Source: Harmothoe impar (taxonomy: Eukaryota; Annelida; Polychaeta; Phyllodocida; Polynoidae). From it: 64,000 bases of DNA. The stretch covers positions 13,793,418 to 13,857,417 of the forward strand of contig OX381707.1 of the NCBI GenBank assembly GCA_947462335.1. Reading direction: 5' to 3'. A program made the position numbers and the translations under genes. A model generated the notes under the pieces. That model was not told where the DNA came from, did not search any database, and saw only the letters and a list, made by a program, of their open reading frames with translations. Within the stretch, counting starts at the first letter, position 1. Every line of letters begins with the position of its first letter. Positions 1-64,000 of the stretch are shown piece by piece.

Positions 1-640
1 ACATCAGATATACTAACTTTAATTAGTAATGATAGTTTCTGATTTTGCGATGAAGTTTTATTATGATGATACATTTTAAAACCCAATCTAGAGTTAGGCA
101 GGCATACAACCCACACAGCTTATAGGCTATACCAATAACTCCAATTCCATCTGGAGTCCTCCCAAGTTACTCAGGCAAGTTTTGTGATGAAGTTCTATGA
201 AATCTAAGAGATGAGAAGTGGTGGATAGTTGGTTGGGAAGGTAGGGAGACAAAACTGTATAAATGAAGTATGAACACAGCCTTTAAGATGTTGATCTATA
301 CGGCCAATGTGATAGTGTAGGAATACACACCACACCCAAAACAAACACCACACATCAGTTTCATTAACTTGCAAGTGCACATATTTTTGGCACATATCTG
401 GGTAATGTCTGTAAAGTTATAGTCCATTAAAAAAATATCCTTTTAAGATATTTGGTGAAATGTTAACCAAAGCATATCTGTTAAAGATTCCGCATTGCAT
501 TTTGCATTACAATGCGCAATGAATTCCTGTATCAATAATGACAGTCCAACACCTAAAATAATTTCCTGATTTCAAGGAAATACGATGAGTAAAATGGTGT
601 GGTAAACTACCAACTACTTTTAAGAAAAAATATCTTCATA
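1..640. other. Non-coding DNA, nothing recognised
   Basis: AT-rich stretch with no coding exon, repeat boundary or RNA that I can support. Confidence 0.5.
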
Positions 641-1028
641 AGGCTGTGTCTCATGAACTTGGGCCGATGTTTTCGTCTCTGACCGGGTGCCATCTCTGAC
701 CGGATGCCATCCCTGACTGGGTGCCAAATCTGACCGGCCTGAATGGAAACGTGTTTTTAGGGCAGATGTAGATAGAATTTGGCTGAAAAGGTTAATGGAT
801 GTTATAACTCTTTAAAGTAGTAATTACTTGCCCATTTTTATCATCATATGCCCTAAATAAGCCGTTTTTATTCAGGCCAGTCAGAGATGGCACCCGGTAA
901 GAGATGGCACCCAGTCAGAGATGGCACCCAGTCAGAGATGGCACCTGGTCAGAGATGGCACCCAGTCAGAGATGGCACCCGGTCAGAGATGGCACCCGGT
1001 CAGAGACGAAAAACATTGGCACAAGCCA
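641..1028. repeat. Foldback MITE with 17-bp subterminal tandem repeats
   Basis: The ends are inverted copies of each other (AGGCTGTGTCTCA-like on the left; its inverse with a diverged tip on the right). Each arm is built of a 17-bp unit, GTCAGAGATGGCACCCG, about four copies in the left arm and eight in the right. The unique core (GGGCAGATGTAGATAGAA, then AATGGATGTTATAA) recurs at about 34,970-35,020 inside the intron of the large receptor gene, so this is one of two copies of a family in the window. There is no coding capacity. Confidence 0.75.
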
Positions 1029-1125
1029 TAAAACTAGGCTTTTGTCCACCAGGTGAGTTTATATGCTTCTCATCTTCTTGAAATGAGAGATATTACCGTT
1101 GGCTGATATATGCATATGAACCTAC

Positions 1126-1310
1126 GTGTCCCTGAGTAGTTTGCGCTTGGTCTCCTCCTTGTACTGAGAGTACTCCTTCTCCTTGACCCGGATCTCCTTA
1201 AGGAGACGCGCCAGTTCAGCCTCATTCTGATGTCGGTCGTAGATGTCTCCGGCCAGGTCCTTCTCCCCGGGCGGTACATCACTGGTGGACGACCCCCCAC
1301 GGGCAGCCTG
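1126..1310 (-). CDS. Internal coding exon, unidentified protein (coiled-coil-like)
   Basis: On the minus strand a 185-bp open stretch begins after a good acceptor (GTCTTTCAG) and ends at a strong donor (GACAC/GTAGGT). It starts QAARGGSSTSDV, continues with a charged helical segment rich in E, K and R (LARLLKEIRVKEKEY) and runs to LLRD before the split codon. The GC-rich third positions and absence of repeats contrast with the surrounding DNA, which argues for a real exon. The charged heptad-like pattern suggests a coiled coil. I do not recognise the family. Partner exons are not visible; the upstream neighbour on this strand (1,355 onward) is repeat DNA, so the introns must be long. A start at an in-frame ATG near 1334 is possible but less likely than splicing. 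Confidence 0.55.
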
Positions 1311-1354
1311 CTGAAAGACACCCTTTACAATCACTGCATCAATGTTTGCATTTA

Positions 1355-1780
1355 AAGCTTGACCGTCATGGTTGAAGTGAGGCCAAAAGCACTTTTGGAT
1401 GTAGTTCAGTTTTCATTTACAAGAGGGCTCTTAAGGGCTAGGAGCTCAGCTCTTACAGGCACAAGATAGGGTGAATATGTTGTAGCTGGACAATGCTCAT
1501 GGTCCCCTGTCCAAACACTGCTGCCCTCTGGTAGAACTGTTATCAGGGGCGTGGCAACAGGGGGGGGGGGATGTGGGGGAAATGTCCCCCCCCCCATTTT
1601 AGACCAACCGCAAAAAAAGGTCAAACCAGAAAGGTCAAGTAAAAAGGGTCAAATAGGGTCAACATACCCCTCAGTCCCCCCTACTTTGAAACTGCTTGCC
1701 ATGCCCCTGGTTATTTTAGTCCATGTATGGAAAATGCTGAACTTATTCCCTGATGGCCCAGCTTCAAGGTGACATAGTCC
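1355..1780. repeat. Dispersed repeat copy A, interrupted
   Basis: Matches 30,098-30,330 over most of its length in the same orientation (shared blocks include TTTAAAGCTTGAC, GAGGCCAAAAGCACTTTTGG and GGAAAATGCTGAACTTATTC). The copy here contains an extra 166-bp insertion and about 20 bp more sequence. No coding potential is visible. Confidence 0.75.
1544..1709. mobile_element. 166-bp MITE, hAT-like ends, 5-bp target duplication
   Basis: Begins CAGGGGCGTGGCA and ends TGCCATGCCCCTG, an imperfect inverted repeat. It is flanked by GTTAT at 1539-1543 and again at 1710-1714; the sister repeat at about 30,265 has the uninterrupted site (CTGTTATATTAGTC). The CAGGGGCG start resembles hAT-type termini; the 5-bp duplication fits only some hAT groups, so the superfamily is an inference. 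Internally it holds long G and C runs. Confidence 0.7.
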
Positions 1781-1789
1781 GATTTTTTC

Positions 1790-4390
1790 CCATATCTTAA
1801 ATTCTACTGTAATGTGTTCAAAAGGTTATTTCAATATCATATTTGGAAGATTGGATGCAATGAAATATCCTTGATGGGCAAAAAGAGGCAATTTAAGGCA
1901 ATGCCATTAGAACAGATAAAGACTTTTACACAATATTTTAAGACTCATGTCTATGTCTATATGGTATTGTCCCCTTCTCTCTCCCCCTCTTTTCTCCTCT
2001 CCTTTTCGCCTTTTATTATTATTATTTTTTTTTGGGGGGGGGGGGGGGGAGGACGGAGCAAGGCCCGTCGCCCCCCCTGTATCCGCCAATGCATGTACAT
2101 GGTCAACGCACACATTTCCTGTACAGTATGTACACGTGTATGGAACAAGCTACTGATCACCAGCACAGTCTGATCAACTATTCATTACCACTCTACTGCA
2201 CTGTCAAACTCCATAACAAGCAGAGCAGCAACCGACATTATTGATTGTGTCTGATGGTCGCTCGTTTGCCTTTCATTTATCTGGTCATATTGACGGGTGT
2301 GCAAGGCAGGTATCTATTTATGGTTCATGCTGAAATTTACAATGGTCGTCAGGCCGAAACTTGAATAATTATTATTAAATTCCTAGGATTTTAACTATTC
2401 TGGAAAGGGGGTTTTAAGGGATTCTGAAAAGTGGTCAACTGCACCATTATTCAGCAGCCTATAGCGCCCAAACATTTTCCTCTCATTGTTTTACATGTAT
2501 ACAATTACATAGTAATTATTCTGTTCATTTTATTCCAGGGAATGTAAACCCAGTGCCTACTGCTATACATATATGTTGTTTGCAGCAATCTTTTCCATCA
2601 TGTCATTTGTCGGGTACATTGTATTAATAAATGAAGTATTTATGACTTTAAAATAAGGAAACAAGACAATAAGAAATTAGCTTTTTAGGGAAGTGAAAAA
2701 GATGAAGACCAACTTACCTTTTGGGCAGACATTATTGAATCAGCTGGTATCCTTGATGGTGATTACTTGTGTGATTAATGTGGTTAAGGTGACTATACTG
2801 ACATTCCTCCGCGTGTCTACACCTCCAGGCCCACCCCTGTACACAGCCTATAGTGGGGGTATCTGTGTGTGCCCTGTACAAAGGCACACACCCTGGAGGA
2901 AACACACGCACACACACCCCTTAATCTACAGGTGTCAAATTCCTCCAGTCCCTGGAGTCACCAAGAAGTCCACCTTTTTTTGAGGGAATGTTAAGGTCCA
3001 GGTTATTTCTGTTAGACACAGGAGGAGACAGCTAAGTGCACGTAATGCGTCCTGTCCTCCTCCAGCGTCAAGCCTGTCGTCAAGGCACTATTGATCACGG
3101 CCATGGGATATTCAGTGAGGCACGACGCATGGTGTCCGCCCCTCCCCCCCCCCCACACACACCCATCCACAACCCCCCCCCCTCACACACACACAAACTG
3201 AAAAAGTAAACTTGTCTCCAGACTCGTCGAAGTGACTATCATAAAATAAACAAATCAAAAGTTGTCTAACCTATCAGGTTACCATCCCACGAGTAGAATC
3301 TGGATCTGGCAAATGTCAGGTATTGGGCTCGCATATGCCAAGTGGGTCTTCTATCTCCAGCTAGAAGACCCGCTTCCTTGTCACTTGGACAAGTTTTTGA
3401 CTCGTTTAGTTCATGACCGTCACTTTTGAGTGCACTCACACTCTCCCGCTCCTGTCCCGCCGTGCACGGGAGTATCCTCATTATGCTAATTAGCACCCAC
3501 CCACGTGACCATGCCAGCACAGATCCTGGTCGATCACCCCCCCCCCCCCCCCACACACACACACCCTCCTGACATGTCCTGTGTTGATAGATAGCCCTAT
3601 CGCTTTCAGGGTGATTCTTAATACGTGATATCTGGGGAAATTCAATGATATCAGGCAACATTACATTTGTGTATGGCTGATACGTTTATTTCAAAATATG
3701 TTGTTGTGCTTGGCGGTTCACCCCCCTCCCCCTTAGCCCCCCCCCCCCCACACCTACCCACCCACCCATGCATATTAGAGAATGCCCCCGTCAAAGATCC
3801 ATACCTGATCGTTAGCATAATCTCTAAACATGCACTGTTATTTTATAAACACTCACTCTTGACACAAACCACCCAAGTGGGGGTGAAGTCAGGAGAGGTG
3901 TTAATCCCTCGGTGTATAGGTCATAGAACTGTTTAAATCATGGCGGATTACCTGATGGAGGAGGGGCTGGGGGCAAACATGCTTGGCACTGGTCGAGGCT
4001 CCATGAGCTTTATTAACCATTTTAGGTCCGCAAAGTGCTTTATCAATGTGTTGTTAATTAATGTGAGTCTAGTGGCTCTACTCACCTGAGCTGCATTCAG
4101 GCATCATGCCGGCCCGTCGGGTCCCTTGCTTTTTACTGGTGAGTTACTCGCATGGGCTGCATGCATTCATACATCGTGCCAACAAAGCTGATGACATGTT
4201 AAAGCAGCAATTGGTCCTCAAATGGTTATAAAGAATACACCAGAGGTGGTGGAAAGTGTGTGCATGCAGAGTGATTAAACTCTCGGCGGTTCCTAATATC
4301 AAACATCCACTTATAGTGCTGTAACGGGATGGTCTATGTGAGCAACCATTTTGTCCCCTATTTTGTTATAACGATGACAATTTTGCCGAT
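1790..4390. other. Intergenic DNA with simple repeats
   Basis: Contains poly-G/poly-C runs (about 2034-2050, 3150-3190, 3538-3552, 3734-3750) and CA-rich microsatellites next to several of them. No exon, RNA gene or element boundary could be supported. Confidence 0.5.
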
Positions 4391-4397
4391 CATAATA

Positions 4398-4643
4398 AGG
4401 CCAAACAAAAAAGGTTTGTTTCAGGTAACATGGGCAGAAAATGTAGGGTCTATAGGTCGGATTTAAATTCATCATTTTTTTCTAACATGAAAGTACTAGC
4501 CGGCCGGTCTAAAAACCTAGAATTGATGAGAAAATGGTAAAAATACGGATTTCTTTTTCAAAATTGCATATAAAAACGTAGGGTGGGCCCTGTTTTGATA
4601 GGGTCGGTCGGGTGACCTGAAAAAAAACTCTTTCTTTTGGCCT
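4398..4643. repeat. MITE of the AGGCCAAA...GTTTGTTTCAGGT family
   Basis: Starts AAGGCCAAACAAAAAAGG then TTTGTTTCAGGTAACATG and closes with the diverged inverse (GGTGACCTGAAAAAAAACTC, then TTTTGGCCT). Related copies lie at 55,852-56,168 and 56,246-56,480, with partial matches around 55,580-55,700. It has no coding capacity. Confidence 0.7.
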
Positions 4644-4960
4644 AACCAGTATCACTCATCAGAAATGTTTGAAATGATACAAACAATGTGTTTTGATAGT
4701 TGGAGTCACACAAAAGCAAACAAGTTGTGTACAGTTGCGTTGGCAAGAATTTATTAGGACATCAAAGTATGCGTGGGGGAAATAAAGGTGGTGTAACATT
4801 TTGATGAATTCAATTCACCTTCGTGAATCAAAGAACTCAAACCGATATCAAATTTCGACTGAGGCCAGTCGTCCACTAACCGATGAAATGGCATTTTCTC
4901 TCCTTTAAAGACCGTTTTCCATCAGTTGGTCGATTTGCATTACCACACAAAGTTACCTAG

Positions 4961-6044
4961 GCCTAAAAGAAAAGTTGTATTCAGATAACCCGACCTACCC
5001 TATTCTTGGGGCCTACCTTATTTTTATTTTTTATCTTTTTATAGATAAACAAATTTGTGGTTCTAAAACGCAGTGAAAGCATTTTAGGAACATAAACTTA
5101 TATTAAAGTATGTCTATGTAGATACATCCTGAGGGTATTGAGTTTTGAAAGAGACAACGAGACAGCAGTGTCGCCACTCAATAATTTATTTCAGCACTTT
5201 TCCAAATCTTTATTTATTTATTTATACTTTATTTAGATGAAATATTTTATTTATACTTGATTTTCAAGAAAAGTGGAGGAATCAGCCCTAAATTACAGGA
5301 TTTCATACTTTATTTATACTTCGTTTACAAGAAAAGTAGAAATTTCTGGGGCAAATGGTTTATCTCTTAAGGGAAGCAATTTTTCCGCACTGACGCGCGA
5401 CAAGCAATTCTATCCCTACTTAATTTTAAAAAGCTGCCAAAAAAGTTACGCACATGTAAGATTTAAAAGAAATATAAGTTTTCAGCGACCGTGATTGTAC
5501 TTTATTTATACTTTATTTGAGCTGGATTTATACTTTATTTTGGTACATGACACATCATTTTCATGAAGGACTGGTGGCAACACTGAGACAGGCCCCAATC
5601 ATGAGATTTATATCACTGTTCAGTTCAAGTATGCCCCTATTGGCAAATGCCTAGTTAACAAGGGTATATTGGACCAATTTCGGCTATCACTGACACTATC
5701 GTGATCGATATCCCTACATTGTCCTAACATTAAGAAAGTTGACATCGGTGCAATCTGCCAAATATCATGTTGGTCCTGTCTTGGCTAAGCTCATGTCCCT
5801 TCCATAAAGTATGTACGCATTTTCCCCATAAAATAGACCCACCCCCCATGTTGCATAATGTACTCTTGTATAAGCATTCAGTGCATATAATATAATATCA
5901 GTTGATAGATTAATACAATGTGCTTAAAACACACTCATTCATCATTGAAAGACATACTTAGGAAGAATAAAAACAAAAAAAAACAAAATCGACTTACCTA
6001 CCCTACTTATTTTGGCCATGTTACCTGAATACAACTTTTTAGGC
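4961..6044. repeat. About 1.1-kb relative of the same MITE family
   Basis: The ends are GCCTAAAAGAAAAGTTG with TATTCAGATAACCCGACC and, inverted, GGTTACCTGAATACAAC-type sequence with TTTTTAGGC. Internally there is an AT-rich zone (about 5205-5540) with repeated TTTATACTTTATTTA blocks. I see no transposase. Its borders are inferred from the inverted ends only; the inside may be composite. Confidence 0.5.
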
Positions 6045-6048
6045 CCTA

Positions 6049-6156
6049 CCCAGTGGGCACAGAACATTGAATCAACATTGAAAACTGGTTGACAATGTTG
6101 ATTCAATGTTGTTTCAACGTTGATTCAACATTGAACTGAATTTTGTGCCCACTGGG
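6049..6156. mobile_element. 108-bp foldback MITE with TA target duplication
   Basis: Begins CCCAGTGGGCAC and ends GTGCCCACTGGG, flanked on both sides by TA. The interior is made of repeated CAACATTGAATCAACATTG-type blocks in both orientations. The TA duplication is what Tc1/mariner-type transposases leave; the family assignment is an inference from that alone. Confidence 0.75.
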
Positions 6157-7586
6157 TATATGCATTTACCCGTAGAGGCTTGCACGCGAGTCAGATCCAG
6201 CTGTCAATTGATACCAAACATACCTATATAGGTGCCGGCTTATACAATATAAGACCGTATTTAGTATACTATATTGGGGCCCTTGATTGGGGTGTCCTTA
6301 TGTCCCCTGTCGATTGTAAGAAATGTGCATGTTGCCATGTCAATTTTATGTATTGCCCATGTCAAAGTTGGGGGTGATCAGCAGGGGGAGGAGGGATGGT
6401 GGTTTGGAAGTGGTGTAAAAAAAAATCACCCTCTTTTCACGTGTTTTCAGAAAAACAACAACTTCACGTTACTATGCTTCAAAGGGCGCGTGCCGATTTC
6501 ACACGTGGGGAGGTGGGGTGAGGGGGGTGGGGTGTAGAACCGTGATGTGTATCAAAAACGTGATGTGTAGTAACTACTCAGCAGTTGCTCAGTTACTACA
6601 CATCACGGCTGACCATGCAAACGTGATGTGTATCAAATAAACGTGATTAGTAGTAACCATCCAACCGTGATGTGTAGTAGCTAACGTGATGTGTAGTAAC
6701 TTGAATTAAGCCACCTCCAACCGCTATCTGTATCAACAAACGTGATGTGTATCAACAAAGGGGGGCCAGGGGGGACCTCCCCCCATCCCAAAACAGGGAG
6801 GGGGGGTTGAATATGTTTGCCCCCCCCAAAAATATTTGCCCCCCCCCAAAAAAAAGACCCTATAATACAATACATAAAAATTCCCAAACCTACCTTTCCC
6901 AAATAGGAAAAAGTAGGGGCAGAGGGGTATGGGGTCCCAATCACAACTAGCGGGGGCTAAAACAATATCTTTATTTATCTTTCCAATATAACCCTGTGAA
7001 TGCGGCATCAAGCCTTAAGGCCGATAATTAAGGCTGTTTGGGGTAGGCCCCCTGTCCCCCCCCCCCCTAATGAAGATTTGATTCCTACACCTCTGGTCGG
7101 AGAGGAGGGAGGGAGGGCAGTATAAGCAATTTTTGCATAATTTCAATCTACAATCTTAAGGCTTGGGTTATGGTGTTGTTAAGATCATGCATCCTCAAGA
7201 TTATTGACTGAGGATTAAGATTATATACAATCTAGATTGGTTTGGACGTGGCGTTCGTTCCTCCCAACACTACATACCAATCTGACCGAGGTAAGTTTGA
7301 AATTCCCTCTCTGTGCCTGGTGCTGGTCATGTGATCCAATCTGAGTGATTTCATTGGCTGCCAGAAAGCTGGTCTAGCATTTCAGGTTTGTGTTTGACTT
7401 TATTTCACCATTTTATTTATTTACATTTTAATAAAAGTTTGAGTTTTCTAAGGAAACTCTTAGATAAATAGAGTTACTCTATTTATTTTTCATAAATTTA
7501 GAATAGGTGCAGGTCCAATCTTATGATTGGCCCATGGTGTTTTGTAGTCATGCCAATGATATGGCCACACTCAGTTTAGTATCTAT

Positions 7587-7613
7587 GTTTCGGCCCTCTC
7601 GGGGACTCATCAG
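7587..7613 (-). ncRNA. Hammerhead-ribozyme-like core
   Basis: Read on the minus strand the segment gives CTGATGA, then a stem-loop GTCCC-CGAGA-GGGCC with one U-C mismatch, then GAAAC: the conserved catalytic core layout of hammerhead ribozymes. Four nucleotides on each side can pair as stem I (ACAC with GTGT about 25 nt downstream), but I could not place a canonical NUH cleavage triplet, so it may be decayed. Such motifs are known in Penelope-like and other retroelements of invertebrates. Confidence 0.35.
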
Positions 7614-7857
7614 GTGTAATCTAGGGGTGGATTAAATGTTTATATTTAAAGAGGAAATTTATTTTTGTCTTAGACAACATATATCTCCTCTATGACCAGT
7701 TTGGGTTTACCAAACTATTTGTTTTTTCAGACTCAGGCTTTTCATACCAGGTGGCACCTGGGTAGGCCTTCTAATGGCTACTTGGTCCAGGTAGGGAAAC
7801 TTTGTGATTTTCAGGTCAGTTGGAATGGAGCTTTAGGTTAGACTGGGGGGGAGCTCG

Positions 7858-8031
7858 GTTGAGGATTTTTCCTGACCATTGTTTTTTACCGATTGGGCAA
7901 ATTTCTAAGTTTGAAATTTTTCCCAATTTTTTGCCGGTTTGGCGTGGGAAACCGGCAAAAAATTGGGAAAAATTTCAAACTTAGAAATTTGCCCAATCGG
8001 TAAAAAACAATGGTCAGGAAAAATCCTCAAC
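7858..8031. repeat. 83-bp inverted repeat with 8-bp loop
   Basis: The left arm 7858-7940 (from GTTGAGGATTTTTCC to TTTGCCGGTTT) is matched base for base by the right arm 7949-8031; the loop is GGCGTGGG. I found no mismatch by eye. It can extrude as a cruciform or, if transcribed, form a long dsRNA hairpin. It lies within the 6533-8231 element. Confidence 0.9.
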
Positions 8032-8417
8032 TTATAAACAATCTAGAATATTTGTCCATGAATTATAAAATTCTTTGATACATATCACGTTGATACAGAT
8101 CACGTTATTTTGATACAGATCACGTTGTGTTGATACAGATCACGTTGTGTTGATACAGATCACGTTTGCAAAGTCAGCCGTGATGTGTAGTACTACACAT
8201 CACGGCCCTTGATACACATCACGGTTCTACAGCGGGTGTAAAAAATTGCATGCGCTGCATCCAGTAATCAGAAAACATTTCCTATATATTAATTTGTCCG
8301 ATAAACGCCAGTGGACGATGATCATTGGGCTATATAATATAGGCACTGTGGTAACAGTAGTGTAGATACATTGACATACAACTAAGAACCTCGTATTATA
8401 ACAATGAGAATCTAACC

Positions 8418-10028
8418 TAGGGGTCGTCCATAAACGATGTCACGCCCTAGGGGGGGTCTGAAATTTGTGACAAAGCGTGACAAGGGAGGTGTCATGTTTT
8501 GAAAAAAAAGAACATTTTTATGTCAGCAACATGTGAAGTTCTTGCATACTATTATACCACAGCTGTCTCAAATATCTAAGTTTATAGCTACCTACCCAAA
8601 AAGGAAAAGAAGCATAATTTGATTATGAAATATGTTCCATGTTATTGTGGGGTGGTGAGCAACAGCCTACAAATTTATGCCTCGAGTGCCAATTACAAAG
8701 GTGAGGTCCCATCATGAAAGTGTAGGGGCCGGATTCCCCGTGCGTCGGTGGCAAACCTGCAAGGGGGTACCACTCGGGTAATCCCGCTCCCCTTTGAACC
8801 ATACTGATCCAGTAACATGAAACACAGTCTATCTGACAAGGGGATGTAACTCAGTGGTAATCGCTTGCAATCCCTTGGCAAGCGGAAGGCCCCGGGTTCG
8901 AGTCCTGGTGTCTCAGAAAAAGTCATTTCCGGAGAATCCATGTCCCTCACAAAAGCAAGAATTTTTCTTGGTTACAAAGATACAAGGTGACAGTCAACTA
9001 AAATCAAATACAATTCAAGGTCCCGGTTTCTGGCACTTACTAAAGATTTCGGGACCCTTATACCTCCAGTGCTTATACAACATCAGCACTTTATTAATAG
9101 CAGGCGCACATGTAGCCATTTAAAAAGTTGCAACTGCACATGATTCCACAGGTGCATGTATCGGCACAGAGTCGGGATGAGGCTTATTTGAGATACTTTG
9201 GTATTATAAGACTACACTAAAGTCACCATAATCAGATTGTCGGTGCAGCTTATAGGAACGCCGTAATGTTGAGGTGTGGCTTAGGCCTATATATGAGTTA
9301 GGCTTACCTACAGGAGATTTTGGAGTAATTCTCTTCTTTTTGGGGAGTGTGGGTTAAGATTATTTTCTCAGGTAATTGGTTGGAGGGGTTTGGAAAATCC
9401 ACCAAGCCAGCCCCGCTCCCCCAAGGCAAGTAATTAATGTCTGTCCTTGTTTGTTGATATCAAGTCCCAGGGCCCCAGTTCTTGGGCCCCATTGGTGGGT
9501 TAGGCCGGGTCCACCAATAGGGGTTCATTTTGGGCCATTTTTGATCTTATTGCGCTAAAAAGGGGTTCAATTTTGTCCCATTTTAGGGGGTATCCCACTG
9601 TTAAAATGGGGTTCGAGTTTGGCCCATTTAGATGGGTGTCCCAATAAGCTATAACAAGTATAAGGGGCCTGATTTCTTCACATTTAAGGTAGTTAGCCTG
9701 CCAAAATGGGGTTGTTTTGGTGAATTTTTATCCTGCCAAAAGGGGGTCCAAATTCAGGGTGATTTACACACATGGTATCCATAAATGTGGGAGTGCCCCC
9801 CCCCTCCCTAGCATCAAGTATAGACTCCTTTTTGGGTTTTCCCCATGGGACCAGGTACTAGCAACTGTTTTCATTCATGATCGAAGAGGGGGTAGCTGCT
9901 TTTTTGCCGTCATGCCTGGAGGGGGGGTCAAGCAAAACGTCACAAAGCGTGACATGGGGGGGATGGGGGGGGGGGGGGGGTCAAAAAAGGGCCAAAAAAG
10001 TGTGACATCATTTATGGACGGCCCCCTA
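8418..10028. mobile_element. Non-autonomous DNA element, TIR TAGGGGTCGTCCATAAA
   Basis: The left end TAGGGGTCGTCCATAAACG, followed by ATGTCACGCC, is matched inversely at 10,000-10,028 by ...ATCATTTATGGACGGCCCCC. Near both ends the CACAAAGCGTGACA block recurs. The interior includes a tRNA-like sequence at 8840-8915, reiterated AAAATGGGGTTC-type blocks at 9550-9740 and a long G run at 9967. There is no transposase frame. The type of DNA transposon is not determined. Confidence 0.6.
8840..8915 (+). repeat. tRNA-like SINE head (A and B boxes)
   Basis: Contains an A-box-like GTAACTCAGTGG and a near-consensus B box GGTTCGAGTCC with a pairable T-stem (CCGGG/CCTGG). An anticodon-like stem CGCTTGC/GCAAGCG carries a 9-nt loop instead of 7 and the acceptor arm pairs poorly, so it is a tRNA-derived repeat or pseudogene, not a functional tRNA. 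Confidence 0.5.
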
Positions 10029-11585
10029 GAACAATTACACAGTGAACTCTACTTAAGGGATTCATTTAGAACAAGATCATGAAGCTGCCAGCGAGGGCTG
10101 TTGAACTGACAAAAAAAACATCTGAATTTACGATATAAGCACTGGAGGGAGTAAGGGATAGAAAAAATAATTAATATCATATCAGCATGCTCAGCAGTAT
10201 CGTCCACTGGGCTCTAATGTCATACATACATTGTATACAATCCAATCCATTTCCCTTATGACTTTGGCCAATTATTAGACGGTGCTCATACTTGGCCAAA
10301 GTTATGAAATGTATGGGTCAATCTGCTGCATAGTGCCCAGTAGATCATGAGCACTACACTTATAGGATATGCTTTCATCCAGAATACTCACACATATCAT
10401 TAGGTCATTTAAGGGCTTCTCACCGTCTTCACACTTTTAGAGTCCAGAGGTTTATGGTGGTTATCTAAAATAGACAACCCTGGAGCAGTGTAAAGGTGAG
10501 AAACCTAAACACAGAACACTTAGGGGGGCTGGCCCTGAGAGATGTCCATCCTCCTAATGACCCCCCACAGTTTTATCAAGCAAGTTTCTCTTTGAAAGCT
10601 TCCCCAAATCCTCTGGTATTAACTATATACATATATATACGTAATTTCAACATCGATGCATGGCTTACTCAGCCGTATCATGGATGGCGGCCATCATGAC
10701 CATATATAGATGACACAATTGCGTTTATATCCATATGTACCAAAAAATCTGACCCGATTGCCAGGAAAGTCACTGACCCCCCCCCCCCCCCCCCCCCCCC
10801 CCCAGTGAACTGTCATGTGGGAACCACAGTATTTTTGCCATGTGCTAACCGGCTGGTTCCATGTAGGCTTGCCTAGATTTGATCTCCAGTCGGCAGAGAT
10901 TTCGCCCGACACGGTCTACTCACCTCTGCAATATCTTTCCTCCATGTAAGACTAGGGACCAAAATGGTCCCCAATGGCATGGTCATTGAAATATGCACTT
11001 TTGTTTGAGCCATTCAAATCAAATATTTGCATGAGGCTCTAAAGAAGTCATCTGAAAGTTATAGACAGATTGATCATGTTTTGATGGGGGCATTTGTTGA
11101 TTTACCAAGGAACTATTTTTGGTGTAGGGAGATGAGCAGTGTGTGATTCGGACAGGAAAGCAGGAAAGTGGTACTCCTTTCGGATCTTTTTCCACAGGAG
11201 AGCGCCAGGTTGATCCAGAGAGAAGGTTATATCGATCGCTGGAAATCGAGAGTAAGATTTGAAGTGCCTAGATCCACCCCAGATCTAACCCACAATGCAC
11301 CACAAAATTGTACTTTTAATTGTCATTTCTAAAGATAAGCACAGAAGAGTGTGTTTGCAATGTGTTTTAGACAATAGGGTTTGTGCGCTAAGTTCATCTG
11401 GTCTCCCGCTGCACAGAAAAAGTACAGGGTCGACAAACCTGGCACTGCCTAGTCAATCTGACGAGGAGAGGGGCTGGCAAACCAAACCCATCACTTAGAA
11501 GACCCATCACATGACACCTGACGCCAGCCCTAAACTTGTCTAGAAGTGATTCACCCTTCTCCCTGCAGGTGGCCATCGTCTAGCA
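10029..11585. other. Intergenic DNA with a 27-C homopolymer
   Basis: No gene is supported. A run of 27 C residues starts at about 10,777. The remainder is unique-looking AT-balanced sequence with no recognisable ends or motifs. Confidence 0.5.
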
Positions 11586-11591
11586 TAAATG

Positions 11592-11630
11592 TGTACCCTT
11601 GGGAATAAATAATTTATTCCCAAGGGTACA
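11592..11630. repeat. 39-bp perfect palindrome
   Basis: TGTACCCTTGGGAATAAAT followed by one A and then the exact inverse complement, giving 19-bp arms. It could be the collapsed remains of a foldback element; no function is evident. Confidence 0.85.
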
Positions 11631-11664
11631 TAATTAATTGATTCCTATCTTAATATAATACTGA

Positions 11665-11800
11665 TTATACCACAGCAGGCACAGAGAACAAAGCATTTCA
11701 CACCTCTTGTATACTGCATACAGCTAGTAGCATAAAGTAGTTATAGGACTAGTGAAGGCTCCTTCACTGTATTTCGCATACAGATTGGTACACGTTCTAT
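11665..11800. repeat. Dispersed repeat, inverted copy at 60,870-61,030
   Basis: Shares inverted blocks with 60,870-61,030, for example CACACCTCTTGTATACTGCA, ATAGTTATAGGACTAGT-type and CAGATTGGTAC segments. The family structure and ends are not clear. Confidence 0.6.
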
Positions 11801-12026
11801 AACTACTACCTATTGCCATACCTATTATGTTAATATGGAGAACTCTGTGAAGTATCTAGTGAAAATCTGGTATCTAGAGTCATATAGCCATCAATTCTGT
11901 TGTAACATACACAGTATAAATATGTGAGGAAAGTGAGTTCATACTACAGTTGGCTAGGATCACAAAGAGGCTACCCTTCTGTGTAACATGTACATACCAA
12001 TGACAAACCAATCATTTGATAGAATA

Positions 12027-12206
12027 CCGTATTCGACGTAATAAGCGCACACCCCCTAATAAGCGCACACCCCCCGTTTTGGGCCAATTTTATACTACAA
12101 ATAACCAAAAATATCTCAATTATTTACCCCAATTAAACTCTTAAATACTAAAAGGTGTCCATAATCATTTTTTAAGCGCACTGTGCGCTTATTACATCGA
12201 ATACGG
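12027..12206. mobile_element. 180-bp MITE with TA target duplication
   Basis: Begins CCGTATTCGACGTAATAAGC and ends GCTTATTACATCGAATACGG, flanked by TA on both sides. The left end repeats the TAATAAGCGCACACCCCC block. It is a Tc1/mariner-like non-autonomous element by its TA duplication. Confidence 0.8.
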
Positions 12207-12209
12207 TAA

Positions 12210-12765
12210 GTCAAATATGGATATACGTGTAAAGCTACATACGCCTTGGACAATTGTGATTATCCTCGGATGGCACCTTGGACAATAACCCTGTGTATGG
12301 CTTATAACACTTATACAGCAACTCATTTTGTACCATATCTACTACATACACTCGCACATACATACATCAGTGACTGTTTGGTAAAAGACGTTTGGTAACA
12401 CCAAGGGTGTTGGATGATGGCTGCCAACATGATTCAGGCACGCTACAGTGATACCGTCAACTCCCCCCCCAGGAGCTCTAATATCTGATGCTCTTAACCC
12501 GCTGTGCTCTCATTCGGAAATCTCTTTGTCGGTCTCACCAGTTAGTCTGACATAAGAATAATTCTGACAAACTAGTGGCGGGACCCTGTGGAGATGTCAA
12601 GAACCTTTAGAAACTCATTAACCCCACCTGGTGGACATTCTCAGACTCTTTAGTAATTCACTGGCTCCTCTTGGTGTGTTTGGGTTGAGCACTGATTATA
12701 TGTTGTAAATGACCTTTGAGGGTTTATATACGATTTTGAGATACTAGGATTTAACCATAAGGTAT
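12210..12765. other. 3' flank of the GPCR gene, nothing else recognised
   Basis: Includes the likely 3' untranslated region of the minus-strand receptor next to 12,770. No other gene, element end or repeat was supported. Confidence 0.4.
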
Positions 12766-12769
12766 ACAA

Positions 12770-14533
12770 TCAAATTGTGTTAGTTGATATCTCCTCCAGT
12801 TGCAGGGTGGTGCATGAAGCTACATTGACCTGCTCTGGGGTGGGGGTCTTATCCATTCGATACAGTCTCAGCAGGCTGATGACCTGCTTCCAGTAGGTCT
12901 CGTCGGTGGCCGTATAGATGAAGACGTTACCAATGTGGTCGATGATGAACAAGAAGTTGGCAATGTTCTTCCACATGAAGTGCTGGGAGGTTGCAGGCCA
13001 GATCAACCTGAGGATGGTGACAGGAACATTGCACGTGATGCTCATCAGCGACATGGTGACCAGCACCAGGGTGAGCTTCACCTCGTGTGAATTTACACCT
13101 GGAGACAACTGCCTTCCTTGTGCCGGTACTTGAACACAACCTTCAGTGCGACCTTCAGTGCGACCTTCAGTGCGACCTTCAGTGCAACCTTCAGTACAAC
13201 CTTCTGGGCAACCTTCAGTGCAACCTTCAGTGCAACCATCAGTGCAACCTTCAGTACAACCTTCAGTGCAACATTCAGTGCGACTTTCAGTGCGACCTTC
13301 AGTGCAACCTTCAGTGCAACATTCAGTGCGACCGTCAGCAAGACCTTCAGTGTGACCTTCAGTGTGACCTTCAGTGCAACCTTTAGTGCGATTTTCAGTG
13401 CGACCTTCAGTGCGACCGTCAGCGAGACTTTCAATGCGACCATCAGCATAGGCATCCAGGTGACATACATTGAGACCTTCAGTGTGACCTTCATTGCGAC
13501 CTTCAGTGTGACCTTCAGCACAACCTTCAGCACAACCTTCAGTGCGACCTTTAGTGCGACCATCAGTGTGACCTTCAGTGTGACCTTCAGTGTGACCTTC
13601 AGTGCAACCTTTAGTGCGACCTTCAGTGCGACCTTCAGTGCGACTGTCTGCGAGACCTTCAATGCGACCATCAGCATAGGCATCCAGGTGACATACATTG
13701 AGACTTTCAGTGTGACCTTTAGTATGACCTGTAGCACGACCTTCAGTGGAGCCTGCAATAGTGTGAACTGCCAAGAGCTGCTTCCTCTGCTTCTTGGTCT
13801 TCTTTCGAAGGTAGAGGATGATGGCGGTGCACACAGCGAGAGATATAGGACTGAAGTAATCAAACACGCATGCACCCGTATACAGAGGCACGATGAAACT
13901 ACGGCGCGAGCTGTCAACCACTTTCCCCGTGTACAGTACCTGGCCGTCCAATGTCACATGTGAGACGATCTGAAGGTGAAGTGTGAAGGGAACACGAAGA
14001 GCAGCACAGATGAGGACGACTACCACCACCATGATGCGTGCTCTGGTCTTGGTCATGTTAACGTGTGCTCGTAGAGGATACATGATGTGGTAGATGCGGT
14101 CATATCCAATCACCACTGTCAGCAGCATGCTGGCACCGGACGCCACATACCACAGCAGCTGGAACACAGTGAAGTTCAACCACGCAAACACATAGGAGGT
14201 GGTGTAGCTGATACGCAGCATGGCAATGCCTGGCGCGAGGAAAATGCAGAAGCAGAGTTCAAAGAGAGCAAGCCACCGCAGATAGATGTACATGATTGAG
14301 GTCTTCAGCTTGCCAAACACCACCAGGTTCAATGTGTTAGCGACAAGACCAAAACCGACTAGGATGCAGTAGGTATACATTAGCCAATCAGACAACGCAG
14401 GCATTGTCAAATCGACATCATCAATTGTTGAGTTCAGGGTGGTGTTACTCACTCTTTTAGAAGCATCAGTCACTTCCATCCCGCTGGCTGATGACTCGTT
14501 ACCTTCACTGAGAAGCTTGACTGGCAGTAACAT
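12770..14533 (-). CDS. Rhodopsin-family GPCR with minisatellite-expanded third cytoplasmic loop
   Basis: 587 residues in one coding exon. The N-terminus is extracellular with several NxS/T sites (NES near 12, NTT near 30, NST near 34). TM1 is about 51-73, TM2 80-104, TM3 115-142 followed by DRI (145-147) in place of DRY, TM4 166-184, TM5 214-240, TM6 487-510, TM7 523-543, where NPxxY is degenerate (GNVFIY). Between TM5 and TM6, residues 262-467 are a four-residue repeat (TEGR, TEGC, TEGH, TDGR variants), with a second-order duplication of NVCHLDAYADGRIE. The shape and the short TM6-TM7 loop resemble invertebrate orphan or peptide receptors, but I cannot name the ligand class. A T-rich stretch ending in AG at 14,567 suggests a spliced 5' leader; the ATG at 14,533 is the first in frame. 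It would signal through G proteins at the plasma membrane if functional. Confidence 0.85.
   Translation of the reverse strand: MLLPVKLLSEGNESSASGMEVTDASKRVSNTTLNSTIDDVDLTMPALSDWLMYTYCILVGFGLVANTLNLVVFGKLKTSIMYIYLRWLALFELCFCIFLAPGIAMLRISYTTSYVFAWLNFTVFQLLWYVASGASMLLTVVIGYDRIYHIMYPLRAHVNMTKTRARIMVVVVVLICAALRVPFTLHLQIVSHVTLDGQVLYTGKVVDSSRRSFIVPLYTGACVFDYFSPISLAVCTAIILYLRKKTKKQRKQLLAVHTIAGSTEGRATGHTKGHTESLNVCHLDAYADGRIEGLADSRTEGRTEGRTKGCTEGHTEGHTEGHTDGRTKGRTEGCAEGCAEGHTEGRNEGHTEGLNVCHLDAYADGRIESLADGRTEGRTENRTKGCTEGHTEGHTEGLADGRTECCTEGCTEGRTESRTECCTEGCTEGCTDGCTEGCTEGCPEGCTEGCTEGRTEGRTEGRTEGCVQVPAQGRQLSPGVNSHEVKLTLVLVTMSLMSITCNVPVTILRLIWPATSQHFMWKNIANFLFIIDHIGNVFIYTATDETYWKQVISLLRLYRMDKTPTPEQVNVASCTTLQLEEISTNTI
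13138..13755 (-). repeat. 12-bp coding minisatellite in the GPCR
   Basis: About 50 imperfect copies of GGTCGCACTGAA (minus strand), broken twice by a non-repeat block that encodes NVCHLDAYADGR. Because 12 is a multiple of 3 the receptor frame is kept, and long spurious open frames appear on both strands. Length polymorphism between alleles is expected for such an array. Confidence 0.95.
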
Positions 14534-14689
14534 GCATGATGAGGCTACGACTCGAAGGCTGTGCAGCTAAAAAAAGGAAAAAAACAACAACAAACATTTC
14601 AGCATTTTTTTGTCTCTTCCTCTAGAGGGCCTAGAACATATTTGTTTTGATAAGGCATGTTAAGCAAGAACACTATAGACTAGGTCATC

Positions 14690-15045
14690 TCACTCGGTAC
14701 ACTGAAAATCCATAGGTTGAAAGGGTTAGTCAGTACAGACTATCCTAGGTTCATCATATGTGTGCTAGTCACAATGGCAAAGTTATATTCAAAAATGACC
14801 GAGGGGTCAGTCAGCAGTGGCTAACCTAGGTTCATCATTGGTGTGATGTATTTGTATACCACTAGTTGGTGCCACCTGTGATAACCACTTGGTGACTCCC
14901 CCTGGAATTAAAAAGACTAAGATGGGTTGGTCAGTAGTGACCAACCTGACAATAATAACTAATCTAGGTTGGTTGTATAGGGAGCCAAAAAATGACTAAC
15001 TAGGTTAGGCACTAGTGACTGAGAGATTGGTCGTATAGGGCATTA
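14690..15045. repeat. Dispersed repeat, inverted copy at 55,190-55,562
   Basis: Shares, in opposite orientation with 55,190-55,562, blocks such as GGTTGGTCAGTA, TAACTAGGTTAGG and GTGCCACCTGTGATA-type sequence over more than 300 bp. It is CTAG-rich and has no coding frame; ends were not defined. Confidence 0.75.
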
Positions 15046-15229
15046 GCGAGATGATCAGTGGGCAGCGCCATTTCCACTGGTTCTAGGTCTATTCCCATTA
15101 CTTACAGCAACAAGGCTGGTACTCACTTCTACAAATTCAACTAAAATATATAAGAGATAAATCTCTGGGATTTTTTTCCCCATTTTAGGCATAGGATTGG
15201 GAGGGATGCTGGTTTATTTAATTTGTTTA

Positions 15230-15700
15230 CCTTTTTGCGTGATGCGAAGGTCATGACCTTGGTCTTTGACTCATTAACCCTTTAAGGCCGACCAAAAAGA
15301 TTATTTGCTGATGATAGGGGCGAGACTTTTTCACAGGAACTCTCTCAGGGCCGGGCTTTGCGGATTCCCATAGAGTTATGTCGACTATAGTCGATGCTCG
15401 GCCAGCCATGGCATCAACTATAGTCGATGCTCGGCAGCCATGGCATCAACTATAGTCGACACTCTGCCTTAAAGGGTTAATTGTGAGCTTATTAACTTTT
15501 GTCCAGTGAACAAAGGAGGCCAAGGCTTGCTCTAACCTATTTGCTAGGACATTTCTATCCTTACCGGTAACATATAGTACACTATCATCTGCAAAGAGTA
15601 CAGTTTTATGAGTATCGTCACCTTTTATACAGTCATTTATTTACAACAAGAAAAATAAAGGGCCAAGGATTGACCCTTGAGGAACGCCACAAGTCAAGGG
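15230..15700 (-). pseudogene. Non-LTR retrotransposon reverse-transcriptase fragment
   Basis: The minus strand reads LTCGVPQGSILGPLFFLL, then INDCIKGDD, TVLFADDSVLYVTG (the catalytic xADD box) and ASFVHWTKVNKLTI; after a 199-bp MITE it continues NESKTKVMTFASRKK. These are the standard GVPQGSxLGP and FADD motifs of LINE reverse transcriptases. Only about 90 residues survive, with neither endonuclease nor 3' tail, so it is a dead fragment. The reading frame is otherwise fairly intact, which suggests modest age. Confidence 0.85.
15278..15476. mobile_element. 199-bp TTAA MITE inserted in the RT fragment
   Basis: Starts CCCTTTAAGGC and ends GCCTTAAAGGG, flanked on both sides by TTAA. Removing it restores the reverse-transcriptase reading across LTIN/ESKTK, which confirms both the target duplication and the borders. 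Internally a unit with TATAGTCGATGCTCGGC and AGCCATGGCATCAAC is repeated. TTAA duplications are typical of piggyBac-type transposition. Confidence 0.9.
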
Positions 15701-16232
15701 AAGGGAAGGTATAGTGGCTGTGGTGAGGGCTGTCATGTTTTATCTTATTTGGAATGGTGGAATGGTTTCCATGGCAACCAGAAATTGTCATATATTCCAA
15801 TTTTCAACAAGTGTCCCTTTTGCCTTCGAAAAGGGAAACGTTGTCGTTGGGGATGGAATAATTCTTGAAAATATCAAGAAAAAGTACAAAATCATATTGA
15901 AAATGTTTGGAACATTATCTATATATAAACCTGTCAGTCAAAATCAGTACCTCAATCTACCTATTCAAAAGTTGACTTATCCCTCAATCTGACAGGCACT
16001 CTCTCTCTGTGTATCACTCTACCTACCTATTCTGCACACTGCCTATCCCTAAGCCTACCTATCCCTCAAGTTACCTATCCCTTGAATTAGAACCTTCTCT
16101 TACATTGACTCATCCTTAAAGTTTAAAGCTAACCCTCTTCTTGCTACTGTTTTCTACCATCTGTGCCTGGCTATCTCTGAGTCTACCTATCCCCAATCAC
16201 CCAGCCTACCTATTCCTCATTGTGACTTTTAA

Positions 16233-16794
16233 GGTGGCCGGCGGGAATTATAGTTCTGGAGCCATACACCAGGGGGCAATCTCATCACATTGGTACATGC
16301 AGAAACGCAATTGATAAAAATCTAGTTTGACATGGCAAAGGCTTGAACCCGGGGTCTTTGGATCAGAAGGCAAATGCCATAACCATTAGACTATTGAATC
16401 GGTTGTAGGTGGATAAGTGGCATGGTATATTGATACTGCCTAGCATTGTTCTTACCATATTATTATGTTTTCAAATTCAAAAAAAAACAAACATGCAAAT
16501 ATGCCCTGGACTATATGTTTAAAACACGTTTTCTGAACAGATGATATTGTATAGAATATTGTGTTGAAGCCTGAAGAAACTGTAGTTACTTTTCAATGTA
16601 ATTTCATCCACAAATGTAGGAGATCACTATATAATCCTATAGCAGGTCGCTCAAACATTGTGGTTAGATATCTCAGAAACAAGCTCGGGACCTCCTTATT
16701 TTTTTCTTATTTTCTGAGAGTATATATCCTTTGGAACATGTGGTATAAGTATGGTAAAATCGTAGTTACTTCTAGCCTATCCCCGCCGGCCACC
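16233..16794. mobile_element. 562-bp TTAA-flanked element, ends GGTGGCCGGCGGG
   Basis: Begins GGTGGCCGGCGGG and ends CCCGCCGGCCACC, with TTAA immediately outside on both sides. At 16,331-16,396 it holds a minus-strand tRNA-like sequence with the B box GGTTCAAGCC and an A-box-like TCTAATGGTTATGG. There is no protein of its own. It shares layout (TTAA, GGTGG start, internal tRNA-like promoter) with the element at 21,566-22,172. Confidence 0.75.
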
Positions 16795-16799
16795 TTAAC

Positions 16800-19700
16800 T
16801 ATGCCCATCTGCTAAACATAACAGCCCTCACCACGTCCACTATACTTTGTACCTATCCTCAATTTAACTATCACCCAGACTATCTACCACTCATTGTGAC
16901 TATCTCTCACTCTGCCTATTCCTCATGTTTAATTTGCACTATTCTTCTGTTTATCTAATCCCACATGCTAAACAAGACATGTCTAATATCTTTGTGTATA
17001 AGTTAATTTGCCGTCATTGTGCTTATCCTGGCATATTCCTCATGTTTAACCTGCATATCCCTCAGACGCTCTAGACCCTTTAAAACTTGTGAACGTTTAC
17101 ATTTTTCTGAAAGCCTGTTTATACTGTGGCTGTTTAAAAGCCACAAAATGGAATGTGAAAAGAATATTTAGTGGACTTTCTTAGTGTGTCATTTGAGGCT
17201 CTAAAAATACAAGTGTCGGAAGGATTGTGGAGAAAAATTAGGGAAAACATCAAATCAAGAAAAAACAATGTGGAGCAGGAATTCTTAGTCTATAGGCGTA
17301 TATAGCTGATGGAAGATGGAAAACACTAAAAAACACCACAAAGTTTTTTTTTCAAAATTTTGACCCATATGATGAGACGCAAGGTTTTTGGAGTGGCCTA
17401 AGAACCAACTAACAAGCTTACCTTACAGAAACTTGTCCAGTCCTTCAGGGAGTGCCAGGTGTAGCTGGTCCAGTCCAGTACTGCCTCAGTCAGATCAGTT
17501 AAAGTATGTATACAAGGGTCAAGACAATTGTCCAGTGTGCGTGGCGATTACCTGGCAAGATTACCTGGCAAGATTAGCAATGCTAACAGCTCCGATAATA
17601 AGTATCGGCTTCCCTCTAAAAAGAATTCAGCAGTGAATGGGCTGCATGACTTCATGAGCCATACACACAGGTCCTATGTGGGGTGGGCATGCCTTCTTAT
17701 CTCCTGGTCCTTGGCAGTATCAGGTTATAAGTATATTGGATGGAGTTCCTGCTGGCCCCCATGTGCATGAGCAGCTCAGAGATGCTCACTGGTGCAGACA
17801 CATGCAGCCTATGGGAGACCGCTGTATGGAGCTTACGTACTGGACACATGTAGGTATGGTGAGTCGCAGTAACTATGGCAACTTAACGTGCCAGGTTATA
17901 ACCCTCTTGATGCATCTAATGGCCCTCGACCCCTTAATTCGACATGGCGACATGGGCATTTCTTAAATTCGACATGCGACATGAGGCCTAGTGACATGCG
18001 ACACGAGGCTTAAAAAGATAGTGACATGGGACATGGACAGCTCTTAAAATTGACATGGGACATGAGCATTTTTAAGTGACATAGACATGTGACATGGCCA
18101 TTTCTTGAAACTGACATGCGACATGGGGACCCCCCCCCCCCCATCAAGGGCCCCAATCTACTTCAATTCCCGGAGCTTTCCGAAAGGAAGGCTCTAGGAA
18201 CTCGTCACCATGACTTAGAACTAGAACTTAGAATATAGTTCACCTTTTTCAGGGGCGCTGAACTTGGGAATACGTTAAGTTCTTGTTATCAGTTGTGCAA
18301 AGATAAGCTAACATTAAAAAAAGGATTTCTAAGATTAGCTGTAGAATATCAAAACAGCATTTGTCTTTAACCAGTTCTCCCCAAAAGTTTTGAGACACTG
18401 ATCTCTCTTTAGAATAAGGGGGATATATGCATTCATGTTAGGTACTTATCGTCAGATAGGAATATAATAATGTAATAAAAAGAGAATAAAAACGGGGTAG
18501 TCTAGGGCCAAACTTGAGAAACAGACATTAAAATGTGCTCTGCATTTTTGAGTAGAATTTGTAATACAGTTGTTTTTACACAATTTAGGTGTGCTTAATC
18601 CAAATCTGCTGTATGACATTTTCTATTCTCAGTTTTTACCCCTGAAAAATCAAAATGGCTACCATTTTCCGCCTAAAATTGGGAGATTTAAGTAGAAATC
18701 AGGTCCTACAGCTTAGTCCGAAAGGTATATAGGGGCAACAACATAGAAATTGACACCAAGGTCAATAATATTCTTCAACTACATCCATTTTTGAAGAAGA
18801 CTAAAGGGTTTACCGATCTGAGCTGAGCAGCCATCTTCAAAAATGGCCGTCATCTTGGAATTCAAACATTTAATGATACAGATATAAAAAGTGACCCAAC
18901 AGGACTGGCCACAGCAAATTTCATTCCTATATACCTTTGTGTAAAAACTACTGTATGACAAATTCTCCTCAAAAATGCCTTTGTCTCCACAAGCGACGTT
19001 TCAGATGTATTTTCCTCATCACCTCATTGATCCACCATCCACCATCAAAAAACTCAATGTGTTTTCATCAGCGCAGCAGAGTGCATGGCTAATACTCCCT
19101 GGGAATAGGTAGCTTATAGCTACAAAAGGGAACAGTCTTATAAAAAAAGAACATGATTACATTTATCCATATTACAGTAATTTATCGACTGTAAATCATT
19201 CATAATTATATACCACATTATTATACTAAATTCAAGCAAGCAGGATTGAACCCATTGTAATATAAGGACAATTTTATCGAATATCATGAAAATGGATAAA
19301 ATTTTGTTAAACCAAAAAACAATAATTCTGACACTTCATGGAAGCCAGCGTGGGCTTCGTGATCTCTCATAATACATTTGTAAAGGGCAGTGCAAATATT
19401 GTAATCTGAACAGGAGTTGTCAGGGCCCGAGATATGTGACTTTAGGTAGTACAGGTAAACACGATCTTAGTTTTCACATTTATACAACATGATACTAAGA
19501 CTGGTTTTACCTGGACTACTATTATGGCCCCATCAAAATCTCATAAAATGCCTTTATACATTGTTCAATCGCCATAGTTTTATAATGTTACACATGGAAA
19601 GAAGGGACACCCTTCTTTACAATGAATCAATAAGTCTCATGGTTTTACTAGATTTTAATAAAAACATGCAATTTAATGTTTTGGAATTGAAAGGCATTGA

Positions 19701-19900
19701 CAGTTGGAAACCTGAATAAGATATTCCTCTGGAGTCGGACACTTCAATTGATTCACTAATTTAAGGAAGGAAAATGAATGAAACTGTCATAATCTCATAA
19801 TGATCAGTATATTTAGGATCTGGATTAGAATGAATTACATTTATATTGTGATTGTACATGCATATTACTTTTACAGGAGTGTACAGATTAGCAAGCAATA
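16800..19900. other. Intergenic DNA with GACATG-type repeats
   Basis: Between about 17,940 and 18,130 is a degenerate minisatellite of GACATGCGACATGAGG-type units, related to one at 58,790-59,180. A poly-C run lies at about 18,128. I found no convincing exon, although short open frames with splice-like ends occur at 17,400-17,970. Confidence 0.4.
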
Positions 19901-19907
19901 TGCTGAA

Positions 19908-20465
19908 TGCTGGGGGGGGGGGCTGAGGGGGAGGGGCTTACCCCGGGGGGAGGGGGGCTTACCCTGGGGGGCTTATCCTGGGGGCTTACCCTGGGGGGGC
20001 TTACCCTGGGGGGCTTATCCGGGGGGGCTTCCACGGGGGGGGGGGCTTATACCGGGGGGCTTACCCTGGGGGGAGGGGGCTTACCCTGGGGGGGGGGGGG
20101 CTTATCCAGGGGGGGGGCTTACCCTGGGGGGGCTTACCTCGGGCTTACCCTAGGGGGCTTACCCTGGGGGAGAGGGCTTACCCTGGGAGGAGGGGGTTTA
20201 CCCTGGGGGGTTTACCCTGGGGGGCTTACCCTGGGGGAGGGGGCTTACCCTGGGGGAGGGGGCTTACCCTAGGGGGTTTACCCTAGGGGGGCTTACCCTG
20301 GGGGAGGGGGCTTACCCTGGGGGGGGAGGGTGCGTACCCTGGGAGGGCTTACCCTGGGGGGAGGGGGCTTACCCTGGGGGGAGGGGGCTTACCCTGGGGG
20401 GAGGGGGCTTACCCTGGGGGAGGGGGCTTACCCTGGGGGTTTACCCTAGGGGGGCTTACCCTGTA
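19908..20465. repeat. G-rich minisatellite, CTTACCCTGGGGGG units
   Basis: About 35 imperfect copies of a 13-20 bp unit made of CTTACCCTGG and a G run of 4 to 12, often with an added AGGGGG. The G-strand has dense runs able to form G-quadruplexes; the GGGTAAG of the opposite strand resembles telomere-like sequence but the spacing does not. Apparent glycine- and leucine-rich open frames across it are artefacts. Confidence 0.95.
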
Positions 20466-20535
20466 ACAGCTTCTCTGTGTTATAGTACTTTGAGTAACTT
20501 TTACACTTTCCCCAGACCCCCTTGGTCACTCTGTT

Positions 20536-21168
20536 GGGTGTTTCACAAGGGGAAATTAGATACAAATAATTTTACATGTTTTCTAAGACCAAATTACTAT
20601 CACCCAATGTTAATCTTTACTTGGTGTTTCACAAGTTTCAATTGTATCCATGCTTTTATACTTAGATACAATTGTAGATAATAATGCGGCTTGTGAAACA
20701 CTAACTTAAGACTAACAAGTAAGTCAATCCGAATAACCATGTAGTATTGGTCTTAAATACTCTCACCTTGTATGATGATCGCATAGGATCAACATAAGTG
20801 TTGTTTAAATCTGTATAACCAGTTTATTTTCATCCTGAATAAACAGATATTTGCAGGGATTCTTGTGTGTAGTATGACACATATATTACATGAAAAAACG
20901 TGAAAAAAACTGTAAGGAGAATATTAGCAGGCATGTTATGAGCTCCACGCTAATGTGCATTGTGAAACACTTATACATCAGTTGTATCTCAATTGTAGGC
21001 CAAAGACCCTGACTTAACATCTTGGTTGTAGACCTTTGTGAAACACTTTTTATAAGCAGTATAAATTTGATACAACCAAATGTCGGTCTTAGTGGTTATA
21101 TACAATTAACACCTCATATAGAAACACTTATTCTACAATTAATTGTATATCCCCCTTGTGAAACACCC
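20536..21168. mobile_element. Element with GGGTGTTTCACAAGG inverted ends
   Basis: The left end GGGTGTTTCACAAGGGG matches inversely CCCTTGTGAAACACCC at 21,154-21,168. The motif GTGAAACACT and its inverse recur at least five times inside (near 20,690, 20,960, 21,040, 21,120), and CAATTGTA blocks recur too. No transposase is present. Confidence 0.6.
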
Positions 21169-21565
21169 CACTGAACGCATTACACATTGTGGTTGTACGA
21201 TAATGAAGCCTTGGGCAGCATTATACATGTACTGTTATATCAAGCCATCGTCAATTAGCATTGCACTAATATCTGTGATTTGATATGCACGAAAGTAAGT
21301 AACACTACAACATTAGGTGTGTAGTTTGGGTTTATAGTACAATAGGTATGCGATGTTGTGCACCTAGTACCCTACCCGGCTCTCTGTGAGTGGCTAGTGG
21401 TGCATGCCCCATATATACAAATTTATACGGTGGTGCAGCGCCACTGGTGGCAGGTGTAGGTACCAGGCAGGAGGTGTGGATATGCTTTGTCCTTGACTTA
21501 AAGGCGGAGACAAAGCACTCGTATACAATATTCTTGTAAAGTACGGGTTGGTTAATAGCGGTTAA

Positions 21566-22172
21566 GGTGGGTCAATGCCTTGAAGTAAAAGTAGCTAGAT
21601 TTTCGTCAGGTTTTCACCATAAGACCATGATAGCATACACTTTCCAAAGAAACTGAGTAAATAGGGGGGTCCCGGGCTACTTTCTGAGATATTTAAGCCT
21701 TAAGTTAATATCTCATGTAATGGATTATACAGTGTTTTGCCACATATCTACATGAAATTGTATTGAAAAGTAGCTAAATTTCTATACAACTCTCTCAGAG
21801 TATAGGCTTTGATGTTTTTTATCTAGAGAATATATTTTTAACACATGGTCCCGCACACATTTCTAAGGTTTAGGCCCATCAAAATAAAAAGTTGAAAAGA
21901 AATAGAAATATACTGAGGGCTACCTATGTATGACTTCCAATGGGGACAACCACGACAGACTGCATAGCACAGTGGTAGAATGGATGCCTTCAAATTCAAA
22001 GGTTGGTGGTTCTCGCCACGGTCAGGGAAAATTCATACACTATTTTATGACCATTTGATATTACTTAGGCCAATTTCAAACAAGGGTGCCCTGGTGTTCT
22101 ATGGTCAAACCAGAGAATTTACCTGCGCAGAAAACGGCGCAGTGGACAAAAAAGGCATCACATTGACCCACC
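21566..22172. mobile_element. 607-bp TTAA-flanked MITE, intact sister of the Polinton-like target
   Basis: Begins GGTGGGTCAATGCC and ends with the inverse, flanked by TTAA at 21,562-21,565 and 22,173-22,176. At 21,957-22,022 it holds a tRNA-like stretch (TAGCACAGTGGTAGAATGG and GGTGGTTCTCGCCAC). In reverse orientation it aligns along its whole length with 39,138-39,381 plus 48,903-49,259, where the 9.5-kb Polinton-like element is inserted. Here the corresponding site reads GTCATACATAGGTAGCCC, without insertion. Confidence 0.85.
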
Positions 22173-22209
22173 TTAAGCCTTCATAATATGACAGTAACAA
22201 AGTGTTGTG

Positions 22210-22540
22210 TATGTAGGTGTGAAAAGTCAGAAGTGTAGCAGCTCCCTATTTTTGCTCAAAGTGAAACATCTGACACCTACCACACACACTCTTCTCCCAA
22301 ACCTGCTGGACACTGTCCATAGCCGACAAAAAGTCAGCCGGTCCGACAGAATAAAAGCCACTGCCAGCCCGAATCCCTGGCTGTATTTTTTGAGATTCTT
22401 GCCTAAATGCCATTTTTTTACGGCTCGTAAATTGGACCATTATTAAGGTTTCTACAGCATAAAACAGAAAGCTTGAATATTTTCTGTAATGTTCCTTAGT
22501 AAATTACATATCAAAATATTCAAGATGGCCGTCGCTGAGT
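22210..22540. repeat. Dispersed repeat shared with 61,290-62,050
   Basis: Blocks such as GATTCTTGCCTAAATGCCAT, TTGGACCATTAT and GCTTGAATATTTTCTGTAAT are found again at 61,290-61,455 and 61,967-62,040 in the same order, where a 512-bp insertion splits them. Ends undetermined. Confidence 0.75.
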
Positions 22541-22675
22541 ACACTTCCACCCTGGGTTTGCTCTGCTAATACTTTACAAAAAGACGGGAAATTTCACAGC
22601 CGGACATTATTATTTCCTAGGATCTTATTCATAAACCATTGGACTAACCTAGGAGTGCATCAGGAGGAGTGTATC

Positions 22676-22798
22676 ATGGCTGATGACGAGAATTCAGGAG
22701 AATTACAAGCAGCTGGTGAGAATTTGGAAGTGGACGCCGTACCGCCACCCCCACTGGAGGGTGATCAGCATGATAGCCCGACGAGATCTCTCTTTTTG
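22676..22798 (+). CDS. Possible first coding exon, acidic N-terminus
   Basis: An ATG (context ATCATGG) opens 41 codons rich in D and E with a proline run (MADDENSGELQAAGENLEVD, then AVPPPPLEG) and stops being protein-like exactly at a donor-type TTTTTG/GTAGGA, in phase 0. Composition and donor suggest a genuine first exon. About 360 bp downstream a decayed death-domain-like stretch (23,161-23,420) could be what it once joined. The family is not recognised and it may be a pseudogene. Confidence 0.35.
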
Positions 22799-23029
22799 GT
22801 AGGATTGCTACTTTGGGACAACAAATCCTGTCACCAATACAAGATGTGCCCCTCATTGAACCAGTGGATGATAGGCCCAAGGTAAAAAGATAGCTCATTA
22901 CTGATTTGCAGGAAGAATCCTGGTCAAAATAAACTCAGTCACGGGCAAACTAAACGATTTGATTGGCACTACAAACAGAATCGCAAGTGTGACAAACACA
23001 AACCAAACACAATTCGAATAAACAAATAA

Positions 23030-23155
23030 CGTTATACACCATTTTATAACGTTATATAACGTTATATGTCAACGTTTTTCTAAAGCTCTGTAGTATGAAA
23101 TAACGTTATGTAAAGTTTAAAACGTTATTTTGACGTAAAATAACGTTTTTTTGTT
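23030..23155. repeat. AACGTTAT-rich palindromic repeat
   Basis: The palindromic motif ATAACGTTAT and variants occur about eight times in 125 bp. It probably marks the body of a small MITE ending near AAAAAACGTTATTTTACG-inverse at 23,150, but clear terminal duplications were not found. Confidence 0.5.
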
Positions 23156-23160
23156 AGCTG

Positions 23161-23420
23161 GGCATGGTGCTCTTTGGAGGAGTTAATGGCTCACTAGTAC
23201 CCATATTTAATGACGTGGACATATTAGTAGACACACTTGTGGACCGTCTGTAATCCCTCAAGCAGCTAATCAATGTGGATAGAGGTCAGGGTTCGGTGTT
23301 CTGCCAGATGATTGGACTGTCTTATGATAAACACAATCACATAGAGGATATGTACCAGGAGCAGCAGAAGGTGGTGGATCAAGGCATGGTTTTAATTTGG
23401 CATTGTGTCAAAGAATGCTG
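23161..23420 (+). pseudogene. Possible decayed death-domain exon
   Basis: One frame reads LFGGVNGSLVPIFNDV, DILVDTLVDRL, a stop, then SLKQLINVDRGQGSVF, CQMIGLSYDKHNHIED and MYQEQQKVVDQGMVLIWH. The spacing of hydrophobic positions and the GLSYDxxxxIED phrase resemble a death-fold domain, but the in-frame stop at about 23,252 breaks it. It lies 360 bp after the possible first exon at 22,676. The call rests on visual pattern only. Confidence 0.25.
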
Positions 23421-23429
23421 ACTTTTGCC

Positions 23430-24805
23430 TGGTGGGGCCCTGGCTGGGTACCCACCTTTATTAACTCCCCGTTTACTATTGACCAGATATAGACCAGAGT
23501 TTGATATTAATTAGCAGTGCATACCTAAATAACTATAAACATATAGTAGTTCCCAATGTAACTTTTGTGTAGGAAATATATTAACAGTTTGCAACACAAA
23601 AGACTACATATTACCCCGGTACCAACCCACTCTACCCCAATATTATGTAATTAACCTGTAAAATACACTAAATTATAGTGTAAAATTATATAGATTACCA
23701 GTTTTAAATCACTTTCCCACTCTCAGCACCTAGCCTATATATAGTGATATCGTAATAAAAACTCTAGCTCCAGGAGCCAACCCGGCCAGGGTGAGAATAC
23801 GATTGCCGGCCAGGTCAGTAGAAAAACTACGAAGGGCGGCAGGGTTGCGCCTTTTAGTCGGCCTAAGCTCAGCCAGACGCGGCACCCGGCCCAGGGACAT
23901 TCTCTATACACTTAATGCCATGACAATATGGTGCTGCAGTGGGCTCACTAAGAACCTGCTGTATACTGTATTCTTGTTACCATGGCAACCATATATTGCG
24001 AAGAATGAACTCATATGAACAATGGACATGAGGAGACGGACACTATAAGCCAGTTTTTTCTGTAATATACTATAAATGTAGTAACTTGCTTCCAATAATT
24101 ATGATGTATTCATAATTATATACATAAATGTACGTTCAACTCCTGTCGTCTATTCCTTGTAATAACAAAACTAACAAATACCCTACTAAAAATACAACCC
24201 CCAGGAACAGGTCACCTAGGGAGAAACTAGCAGTGCATTCCACTTAGTAGAAACCCGGCTATGACCACATACACCCCCCCCCCTTGATCCCTGTCACCGC
24301 CCCCTATCTGAAAAATACGCTTAACGCTACTTGCCTAAATGCACACTCAACTCTCACTCCCCACACCTCTTACCTACAGCCTATAAAACAACTAACTGAA
24401 ACTTATGTTATGTGAAATTTCCCATACCATATTATAGTAAAAGATACTTATACTAATATACTAAAAAAAGAAAGAAATTAAGCTATAAAAACCAAACTAG
24501 GGAACGCACCAACTAAACAGGTTGCTGTAGTAACCCCCCCCCCCCCCACCACCCGTCTGCCACCAACTAGCAAATCATGGAGGCTCTTTTAAGAGATGTC
24601 CAGGTAGCCTTAGGGCACACACCTGGACCAATTTATCAATTAATAAACATAGGAATCAAGACCAGAAAATTGGCTCGAGGGTCATATATATACAGAAAAA
24701 AGGAAACCAACCCCCAAAGGGTCCCCCAAGCCTAGTTTCACCACCATAGTGGGTCTGTATCAGAAGTATGTCTATAGTTGACTTGAAACCCGCAGTTCTT
24801 ACTGT
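23430..24805. other. Intergenic DNA, nothing recognised
   Basis: AT-rich sequence with poly-C runs at about 24,290 and 24,534. A short GC-rich patch at 23,790-23,900 has an open frame without family resemblance. No element borders found before the foldback element that follows. Confidence 0.4.
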
Positions 24806-24806
24806 G

Positions 24807-27417
24807 GGGGGGGGGGGAGCTTAGACCAAATTTTTTTTGAATTTGAGATTCCTAACCCCCCCGTACGCCCCCTCCAAAGATAAAAAATATTTAATAACTT
24901 AATTAAATACCATTTAAGATTATTTCTGAAAAATCTGTGCATAAAACCTGTATATAACCACTTGTGGATGATTTATAAAAATAGTCAGCATGAAATTGAA
25001 CCATTTTTAGTCATGTGGAGAATCCAATATGGCCGCCAACTGTTAAAAATGACCCATTTTTCCCCTTTTTTGGAACAAAACATGTACAATACCATCTTGC
25101 AGTGATGTACAAATGTAGTCAGCAGGAAAGTGAACTACTTTTAGATATTTGAAGTTAAAAAAAACACATTTTTGCTTTTTTTTAAACTATTTTCGCATTA
25201 AACATGTATACAACCACTTTGTGTTGATGTATAACAATAGTCAGCATGACAGTGAACTATGTTAACATATGTCATTAATCAAAGATGGCTGCCAAATTGA
25301 AAAAAAACACCTTTTTAACGTTTTTAATAAAAAGATTCCTGGACAAAGCTGCTCTTTGGGGTACATCTTGCAGACAGTTAGTGGTAGAAAAAATTGTGGC
25401 CGATGAACTTTAAACTAATAATGTGCTTAGCCATCTGTTTTGCAATGTGCACCAATCCCTGTTTAATCTGTTTAATCGCATGATAACTGGACAATGGGTA
25501 GACATAGATAAATCATGACTTTGACATTAAACCTTGGACCAAGGCTGAGGAATTAGATGACTTCATTGCATCACACAAAAAAAATCAGTAAGCCTCAGAG
25601 ATGAGAGGTTGAATTGACTCACTCTCAAATGTGCTGAGATGACTCATCACTATCATGAACTATATCACTTCCTTGAGAAGGTTATGCATGTGACTAATCA
25701 ACTGGCATGCATTGTTCAGTGTTTCATCAAACTTGAACTTCTCAAGGTCATGTTCTGTGTGGGCCCTCATATTGGTGTTTACCTGAGTGAGCCTTTCTTG
25801 TCACTAACAAACTCCACTAGCACAACCTACTCGACCCTGATACGAGCTTCCCAGCAGCTCTAATTGGATCTTTCATCCACCGACCCAGTAGATCTTCTTG
25901 ATACTAGTGAACCAGCATTCAAATTTGTGTCTGTTGTAAGGTTTCAAAGTACAAGGTACAATGATGACATATTTGAAGCCATTGAGAAATCAGCAAATGA
26001 GTATCGGCCACTGGTTCTAAAGGTATTGGCTATGCTTTTACATGAACTAGCCTGAGAGCCCAGAATATGACAAGCAAAGAAGTTGGACATATTCTAGTTG
26101 CTAGGCATATATTAAAAGTTCTAGATGACCTAAAGAGGATGGGAGGACCATTCATTTCCTGCCAGGAAGTGGATATGTATCTCAGGACCCGTTCAAAGAA
26201 AAAGGAGGAAAGGTTCTATCTAGAGGTGAGATATGCAAGGGGCACATCTCTAACCATGCCAAAAACAAGTGATCTGTTCCGCCTGATGAGGGACCACAAG
26301 AAGCTGCCTATTGCAATATATGCAACAAACTTAAAGATCTTCCTTGACAATGTATGCTCATAGTCTGATGTTTCCCTTATAGATCTGAATAGCTTTGGTC
26401 AAAACTGAGTGCCAGCCACTTTGCTACATAGCTAAACACAACTAGTGTTTTATTCTTATCTTTGATCTGAGGTGATTAAAGTCTTAAGAACGTCTTCATC
26501 ATTCTGTCTTTTTATTCAGGTTACTTTAACCATGTAATGAGCTCAACCATGTCTAACATTTGTCCCTTGTCTGGAGGCTCATAATAATTATAGGCTCACA
26601 GGAATTAGATATTAGTATAAGTTTTAGAATTGATATACTAGTGTACAGTACAGGCCATGATATTTAACATTTTACCTGAAAGGATATGAAATACTGATGC
26701 TTTTTTAACAGGGCGGCTATCTGGGATTTTTTCATGTCTGAGAGTAGTTCACTTCCATGAGTATTTTTTATATGTCCCACAAAAAGTGGTTTTGTCAAGG
26801 AATCTTTTATCAAAATGTTAAAAAAAAGTGTGTTTTCTTCAATTTGGCGGCCATCTTGGATTGTTGACATATCAAAATATAGTTCACTGTCATGCCGACT
26901 ATTGTTATACATCAACACAAAGTGGTTGTTTACATGTTTAATGCGAATATAGTTTAAAAAAAAGCAAAAATATGTGTTTTTTAACTTGGTGGCCATCTTG
27001 GATTCTTAAAATATCTAAAAGTAGTCCACTTTCATGCTGACTACATTTGTACATCACTGCAAGGTGGTTTTGTACATGTTTTGTTCCAAAAAAGGAGAAA
27101 AATGAGTCATTTTTAACCATTGGCGGCCATATTGGATTCTCCACATGACTAAAAATGGTTCAATTTCATGCTGACTATTTTTATACATCATCCACAAGTG
27201 GTTATATACAGGTTTTATGCACAGATTTTTCAGAAATAATTTTAAATGGTATTTAATTAAATAATTAAATACTTTTTATTTTCGGAGGGGGCGTACGGGG
27301 AGGTTAGGAATCTCAAATTCAAAAACGAAGGCCAGATTCATGTTTCTCATGATGGATAGCATCTTTTAAGTTGGTTGCAGGTATTGCATCACCAATTTGG
27401 CTGAATAAGCTCCCCCC
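24807..27417. mobile_element. 2.6-kb foldback DNA transposon with about 550-bp arms
   Basis: Both ends share GGGGGGAGCTTA, then GAATTTGAGATTCCTAACC and CCCGTACGCCCCCTCC in inverted orientation; the arms extend to about 25,345 and from about 26,790. Each arm consists of three imperfect direct repeats of about 170 bp with the phrases ATAGTCAGCATGA and TGGCCGCCA. The left arm lacks about 60 bp found outside GAATTTGAG in the right arm. The interior (25,350-26,780) is non-repetitive and holds broken open frames. I see no obvious target duplication because of the terminal G run. Confidence 0.75.
25640..26362 (+). pseudogene. Broken coding region inside the foldback transposon
   Basis: Three short frames follow one another: 25,639-25,863 (MTHHYHELYHFLEKV...), 25,864-26,055 (...VVRFQSTRYNDDIFEAIEKS...) and 26,067-26,362 (MTSKEVGHILVARHILKVLD..., ending IYATNLKIFLDNV). 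They look like one protein interrupted by stops and shifts. I recognise no transposase signature (no DDE spacing, zinc finger or BED motif). It may be a captured host-gene fragment or the remains of a transposase of an unfamiliar group. Confidence 0.4.
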
Positions 27418-27610
27418 CTACTATTAGTAACAGTTAGAGCCCAGTCGGGACAGGCACTCAGCCATATATATAGGGGCGGTGGGCCTTTAAGGGTAAGAAG
27501 GGTATCCACATATGCCATATGAACGCAGAAGCCTCGACTCTAACATGATAGGGGTGATGTTAATGCTGGAAAACTCCAATATAGATGTTCTAGGTCTTTC
27601 TGAACAAAAA

Positions 27611-28616
27611 CACTATTGACAGTTCGAACTGTCAATAGTGGAAAATATTTCTGTTATTGACAGTTCACACTGTCAGCAGTGGAAATTATTCCTGTTATTG
27701 ACAGTTCCTCATGCGAACTGTCAATAGTGGAATAGTTCTGTCTTATTGACAGTTCCCACTGACATTTGAGTCAAAAAGCGTTGTTTTTTTGGCAAGAGTA
27801 TCACCAAAATTGATTTTTTTTTTCCACCGAAACGGGTTTTGCACCCAAATTGGGTTTTGCACCCAAATCGATTTTGCACACAAAATCGATTTGCACCCAA
27901 AATATGTTTCGCCCCAAAATTTGACATTCCCACCAAAATCGACTTTGCACCAAAATCGACTTTTGCACCAAAATCGACTTTTCCACCAAAATCGACTTTT
28001 CCACCAATATCGACTTTTCCACCAAAATTGACTTTTCCACCAAAATCGACTTTTCCACCAAAATCGATCTTAGGGTTATGTCAGTAATGATAAGGAACTG
28101 TCAATAAGAGGGCCAATTCCCACTATCGACAGTTCAGTGAAGAACTGTCAATAACGGTGTAATTTACCACTATTGACAGTTTGAACTGTCAATAAGAGAA
28201 ACATATTCCACTATTGACAGTCTGAACTGTCAATAAGAGGAAAGCTTTCCACTATTGACAGTTTGAACTGTCAATAGCTAAATCAAGGTGGGCCAGCTAT
28301 TGACAGTGCAAACTGTCAATAGAAATCAATCTTCTTATTGACAGTTTGCACTGTCAATAACAGAATAAAATTCCCTTATTGACAGTTCAAACTGTCAATA
28401 CCAGGATATAGTTCCCTTATTGACACTTCACACTGGCAATAAGAGATTAATTTTCTCTTATTGACAGTTCCTTTTTGGAACTGTCAATAAGAGAATATTT
28501 TTTTACCTTATTGACAGTTCGAACTGTCAATAAGGGAATTATATCCTGGTATTGACAGTTTGAACTGTCAATAAGGGAATTTTATTCTGTTATTGACAGT
28601 TCGAACTGTCAATAGT
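27611..28616. repeat. Array of short TTGACAGTT palindromes inside the LINE
   Basis: At least 15 palindromes built on TTGACAGTTCGAACTGTCAA, most extended to TTATTGACAG or CTATTGACAG, separated by 15-40 bp. The first (27,611-27,640) is a perfect 30-bp palindrome; the last ends at about 28,613. Adjacent spacers such as GGAATTATATCCTGGTA are themselves found inverted in other spacers (compare 28,385-28,405 with 28,528-28,550), so larger nested foldbacks exist. It interrupts the LINE endonuclease frame between LGLSE and WLND, so it arrived after the LINE. Confidence 0.9.
27825..28072. repeat. 18-bp tandem repeat within the palindrome array
   Basis: About 13 copies of ACCAAAATCGACTTTTCC, the outer copies more diverged (with TTTGCACCCAAAT variants on the left). 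It is frame-neutral (18 bp) and creates spurious repetitive peptides on both strands. Confidence 0.9.
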
Positions 28617-29516
28617 CACGGCCCTTTCGGCCAGCTGGCTCAATGACAAAATGCCTAATAGCCAAGTAGCTATGATAGGTTACAAAATTCTCAGGTTGGA
28701 TAGACAGGATTCAACAGAAAAAGAATGGGGAGGAGGTGTACTCTTATACATAGCTAACGACATAACCTACTGAAAAAAGGAAATTGAGGCTTACGACACC
28801 AGTACAAATGACCTGGAGCTCCAGCGTGTAGCAGTGAGCAGGGGGAAGCAAAAACCAATTCTTATTATCAATGTATATAGGCCAGATAAAAACATGAAAA
28901 ATGCATCGGAAAAATTTCGAACATTGTCCCAAATTTAGACAAAAGCAAATACAGTGAAGTTATAATGTTGGGAGATTTTTATGTGAATTACAAGCCTGGA
29001 ATCCCGAAGGCAAATAGGCTAAGGGGCCTATGCCAAACGCTAGGCCTAACAGGGTTAGTAAAGGAACACACCCACGTGAATCTGGACACAGACGATACCA
29101 TGATCGACCTCATTTTCACCAGTAGTAAACATGTAACTTCTTCAGGAGTATTAGCCCCTGCCATTACAGATCACCACCTAATTTATGTGACTAGAGCATA
29201 TGTTCAATGGCCTATAGATAAGGTACAATTTACAGGCAGAAGCTATAGGAACTATATAAACAGGCCTATGTAATTCTAACTGGGACAGATTCTGGAACAG
29301 CACCCCCCCCCCCCGACCAAGCATGGGACGTCCTCATTGAACAAGTCACATTTCTAATTAATATGACTTGCCCTATTAAAACATTTAAGTTCAAACAAGA
29401 AAAGCAGTCTTGGATAGATGCCCAATTAATGACACAAATTAATGAAAAAAACGCAGCAGTGGCCAGATATAGGAGAACAAAGAATGAGGATGATGTGGCA
29501 TTAAACCATTTAAGGG

Positions 29517-29660
29517 TTGCATAAGGGATTGATCCTTTATTATCAACAGGGGGGGTGGTGGGTTGGGGGGGGGGGCAAAGAATTTGGACCCCTTGACCGG
29601 GGGGGATTTTCCGACCCGTACGGGGGGGGGGGTAACATTTTCGACCCCTTGACCGGGAAC
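29517..29660. repeat. GACCCCTTGACCGGG repeat, partial copy
   Basis: Starts TGATCCTTTATTATCAAC followed by G runs and contains three GACCCCTTGACCGGG-type blocks. Related to the fuller copy at 57,485-57,775, whose ends are inverted repeats. Confidence 0.6.
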
Positions 29661-30097
29661 CACCCCCTGTTCTTATAAAGTAAGCACTGCATAATATACA
29701 ATGATCTTTGTCGTCAGCATGTACAAATGTGTTCGCTGAATGAGTGCAGCATTCATTGATCAGGCCACCTGTACATGATTGGTGCACTCTTGAAAGGTCG
29801 GCATGATGCACCAATGCAGTGGTGTGATGTAAAAATGATGACAGACATTGCATTAACGAATCAAGTTACCTTTGAAGGGTTTAAAGAGGCATGATTGAAG
29901 CTGCTCACACAAGTAACTAAATATGGTGGTTGAGCTATAAATTGGGCCATTTTATTGTAGACAAAGTTACTGTGGTAAGCCTTTTTAGTGTATACATCAG
30001 TGCACACATTATGTACCTATAAATACCAAGACAGTCGCCACCTGGTATGTACCCCCGGTACTAATTCTCGCGCCAATGCCGATAGTGTTGGTACCTT

Positions 30098-30330
30098 TAA
30101 AGCTTGACGGTCATGGTTGCCAAAGTGAGGCCAAAAGCACTTTTGGATATAGTTCAGTTTTGATTCACAAGAGGGCTCTTAAGGGCTGGGAGCTCAGTTC
30201 TTACAGGCACAAGATAGGGTGAATATGTTGCAGCTGGAACACTGCTGCCCTCCGGTGGATCTGTTATATTAGTCTATGTATGGAAAATGCTGAACTTATT
30301 CCCTGACTGCCCAGCTTTAAGAGAACATCG
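30098..30330. repeat. Dispersed repeat copy B (uninterrupted)
   Basis: Sister of 1355-1780 in the same orientation without the 166-bp insertion; it gives the empty site CTGTTATATTAGTC that defines that insertion. Confidence 0.75.
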
Positions 30331-30456
30331 GTCTGTAGAAGCAGGAGAGGGTGGAGGCTGACCGGGCACCCGCCTCGCTGCCGCCCGTCGTAACCTGGCT
30401 GCCCACCCTTCACCTAATGGTTGGGCCTTGCAGTCCCCACCCTATGACACATGTGG

Positions 30457-30722
30457 GGACGAACCTGCGGAGTCACTCCACGCCGCCCATTCTGTGCGTA
30501 ATCTTAAAACGCCACTTCTGGCGCAATCTTAATTATGGATGGCGTCTTATGTTGATATGGGGGCCTCTGCCCCCCAAACCCCGTTCTTCCTTTCTTTTTT
30601 TCAAATGGTGAGTACTATTAAGACTTTAAGACTAAGAATAAGACTTTAAGATTACGCCAGAAGTGGCGATTTAAGATTACGCACAGAATGGGTGGCGTCT
30701 AGTAACTCCGCAGGTTTGTCCC
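30457..30722. mobile_element. 265-bp MITE with about 75-bp inverted ends
   Basis: The left arm GGACGAACCTGCGGAGT...CCATTCTGTGCGTAATC matches inversely 30,640-30,721 (GATTACGCACAGAATGG...CCGCAGGTTTGTCC). The block AATCTTAAAACGCCACTTC is also repeated inversely. A target duplication was not resolved. It has no protein. Confidence 0.75.
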
Positions 30723-32322
30723 TTGTTGCCCCTATGACCTTTGTTTTCTCAAAGGGGCCAGCAATACGCTAATGACCTGGTCAAGTCAAATTGGGGTGAA
30801 ATAATGAATCATGCATCTCATTAAGAAAAGATGCCACTCCCTTATGTTTGGGAGGGCTGAAGAGTTTGCTGGGTAACCTGGGTAATTCTGAGGAGCTGCC
30901 GCGGTACCATTATAACTGGGTGTGGCTACTTGGGTGCAAACTATAGCACGGAATCACCAAGGCATGGATGTATATTAGGACATTGACCACTAAACACTAA
31001 GGGGTGTATAGTGCTTTAATGCCCTCTGTCCATATGATACACAAATGCAGCCCCTGGTGAGGAACTAACCAGCACTGCATCCATGCATCATGCAGATCCT
31101 ACAGCATAAAGGTATAAGCATAAAGGTATCAGATGTCCAAGGGGTTACATGGTAGGGGGTAGATGTCTGGGGGGTAGACGTCCAGGGGGTACTTGTCCTA
31201 AAATCAATCACAAATGCTCTCCCGAGGGCCAGAGTAGACCCCTAGGGCTGCATTCATGCCTCAAGGACATGGCATATTAAAGCATGCCTTAAAGGGCTTA
31301 TATTGGGCAGACTTGGACTGCTTAGTCTGACTCATCATTAACGAGGGCAATTCACTACAAATGCAGACACTATACCATTATTTCGGGGTGTGGTTCTTAG
31401 TAGTCCCTGAGCTAGCAGTTTTTTGCCTAAAGTCTAAACACTTTAGTCAGAGCCTTCAGCTTCAACACTACTGCCAGTTCTCTCTTCAGGAATACTATAT
31501 ACTGATAAACCTGTTTTATTTGGGAAAGGACTCATCTGAAGGAATTATCTCATGTTGATTTAAACTACATGTATGTGCCTGTGCAGTGGGCTCATTGGTA
31601 GACAAATACTTCCTTGTGCCATCTTATAATATCACCAGGATTTATACCAGAGATGCTTGCTTATACGTTTTGTTGTAATGTCATCAGTTCCACAACAGTC
31701 ATCCTATATATTAACTGAAGACAGTCCCACTAAAAGGTAACACATTTTCCTCATTCATTCATAGGTGTGGAATTGTATTTGGTGCCATATTAGCTCAGCT
31801 ATATAGCTCTTTCCAAAACTCCTTACCTCCTTCCAATAAGATACATAAATTGGTGGTGCCCATCTGATTGTTCAACTGCAAGGCCCCGTGAGGTCATGCA
31901 GGTAATATTTCTAACACATATGTCGGAATTTGTACTTACACTTTCAATACTTCTTCAAAATGATCAAGATGAAAAAGTTTTTGCAAAGACTGCATTACAT
32001 TATTTTAATTCTCCCTGTTATTGTTGGACAGTACGTTTATAAGAAACTGAATGTCTACCCATCTCTCCCATGACAAGGCCCTGACACATTGGTCATGACA
32101 TACTTTACTAACCGTACCTAACAGGCAATTGTCAAGTTTATCAAGTTTAATTGTCAAGTTTAATTACCTTTACCCTCTGAAAGGAAAAGTAGAATCAATT
32201 TATCGTACAATATTTGGCAGGTATTATATCCTGCACCGATACCTGTTGGCTGAATTAGTGGAATTACTTTCTTCATATCCTCAATGCATTGAATTACAAG
32301 AAAACAGCTTATAAATTGTAAG
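30723..32322. other. Upstream region of the large receptor gene
   Basis: No repeat element or exon recognised. The 5' leader and promoter of the receptor gene at 32,323 should lie here; I see no unambiguous TATA box. Confidence 0.4.
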
Positions 32323-34716
32323 ATGAAAACATATAGTTTTGCGGTAAAGCCCATTATGATAAGCGTGTTGGGGTTTATGCTCATAGTGTCAATGTTACCC
32401 TTGTACAATTCCACTCGACTTCGGGCCTTCCCAGAAAGCAAGGAATACTACAGCATGGCTGCAAATGATAAGACTCAGGCTTGGACCGCCTATAGCAGAA
32501 ACCTACTGAGGATAAGCTTATACAAAATAGCACAGGAGACCCAAGCCCTTCATGATGCACTGAACGTCCAGCGAAATTTTGTTCATCATGTTCATGGTTT
32601 GTGCCAGGCTATTGATGACAATGTCAGGTTGTCAGTTTACCCTGCAGAGCAACAGGTCCTTTCAGCTCCATGTGGCAGAATCTCAGTCTCTGATTGGATT
32701 GGTGAATTTTTATGGGTTGTTGTGGCACCAAGTACAATGTCCATCAACCTAACAGTATATGAGGTACATTTAGACTGTACCTGGACATGCCATGCTCAGT
32801 GCCTTATCATATATAATGTACAGACATTGCCTACTGGCCATAAGTATCATGTGCTCCATGGGCCAGTCTGTTGTTCCCCACCGCCCAAAGCTATTTACAG
32901 TTACACCAGTTTGCTTGTCATTACATTGAAACTTGAACCCACACCCCGCGAGGCTATTTTACATTTTGTATACCATTTTAATGATGCTGGTTCTACTATG
33001 AGCCTACATGCTTCAACAAGGATACAGGCCAATTCAGGCATACTGCAATGGGTCCAGCCTGCTCTTAGATACCTTAAGGTATTTATTTACAAAGTTTATA
33101 TATCAACAAACTTGGAATTATTAAAATCAAGGAAAAAAGCAGTAATCAAACTGAGAATCAATACATTGGCTGAGAGCAGACATAACCACTCCAGCCTCCT
33201 GTCTCTGTATGATGGGCCTTTTGAATTTAGTCCCATGCTCTTCTCAAGTACTGGAAGCTGTAGTAAGTGGAGAGACACCTTAAGGGAGGTCACATCATCA
33301 ACACATCAGGTCTATATTGTAGCAGCCGGACAGCATTCAATACCTTACAATGTTTCATTTCAAAGTATATTTACTTGGGTTCTGCACATGTCAAAGGGTA
33401 GTTGCCCTTCAAACATATCATGCACTGGTGTATTTTTCTTTTCTCATCAACACAGACCGTTTACTTTTCATTATCCTTTATATACTGACATGCCCTGCAG
33501 CTTCGGAGGATACATATATCTGACCAAGAAACAGCGTATTTTTAACTGTGGGCAAACTAACAGCATGGAGTCAATAACTGAGAAACTTAATCTGTGTATG
33601 CCAAGTATGCTTTATGCTTTAAGTGACCCATACAATATAAGGATAAAAGTTACATATACTTATATCAAGTTTGTTAACTGCATAGAGAATTCTACGATGA
33701 ATGTTAATTCAGGGTTCCACGTTGTAACACAAACACATTTGGTTAACGATGCCAGGTTCATTTTTCAACTGGAGTCATACAGAATGGCCCATCTGGAAGT
33801 TTTGTTCTTGTACTTCACAGACATAAGTGAGAAAACTGACTGCATATCATTTATTGATATCAATAATATCCATAACAACCAAAGATATATACTGTTTGCT
33901 AACCGAAGTCAAACCAATATTACCTTCATGACTCTTAAAACAATCATACTGTTTCCTGCAAGTTGTACATATTTTCCAGACTATATTGTACAGATAGAAG
34001 TCTCTGTTTATCCGGGTTGTAATACTATCAGGAAAAGGGAATATCAAGATCTACATTTCTTCTTTGCAAATTATTTCTGTCAAGAGTTTTTAATAGAATT
34101 TCCCTTCAGATCCCACAGTATACAATTTCAGACAATGGGTCACTATGTTCTTGGATATTATGATGCTCAAATCATCATTTTCTCTGATGGTTCCTTTCTG
34201 GACTCTAACCTGGGGCCTATACAGCTTCAGATTATTGTGACAGCAGTAAAATATACAGCATCAGGACCAACAATAGATTCTAGAAACCATATGTATCTTG
34301 TTGACCCCTTAAACAGTTATTTACATGTCCCAGTCCAAAGAATACAGCATATTGAAATAAAGTTATGGCAACTATCAACTTTGAATTGGCATACAGGTGA
34401 CATCTTTTTAAATATATCACTAAACCGAAGGCATAACCTTGGATTTGACGATTCCCATTGTCATGTTTCATTGCCTCGTGCATTACCCGAGCGATGCTCT
34501 ACTAAAGGACCTACATATGTAGGAGGCATCCATTTCCGACCTTGGTGTTTCTCCATGCATGAGGCATTCAACATATCTTGGAGAGATGCAGACATTTTTT
34601 GCAAGTCCTTGAGTAAATCACTGGCAACAATTGATTTTCCAGTTTTTGTTAAAAGCCTTTTTGCAGGATTTCCAAAGAAAGGATACATATTCTTTGTGGG
34701 TCTTACATTAAATCAG
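32323..34716 (+). CDS. Exon A of a CUB-like/C-type lectin/LDLa/LRR seven-helix receptor
   Basis: Encodes residues 1-798 of about 1,796. Residues 1-30 form a signal peptide (hydrophobic PIMISVLGFMLIVSMLP). Residues of about 120-215 and further blocks to 720 are cysteine-spaced beta-rich modules resembling divergent CUB domains. From about 723 (CSTKGPTYVGG) a C-type lectin-like domain starts (WRDADIFCKSLSKSLATID, FVGLTLNQ) and is cut at the exon end. The donor is CAG/GTACGT at 34,717 in phase 0; translation past it soon loses sense. The next exon resumes with the conserved lectin phrase LDQGEWTDGSPVTF, proving that both exons are one gene. The large uninterrupted exon suggests partial intron loss or retroposed ancestry. 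Expected to be the outermost ligand-binding part of a plasma-membrane receptor. Confidence 0.8.
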
Positions 34717-34867
34717 GTACGTAAAACGACCATATCTACACATAGTAAAGTTATAAGAGTTAACGCTTTTATGATGGTATAATGCCCAATGCACTTTGCC
34801 CTTTTGTCAGCATAATGGTATAAATTCAGTGCTGGCTTTTGCCTTAATATTGCTACATTTACATTCC

Positions 34868-35150
34868 AGGCAGTGTCTCACGAAATCAATACAAGTTGAA
34901 AGTCTATGACTAGGTGCAATCTACAACAGGGTGCAATCTATGACCGGCATGAAAGATCACAGCTTATTGAGGGCAGATGTACATAGAAATGGAAGGAAAA
35001 ATTTAATGGATGTTATAAGACTTTATATTTTATTTTATTTTAATTCAAAAGCAATTCATATTCACACTTGTCGGCCATTGATTACGCCCGGTCATAGATT
35101 GCACCTGGTCATAGACTTTCAACTTGTATCGATTTCGTGAGACACAACCT
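34868..35150. mobile_element. MITE in the receptor intron, sister of 641-1028
   Basis: The inverted ends AGGCAGTGTCTCACGAAATC and GATTTCGTGAGACACAACCT enclose GTCATAGATTGCACC-type blocks and the core GGGCAGATGTACATAGAAA and AATGGATGTTATAA. It fills more than half of the 505-bp intron (34,717-35,221). Confidence 0.8.
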
Positions 35151-35221
35151 CCAATGTACCACCTTCAGGGTATATGTATCTAGGGTTTGTTCTTCATAAT
35201 GTATTTAAATTCTGATAACAG

Positions 35222-38218
35222 CTTGATCAAGGTGAATGGACAGACGGATCACCTGTAACATTTAAACCTGTTGTGTTAAATATGACAAGACTTCCTACAT
35301 CAATATCAATACCAGAATACAACATTACAATTAACCCATCTGGTGAATTCCAATCACAAACTACCAAAAAGAAACAATGTTATGCTATTGTTAATCTGAG
35401 ATACATTTATGAATGGAAAATGGTTGACTGTGCACAGAGATTCAGACACGGTAACATTATATGCAAATCTATTGACCAAGCTGTTTTGTTACCAGTCACA
35501 ATAACTAAGCCATGTAAGCTTCTAGGTATATCTTTCTTCTCTATCTTGAGGAATTACCGTGTTAAACACATCCTTCCAAAAGTAAGATGCCCTTATGGCT
35601 GGACTCTGTTTCATCCAAGGAAACGCCATGCTTGTTCAGTTTGCTTTAAAAATATGTTAATGTATGGACGAGTTAGCTTAAAGCAGGCAGATACTCTGTG
35701 TTCCAAACAAAACGGGAGTCTGTGGTCACATTCCAATATAAATTTATTAAAATTAATTTACTGGACGTATAAGTTCCCTGAGTTTAGACATGGCATTTGG
35801 CTCAACTCAAGATCTATGCCTGGTTGTGGCCTATATGCTGGAGAGGTACATATGGATAGAATTACATGTAGCTTGAACATAACTCTCTTTGTTGTATGTC
35901 AGACTTCTACTTTAAGCACAGACGGTGGTGTTGAATGCTTGGTAAATCATTACAAGTGTTTGGATGGAACATGTATCTTAAAGCACCACCAGTGCGATCA
36001 CATAACACACTGTCCCGACGGTTCAGATGAAGAGGGTTGTACATACCATGATCATCATTCATTGTCAAATGAGAAAAAATACTGTGAGGCAAATAATTGC
36101 ATTTGTGGACTTTTGTTTTACCAGTGTCACGATCAGCAGTGTGTGCCATACTCAGTAATAGAGGATGGCCACTGTGACTGTGCCGACTGTTCAGATGAGA
36201 AATTGTTGCAATTGAGGGTAAAGGTGCCACAGGAAGACCACCAGATACATGTTATAGACCTATCAAAATCATCAGTACAATTACAGACAGCTTTCAACCA
36301 TTTGATGATTAAATGCCTTGGGACAGAGACACCCGAGTTTATCCATAGAGAGCAATTCTGTGTGTACACCCCAGGGGTTACTGGTTGTTCTAATGGATAC
36401 CATTTGGAGGTTTGCACCTATATTGACTGCCCTGGTAGATTCAAATGTGTAGACTCTTACTGCATTGACCATGTGCGAGTTTGTGACGGACATAAAGACT
36501 GTCTCTTAGGAGAGGACGAAATGAAATGTCATCCCTTTAAATGTCCAGGCCTATTGAAGTGTCGTCATCAAACAGCTTGTGTATCATTCCACCAGTTGTG
36601 TGATGATGTCAACCAATGCCCTGGTACAAATGACGATGAGGTTTTGTGTACATATTCAGGTTGTCCTGATGGTTGTTCATGCCAAGGTTTGGCCTATGAC
36701 TGTCGCATGACAAACCTCTCCCAAATTCCTCACAGAATAAGCAGGCATGCACGTTTGTTGCTACTTTCAAGAAACAGACTTGAGATTAGCCAATTAAGTC
36801 TACAGTTTAAAGATTTATATATTTTAGACCTATCATTCAATGCTTTAGAGAATCTACCTAAACTCTCATTCAAAGAACTAACATCTTTGCTGTTCTTGAA
36901 TTTGGAAGGCAATAGACTTGTATATATTCCTTCGAATATGTTCATGGGACTTATAAATCTTGGGTGTTTGATTTTATGTTCAAATCAGTTGACAATGATT
37001 GTACCTGAAATTATGTTCACGGGATTTTCCTTTTCAAATGTATCATATTCCTCATCAAAACTCTTTACTGCTCAGCTGCCAAATTTGGAAATACTAGATA
37101 TAAGTCAAAACAATATCTCTGTTATTCATCAAAGACTATTTGTTGATATATATAATATACACTCTATTAATATAACATATAACAATATAAGTAAGATTCA
37201 TCGTTCATTAGTTCCTGCTTATTCAAAACCATACATTCTCCATACAAGTAACCCTAAACTGTGCTGCTTTTTACCAAACAAAATGTCTTCATGTTATGGA
37301 TTAACCATGAGTGAAAGATTAAATCCAAAATGTGAAAAGGTGTTTGATTCTGATCTGGAAGGTTGGCTAGCAAGGTGGGTTGGCAGTGTAGTGGTCACTG
37401 TGGGTCTATCAATGGTTATTCTAAAAACCTTGCATATTAAGTCAAACCCAAAATGCACAGTTGCAATAGTTGATATCAGTTCAGGAATAGCAGGGTGCTT
37501 TCAGGGGATATATCTTCTTTTGTTAGTCATAGGAAGTGCACTAATGGAACAGCAGGAAACCCTCTCTGACTGGGCTAGTAGTGCTTTATGTAAAACTGGT
37601 ATGTCCTGCCTATTGCTTAGTATCTTAGCTCCAATATTGCTATGCACTGCCAGATTCATACTTCTGGCATGGCAACTTACAACTATGAGGATCAACGTTG
37701 GGGTTAATTATTGGACACCCATTTCTATATCAATTATTTGCTTTGCAATACCAGCAGCTCTCATATCAGCACCTATCCACATAATGCATACATGTAACAT
37801 TTCCAACCTTGATCAATACTGTTTTATTCTCACAGTATCTCACCAGTGTCCAAATCTATGGTGGTTTCTTTTATCATTACTCCTCATGTTATGGACTGCA
37901 TTAATTTGCCTGCTAACCACCTTTGGGTATTTATCTTCATTCATGAGGAATTGTGCTCAGAGAAGTGGCCGGTCCTCACTCAGTGCAGGGGAAGTTGCTT
38001 TCCATCTGGAAGCTCTGATTCTTGTAGGCAGTCAGGTTCTGGTAACCTTGGTGTTAAGCACAGTCTGGATGGTGACTCTGGCAGGAGGGTCAATTAGACC
38101 CGTTATTCATTTCTACATAGTGTGTGCAGTGCTGCCTCTTCAACTTGTGATCTCATTCATAAGAAGCTTTGTGTTAATGCTATATAACAAATGTCAAAAT
38201 GGGATATTCTGTATGTAA
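35222..38218 (+). CDS. Exon B: lectin, LDLa, LRR and seven-helix part of the receptor
   Basis: Starts after the acceptor AACAG at 35,221, phase 0, and encodes residues 799-1796. In order: the rest of C-type lectin domain 1 (GEWTDGSPVTF, ending GNIICKS near 881); lectin-like domain 2 (about 920-1026, CPYGWTLF ... ADTLCSKQNGSLWS); LDLa modules at about 1036-1071 (CDHITHCPDGSDEEGC), 1086-1124, 1200-1234 and 1238-1274; an LRR N-cap (CPDGCSCQGLAYDC); about six LRRs (1306-1463) and a cysteine cap (to 1503); then seven hydrophobic helices (about 1513-1780). TM3 ends LLCTARF, so the usual D/E of the DRY box is alanine, and NPxxY is not evident. LDLa plus LRR plus 7TM is the layout of snail GRL101 and of relaxin-type LGRs; the added lectin and CUB-like modules make this an elaborated version. 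Probably a pattern- or glycan-sensing receptor; the ligand is unknown. Confidence 0.85.
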   Translation, partial: LDQGEWTDGSPVTFKPVVLNMTRLPTSISIPEYNITINPSGEFQSQTTKKKQCYAIVNLRYIYEWKMVDCAQRFRHGNIICKSIDQAVLLPVTITKPCKLLGISFFSILRNYRVKHILPKVRCPYGWTLFHPRKRHACSVCFKNMLMYGRVSLKQADTLCSKQNGSLWSHSNINLLKLIYWTYKFPEFRHGIWLNSRSMPGCGLYAGEVHMDRITCSLNITLFVVCQTSTLSTDGGVECLVNHYKCLDGTCILKHHQCDHITHCPDGSDEEGCTYHDHHSLSNEKKYCEANNCICGLLFYQCHDQQCVPYSVIEDGHCDCADCSDEKLLQLRVKVPQEDHQIHVIDLSKSSVQLQTAFNHLMIKCLGTETPEFIHREQFCVYTPGVTGCSNGYHLEVCTYIDCPGRFKCVDSYCIDHVRVCDGHKDCLLGEDEMKCHPFKCPGLLKCRHQTACVSFHQLCDDVNQCPGTNDDEVLCTYSGCPDGCSCQGLAYDCRMTNLSQIPHRISRHARLLLLSRNRLEISQLSLQFKDLYILDLSFNALENLPKLSFKELTSLLFLNLEGNRLVYIPSNMFMGLINLGCLILCSNQLTMIVPEIMFTGFSFSNVSYSSSKLFTAQLPNLEILDISQNNISVIHQRLFVDIYNIHSINITYNNISKIHRSLVPAYSKPYILHTSNPKLCCFLPNKMSSCYGLTMSERLNPKCEKVFDSDLEGWLARWVGSVVVTVGLSMVILKTLHIKSNPKCTVAIVDISSGIAGCFQGIYLLLLVIGSALMEQQETLSDWASSALCKTGMSCLLLSILAPILLCTARFILLAWQLTTMRINVGVNYWTPISISIICFAIPAALISAPIHIMHTCNISNLDQYCFILTVSHQCPNLWWFLLSLLLMLWTALICLLTTFGYLSSFMRNCAQRSGRSSLSAGEVAFHLEALILVGSQVLVTLVLSTVWMVTLAGGSIRPVIHFYIVCAVLPLQLVISFIRSFVLMLYNKCQNGIFCM

Positions 38219-39133
38219 GCACCCCTATTTAACCTTTTACAGCATGTGGTTAAAAGGCAACATTTGTCGGCATGATGCACCAATGAAACCCTGGCGAGTA
38301 ACTCATCAACGCTGAATTGCTGCATCATGCCGTCCCTCTGGGAGTGTATCAAACCCCATAGGGTCGGCATGATGCTTGAATGCGGCACTAGCAAGTTTCT
38401 GGGAAGAGCTGCATTCATGCATCCTGACAAACGAGCGTCACCATTAACCTTGGTTAAAGTGGTATGGTAATCAAGGTACATCAAGGTGCATCACTGCACA
38501 AGAGGGTCAAGTTGGTTCATATTAGAGTTCAACCTTTGAAAGGAACATACAAACAGAATGGATGTTCTATGGTTCCCATCCATATGGTAATATACTACTG
38601 TATGCTACGGTACACTGTTAGAAGTAAATGTAGCTGAGTAGTGGTATCTACTGTATTTTTACTGTGCACACTATAGTGTATAAGTGTATTCATGTAGTAT
38701 GGACAATTAAATATGAGTTGGATACTTCGCGCCTGGAAGTATGCAGATATATTACCAGAGGGAGCCACCATAAACTAGTACCTCGAGTCACCACCTCACT
38801 ACCTGAGCGGCATCCCCCCCAGGGTCGGTGCGCACCAAACCATTCATATTGACTCCTACATGCACCCAGAGCGGTTTTATTTTTTCTTTACTTATTATCA
38901 TGTTTTGATGTTTGAAGTGTTTTGATTTATGTTAATAAATAGGGCCTCCTGTGTCGGGATTTAGGCAAAGTGTATCCAGTATCTTCTCACGTCATTTGGG
39001 CCCGGAGAATACACCTTTGGTTTACTCTATTTAAGGACATATCATTTTTTGTTTCACTATTTACAATGTAGGCCTATGTCCGGCTCCGTATTATTGAACT
39101 ATTGCTCTTATGTTTCCTGTTTACTGTATATTC
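38219..39133. other. 3' flank of the receptor gene
   Basis: Short CGGCATGATGC and TGCATCATGCCG motifs (38,270-38,410) hint at an old foldback, but no clean borders are seen. No other gene. Confidence 0.4.
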
Positions 39134-39137
39134 TTAA

Positions 39138-39381
39138 GGTGGGTCAATATGATGCCATTTCCGTTCACTGTGCAGTTTTCTGTGCAGGTATATTCTCTAG
39201 TTTGACCCTAGATCACCAGGGGACCTTTGTCTCAGATTGGAACAAGTTAGATCAAATTGTCCTAAAACGAACAAAGGTGTTGCCTGACTGGGGCAAGAAC
39301 CATCAACCTTTGGATATGAAAGCATGCTATCTGCCACTGCGCTATGGAGTCCGTGGTGGTCATTCAGAAATCATACATAAC
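39138..39381. repeat. Left part of the TTAA MITE hit by the Polinton-like element
   Basis: Preceded by TTAA and starting GGTGGGTCAATATGATGCC, it aligns with the inverse of the 21,566-22,172 copy. It breaks at CATAAC (39,376-39,381), the left target-site copy. Confidence 0.85.
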
Positions 39382-39839
39382 AGTAGTATAGTATGTATCG
39401 GAACGGGACTATAGTTAAGTACTGTTTATTACTCAATCGACATGCAGCCAATCAGAGGCCTCCATTTGGTCACGTGACCGGAAGTGACCTACTTAGGGGA
39501 TTAGTGGTGACGTCACGTGACCTAGTTAGCCAATCAGAGGCCTCCATTTGGTCACGTGACCGGAAGTGACCTACTTAGGGGATTAGCGGTGCATTCTGGG
39601 TAACCCTGCAGCCAATCAGAGGCCTCCATTGGGTGACCGGAAGTGACCTACTTAGGGGATGGTGCATTCTGGGTAACCTACTGACCTACTTAGGGGACCG
39701 GAAGTGACGTCATATGACCTAATTTAGGATCACGTGATCGGAAGTGACCTGATGAGTCACGTGACCGGAAGTGACGTCACACGACTTAATGGCCAATCGG
39801 AAGCGACCTGATTGATCACGTGACCGGAAGAAGAAGAAG
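39382..39839 (+). repeat. Left terminal inverted repeat of the 9.5-kb element
   Basis: Almost identical to the inverse of 48,441-48,896 over the outer 330 bp (one difference seen: CCCTGCAGCC against CCCTGAAGCC), with small rearrangements further in. It contains reiterated GTCACGTGACCGGAAGTGAC, GACCTACTTAGGGGA, CCAATCAGAGGCCTCCAT and GGTGCATTCTGGGTAACC blocks. It ends in a GAA repeat. Confidence 0.9.
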
Positions 39840-40050
39840 TTTTTTTTTTGTTTAGGATCCCGTGACTGGAAGCGACGTCGTCACATGAGTGACGCTTTAA
39901 GAGACTGCGCGACTTACTAGTAAAAGAAGCCGTATGATAATAAAAACACAACAATATTTTCTTTTAATTTATTTTTATTTTTTTTTTTCAATCTTGATAA
40001 ACACTCTATTTTTGAAAAGATGCACACGCTTATTTTTTTTTTTTTTTTTT

Positions 40051-43000
40051 TCATATCTCTAAAGGACTCGTTGTCACACCGTCAGAATGCACGCGACGCT
40101 TATAATACAAGTAGCGCACGCCGTCTTTCTCTATGGTGTAGGTGACCATTTTGTTTCGCACCACTTTGAAATTTCTATTTACAGCAATGAGAGTTTTTCG
40201 TTGGCGAAGAACATCCAAGAAGGCGTCTGGTTCCTGGGGGTTTTGTTTCTTCTGTACGCCTTTTGCACTCCATTTTTTGGATTTTCTTTCACCGGTGTCG
40301 CTGACTCGATCGTAGCAAATGTAAGTCTTAGGGTTGAGACTTAGGATCCCGTCACCTTCCCACTCCGCTTTCATGAGCCCCGAAGTTCTCAGATCGTGAA
40401 GGTACCGTCTCTCACAACATCCGCCGGGCGGCGCACACCATTCTCGCACTCTTTCCGTTTTTGTCTTCACGAAAAGCTCTAAGTGCTCGTCGCACACCGC
40501 TGTCGGAAGCCACTTTCGTTTCTCTCTGAAGTACGTCTCTCTCAGGCGAGGTTTCACTAGGTCATCCAACGTGGCACCGCTGAGAGCCATGTAAAGACTG
40601 TCGGTGTCCATTTGACAAAGGGCATAATCGCGCCGATCGACGAATCTATCCAAGAAGTCGTATGTGAACTCTAACATTTTCAACTTCGCGTACTGGTATA
40701 CCATGAACCCTATCTGAATAGGGAGGTTGTTCTTGACCGTTTTCGGTTGTAGTTCGACTTCAAACAGATCGGAAGTCAACTCGGACGCCTTTTTGAAGCG
40801 CCACGAATTGGCCAATAGTTCGAACTTCCGACTGTCAGTGTATCTCACCGCCGTGTGTTTTTCTTTGTTGCAGATTGTTTTACCGTACGTAGCGTTTCCC
40901 ATTAACTTGTAACAGTCTGACAGAATTTTCTCGTTCTCGTTCACGTCGCCACGTCTTCGCGCCGCCGTCACTTCGTCCGCGAAACCGGCAAAGGAGCGTT
41001 TAGGTAGGTATTCTACCACCAGCTGCACTTTGGTGACTATCAAACCGTGCTCTAAATACCACTTGAGAAGCGGCGTTCCCAAGAGAATATTTTTTCCGTG
41101 GTAACTCCCTATCAGACATCTCTGAGGCGTGCTCAACAGCTTTTCTTCCTGCGCAAAGTCTGACATGTGAGGGCCTATGTCCGATTTTGAAACGGTCGCG
41201 TTCTTGAAAACGGGGGTCATTTCTTCGAAGTACTCTCGTAGGTGAGGCGGCGTAGTGATGGCCACTTGAACTAAACCGAACATTTTCTCCTCTTTCACAG
41301 CGGAAAGGATGTCGCTCTCGCTCATCGCGTTTCGAGACACTTTCAAAGCGTCAACCTTCCAGCGTTGTTGGGAGGCCTTGACCCGCTCATCTCGACGCTT
41401 CATCTCTCGCCATTCGCACTCCCACACGACGACCAGCTTGTAACCTAACGCTTTCAAGTAAGCGCTTACTCTGGTCGTTCTGTCGCGTCTCTCCTCTCTC
41501 AGTGAAGCGCACTGATATCGGTGCGACGGTATGCACTCGTGAGCGTGGAACCAACACCCGTGAAACTGGAAAACCGTATTAGAGGCCGCGTGAAATCCGT
41601 CCACGCGAATTCTCCGACAGCCTACCGCCATCTCGCCGCCGTTCAGAGCGTGGCGCAGTTTCACGTCGCGGTCGTGCTCTACGAAGCGTAACCACTCCAA
41701 AGCGCTGTGAGAGTTTCTTTGCCTGATTTCGGGCTTGAACTCGGTCTCGGGCCGTCTCACCGCGTAATAGCCCGTGCAGTGCGCTTCGCTCATGCAGCGC
41801 AAGTACAGAGAGTTAGCGTCTAGTCCTAGGATGTGTTGGCACGGTCTCGCTTCTTCGCCGTACTTGTGCTCCCTTATCCGCGTGGTGCCCTTCTCGTGAA
41901 ATCTATGGAAGATGATGGAAGGACCGCCGACTAGATTCTCTTTGATCAGAGCGTGGAGGACGGCGTCGAACTGGGGAAACGTTGTGAACGCGTCTTCTAG
42001 GTTTTGGAAGAGGAAGCGTAAAGTCAAACCGGCGAGAGAAACTCCGTCTTTCAACATGTCGATGCCGCGATCTTGGAAAAATTTAGCGTGATTTTTCAGA
42101 GCTTCTATGAAAGGTTTCACGTCTTTGTTGTTGTAGTGGATCAAGTAGTCTTCCATAGTTTGCATCTTCTCGTCGGACCAAACTTTCTGACATGCGGCGT
42201 AGTCGGATTCGGACATTTTGACGCCCGTCAGCTCGCTGTCGAAAGCCGATCTCGGCGGCAGCGTTCTGTTTGCCAGTTTCCTGGTAGACGTCATCCATTC
42301 GTAAGGAAAGTGACCTTTCTCTTCGTTCCTGGTGAAAGCTCGCAAATAGGTCGCGTAGTTGTAACCGGGTGCCAAATAGTTGACTACGTCCAAGAAAACC
42401 GTGTGCTGTGTGTAAACCGCCAAGTATTGATTGCTTCTCTTTATGACGCTGAATTCTTGGTTTCTTCGGTCTCCGGAGGCGAAGAACGAGTGAAGGCGTA
42501 TTTTGATCAGGTTCAAGTCGTAACGCCCCGAGTTGAAGCCCACCACTGGAGCTTGACGGATGTATCTCAGAAGACGCTTCTTCAGTTGAACTAACGGGTG
42601 TCTGGTCTGAGCCGCAGCGAAGCCGCCTGGAGAAGGGGTGGTGAACGTCGCCTCCTCCAGCAGGAGAGCTTCACCTATCGCCGCATCTAACTTCGCTAAC
42701 GTCGGTCGGTAAAGTTCTAGCACAGCTTCCCCGATCGCTTTGGCGTTCTCGTTTATGTGATTTAAAACTCGGTCCAACAAGGGGTCGGAATCTGCGTCGG
42801 ACGCTCTGACGAAGCAGACGGGCCCCTCCCACCCCGGAAAGTCGGATGCGACGCTAGCCGACAAAGGGACGTGATCCCACAGCAGGGACACGTGCTCCGT
42901 CGACGGTTCTTTGCACGGTCTGAAGAAAGCCTCGAAATCGAAGGCGATCTTGTAAGGGTAGATTCCGGAATGTCCGTCGGGGGGAAAAATGGAGAAGTCT

Positions 43001-44178
43001 GCTAGCGCTTCGAAAATCGTTCTCGAATTTTGGTAGATGCCACCTACGTAGCGCAACTTGACTTGTCGGCAAGAGGAAAGCTGGTTCCTGTGTCTCTTCA
43101 GCAAGAACTCGGTGGTGAACGCCGCCTTACACTTGCAACATTCGTATATGCCCGCGTACGCGTTGAAGTCCGTGACGAGAGAGACGTGCAAACCGCCTTT
43201 CGCCGTCAGGTGTAGGTTGACTTTACCTCGGGCGGCCACAGTTCTGGAAGGCGGTCTGATCAGAGTAACGCGTCTTCTCAACTTCCGCCCCGGCACTTGA
43301 CGCGACGCGGTGTAAACCGCTATTTGTACGTCAAACAAGTTCTCTAACGCGGGTAAGTCGCGGATGTTCAGACCCGGAAAGGATTCAGGTGTGGCAGCGG
43401 GACAGAACTGACGTAACAAATCTGAAGCGCGCTTGCTGGTGTTGTATAAGTGAAAGGAAATGCAGCGGAAGATGCAGAGGTTGTCCTTGTTGGGAAAATC
43501 TAACACGCCGCTTCTCTTTCCAACTCGACCGGCCTGAGTGATCCTACCGCCTATGGGGAATTCCCCCGGTCCCATGTAAACGCAGATGTTCAAATTGGTA
43601 GGAAAAAGAACGTGCCACTTGGTGTCAGCGTCGCAAAGTTTCCGTACCTCCTCGCAAGCGACGGTGTTTTGCATCTTTGAGAGGAGCTCTTCCAAAGTTT
43701 CTGAATTAGTTACAGTAGGGAGCGGTTGTATGAGAGTTGCGTTGTTCTGGGAGGCGTGGAAGTAGCGCAGTTTGCTCTTGTCTTCTCTGTGTTGTAACAG
43801 TAAGCCTACCGAGAAACCCACTTTGTATCTGAATCTTTGTGTCAAGTGAATGCGACGCATAGTATCTACAGCGTCACTCAACTCGCCGGTTGGTAGCCTG
43901 AAGTTTGTTACACTCACGCGAGTCCCGTGCATCCTGACGCCCGTTTGTATCGCAGGCCAATTCGCCGTGAACGTTTCCTCCCCGTTCGGTACAGCACATA
44001 TGCGCGGAGGGACGGTCACCCCGTCCAGAGATTCGCGTTGACAAGCGCTCTTTCGGCAATCCCCTTCGCCGCATAGAGGGCAAAACTTAGCCACTACTCT
44101 ACAATTTTCTACGTGTCTCTCGTGGTTGTACGCTCTTTTAAACATTTTGAAACACTTTTCGCATACGTACTGTGTCAT
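40051..44178 (-). CDS. Type-B (protein-primed class) DNA polymerase
   Basis: 1,375 residues from the ATG at 44,178 (the frame is open slightly further upstream, but only via GTG). Domains: two cysteine/histidine clusters at 6-46 (CEKCFKMF, CPLCGEGDC); an OTU-like DNLCIFRCISFHL (about 232-244); another C2H2-type finger at about 347-370; exonuclease motifs I (DFE, 414-416), II (NSGRYDLN, 549-556) and III (YNNKD, D686); polymerase motif A (LDANSLY, D787), motif B (KLMGNATYG, 1091-1099), motif C (MDTDS, D1191 and D1193) and a KxKG-like SAKGVQKK. Between motifs A and B, residues 856-926 (IRVDGFHAASNTVFQFHGCW ... VVWECEW) form the restriction-endonuclease-like insert known from Polinton and bidnavirus-type polymerases. 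All catalytic residues are present, so it is probably active and would copy the element from its terminal repeats. No frameshift. The stop is followed by an A-rich tract. Confidence 0.93.
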   Translation of the reverse strand: MTQYVCEKCFKMFKRAYNHERHVENCRVVAKFCPLCGEGDCRKSACQRESLDGVTVPPRICAVPNGEETFTANWPAIQTGVRMHGTRVSVTNFRLPTGELSDAVDTMRRIHLTQRFRYKVGFSVGLLLQHREDKSKLRYFHASQNNATLIQPLPTVTNSETLEELLSKMQNTVACEEVRKLCDADTKWHVLFPTNLNICVYMGPGEFPIGGRITQAGRVGKRSGVLDFPNKDNLCIFRCISFHLYNTSKRASDLLRQFCPAATPESFPGLNIRDLPALENLFDVQIAVYTASRQVPGRKLRRRVTLIRPPSRTVAARGKVNLHLTAKGGLHVSLVTDFNAYAGIYECCKCKAAFTTEFLLKRHRNQLSSCRQVKLRYVGGIYQNSRTIFEALADFSIFPPDGHSGIYPYKIAFDFEAFFRPCKEPSTEHVSLLWDHVPLSASVASDFPGWEGPVCFVRASDADSDPLLDRVLNHINENAKAIGEAVLELYRPTLAKLDAAIGEALLLEEATFTTPSPGGFAAAQTRHPLVQLKKRLLRYIRQAPVVGFNSGRYDLNLIKIRLHSFFASGDRRNQEFSVIKRSNQYLAVYTQHTVFLDVVNYLAPGYNYATYLRAFTRNEEKGHFPYEWMTSTRKLANRTLPPRSAFDSELTGVKMSESDYAACQKVWSDEKMQTMEDYLIHYNNKDVKPFIEALKNHAKFFQDRGIDMLKDGVSLAGLTLRFLFQNLEDAFTTFPQFDAVLHALIKENLVGGPSIIFHRFHEKGTTRIREHKYGEEARPCQHILGLDANSLYLRCMSEAHCTGYYAVRRPETEFKPEIRQRNSHSALEWLRFVEHDRDVKLRHALNGGEMAVGCRRIRVDGFHAASNTVFQFHGCWFHAHECIPSHRYQCASLREERRDRTTRVSAYLKALGYKLVVVWECEWREMKRRDERVKASQQRWKVDALKVSRNAMSESDILSAVKEEKMFGLVQVAITTPPHLREYFEEMTPVFKNATVSKSDIGPHMSDFAQEEKLLSTPQRCLIGSYHGKNILLGTPLLKWYLEHGLIVTKVQLVVEYLPKRSFAGFADEVTAARRRGDVNENEKILSDCYKLMGNATYGKTICNKEKHTAVRYTDSRKFELLANSWRFKKASELTSDLFEVELQPKTVKNNLPIQIGFMVYQYAKLKMLEFTYDFLDRFVDRRDYALCQMDTDSLYMALSGATLDDLVKPRLRETYFREKRKWLPTAVCDEHLELFVKTKTERVREWCAPPGGCCERRYLHDLRTSGLMKAEWEGDGILSLNPKTYICYDRVSDTGERKSKKWSAKGVQKKQNPQEPDAFLDVLRQRKTLIAVNRNFKVVRNKMVTYTIEKDGVRYLYYKRRVHSDGVTTSPLEI

Positions 44179-44204
44179 GTTTTTTTTCACTCGGTTACCA
44201 ACTA

Positions 44205-44365
44205 CTTAGCCGTCTAACTATCTATCTATCTATCTAGCCATCTATCAATCTGTCGTCTATGTAACTATCTTTCTGTCTGCTGTCTGTGTATCCGTCTGTC
44301 TGTCTGTCTGTCTGTCTGTCTCATACAGCGTACGTCAAACGCTGTGTGTGTGTGTGTGCGCGCGT
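44205..44365. repeat. Tetranucleotide and dinucleotide microsatellites
   Basis: CTAT, TGTC and GTGT/GCGC runs fill the 204-bp spacer between the polymerase start and the stop of the next gene upstream. No TATA box is obvious here, so the polymerase may be expressed from a joint transcript with the PC4-domain gene. Confidence 0.8.
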
Positions 44366-44381
44366 GAGCGTTGAGCGTCTC

Positions 44382-45968
44382 TCATTCCGAATCTATGCCG
44401 AGATATTTCAGAATGATCTCTGTTTTGTCATCCAACTCTTTGAGCGCTCTGGCGGACAGCGTCACCCCCTGCTGTGTGGGTTTTTTGTCAGGACCTTCGT
44501 ACTTGCGCACGTGGACGAGGTTCTTACCGCTGTAGTAGCTCACAGCTGCGTACACTTCGCCCGCCTCATCCAGCACTGCGAACCAGGGGGTGTGATTAGG
44601 TTTTCCTTGCGCGGCCGCTGTGTCGCGTATGCGCACCACTGCGCGGATATCGGCGATGCGTGCTATGAGCTCGCGCAGCGCGTCGGCCGTGAAGTGCACT
44701 CGCTTGCTTCTGGTCAGAGACGCCTCTTTCACCTGGCCGTCTTTTGTGTAGCGCGGCCTCCTAGACAGTCTAGCCACGTCCTCCCAGATCTCCAGCGTCA
44801 AAGCTCCGTCTAAGCAGAACTCTAACCCGAGTGTTTTCTCTGCTTCTTCTCGTCCATCTCCTTCTTTTTCTTGTATTTTTCTCTTCTTAGTGGGCCTTGT
44901 TGTTCTGGAACTCACCTTAGAACGTTTCACACCCGCAGGATGAGTAACACCATCAGCGTGAGCTGAATCAGCAGCAGAACCGATAGCAGGAGCAGCGTCA
45001 GCGCTGGTGGTATCGGAGGTCTCGTTGTTGGAACAGCGCAGCCACACGCCGTCCGTGCTGTGTGTAGCGGTAGAAGATGAAGCGCCGCCGCCGCCCTCGT
45101 AAGGTGGCGGTGAGGGCAGTCGCCACGGACCGGACGGGGGGGCGCTAGCAGTGGAGGAAGTGAGGTCGAAAGGTCGAAGAGGGAAGCCGAAAAACGTACC
45201 GCTCACCCCTTGCCCTTCGGGTTCTTCGTACGCCTCGTCGTCAGCGTCGTTCTCTGTCTCACCCTGTTGCTGCTCCTCCTCCTCCTCTTCTTCTCGGTTC
45301 AGGGGCTGAGTGTCCGAATAGCTGTAACTCTCAGCGCGAGCGGCGTCGAGGGCGTCCGTCGATGTAGTGGTGGAGGAGAGGGGCTGTGCAACGTGCGGCA
45401 GGTCATCAAAGTCATCAACAGTAGTGGGGAGGTAAAAACCCGGTTGCCAGTACTGCGCTGTGCCAGGAGCGTTGTCGTCAGTAGTAGTAGCAGTAGCAGC
45501 AAGTGCAGCAGAAGCAGCCGCAGCAGGCGCAGCCGCAGCAGACGCAACAGTAGCAGGCGCAGCAGCAGCCTCAGCAGGCGCAGCCGTAGCAAGCGCAGCA
45601 GTAGCAGGCGCAGCAGCAGCAGCAGCAGCAGCAGCAGCGGCAGGCGGGACGGCGGTAGCAGCGGCAGCGCGCTTAGCAGCAACGTGTACCGTCGCGAGTG
45701 TAACAACGTCGCTAGCACGACGACTGCTACCAGTAGTACTACTAGTACTACTACCACTACTACTACTACTGCTACTACTAGTGCTACTGCTACTACTACT
45801 ACTACTACTACTGCCGCGAGCGCTCGCTACAGCAGGAGGGTGATAAGACCAACCGGCTGCGGCGGTAGTCTCATGTTCAGTAGCAAGAGCAGGCACTGAC
45901 GCTAAACGAACGCTGTTCCGCGTAGTCTTCTTGTTCTTGAACGCCGCTAGCTGTTGTCTTTTGCTCAT
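44382..45968 (-). CDS. Low-complexity protein with two C-terminal PC4-like ssDNA-binding domains
   Basis: 528 residues from the ATG at 45,968 (MSKRQQLAAFKNKKT); a longer frame begins only at TTG. The first 350 residues are disordered: a Ser/Thr run (about 55-90), an Ala-rich block (110-170), an acidic E/Q run (about 230) and Pro/Ser segments. A basic nuclear-signal-like stretch (TRPTKKRKIQEKEG) precedes two related domains: about 380-447 (LSRRPRYTKDGQVK ... SKRVHFTADALRELIARI) and 461-525 (WFAVLDEAGEVYAAVSYYSG, KNLVHVRKYEG, GVTLSARALKELDD). The strand order, the IRKY/VRKY phrase and the closing helix match the PC4/SUB1 ssDNA-binding fold. Likely role: coating displaced single strands during polymerase-B replication, or transcription. 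A TATATAAG lies about 60 bp upstream. The PC4 call is by eye and should be tested by profile search. Confidence 0.75.
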   Translation of the reverse strand: MSKRQQLAAFKNKKTTRNSVRLASVPALATEHETTAAAGWSYHPPAVASARGSSSSSSSSSSTSSSSSSSSGSSTSSTTGSSRRASDVVTLATVHVAAKRAAAATAVPPAAAAAAAAAAAPATAALATAAPAEAAAAPATVASAAAAPAAAASAALAATATTTDDNAPGTAQYWQPGFYLPTTVDDFDDLPHVAQPLSSTTTSTDALDAARAESYSYSDTQPLNREEEEEEEQQQGETENDADDEAYEEPEGQGVSGTFFGFPLRPFDLTSSTASAPPSGPWRLPSPPPYEGGGGASSSTATHSTDGVWLRCSNNETSDTTSADAAPAIGSAADSAHADGVTHPAGVKRSKVSSRTTRPTKKRKIQEKEGDGREEAEKTLGLEFCLDGALTLEIWEDVARLSRRPRYTKDGQVKEASLTRSKRVHFTADALRELIARIADIRAVVRIRDTAAAQGKPNHTPWFAVLDEAGEVYAAVSYYSGKNLVHVRKYEGPDKKPTQQGVTLSARALKELDDKTEIILKYLGIDSE

Positions 45969-46028
45969 GGTGGTGACTGTAGAGAGCAGCAAAAAAGAAT
46001 GAGTGAGTGAATGGAGGTTTCCAAGCCC

Positions 46029-46036
46029 CTTATATA
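46029..46036 (-). promoter_or_regulatory. TATA box for the PC4-domain gene
   Basis: TATATAAG on the minus strand in a GC-rich context (GGCGTATATAAGGGGC), 61 bp before the ATG; transcription would start near 46,000, giving a short leader. Confidence 0.6.
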
Positions 46037-46044
46037 CGCCTTCT

Positions 46045-46435
46045 CGCTTCTAGAGCTAAGCTACTTACCGACCCTGTTCAGCTGCCGCGGGCTGGCCGGC
46101 GGCCATTCACAAAGAGAAACAAAAAGACATAAGGCATGACGTTTTCAGCTGGATCCCTTTCCCCCCCCCTCTTTTGAGAGATCGACTGTGATGATGAGCT
46201 AAGCCGCTTACCACCCTGTTCAGCAATTCAACGCGCATTAGCTGTATAAAGGGTTAAGCGGTTGCTGCCTGCCGTCGACTGACCGGCGGCGGCCATTCAC
46301 AAAGACATAAGGTATGACGTTTTCAGCTGGATCCCTTTTTGAGGGATCCACTGTGGTGAGCTAAGCCGCTTACCACCCTGTTCAGCCATTCAGCGCGCGT
46401 TAGCTGTATAAAGGATTAACGGTAACGGTGATGAG
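46045..46435. repeat. Intergenic repeated blocks between the divergent genes
   Basis: GAGCTAAGCCGCTTACCACC followed by CTGTTCAGC occurs three times (about 46,052 diverged, 46,197, 46,359). GGCCATTCACAAAGACATAA with GTATGACGTTTTCAGCTGG and ATCCCTTT occurs twice (about 46,100 and 46,291), and GTTAGCTGTATAAAGG-type sequence twice (46,238 and 46,398). The repeats lie between leftward and rightward transcription units and may be a shared control region or origin. Confidence 0.75.
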
Positions 46436-46926
46436 CTTACAGTGTGTATACAAAAAAAAACTACAGGAGGCGTGTGGCGTGAAGCAGGACCCCCCTAAGA
46501 CGAACGTGTCTGTCTGTGAGTAGAGGCGTGTGCATGTGGTGAGCGACTTAAGTGTAAGACAAAAATCGCCACCTCCTGCCGTGGTGAGTAGACCGGGCCG
46601 GCCAGGCGGGCGGGCGGCCGGCTAGTTCAATAGGGAGGGGTGACAGCTGCCTAAGGCTGTGCATGAAAAAAAATCCGATTTTCACCTGACCTCTGACGTT
46701 TGTTACAATGAATGTCAGAGGGAGGGAGACGTCCTCGGGTAGGGGGTAGGAGGTATTAAGGCTATGAGTGAGGAAAAAACACCGTTTTCAGCTGGTCTCC
46801 ACGGATAGCGATGCCACACCCCCTCGTCATCTAAGCTCTTAAGGAGCGGAGCGGCTGAAAAAGCGTCATGCGGACAGGGTGCTAGACAGCTGGAGCGCTG
46901 TTGGAAATGGGATTAAACTCCCTCTG

Positions 46927-46934
46927 TATAAAAA
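46927..46934 (+). promoter_or_regulatory. TATA box for the death-domain gene
   Basis: TATAAAAA (context CTCTGTATAAAAAGCTC) about 146 bp before the ATG at 47,073; transcription would start near 46,960, and the leader contains the CCACCGCC trinucleotide repeat at 46,990-47,060. Confidence 0.5.
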
Positions 46935-47072
46935 GCTCTCATTTCTGTTGGAAAAAAAACATATCACCTCTGACCCCAGTAACGGCTACTACCACCACCA
47001 CCGCCACCACCACCACCGCCGCCACCGCCGCCGCCGCCGCCGCCGCTGCCGCCGCCGCCAAGACGAGACGAG

Positions 47073-47822
47073 ATGGCTCAAGCTATTCCACTTTCAAGCT
47101 CGCCTTCACCGCCCGGTGCGCCTGAAAAAAAGTTAATGCGGCTTGACGACGTGAGACGCGGCGCGAGGCAGCAGACCGATGATGGGGAGACCCGACAGGT
47201 AGGACAGCGGCGGTTAGCCTATAGCGACGCCTTGCTTCGTCAACTAGGTAAAGAGTTGAGCGGCTGTTGGAGAGAGTTGGGCAGTAGCTTAAAAGTCAGC
47301 GCCGCCCGTATGGATGCTCTAGTAGAGCGCAGTGTCAAGACACCGGAGGAGCTGTGTACGGCGATGTTCCGAGTGTGGTGGGGTGAAACCCCGCATCGTC
47401 ATAGATGGGGCGAGCTCGGTCGCGTCTTCACCCGCATAAGACGCATGGAACTGTTGGCTCAGTGGATGGCCCTTCTCCACAGACAGGGGTTGGATTTCGA
47501 AAACCCCGACTCGCGCGCGATGCATAAGCACTTGGGCACCCTCGGCAGACGTCTGGGTAGCAGGTGGAAAGAGGTGGGGGACCATTTAAAATTGTCGCCT
47601 GAGAGGTTAGATAAGATCGCTGAAGAATGCGAATACGGAGGAAGTCCCGCTGAGTGGGCCTTCCGAGTGTTGAAAATGTGGCAAGATGAAGCTGACGGCG
47701 CCGGCGGTACGCCTTTTGAACTCCTTCGAGTGTTGACTGAGGACATGGGAAAGTTTGGCCTCGGCATCGCGATATTACTTGACTTTATCAAGCAAGAAAC
47801 AACGAGAACGACGGACATGTGA
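47073..47822 (+). CDS. Tandem death-domain protein
   Basis: 249 residues, ATG in good context (GAGATGG). After a 45-residue polar leader come two similar helical domains. DD1 is about 52-134 (LGKELSGCWRELGSSLKVSA, ARMDALVERS, MFRVWWGE, then a W-containing helix and LLAQWM). DD2 is about 152-238 (LGTLGRRLGSRWKEVGDHLK, LSPERLDKIAEE, FRVLKMWQDE, LLRVLTEDMGK). The LG..W.xLG..L.LS...ld.i pattern, with a later MLxxW-like helix, is the death-domain signature of FADD/MyD88/ankyrin-type proteins. No enzyme domain, signal peptide or membrane segment is present. Adaptors of this kind relay apoptosis and Toll signals, so a mobile replicon carrying two bare death domains may use them to block or redirect host signalling (inference). 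The frame is intact, and it is the only rightward gene of the element. Confidence 0.85.
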   Translation: MAQAIPLSSSPSPPGAPEKKLMRLDDVRRGARQQTDDGETRQVGQRRLAYSDALLRQLGKELSGCWRELGSSLKVSAARMDALVERSVKTPEELCTAMFRVWWGETPHRHRWGELGRVFTRIRRMELLAQWMALLHRQGLDFENPDSRAMHKHLGTLGRRLGSRWKEVGDHLKLSPERLDKIAEECEYGGSPAEWAFRVLKMWQDEADGAGGTPFELLRVLTEDMGKFGLGIAILLDFIKQETTRTTDM

Positions 47823-48440
47823 ATTGTTGTGTTTTATTTTCATACGTCTTCTTTATTAGTAAGTAAAAAAAAAAAATATCATAACAATTAAGACGCGCGA
47901 TCTCTTAAAGTGTCACTTCCTCCAGTCGCAGCTGATCGCCTCATCGCAGCACGTGATAAACAAAAAAAAAACGAAGAGACACGCTTCTTCCTCTCGAGAG
48001 GAAGAAGCGTGTCTCTCGATTGAAATCTTTTTCTTTTCTTTTTTTCTTAAAAGAGACAAACGCCCCTTAGAGTGCTCCCCCACCCCCCTAGAGTGCCCCC
48101 CTCCCCCCTCCCCCCCTCCCCCCCACCACCCGCCCCATGCATCCTAAAAGCGCCCCCCTCCCCATGCATCTTAAAGAAGCCCCCCTCCCCCCCTCCCCTC
48201 CCCTCCCCCCCTTATACACTCTAAAGAACGCTTCTACCTAGTTCAATAAGTCACTTCCAGTCGCTCGTAAAACAATAAAAAATGAAAAAAAATGAAAAAA
48301 AAACTTATATCGTAGTGTTTTTTATTAGTTTACCGAAAAAAAATAAGAGACTCGCCTCCTCCTCCAAAAAAAAAAGATATCACATTTTAAAGCCCGTGAC
48401 CCCTTAAAGACGCTCATCTCTTCATTAAGTCGCGTGACGT
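47823..48440. other. Non-coding right arm of the element
   Basis: Holds the likely 3' end of the death-domain transcript, a 40-bp palindrome, C-rich tracts with AGAGTGCCCCC-type units (48,065-48,215) and A-rich runs. No further gene, in particular no integrase, is visible. Confidence 0.7.
47976..48015. repeat. 40-bp perfect palindrome
   Basis: GAGACACGCTTCTTCCTCTC followed directly by its exact complement. It lies about 150 bp after the death-domain stop and just after an A-rich run, so it may act as a transcript-end hairpin or a cruciform. Confidence 0.9.
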
Positions 48441-48441
48441 C

Positions 48442-48472
<31 letters not shown>

Positions 48473-48896
48473 CTTCTTCTTCTTCTTCCGGTCACGTGAT
48501 CAATCAGGTCACTTCCGGTCACGTGATCCTCAATGAGGTCACTTCCGGTTGGCCATTAGGTCATGTGACGTCACTTCCGGTCCCCTAAGTAGGTCAGTAG
48601 GTTACCCAGAATGCACCATCCCCTAAGTAGGTCACTTCCGGTCACCCAATGGAGGCCTCTGATTGGCTTCAGGGTTACCCAGAATGCACCGCTAATCCCC
48701 TAAGTAGGTCACTTCCGGTCACGTGACCAAATGGAGGCCTCTGATTGGCTAACTAGGTCACGTGACGTCACCACTAATCCCCTAAGTAGGTCACTTCCGG
48801 TCACGTGACCAAATGGAGGCCTCTGATTGGCTGCATGTCGATTGAGTAATAAACAGTACTTAACTATAGTCCCGTTCCGATACATACTATACTACT
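48441..48896 (-). repeat. Right terminal inverted repeat of the 9.5-kb element
   Basis: Inverse of 39,382-39,839, with a longer CTT run (48,441-48,488) at its inner edge. Same reiterated CACGTGACCGGAAGTGAC blocks. Confidence 0.9.
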
Positions 48897-48902
48897 CATA
48901 AC

Positions 48903-49259
48903 TAGCCCTTAGTTTATTTCTATTTACTTTCAACTTCTTTTATTCAATGGACAAAAACTAGAAATATTCCTGGGACCATATGTTCAAAAGGGATTCTCTA
49001 GAGAGAGAACATTAAAACCTATACTCTGAGAGAGTTATATAGATATTTAGCTACTTTTCAATACTATTCTATGTACATATGTAGCAAAACGCTATATACT
49101 CCTATTATATGAAACATTGACTTAAGGCTTGAACATCTCAGAAAACAGCTTGGGACCCTCCTATTTTCTCAGCTTTGTTGAAAAGTGTATACTATTATGG
49201 TCTTATGGCAAAAACCTGATTAAGATCTACCTACTTTTACACCACGGGATTGACCCACC
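48903..49259. repeat. Right part of the TTAA MITE hit by the Polinton-like element
   Basis: Continues the MITE after the second CATAAC with TAGCCCTTAGTTTATTTC, matching the inverse of the 21,566-22,172 copy, and ends TTGACCCACC; the outer TTAA has decayed to TTAG. Confidence 0.85.
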
Positions 49260-49458
49260 TTAGATATTTCTAGGATATCCAGCACGATTATTCATATGAT
49301 TTCATTCCACTATGTACATTATGAAGCATGAATAAAAACATGAATACCAATAGAATTTTCTTATTTTCTATGATTACATCAGGTGAGGGATATCACTTTA
49401 ACCCACTATAGACCGCATGTAGTTTTAACGCGCTATTTCTTTGAGGCCAACACCCACA

Positions 49459-49793
49459 CAGTGGCGTAGGAAAAGGGGGGGCAAGGGGGGCCCGGGCCCC
49501 CCGATCACTGAGGAGGGGGGGCCTTTTTATGTTTAGGCCCCCCAAAAGTTTGTAAAGACCTGTGATATAATACACACAATTTTTAAACCTTCCCTTTCCA
49601 GCATAGGAAAAAGTGGGGACAGAGGGGGGTGGGACCCCAAATCAGAACTAGAGGGTGCTCAAATAGTTCTTTTCCATACAATCTAATATAAGTGTGTATA
49701 TGATACATCATGCATAAAAATCTATACTTAAAGTTGCTTGGAGTGGGCCCCCCCTGGGCCCCTGCAATGAAGATTTGCTTCCTACGCCTCTGC
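49459..49793. repeat. GGCGTAGGAA repeat, sister nested at about 6760-7095
   Basis: Begins CAGTGGCGTAGGAAAAGG and ends with inverse-like CTTCCTACGCCTCTG. Between are long G/C runs and AAAGTGGGGACAGAGGGG-type sequence that recurs near 6905-6930. Confidence 0.65.
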
Positions 49794-49799
49794 CACAAG

Positions 49800-52700
49800 G
49801 CGATCTATGACAAACTCATTGGCAAACTCCTTGTGAACAGGTCCTGGCAACTCCGGCTTCTTCGTACATGGCTACATCCGAGGCCGTCCTCATCCCGGAG
49901 GACGCCCAGGGTGTGAGGTATGGCAGCGTCCTCATGTATGGCTGTCACCCAATAGTTATCTGATAAAACTTGGAATTTTACCAAGTTATTGTCCTTTCTA
50001 ATACTTGAAAATACATCAGTGGAAAGTAAAGGATGTACCATATATACTCCTGTATTTTTTAAGCGATTAAATTGCATTAAAAATGAACAAAATGGCTTTA
50101 TTTGGCTAGATAAAGCGAAAATTCTCAAAATGTAAAACTATAACTCAATTATGATTTTTTTGGCAAGTTTTGGAAAAAAAACACTAGTATGAAATAATAG
50201 ATACATATCCCCTCTAGGTGAATCCAGAAGCACTAAGGTTTCCTTGCGGGAGCAACTGAGGAATAATGATTTTAGTAATGTGACATCTAGACACAGACCA
50301 GCCCCTACCTGTGCCTTGGTTGACGGCATTTAGCCATGCAGTTCCCGGTAGGCTAGTCCCTTACTGCCCCCCGCACCCCCCCCCCCCCGCCCACATCCTG
50401 CATGCGTTTCTTCACAGCTTGGTCCCCCCCCCCCCACACGCGGCCGAGATGCGACACTTTCCGCTCACGTTATGCTTGGCTAGTCCCCTTGTGTGAGTGT
50501 TTGTGGGGGGGGGGGGGGGGTAGGTCAGCCGCCCCCGGGAATGAGGACGGACTTTAATTGAGGATGTACCATGTTACCGGTCGTTGCTTAGACCTGGTGA
50601 ATTGGAACTATTGCAAATTGGGAGCCTTGCTTTTACTTCATTCGCAAGGGTTTTTATATACCTATGCAAATTCCAAGTCCCACTGCAACAGGCAATATGG
50701 GACCACATGTCTGTGACTCTACCTGTAAGGATTAATTACTGTATTTGAGGGGAGTTACTCAATGATAATTTAGTTTACACAACATTTAGTGCAACAGGGA
50801 TGTACATAATATATCATTTAGGATGATGCACTATGCAGAGCTAATTAAATTGTGGGCAGACTATATCTAATATTCTTGAAAAAGGTTTGGAAAATGTTTT
50901 CTCTTGCATCATTGGAAATGGAGAGTGAGTGACCTCCCTGACATTTCAGATCATCTATATACAATGTTTGCAAAATGAAATCGCATCGAAATGGTTACAT
51001 CTATTGCGAATTGAGAGCAGGCCCCCAATTCACAACACATCCCCTATTCGCAGAGAGTTTCCAGCATAGATCGCCCTGTAGGATTCCCAAATAGACTTTA
51101 TCCTTTAATTCTATATGTAAAGACCTGTATAGACCTCAGCATTTAGTAGTCTTGCTAATCGTTACACTACTAGTAGTTCATGTTTGTGATATAAATGGAC
51201 ATAGTATGGCAGAGCGTTTTCCCACTTTAACACATGTCATTGGCAATTTAATGGCTTTTGAGACAATAACAGTGATTTTGATTTATCTAAGTGAGCAATG
51301 ACTATTTAGCGCCATACAGTTTGCCAATAAAAGGTACAAAAACCTGACCTTGGGTGCCATAGCATTGGTCACTATACTGAGGGATAACCTTCAGCCAACC
51401 TTAATGAACTTTAATGGTATCACAGATTACAAAAAAATCTAGGGGTGGGGACATAACACCTCCACACCATACACATATGCTTGTAAATTCGGCTTACAGC
51501 TATTGATGTGCTTGGATCCAACTGACAGGTTAAAGAGAAAACGTGATCCGTGCATCAGTTGATCATTATGAGGCTTGGATCAACGATCTACATGACGTTT
51601 ATATGCGTCGTAAAGTGGGTTGAGATCCCAACTATAAACATGGAGCCTGGGTTTGATGGTGCTAGATCGGTGATTACCTCTCCTCATATCACACCTCCAC
51701 ACGAGCCGTGCTGTACTAATGTAACACTCCATTCCACTCCATAGTATTCTAATAATATTATAAAATATGATATCAAGCAGATCGAGGATAAATACGTATG
51801 GATTATTTATCATCGCAACCTGGTCGTTAACTAGGGCATGGCTCGGCGACTTCCAAAAACCTTTCGAGGAGGCAGGATATCCGACCCAGACCTCCTTACA
51901 GGGTGAGTCAGTAGAGATTATTATCTTTAAAGTGACATGGTCCGATAATTGTCCATATTTTAAATCCTACTCAAATGTGTTTCAAATGCTAGTACAATAT
52001 CGTATTTGAAGGATGGTGCACACTGACGTGTCCTCTATGGGCGATTGTATACTAATAGTAATAGTGGGTGCAATGTGGTCAAGATATCATTTTTACAGTT
52101 TGTTTTTAATGAGTGGAATTATAGCATGCAGTCCAAAATCAGTAAATTGAGCCTAAATCTGATAATAAGTTAAATTCGATATGGTCTTACCTGGTATATT
52201 GGAACGCTCAACAATAGATAGCACCTACAGAAATCATTAACAAAGGCCTGCCCTCTGTGGTGGTCTTATCAGATCTCCGGAAGGTGATTGAAATACAAGT
52301 ACACAATACTAAGGCTATTAGAACAGTGTGGTATCCCGGGAATCACACCATGGTTATTCAAGAGTCATCTACATCCACAGGCAATCAACACTTTCAAACC
52401 ACATGTCAGAGCAGGTGTCAATTCCACCCAAGGATCAGTGTGGGGTCCCTCTTTTGTTGGCTAGTTTACATAAGTAGCATTGATACTTAGTTCAGATACC
52501 ACATCAAATTTACACCTGTAACATTTTTGCAAGACCAAAAATATAGAATTGTGCACCATGTACCCACAGAGGGTAAAGTGCCTATAAGTCGGCAACTTGA
52601 AGCTGTGTTCCACCTGTGAGGTATTTTGGGAACCATACTGTAGTATGTTGACCAGTATGGGTCTATAAAAAATGATCACAGTTTTTTTTGGAAGTCCTAG

Positions 52701-53930
52701 GCATTATAAAAAATGAAGTCAAATCTAACACAGCGGGACTTTATATTTAGTTTGAATGAAAAATGAATCAAACTTGTCAGCATCAGTACCATGATTCAAC
52801 CACTTTGGTACCTTGAGTCAACCACTTTGGCATATCATACTGGCCATGGACACCTGTAGTCATTAAGCAGAAAGCCCTAAGTTAGTGGGGGGGGGGGGGG
52901 TTGGCTCAAAATCACCCATTATTGGTTAAAAAGTACAGCAAAAAGTGGTGATACATGGTAGATTCATCATCTGCTAGATGAAGGAAGAATTACATTTTTT
53001 AAAGTTAAGTAATTGAAAGCTGAATCTCCCTTTATTCTGCCAGGGAAAATAGGGTAAATACCAATTCAACAGCTTTTTATGGCTGCAACTTGGCACTTAG
53101 AACAGGGCAAAGGGGTTGACTCAAGGTACATGGCCGACTCAAAGACATGTTACCCTACTGCCCATCACAACTAGCAACTGATTTGTCGTAGTGCTGCAGT
53201 TCCTGCACTCTCACCTGCATTCCCACCTCTTAAAAACATCTTTGATTAACACTGACACAGGAACAGTTCATGAAAACAAGTATCCATGTGGAGAGTTTGC
53301 AAAAATGCAAGTCACAGACATAATTCAGGGAAATCTCCCTCTCCATTACTCTTTCTGGTGAGACATAACCTTTTTTTCAATTCACCCAAACCCATGCACA
53401 AAGTGGGAATGCGTGGGGATGTCATTCAGGGCTGGAGAGTGCAGGGACTGGGTTCAGTGTTAACACAGCACAATTCCTACATCAGCATTTCCACTGATAA
53501 TGGCCTTAGATATTGCCAAGATTGTGATACAGCAGAAACAGACACAAATACATAGATTACATATCTTATAATCTATCTACATGTTGATAGTGGAGACCTC
53601 AACCTGACAGAGATTTAAATGATTTCATTACAGCCACTGCCATCCTGACCAGTATCTTATCCCATATGTTGTGCCTACAACCCAGACTATAAAATTGTAA
53701 ATGCTGTCGGTTGGCCAAGAGGCAGTCGCTGCCAAGAGCCCACTGATACTCGGTAAAGTGCAACTATGAAGATGGCTATCATGTCTAAAACACTATCAAA
53801 TCTAACATGGTGCTCAGGTTATTACTTATATCACTGCAGATGGGATATTGATAACATCTGTAATGATAGAGAGAAATTTATAAAGAAAATCAGCTAATTA
53901 ATAGGTTTGCCAAGGATAACTTTATAAAAA
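49800..53930. other. Intergenic DNA, no gene recognised
   Basis: Contains C runs at about 50,380 and 50,428, G runs at 50,504 and 52,888, and otherwise unique AT-rich sequence. I could not support any exon, RNA gene or element boundary. Confidence 0.4.
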
Positions 53931-54024
53931 TCCAAGATGGCTGCCATCCATCTCCTCAAAATGAACACCATTGCATTCCTTGACCTCAGAAATGTATATT
54001 TAGCATTTGGAATCATGATTCTAG

Positions 54025-54206
54025 AAGATGAGATAATCTCTGTCATGGCGTTTGAACGCAGTGAGCGCATATCTAAAATGCGAGCTGAGGTGAGCCGTGT
54101 ACGAGACAAGACTTTACAAGTGGAATTACATAAAAACCGATATGATGAAGAGGCAGAGGAGGCAGAGGATTACTCCCTTATGACCGCCATTTCTAATGTT
54201 AATTAA
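54025..54206 (+). CDS. Possible last exon, charged C-terminus
   Basis: After an acceptor-like CATGATTCTAG the frame reads DEIISVMAFERSERISKMRA, EVSRVRDKTLQVELHKN, then an E-rich stretch and TAISNVN before TAA. The coiled-coil-like charge pattern and coding-like third positions distinguish it from the flanks. An alternative start at the upstream ATG (53,937) is possible. Family unknown; no partner exon is identified. Confidence 0.35.
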
Positions 54207-54229
54207 CATTTAGAAATCGGCCCCTGGAA

Positions 54230-55185
54230 TCTAGGAAATTGCGCTACAATTAATACTAGTAACACAATTAATTACACTTTTTCCGATCTTTGGTGGTCGT
54301 CTCATTGTTCAGACTAGCACCCCGCAGTGATTTAGGCGATTTCCTCCAGGAGCTTGGATGCTCTAAATATGATGTGGAACTCCTTAGGGAATCCATTATT
54401 TTGATTACCTCGCCAGGTAGTATTTCTTAATGTAGGCCTATTAGTCTACCTACTGACACTGGAGACACATCCTGTCCCTTGTTCCCAGGAGAAGCCAAGT
54501 CAATTATGGCCTTCACCGTAGAGCTAGCTCCTTAAAAGAAATAATCGGCATCAGCTCCCCATACTGTTATCCCAAAGGAACCTATATATAACAGGTGTGC
54601 AACCCTTTGTGTTGGACTTTGTATCTAATAAGCCTGTCCTTTGTCTCCCTTCTTGAATGATTCAACTGTCATTTTAGGCCAGCATTGATGACATTTAAGT
54701 ATATTTAGTTCATTATATTGTTTGCTAATTCTACCAGCCCAATCGTCACCTGCTGTCCCCCTGGCCCTATTTTATAGGCCTATGGGCCAAGAAAAGGTGA
54801 TATTTTCAGAATAAAGTTTTGTTTATATTAGTTTCAGCTAAATGCAAGCAACATTGTCCATAATGGCTATATTCACAAACATCTCATATCAGGAGATTCA
54901 AAGGGCAATTATCTCTTAAATAATATACATTACAATACAGGATTTAGAGGTAATATTCCTGGATTTGTTGGTCACACTTCAGAAATGTTCAAAAACTTTA
55001 TCAGCTACTTTTCTGAAAAGTCACCCTTTCTTGCTGCATTGGTCTATAAACTCCTTCTCTGTCCCTTTGTCTCCATGCCTGTCTTTCTGTTTATCTCCAT
55101 TGTGACCTTGGAGTCAAGGGCACGGTGATTTATGAAGCATAATTACTTACATTTTGCCGTATTTGACTGTTTTCTCAACACTACA
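54230..55185. other. Intergenic DNA, nothing recognised
   Basis: No exon, element end or RNA supported. The only notable match is a phrase near 55,120-55,180 (TTTGAGTCAAGGGCA-like) that recurs at 55,715-55,790, a local duplication. Confidence 0.4.
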
Positions 55186-55189
55186 CTGA

Positions 55190-55562
55190 TATTCCTAGGC
55201 TCCCTAACGACCAATCCCTCAGTCACTAGTACCTAACCTAGTTAGTCATTTGTTGGCTCCCTATACGACCAACCTAGGTAAGTTATTATTGTCAGGTTGG
55301 TCAGTACTGACCAACCCACCTTAGTCTTTTAATTTCCAGGGGGAGCCACTGAGTGGTCATCAAAGTATCTTACAGGTGGCACCAACTAATGGTATACAAA
55401 TACAACACACCAATGATGAACCAAGGTTAGCCACTACTGACTGACTCCTCAGTTATTTTTGAAAATAACTTCGCCATTGTGAATAACACACATATGATGA
55501 ACCTAGGATAGTCGTTACTGACTAGCCCTTTACTTTCAACCTATGGATTTTCAGTGTGCCTC
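55190..55562. repeat. Dispersed repeat, inverted copy of 14,690-15,045
   Basis: More than 300 bp shared with the copy beside the GPCR gene, in opposite orientation; no coding capacity. Confidence 0.75.
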
Positions 55563-55851
55563 TCCGAAGATCCTAAAATTGACCAAAAAAGGGAAACAAT
55601 ACGAGAATTTCCTCAAAATTGCATTAAAAAACGTAGGGTCGGCCCTATTTTGATAGGGTCGGTCGGGTGACCTGAAACAAACCTTCTTTTTTTTTGCCTA
55701 ATCTGCATTATGACCTTTGAGTCAAGGGCACAGTCATTTATGAAGCACAAGTACTTACATTTTGCCATATTTGACTGTTTGCTCAACACTACGGATGTTT
55801 ACTGGCTGATAACCCTGGTTCTCTCCCTCACTCCTCCCTACCCCTTTGCAT

Positions 55852-56168
55852 TAGGCCAAAAAAAAGAAGGTGTGTTTCAGGTTACATGGTCTGAAAATCT
55901 AGGGTAGGTAGGTCGGATTTTCTTCTTTTTTTTAAATTTTTAAAAAAAAATTCAGCCTGAAAAGTACCTAGAAATCGACTCACGAACTACAATGCCAACT
56001 CGCCGACAACTGCCTCGACTCGTGAACTATCAGATCGACCCTTAAATAGCCCCAAAATGACCCAAAATATAAATATTTTTTCAAAATTGCATAAAAATGT
56101 CTAGGGTCGGCCCTGTTTTGCTAGGTAGGGTCGGGTAACCTGAAACAAACCTTTTTTTTTTATTTGGC
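55852..56168. mobile_element. MITE of the AGGCCAAA family, complete copy
   Basis: Starts TTAGGCCAAAAAAAAGAAGG and ends with inverse GTTTGTTTCAGGTTACC-type sequence and TTTGGCCTTA. The inside contains two CTAGGGT(C/A)GG phrases. About 317 bp, no protein. Confidence 0.75.
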
Positions 56169-56245
56169 CTTACAGCCTGCCCTAATCCTCGACACTTGTG
56201 AACAGCTTCATGTAAAAGTCAAAGTTAACTTTATATTCCCATCCT

Positions 56246-56480
56246 AAGGCCAAAAAAAAGGTTTGTTTCAGTTCACACGACCGACCCTATCAAAACATGG
56301 CCGACCCTACTTTTTTTATTATGCCATTTTGAAGACTTTCCATATTTTTACCCTTTTTGGGTCAATTTTAGGGTCCTCGGAGAGGCTGGCACGTACTTTC
56401 ATGTTTAAAAAAGAGTTTTAAAAAAATCCGACCTACCGACCCTACATTTTCTGCTCATGTTACCTGAAACAAACTTTGTT
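56246..56480. mobile_element. MITE of the AGGCCAAA family, second copy
   Basis: Starts AAGGCCAAAAAAAAGG and ends TTACCTGAAACAAAC with the outermost bases lost. Same family as 4398-4643 and 55,852-56,168, head to tail with the latter. Confidence 0.65.
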
Positions 56481-56489
56481 CATGACTGC

Positions 56490-57480
56490 TGAAAGGGGTA
56501 TTGGGGAATGAAGAACATTGTCAAATATATAGATTGTCCCTCAAAGGCTCGTCATTTTGGTGTCTAATAGACTTTGAAATGTTGAATATTATTGTAATGC
56601 ATGATTTAAGATCTTCTCTAAATGGAATAGCGGCCATTTTAGTTTTTTGTCTGTTTGACACATAGATAACTTTTTTCCCTCTTGGGAAAAAAAATTAGCC
56701 CGATTGCCATCTCAAAATGTTTGTACCAAATAAAGTAGAACATTTTGCGATATCAATGCCAGTTTGTATTGATATGATGACTAAAGTTGAATTTTTTCCC
56801 CACGGCTTATACGACCTGCATGTGGGTCAGTAAACTGATTTGGCTATAGTCATTGAACTAGTGTGACCATAGTAACCAGATTTTGCACACATGGACCCCC
56901 ATATGATATCCACATGCTACTTTATTCCTGGGTTCCAGACCCTAATTCTATATCGGAACTCAACATAGCTATTCCCATTTTTTTCATTTGCAACTCTCTG
57001 GATTTTAGTTGTTACATGTACTGCATTGTAATGGTTACGCTCAGAAGGTGACCTAGCAACTTAATTTATAACGTGTATGGTAAGGTAGATTAAGGGATGA
57101 ACCACAAGGTATAACTATTGAACAATATGTCACTTGATGTCGGTAGGGAAGATTTATCTCTAGGTATTGTACATATGCTACATGTAGTTTCTTAGTATGA
57201 TTTGGTTAAGACCGACAAACCCCATACCATTGACCAGCGGATGACCGGCTTTATAGTCTTTCATGTATAACCTGCTAGCAAAAATAAAACTGTTCCATGT
57301 TGTTTGGCAACGTTCCACAATATCATGCTGCCATACACACCAAGATATGTGTGTTACCTTTACACACTTTTTTGCAGCCACTTTTAACACAATTCTGTTT
57401 TGTTACACACTTCACGCTACTCAAAGTGTGTTGATTTCAAACAGTGTGTTACTCTGTTACGCTACTCAAAGTGTGTGACT
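56490..57480. other. Intergenic DNA, nothing recognised
   Basis: AT-rich sequence; a short local duplication of CGCTACTCAAAGTGTGT occurs at about 57,414 and 57,460. No gene supported. Confidence 0.4.
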
Positions 57481-57484
57481 CTTT

Positions 57485-57775
57485 AAGGGAGTGATCATTT
57501 ATTATCAACGGGGGGGGGGGGGGGGTGGGTGGTTAGGGGGGGTTGTAAAAAATGTGGACCCCTCTTAGGGGGGTCAAAAAAATGAAACCTGTTTTGGGCC
57601 AAAAAGCCAGCACGTTACTATGCCTCAAAGGGCCCCCGCGCGCACAGATTTTCGATCCATAGGGGGTAAAAAATTTGGACCCCTTGACCGGGGGGGGGGG
57701 GGGGTGGTGAAAAAGATTTCGCCCGCTCCATGCAGAAACCCCCTCCCCCCTGTTGTTCAAAATTGATCACTCCCT
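57485..57775. mobile_element. MITE with GGGAGTGATCA inverted ends
   Basis: Left GGGAGTGATCATTTATTATC and right inverse AATTGATCACTCCC, with G-run and GACCCCTTGACCGGG blocks inside. A partial relative is at 29,517-29,660. Confidence 0.7.
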
Positions 57776-58789
57776 AAATGCATGTTCCTGCAACACACAT
57801 ATTTTAGAGTGTACGACTTCACACATAGTGCACGGTCTATGGTACCGACAGTTACAATGGGTGAGATCAGTCACACGGCCTACGGGTAGGGGAGGACGTA
57901 CCAATGACGTAAAAGACATAGACAAAGGTCCACGATAATCTGTCTGAATGACAGGTTTCTTCATGAGTGGTGCATTGGATCGCATCACACGAGGCGGAGC
58001 CTCACGAATGGAGAAACCAGGAGTTCAGACTGATTAGAGTTTTTTAAGGTTTGAAAGGTTTTTTATTGCCAAATCACAAAAATTACAATTCGTGGTATAT
58101 GTTATGACAATAAAGATGATGCCTTTTCAGTCTGAAGCAACGACTTTGTTTTCACATATTTGATGAGATAAAGATGGATATGCAGTGGATCTTTATATTC
58201 ATTGTCTGTAATTCTTGATTAATTTGATTAAAATATACATTTAAAGATCGGTTTCATAGCTATCACCGTGGAGAAACAGACTATGGAGAATTAACTTCAG
58301 TTTCTCCACAGGGGTGTGGAGAACAGTGATTTTAGCACTTAAGCATAGTAACTTTGTTTCTCCACATGAAATAAATGGTAGTTGTATGGGCAGGAGTGTC
58401 TTTCATAAGGTGGGGGGAAAACGAAACATATTTATGGGGAAAGATGGAAAAGTCAACTATCATTGTTAAGGTGGCTTTCATAATTCTGGCTCAAAATGAT
58501 AGTTGGCTTTATCTGCAATTTACCTACGAATTTACCTATGAATTTTCGCACGATAGATTTTCCTCTGATAAATCATTGTTGTTGTACTATTTAGGCCCCC
58601 TGCGATGAAAATAGAGGGGGATTCCTCCTGTGACGTCATATTTGTAAGGGTATTGTAAGGGTATTCCCCTTCTTCTAAAGATTGTAGTCAGTCACATGAC
58701 CTTGAGGGAGGGGACGGGATAGGAGAGGAGAAGAGGTGCACCCGAGCAGGGGAGGGAGGGCGGGGAGGACATGGGCCCTATTTGGCTTA

Positions 58790-59180
58790 GTGACATGCGA
58801 CATGAGGAATACAAGAGATAATGACATGGGACATAGCCTTTTCTTAAAATCGACATGGTGACATGGGCATTTCTTAAAATCGACAGGGCGACATGGCCAT
58901 TTCTTAAAATCGACAGGGAAAATCGGTACCCCCATCCAGACCCCCCCCCCAAGTCACAAAGTTGCCTTTTTAGATCATTTTTACTATAGCCAAAGTTGTC
59001 CAAAAGTCGCCAGGTCACTAAAATTATTGTACCAGGTCGCTTGGAAAAAAGCCCAGGTCATCATGGGCATTTAAATTATTAGGCTTAGTGACATGTGACA
59101 TAAGCAACATGAGAGATAGTGACATGGGGCATTGGCATTCCTAAAAATCGATAGATAGACCACTTCTTAAAATCGACAGG
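58790..59180. repeat. GACATGGG/TTCTTAAAATCGACA degenerate minisatellite
   Basis: Units combining GACATG(C/G)GACAT and TTTCTTAAAATCGACA(G/T)GG repeat about seven times with drift; same family as 17,940-18,130. Confidence 0.7.
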
Positions 59181-60320
59181 GAAAATAGGGACCCCACCCC
59201 CCGTCCATAGCCTACTCCCAGTAGGGCTTAGGCCCTAGTAGTAGTTTTTTTTTAAGGGTGGGGGGGGGGGGGGCATGCCTGGAAATCGAAATGCAGAATG
59301 ATCTAAAAAAAACAAAAAACTTTGTGACTTGGAGCCCTTAGATTTGGCGACATTTCTCATCTTGACGAGACACATTTGATAAGTGCATTCTGGTAATTAC
59401 CAAAGAAATTTTTGAAATTCCAGATGCGAAATGGTGCCTTTTGGCAAGTTTGAAAGGCACAATTGATCCTCTATTTGATTTTAACTTTAGGCACCATAAT
59501 GGTATAGTAAGGGTACCCTGAAACCTTATATAATTCTGGAAAAAGTTGGGGGGGCAAGAACATAGTCTTGCCCCCCCCCAACAAAAAAGTTGGGGGGGCA
59601 TCTGCCCCCCCCCCCTGCCCCCCCCGGTTCCACCGCCCCATTCAGGCCGAGTTTTTTTTTTCTTTTTGTTTGTTCTTGAATGCACAATTATGTACATTTT
59701 TACCCATGTACGAAAATTGAAAAATTCACAGAGCAGCAAAAAAGCATCTTTTGGACATGTCCATACAGATATAGGGATAATTTTTTTCATGTTTGTCCCA
59801 GTGTTTCTATATTTAAATGAACGTGTTCAGAAATGATTTGTTTATGTCACTGCACAAATTGGTGCATGTGGGAATGTGTTATGTCAATTATCGTAGGACT
59901 TTTTAGAGACAGGACATGCCTTCCAACCGTGTTCATTGTCCTTCTGGAATGATTATACTTATGTTCTAAAGGGTTAGATCAGATTTAATTGCATCCATCA
60001 ATTACATTTTTGTAGTCCTGACTGTCAGAGCGAACATAAACTGTTAATTGTCACAAACTCATGTCATGTTAATGGTATATGCACAAGGCCAACATCACAT
60101 GCATGGCGGCATTATTTCACCTAAAGTAGGCTGTCATCATAAAGAATGGTCAGTTCTATTGGCACTGTTAATTGGCGAATCGGCGCAACCAGTCGCAAAA
60201 AGAAATCATATTGATGAACAGAAAGAGAAATCTGACGTACCTAGCCTCAGGTCATGATACAAAATTATACTCCGCCTGGTTGTTGGGTCTATTGTTCTCA
60301 CTGTAGGTTTAAGATGTAAG

Positions 60321-60364
60321 CTTGCAGTAAAACCTCCGAGGCGTAGCCAAGGAGGTTTTACTGC
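60321..60364. repeat. Short hairpin GCAGTAAAACCTCC
   Basis: GCAGTAAAACCTCC and its exact inverse flank a 15-nt loop; a related ACCTCTGCGGAGGTTTT follows at 60,373. Probably a small foldback remnant. Confidence 0.6.
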
Positions 60365-60656
60365 AAATACTACACCTCTGCGGAGGTTTTCCATCACAAA
60401 ACCAACAGATTTTTTATAAACTTCTTTTTTTTTAACACAATATTTTGATGAAAAACATTATAAAATTTACTAGAAATAATTTTCCCAACGTCTGACAATC
60501 AGCTAACTCGTAACTGCTAAAAGCTGAATTTTGACCATGAAAGAGTTTTTTTCCTATATAATCTAACCCCCAATTATGTCTTTATACAAAAATCAGTTAG
60601 TGTGAAACAAATTTTATTTTTGAATTTGAGTGGCCTAATGTGTAATCTACTGTAAA

Positions 60657-60851
60657 TATACTTTCGCGCTGGACATATTTTCGCGGATTTCACAGATCTA
60701 TTTTAAAATCTGCGAAAAATATGTACAGAGCAAACATTTATCCAATAAAGCTCTTGTACTACCACCTATCAAAATCTGTGAATTTAAATCTCAGCAAAAT
60801 TGTAATTTTTAGCAAATCCGCGAAAAATTTTACCAGCGAAAATATGTACAT
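60657..60851. mobile_element. 195-bp MITE with TTCGCG-rich inverted ends
   Basis: The left end has TATACTTTCGCGCTGGAC and TATTTTCGCGGAT; the right end carries the inverse (ATCCGCGAAAAATTTTACC, AGCGAAAATATGTAC). No target duplication resolved. Confidence 0.65.
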
Positions 60852-60869
60852 TTATGTAATAGTTATAGG

Positions 60870-61030
60870 ACGTGTACCAATCTCTACGAGAAATACAGTG
60901 CAAGAGCCCTATAGGCTCCTTCACTGAACACCCTACAGATTGGTACTAGTCCTATAACTACTTTATGCCACTAGATGTATGCAGTATACAAGAGGTGTGA
61001 GATGCTTTGTTCTCCATGCCCGCTGTGGTA
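60870..61030. repeat. Dispersed repeat, inverted copy of 11,665-11,800
   Basis: Shares CCTATAACTACTTTATGCC-type and TACAAGAGGTGTGA blocks with the copy upstream of the GPCR gene; ends undefined. Confidence 0.6.
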
Positions 61031-61064
61031 TAAAGTATAACACATCTTCTCCCTGTTGTGACAG

Positions 61065-61255
61065 GTTGCCGTAAGCTGGGTGAGTACCTGAGGGTGGCAG
61101 GAGAGCCATGTAGTTACCAGGTGTGTGTGTACGGTGGTGGCAAGGTGGGGCAGGGACAGGCCCTGGTACCCAAGAAGATGCCTTGCGCACCGGGAACCTA
61201 CGTACCGGACGACTTCGGGGAGAGCCACCGCTCCGCTGGTCCGCCATGTTCAAAG
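61065..61255 (+). CDS. Possible internal exon, cysteine-containing secreted-type domain
   Basis: Between an acceptor (CTGTTGTGACAG) and a donor (CAAAG/GTAGAC) the frame reads CRKLGEYLRVAGEPCSYQV, CVYGGGKVGQGQALV, PKKMPCAPGTYVPDDFG and SAGPPCSK: evenly spaced cysteines, coding-like codon use, no stops. A second strong donor-like GGGTGAGTAC lies inside the exon at about 61,079, which weakens the model. The family is not recognised. It is flanked by repeats, so partner exons are unknown; its phase does not join directly to the exon at 62,851. Confidence 0.4.
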
Positions 61256-61454
61256 GTAGACCACAAGAAATGTCCAGGTAACTTCATATCTCAATACTAT
61301 ATCAGTCTATATGATAACCTGCCGGACATCGGCTATAGCCTGCGAAATGTCTGCCGGTCCGGCTACTGCCAATCCAAATGGCTGGCTGTATCCTAGAGAG
61401 TCTTGCCTATATGCCATGTTTTACGGCTTGTAAATCGGACCATTATCTAGGTTT

Positions 61455-61966
61455 TGTAACAGGTCAGTGAAAACGTCGAGCCCCACGGGGAGTCGAACCC
61501 CGGTCCCTCCGCTCCGGAGTTGAGAATGCTACCGCTGCACCACAGGGCCAGCTGCTTCTCACTGCTCTGCTACGGTACTTGAGCTACCACAGGCAGGCAA
61601 TGCGCTCTCCACGCACGCTTGGGCTTCCCCGAGCGATACGTGCCCGCTACATTACTCCCCTTCAGACATCTGCTAGGTCCTTGGAGGCCACGAAGACCAC
61701 CTAGCAGAAGCTGAACAAGCTCAAGCACCCAACCCAGGTTCGGTGGATCCTGGTCAAACGTGCACCAGTGTAACAGGTCAGTGAAAAAACGTCGAGCCCC
61801 ACGGGGAGTCGAACCCCGGTCCCTCCGCTCCGGAGTTGAGAATGCTACCGCTGCACCACAGGGCCAGCTGCTTCTCACTGCTCTGCTACGGTACTTGAGC
61901 TACCACAGGCGGGCAATGCGCTCTCCACGCACGCTCGGGCTTCCCCGAGCGATACGTGCCCGCTAC
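61455..61966. mobile_element. 512-bp element with 197-bp direct terminal repeats (TRIM/SINE-like)
   Basis: Two nearly identical direct repeats, 61,455-61,651 and 61,769-61,966, both starting TGTAACAGGTCAGTG and ending CGTGCCCGCTACA (TG...CA), enclose 117 bp. Outside, the flanks rejoin the dispersed repeat of 22,210-22,540. Each terminal repeat contains a minus-strand tRNA-like sequence (61,478-61,549; 61,794-61,865) with a perfect T-arm (CGGGG/CCCCG around TTCGACT), a pairable D-arm and acceptor arm but a poor anticodon arm. Without protein or clear primer-binding site it could be a TRIM retroelement or two SINE copies recombined in tandem. Confidence 0.65.
61478..61549 (-). repeat. tRNA-like sequence in the first direct repeat
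   Basis: A 72-nt cloverleaf-like stretch with B box GGTTCGACTCC; the anticodon loop has A where U33 is required and its stem is mispaired, so it is not a working tRNA. The second copy (61,794-61,865) is identical in this part. Confidence 0.55.
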
Positions 61967-62450
61967 AGATTCTTCAGTATAAAACATAGAGCTTGAATAT
62001 TTTCTGTAATGTCCTTTAGTAAATTACATATTAAAACGGTCAATTTAATTGTAACATATAGAGGAACCTTATTCATTATCATTGTCACTACAAACACTTG
62101 CTTTAAATGTCATTATCAAATAGCAAGATTGTACTCCAATATCCAGGCCTGCAATAATTGAGTCGGGCCTGCAAAGTCATTCATGGTGTATAGACTGCTA
62201 TATCACTAATAGCTTGATTGCCCAGTGGCCAGACTGGGTTAGGACCAAAATGGTGTGATCAAGGGGTGTGGAAAATTGGTCTCTATTTCAGCCTCACTTC
62301 ATACATAGTTTCCTAATTCTGTATATCAATGCATTCATATATTGAAATCTATTTTCTTTGTTCATATTCCAACTGTATATCATTGTAGATTTAACATCCT
62401 TGTGTCATAAGAACATACAATAGCAACACAAAATTGTAATCGATCTATAA

Positions 62451-62649
62451 AGCCCAAAATCCACGGCGGCAGGAAGCTGCGTTAAAAAGGTATCGCTGCT
62501 CTGCCGCGTTGATTTCGCCCCTGTAACGTCGTGGCCCTTGGCGGCACAGACGCGAAAAGGGCGCGGCAGGGCGAAATAGCGGCGAAATAGTGGCGGCAGA
62601 GGGGCGATACCGTTTTAACGCAGGTTCTTGTCGCCATGGATTTTGGGCT
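62451..62649. mobile_element. 199-bp MITE with TAA target duplication (Harbinger-like)
   Basis: Begins AGCCCAAAATCCACGGCG and ends with the inverse ...GGATTTTGGGCT, flanked by TAA on both sides; the inner part is a GC-rich imperfect palindrome (TGCGTTAAAA ... TTTTAACGCA). A 3-bp TAA/TTA duplication is what PIF/Harbinger transposases make. Confidence 0.8.
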
Positions 62650-62850
62650 TAAGGTATCATTAATGTTTTCTCCCCCTTAACATATTATAATTTTTCCTGT
62701 AGATAAGTTTATGAATCTCAAAATTTAAAAACAGATGCTCTTGTGACGATTGTATCCTGTGTTGGAAGATGAACAATGCAATGTCATATTTTTGGGATAA
62801 AAACCCATATTTCTTGAAATGCATTTGAATAAAATAAAATCTATTTGCAG

Positions 62851-63848
62851 GATCTAAGCGAAAGAAAGCCAAGCTGCGTCAACAGTCGAAAAGAAAGCCG
62901 CGTATTGTATTTGTCTTCTATCCCATGGCGGCAAGCAAAAAACAATTGCGACCCAAAGGCAACTCCCAATGGATGCAGGACTTACATCATGCAAAGCCTT
63001 GGCAGTCAATGAATGGTCAGTCAAAGCCTTGGCAGTCAACGAATGGTCAGTCTAAGCCTTGGCAGTCAACGACTGGCCAGTCAAAGCCTTGGCAATCAAC
63101 GAATGGTCAGTCGAAGCCTTGGCAGTCAATGGATAGTCAGGCAAAGCCTTGGCAGTCAATGAATGGTCAGTCAAAGCCTTGGCAGTCAACGAATGGTCAG
63201 TCGAAGCCTTGGCAGTCAATGGATAGTCAGGCAAAGCCTTGGCAGTCAATGAATGGCCAGACAAAGCCCTGGCAGTCAATGACTGGCCAGGCAAAGCCTT
63301 GGCAGTCAATGAATAGTCAATCAAAGCCTTGGCAGTCACCGACTAGTCAGTCAAAGCCTTGGCAGTCAATGACTGGCCAGTCAAAGCCTTGGCAGTCAAC
63401 GAATGGTCAGTCAAATCCTTGGCAGTCACCAACTATAACAAGTAACAGCTATTCACAACCATCTAACACCAGAAGGCAGACTGACACTTCAACCCGCAGT
63501 AAGATGTCATTATGGTCAGATCCTTGGAAAGAGCATAAAAAGTGGGTTAAAGATTATGAAAAATTTCAGAAAATGAAGCACGCTATGTATATGGCAAGCA
63601 GAAGGCAAGACAGTGAATGGCTGGATAACTGGGAACCGTCAGTTGCTTTCCCCAGTGACATACCTCTGAAACAGTCTCAGCGTAAGACTGAGGAATTAAC
63701 TTTTAATGATGGTGGTCCAGAATGGCCTAGGGCAAAGTCAAAGTTTGGTGTTGGCATGAAGACGTCACGACCGATGATCTTGATTGACCCTGCAGGGGTT
63801 AGGGGGATGAGGGGAAACAGGGGTCCATGGGGCATGTCAAGACATTAA
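62851..63848 (+). CDS. Last exon of a KPWQS-repeat protein
   Basis: Preceded by the acceptor CTATTTGCAG, the exon opens in a lysine/arginine-rich segment (SKRKKAKLRQQSKRKPRIVF), passes a methionine (62,925) that could be an alternative start, then enters fifteen 10-residue repeats (KPWQSMNGQS and variants, 62,990-63,430). A non-repeat tail of about 140 residues follows with many tryptophans (SLWSDPWKEHKKWVKDYEKF, WLDNWEPS) and a glycine/arginine-rich end (GVRGMRGNRGPWGMSRH). No signal peptide or known domain is visible; the basic, disordered make-up suggests a nuclear or RNA-associated or matrix-type protein, but this is speculation. The rest of the gene must lie upstream; its exon phase needs one base from the preceding exon. 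Confidence 0.7.
62990..63430 (+). repeat. 30-bp coding minisatellite
   Basis: Fifteen copies of AAGCCTTGGCAGTCAATGAA plus TGGTCAGTC, each one decapeptide. Variation is mainly in residues 6-9 (MNGQ, TNGQ, MDSQ, PTSQ), and higher-order three-unit blocks recur (62,991-63,110 versus 63,140-63,230), showing recent expansion. Confidence 0.95.
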
Positions 63849-64000
63849 TACTCTATAATTAATAGAGCCACTTAAGTAACAATATTCATGCTTAAAACCT
63901 TTTAATTTTCATCAAATAGCAAGTAATACTAAGAACATGAAGTATATTTATATTAGAATATAATCGTATTTATTCATGCAAATCAAATGAGTTATGTAGG
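63849..64000. other. 3' flank of the KPWQS gene
   Basis: AT-rich; expected 3' untranslated region. No AATAAA is seen in the 150 bp available, so the transcript may end beyond the window. Confidence 0.4.

What the first reader, a model, noticed from the sequence alone, without database searches (positions are those of the whole stretch)
39382..48896. Compact integrase-less Polinton-like element with only polymerase, PC4-type and death-domain genes
Exact ends (5'-AG, 456-bp inverted repeats, CATAAC duplicated) match Polinton transposition, but at 9.5 kb the element lacks integrase, protease, ATPase and capsid. Intact frames and near-identical ends argue that it is a working, recently mobile lineage and not a random deletion product. 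I do not know of a described family with this gene set: protein-primed-class PolB, tandem PC4-like domains and tandem death domains.
Basis: partly seen in the sequence, partly recalled or inferred. Interest (0 to 1): 0.92.

Follow-up and report, generated by a model that had tools for sequence, protein, structure and literature searches.

The report
Polymerase half of a split Polinton
This is a young, very abundant mobile element of an animal genome that carries the copying enzyme of a virus-like transposon but not its insertion enzyme or shell, and a second young element with the same ends in the same genome carries those missing parts, as if one virus-like transposon had been divided into two cooperating pieces.

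Summary
A 9,515-bp element (39382-48896) has near-perfect 342-bp inverted ends and a CATAAC target duplication. It encodes a protein-primed PolB with a Vsr endonuclease insert, a protein ending in one PC4 domain, and a tandem death-domain protein; no integrase was found and no other gene-sized frame is left. It is no stray deletion product: 18 of 18 further independent insertions read from the host genome have the same layout at 9.50-9.73 kb, each with its own perfect 6-bp duplication; in these youngest copies PolB differs by about 0.08%. The terminal 28 nt occurs 5,823 + 5,837 times. The best reading is a two-part Polinton: this element supplies replication, the partner integration and capsid. 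Open points: only 4.5 kb of one partner copy was read, the capsid call rests on a recalled motif, and one 15.9-kb end pair (possible undivided parent) was not read.

The parts
39376..39381 (.). target-site duplication CATAAC, left
   Evidence: sequence
39382..39723 (+). left terminal inverted repeat (342 nt, 2 mismatches to the right one; gapped similarity goes on to 39839); holds 82-bp repeats with CCAAT, CACGTG, TGACGTCA and CCGGAAGT words
40051..44178 (-). [quoted passage not shown] exonuclease, palm, Vsr-type insert (residues about 869-940) and OTU-type Cys235/His331 positions kept
   Evidence: Pfam DNA_pol_B_2; profile match to solved Vsr 8.5e-8; alignment columns
44382..45968 (-). 528-aa protein: low-complexity Ser/Ala/Thr region, acidic stretch, basic KKRK stretch, one C-terminal PC4-type (ssDNA-binding) domain
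46030..46036 (-). TATA-box-like word upstream of the PC4 gene
46120..46419 (.). stretch between the divergent genes with a duplicated 66-nt unit; about 185 bp more duplicated here in 5 of the 6 copies of 9.71-9.73 kb
46927..46933 (+). TATA-box-like word upstream of the death-domain gene
47073..47822 (+). 249-aa protein with two death domains
   Evidence: Pfam Death, two stretches; halves homologous
47975..48016 (.). perfect 42-nt palindrome without loop
48555..48896 (-). right terminal inverted repeat
48897..48902 (.). target-site duplication CATAAC, right
   Evidence: sequence

Best explanation
The element is the replication segment of a two-part (split) Polinton. Both segments end in the same sequence. 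This one encodes the protein-primed polymerase, a PC4-type protein that most likely coats single strands or drives transcription, and a death-domain protein that most likely blunts host death or immune signalling. The integrase and capsid-like protein come from the 10.5-kb partner. The integrase joins the copied linear molecules of either segment to new sites and leaves 6-bp duplications; the polymerase copies either segment from its shared ends. Shown: the layouts, the shared 28-nt ends, the different duplications, the youth, complementary gene sets in the parts read. Inferred: that the proteins act on each other's segments, and the roles of the PC4 and death-domain proteins.
For: 18 of 18 further independent insertions keep the layout at 9,504-9,733 bp with different perfect 6-bp duplications; frames complete in 17 of 18 (PolB), 17 of 18 (PC4 gene), 18 of 18 (DD). 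The terminal 28 nt occurs 5,823 + 5,837 times, reversed control 0 and 0. Of 41 neighbouring end pairs in the first 5 Mb of C1, 28 are 8.7-9.9 kb, 11 are 10.3-10.5 kb, 2 longer. Inside one 10,534-bp pair: rve 50.1 bits (cut-off 32.6), Chromo 18.5 bits (below its cut-off of 25.1); from the stops found, no unread part can hold an open frame over about 2.6 kb, against 4.1 kb for PolB. Integrase query: 109 scored of 7,848 candidates, all 109 at 99-100% with open 399-aa frames. Three of them fall in the first 5 Mb of C1: the copy read itself (5,259 bp from its 28-nt end), one 5,180 bp from the end of a 10,457-bp pair, one 5,234 bp from an unpaired end; none in a 9.x-kb pair (coordinates compared by hand). 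The one DD hit in that stretch lies in a 9,424-bp pair.
Against: Only 4.5 kb of one partner copy was read; the other 10.3-10.5 kb pairs are assigned by length, one of them also by an integrase hit. Most of the 8.7-9.9 kb pairs were likewise not read. Sharing of ends between the classes was tested over 28 nt only; a 120-nt test did not complete. One 15.9-kb and one 13.2-kb pair were not read and could be undivided parents. The capsid assignment has no family match and rests on a recalled motif. ATPase and protease could not be looked for in the unread partner parts. That the integrase acts on this element is not shown.
Confidence: 0.66

Rival explanations
1. An undivided Polinton with the same ends exists (for example the 15.9-kb pair) and supplies everything; the 9.5-kb and 10.5-kb classes are two kinds of amplified deletion derivatives of it.
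For: One pair of 41 is 15,926 bp and one is 13,245 bp. Relatives of the PolB at about 50% identity sit on contigs of 16.6 and 17.6 kb, the size of undivided Polintons.
Against: Long pairs are 2 of 41 and may simply hold another insertion (a 20,074-bp couple of ends is visibly one element nested in another). The copies read of the 9.5-kb class and the scored integrases of the other are uniform and have complete frames.
Confidence: 0.2
2. The 9.5-kb element is a hyperparasite (satellite) that replicates itself and takes integrase, and perhaps capsids, from the 10.5-kb class or from other Polintons; the partner gets its polymerase elsewhere.
For: The host holds other PolB families with long open frames (6,280 candidates, 37 scored), in four loci followed by an ATPase-like frame (all matches below cut-off), so other sources of proteins may exist.
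Against: The four such PolBs placed lie in another clade, and no shared end was shown for them. The same 28-nt ends on the two classes speak for mutual use.
Confidence: 0.1
3. The element integrates by itself, with the Vsr-type nuclease inside PolB as cutter, and needs no integrase.
For: Positions taken as Vsr active site and zinc ligands are kept in 29 of 29 aligned rows.
Against: The Vsr-type insert is a standing feature of group I Mavericks, which have an integrase (PMC10328495, passages). Six-bp duplications at varied sites and AG ends are what Polinton integrases leave (recalled). An integrase-bearing partner exists.
Confidence: 0.04

Closest known systems
Group I Polintons / Mavericks (class Polintoviricetes)
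   Same: Protein-primed PolB with Vsr-type insert and OTU-type Cys/His positions, terminal inverted repeats, 5'-AG, 6-bp target duplications; the partner class has an RVE integrase.
   Different: Genes divided between two elements of about 9.5 and 10.5 kb; no integrase, ATPase, protease or capsid was found in this one, which carries PC4 and tandem death-domain genes.
Adintoviruses / meldviruses (PMC11071296, passages seen)
   Same: PolB with OTU-like domain; retrovirus-like integrase with a C-terminal chromodomain (here on the partner, chromodomain weak).
   Different: Described in the passages seen as single genomes; no split mentioned there.
Cytoplasmic and mitochondrial linear plasmids; transpovirons
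   Same: Protein-primed polymerase or a derivative, linear, no capsid genes (PMC11071308, PMC10328495 passages).
   Different: Those are not integrated high-copy elements of an animal genome with target duplications.
Bidnaviridae (Polinton-type PolB, PMC11071308 part read; two segments recalled)
   Same: Polinton-type PolB and, as recalled, a genome in two segments.
   Different: Single-stranded DNA viruses of parvovirus descent; no integrase (recalled).

Membership tests
[quoted passage not shown]
   Pfam DNA_pol_B_2; exonuclease and palm residues kept; Vsr insert
Polinton / Maverick | RVE integrase in the element | tested here: not met
   none in six frames; found in the partner class instead
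Polinton / Maverick | terminal inverted repeats, 5'-AG and 6-bp target duplication (definition recalled) | tested here: met
   window and 18 of 18 further independent insertions
Polinton / Maverick | capsid genes, packaging ATPase, cysteine protease | tested here: not met
   no Pfam match in this element and no further gene-sized frame; a capsid-like frame in the partner by recalled motif only
Polinton / Maverick | length 15-20 kb (PMC5718144, passage) | tested here: not met
   9.5 kb; 39 of 41 end pairs are at most 10.5 kb
Group I Maverick PolB | about 140-aa Vsr-type insertion | tested here: met
   definition from PMC10328495 (passage)
Non-autonomous deletion derivative | interior is a subset of a longer parent with the same ends | tested here: inconclusive
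   no such parent seen, but the 13.2- and 15.9-kb pairs were not read
Two-part (split) Polinton | two classes with the same ends and complementary core genes | tested here: met
   ends tested over 28 nt, 4.5 kb of one partner copy read
Two-part (split) Polinton | each class needs the other's proteins | not testable with these tools
   needs experiment

The most novel reading that the evidence does not exclude
A truly bipartite polintovirus: an animal genome hosts thousands of copies of two obligately complementary segments, one with the polymerase, PC4-type and death-domain genes, the other with integrase and capsid genes, mobilised together through shared ends, with no undivided parent left.
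Probability: 0.5. Interest if true: 0.94.

Novelty: new variant of a known kind. Interest (0 to 1): 0.88.

Why it matters
Polintons are treated as single units that carry polymerase, integrase and capsid together. A split into two complementary, abundant and very young families in a large animal genome would be a segmented member of this group, a natural case for asking how genome division arises and persists, and how a capsid-less replicon with a death-domain gene spreads. Copies nearly without divergence make it testable in living tissue. On print: one search asked for bipartite, segmented or multipartite Polintons (12 of 1,205 papers listed), and its listing showed none; the other eight searches asked about gene content or non-autonomous forms. 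Most subscription papers are not held, so this does not show that it is unpublished.

Tried and rejected
Single deletion derivative: rejected (18 of 18 independent insertions alike). Tandem PC4: not supported. Virus contigs (IMG/VR): seven scans gave no relative of PolB, DD, PC4, the end sequence or the capsid-like frame; the tool says that records of the window's own genome may be left out. Bacterial and archaeal contigs: none. Structure models of the DD and PC4 parts were poor (mean pLDDT 51 and 43); the fold search of the DD model gave nothing below E 1, though a Fas-FADD chain, ankyrin-G and TNFR1 death domains were in the list. Contig lengths of PolB relatives (several 9.3-10.1 kb, others 14-17.6 kb) were taken as a hint only: two sister rows of the tree have 9.6 and 16.6 kb contigs. 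Selection: PolB pairs differ by 1.00 synonymous and 2.11 other changes on average (153 pairs), DD by 0.91 and 0.21 (171 pairs); too few to claim selection. Copies were picked by a 100% match over 459 bp, so they are the youngest, and the divergence given is not that of the whole family.

Full report
What is there. The window element runs from 39382 to 48896 (9,515 bp). Its first and last 342 nt are inverted copies with two mismatches, followed by a gapped, repeat-rich extension, and it is flanked by CATAAC on both sides. GC is 0.517 inside and 0.413-0.414 in the flanks. One flanking frame matches LDL-receptor class A and leucine-rich repeats, another the rhodopsin-type seven-transmembrane receptors, from which I infer an animal host; its name is not given.

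Genes. PolB (1375 aa) matches Pfam DNA_pol_B_2. A profile of 17 PolBs matches solved Vsr endonucleases at 8.5e-8. Six positions that I take, from recall, as Vsr active-site and zinc residues are unchanged in 29 of 29 rows, and so are the exonuclease and palm residues looked at, except that one row is gapped at the last three of them; the OTU-type Cys is kept in 27 of 29 rows and the His in 28 of 29. The priming and OTU domains of such polymerases are described in PMC11071308 (parts read), the Vsr insertion of group I Mavericks in PMC10328495 (passage). The second protein has one C-terminal PC4 domain (25.8 bits against 25 for that part alone). PC4 domains bind single-stranded DNA and protein-primed replication usually needs such a protein (both recalled), which is why I favour that role. 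The third protein has two death domains, the first nearest FADD and the second nearest RIPK1 among solved chains, both weak (E 0.017 and 0.0085).

It is a family, and young. A search of the host genome (1.51 Gb, 736 contigs) with the left 459 bp scored 40 of 911 candidates, all 40 at 100% identity. I fetched stretches for 20 of the 40. Eighteen of the 20 end within the stretch, at 9,504-9,733 bp, with a perfect 6-bp duplication; the 18 duplications differ from each other and from the window's. The other two, L031 and L032, belong to a nested array with L033: repeat units of 6,315 bp and the same TACTAG site inside the PC4 gene of another copy, best read as one insertion later multiplied. Complete frames, L031 and L032 left out: PolB 17 of 18, PC4 gene 17 of 18, DD 18 of 18. 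PolB pairs differ by about 3 bases in 4,125 (153 pairs, window included, L033 not). Six of the 18 are 9,707-9,733 bp: five by a duplication of about 185 bp between the divergent genes, one (L035) by a duplication nearer the right end. A search with a distant DD protein scored 145 copies of 4,042 candidates; 137 of 145 have no stop inside (counted from its list).

How many. The terminal 28 nt occurs 5,823 times forward and 5,837 times reverse, against 0 and 0 for the reversed control. If every end belongs to a whole element, that is at most about 5,800 elements, some 57 Mb or near 4% of the genome (my arithmetic). The 100 listed places cover 5 Mb of C1, a stretch richer than average. They give 41 neighbouring end pairs and 18 unpaired ends: 28 pairs of 8.7-9.9 kb, 11 of 10.3-10.5 kb, one of 13.2 and one of 15.9 kb. 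One unpaired outer couple is, by length, a 10.5-kb element with the 9.5-kb copy L030 inside (20,074 bp in all).

The partner. From the 10,534-bp pair C1:492661-503194 I read 4 kb (offset 4,941-8,940) and 500 bp (offset 2,501-3,000). The 4 kb hold, all on one strand, a 399-aa integrase (rve 50.1 bits, cut-off 32.6; Chromo 18.5 bits, below its cut-off of 25.1), a 404-aa and a 147-aa frame without family, and a frame of at least 302 aa that I recognise from recall as a Polinton-type major capsid protein (motif around YPYRAYLEGLLNY); no library confirmed the capsid call. No window protein matches in the 4 kb. The 500 bp have stops in all six frames and no match to the PolBs held better than E 0.078. 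From the stops, no unread part can hold an open frame longer than about 2.6 kb, so an intact 4.1-kb PolB does not fit in this copy. The integrase query scored 109 of 7,848 candidates, all 109 at 99-100% identity and open. Three of the 109 fall in the first 5 Mb of C1: the copy read itself at 5,259 bp from its 28-nt end, one at 5,180 bp inside a 10,457-bp pair, and one at 5,234 bp from an unpaired end; none lies in a 9.x-kb pair (hand comparison). The single DD hit in that stretch lies in a 9,424-bp pair.

Reading. The two classes together measure about 20 kb, the length of one ordinary Polinton (15-20 kb, PMC5718144, passage), and hold its polymerase, integrase and, by recalled motif, capsid. 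Shared ends, shared youth and complementary genes make a two-part element the simplest account, and they give the window element the integrase that its 6-bp duplications call for. What is not shown is that either protein set works on the other class.

Place among relatives. In the PolB tree the window groups with P0001, then P0002 and P0003, then P0004, P0006, P0005 and P0022. Four PolBs of other families of the same host (L009, L010, L011, L018) lie in another clade; the two of them scanned (L009, L011) have a NADAR-like part below its cut-off, and in all four loci a frame with weak, below-cut-off ATPase matches follows PolB. PolBs at about 50% identity sit on contigs up to 17.6 kb, so undivided relatives may exist, but their contents could not be seen.

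Papers. Read in part: PMC11071308 (two of six parts and passages); passages of PMC11071296, PMC10328495, PMC6431247, PMC5718144, PMC10294476 and PMC12220804. All other papers were seen in search listings only.

Noticed in passing
L009:1-4740, L011:1-4653 and the frames behind them: PolBs of other Polinton-like families of the host end in a NADAR-like domain (31.8 and 29.1 bits, cut-off 35.1) and are followed by a frame of 262-279 aa with weak ATPase matches; the host has 6,280 first-look PolB candidates.
   Followed up: partly
L031-L033 (G000:C2:109991535-110014155): Nested copies of the element in a tandem array with a 6,315-bp unit and the same TACTAG duplication inside the Ser/Thr repeat of the PC4 gene.
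   Followed up: partly
window 40054-44178, residue 973: The window PolB has Ala where the 28 other aligned PolBs have Asp.
   Followed up: no
window 39444-39660 and 48618-48832: Terminal repeats hold 82-bp tandem units with CCAAT, CACGTG, TGACGTCA and CCGGAAGT words, like a dense promoter/enhancer.
   Followed up: no
window 47975-48016: Perfect 42-nt palindrome between the death-domain gene and the right end.
   Followed up: no
window 61478-61549 and 61794-61865: Two tRNA-like matches of equal score, amino acid not resolved, perhaps a tRNA-derived repeat.
   Followed up: no
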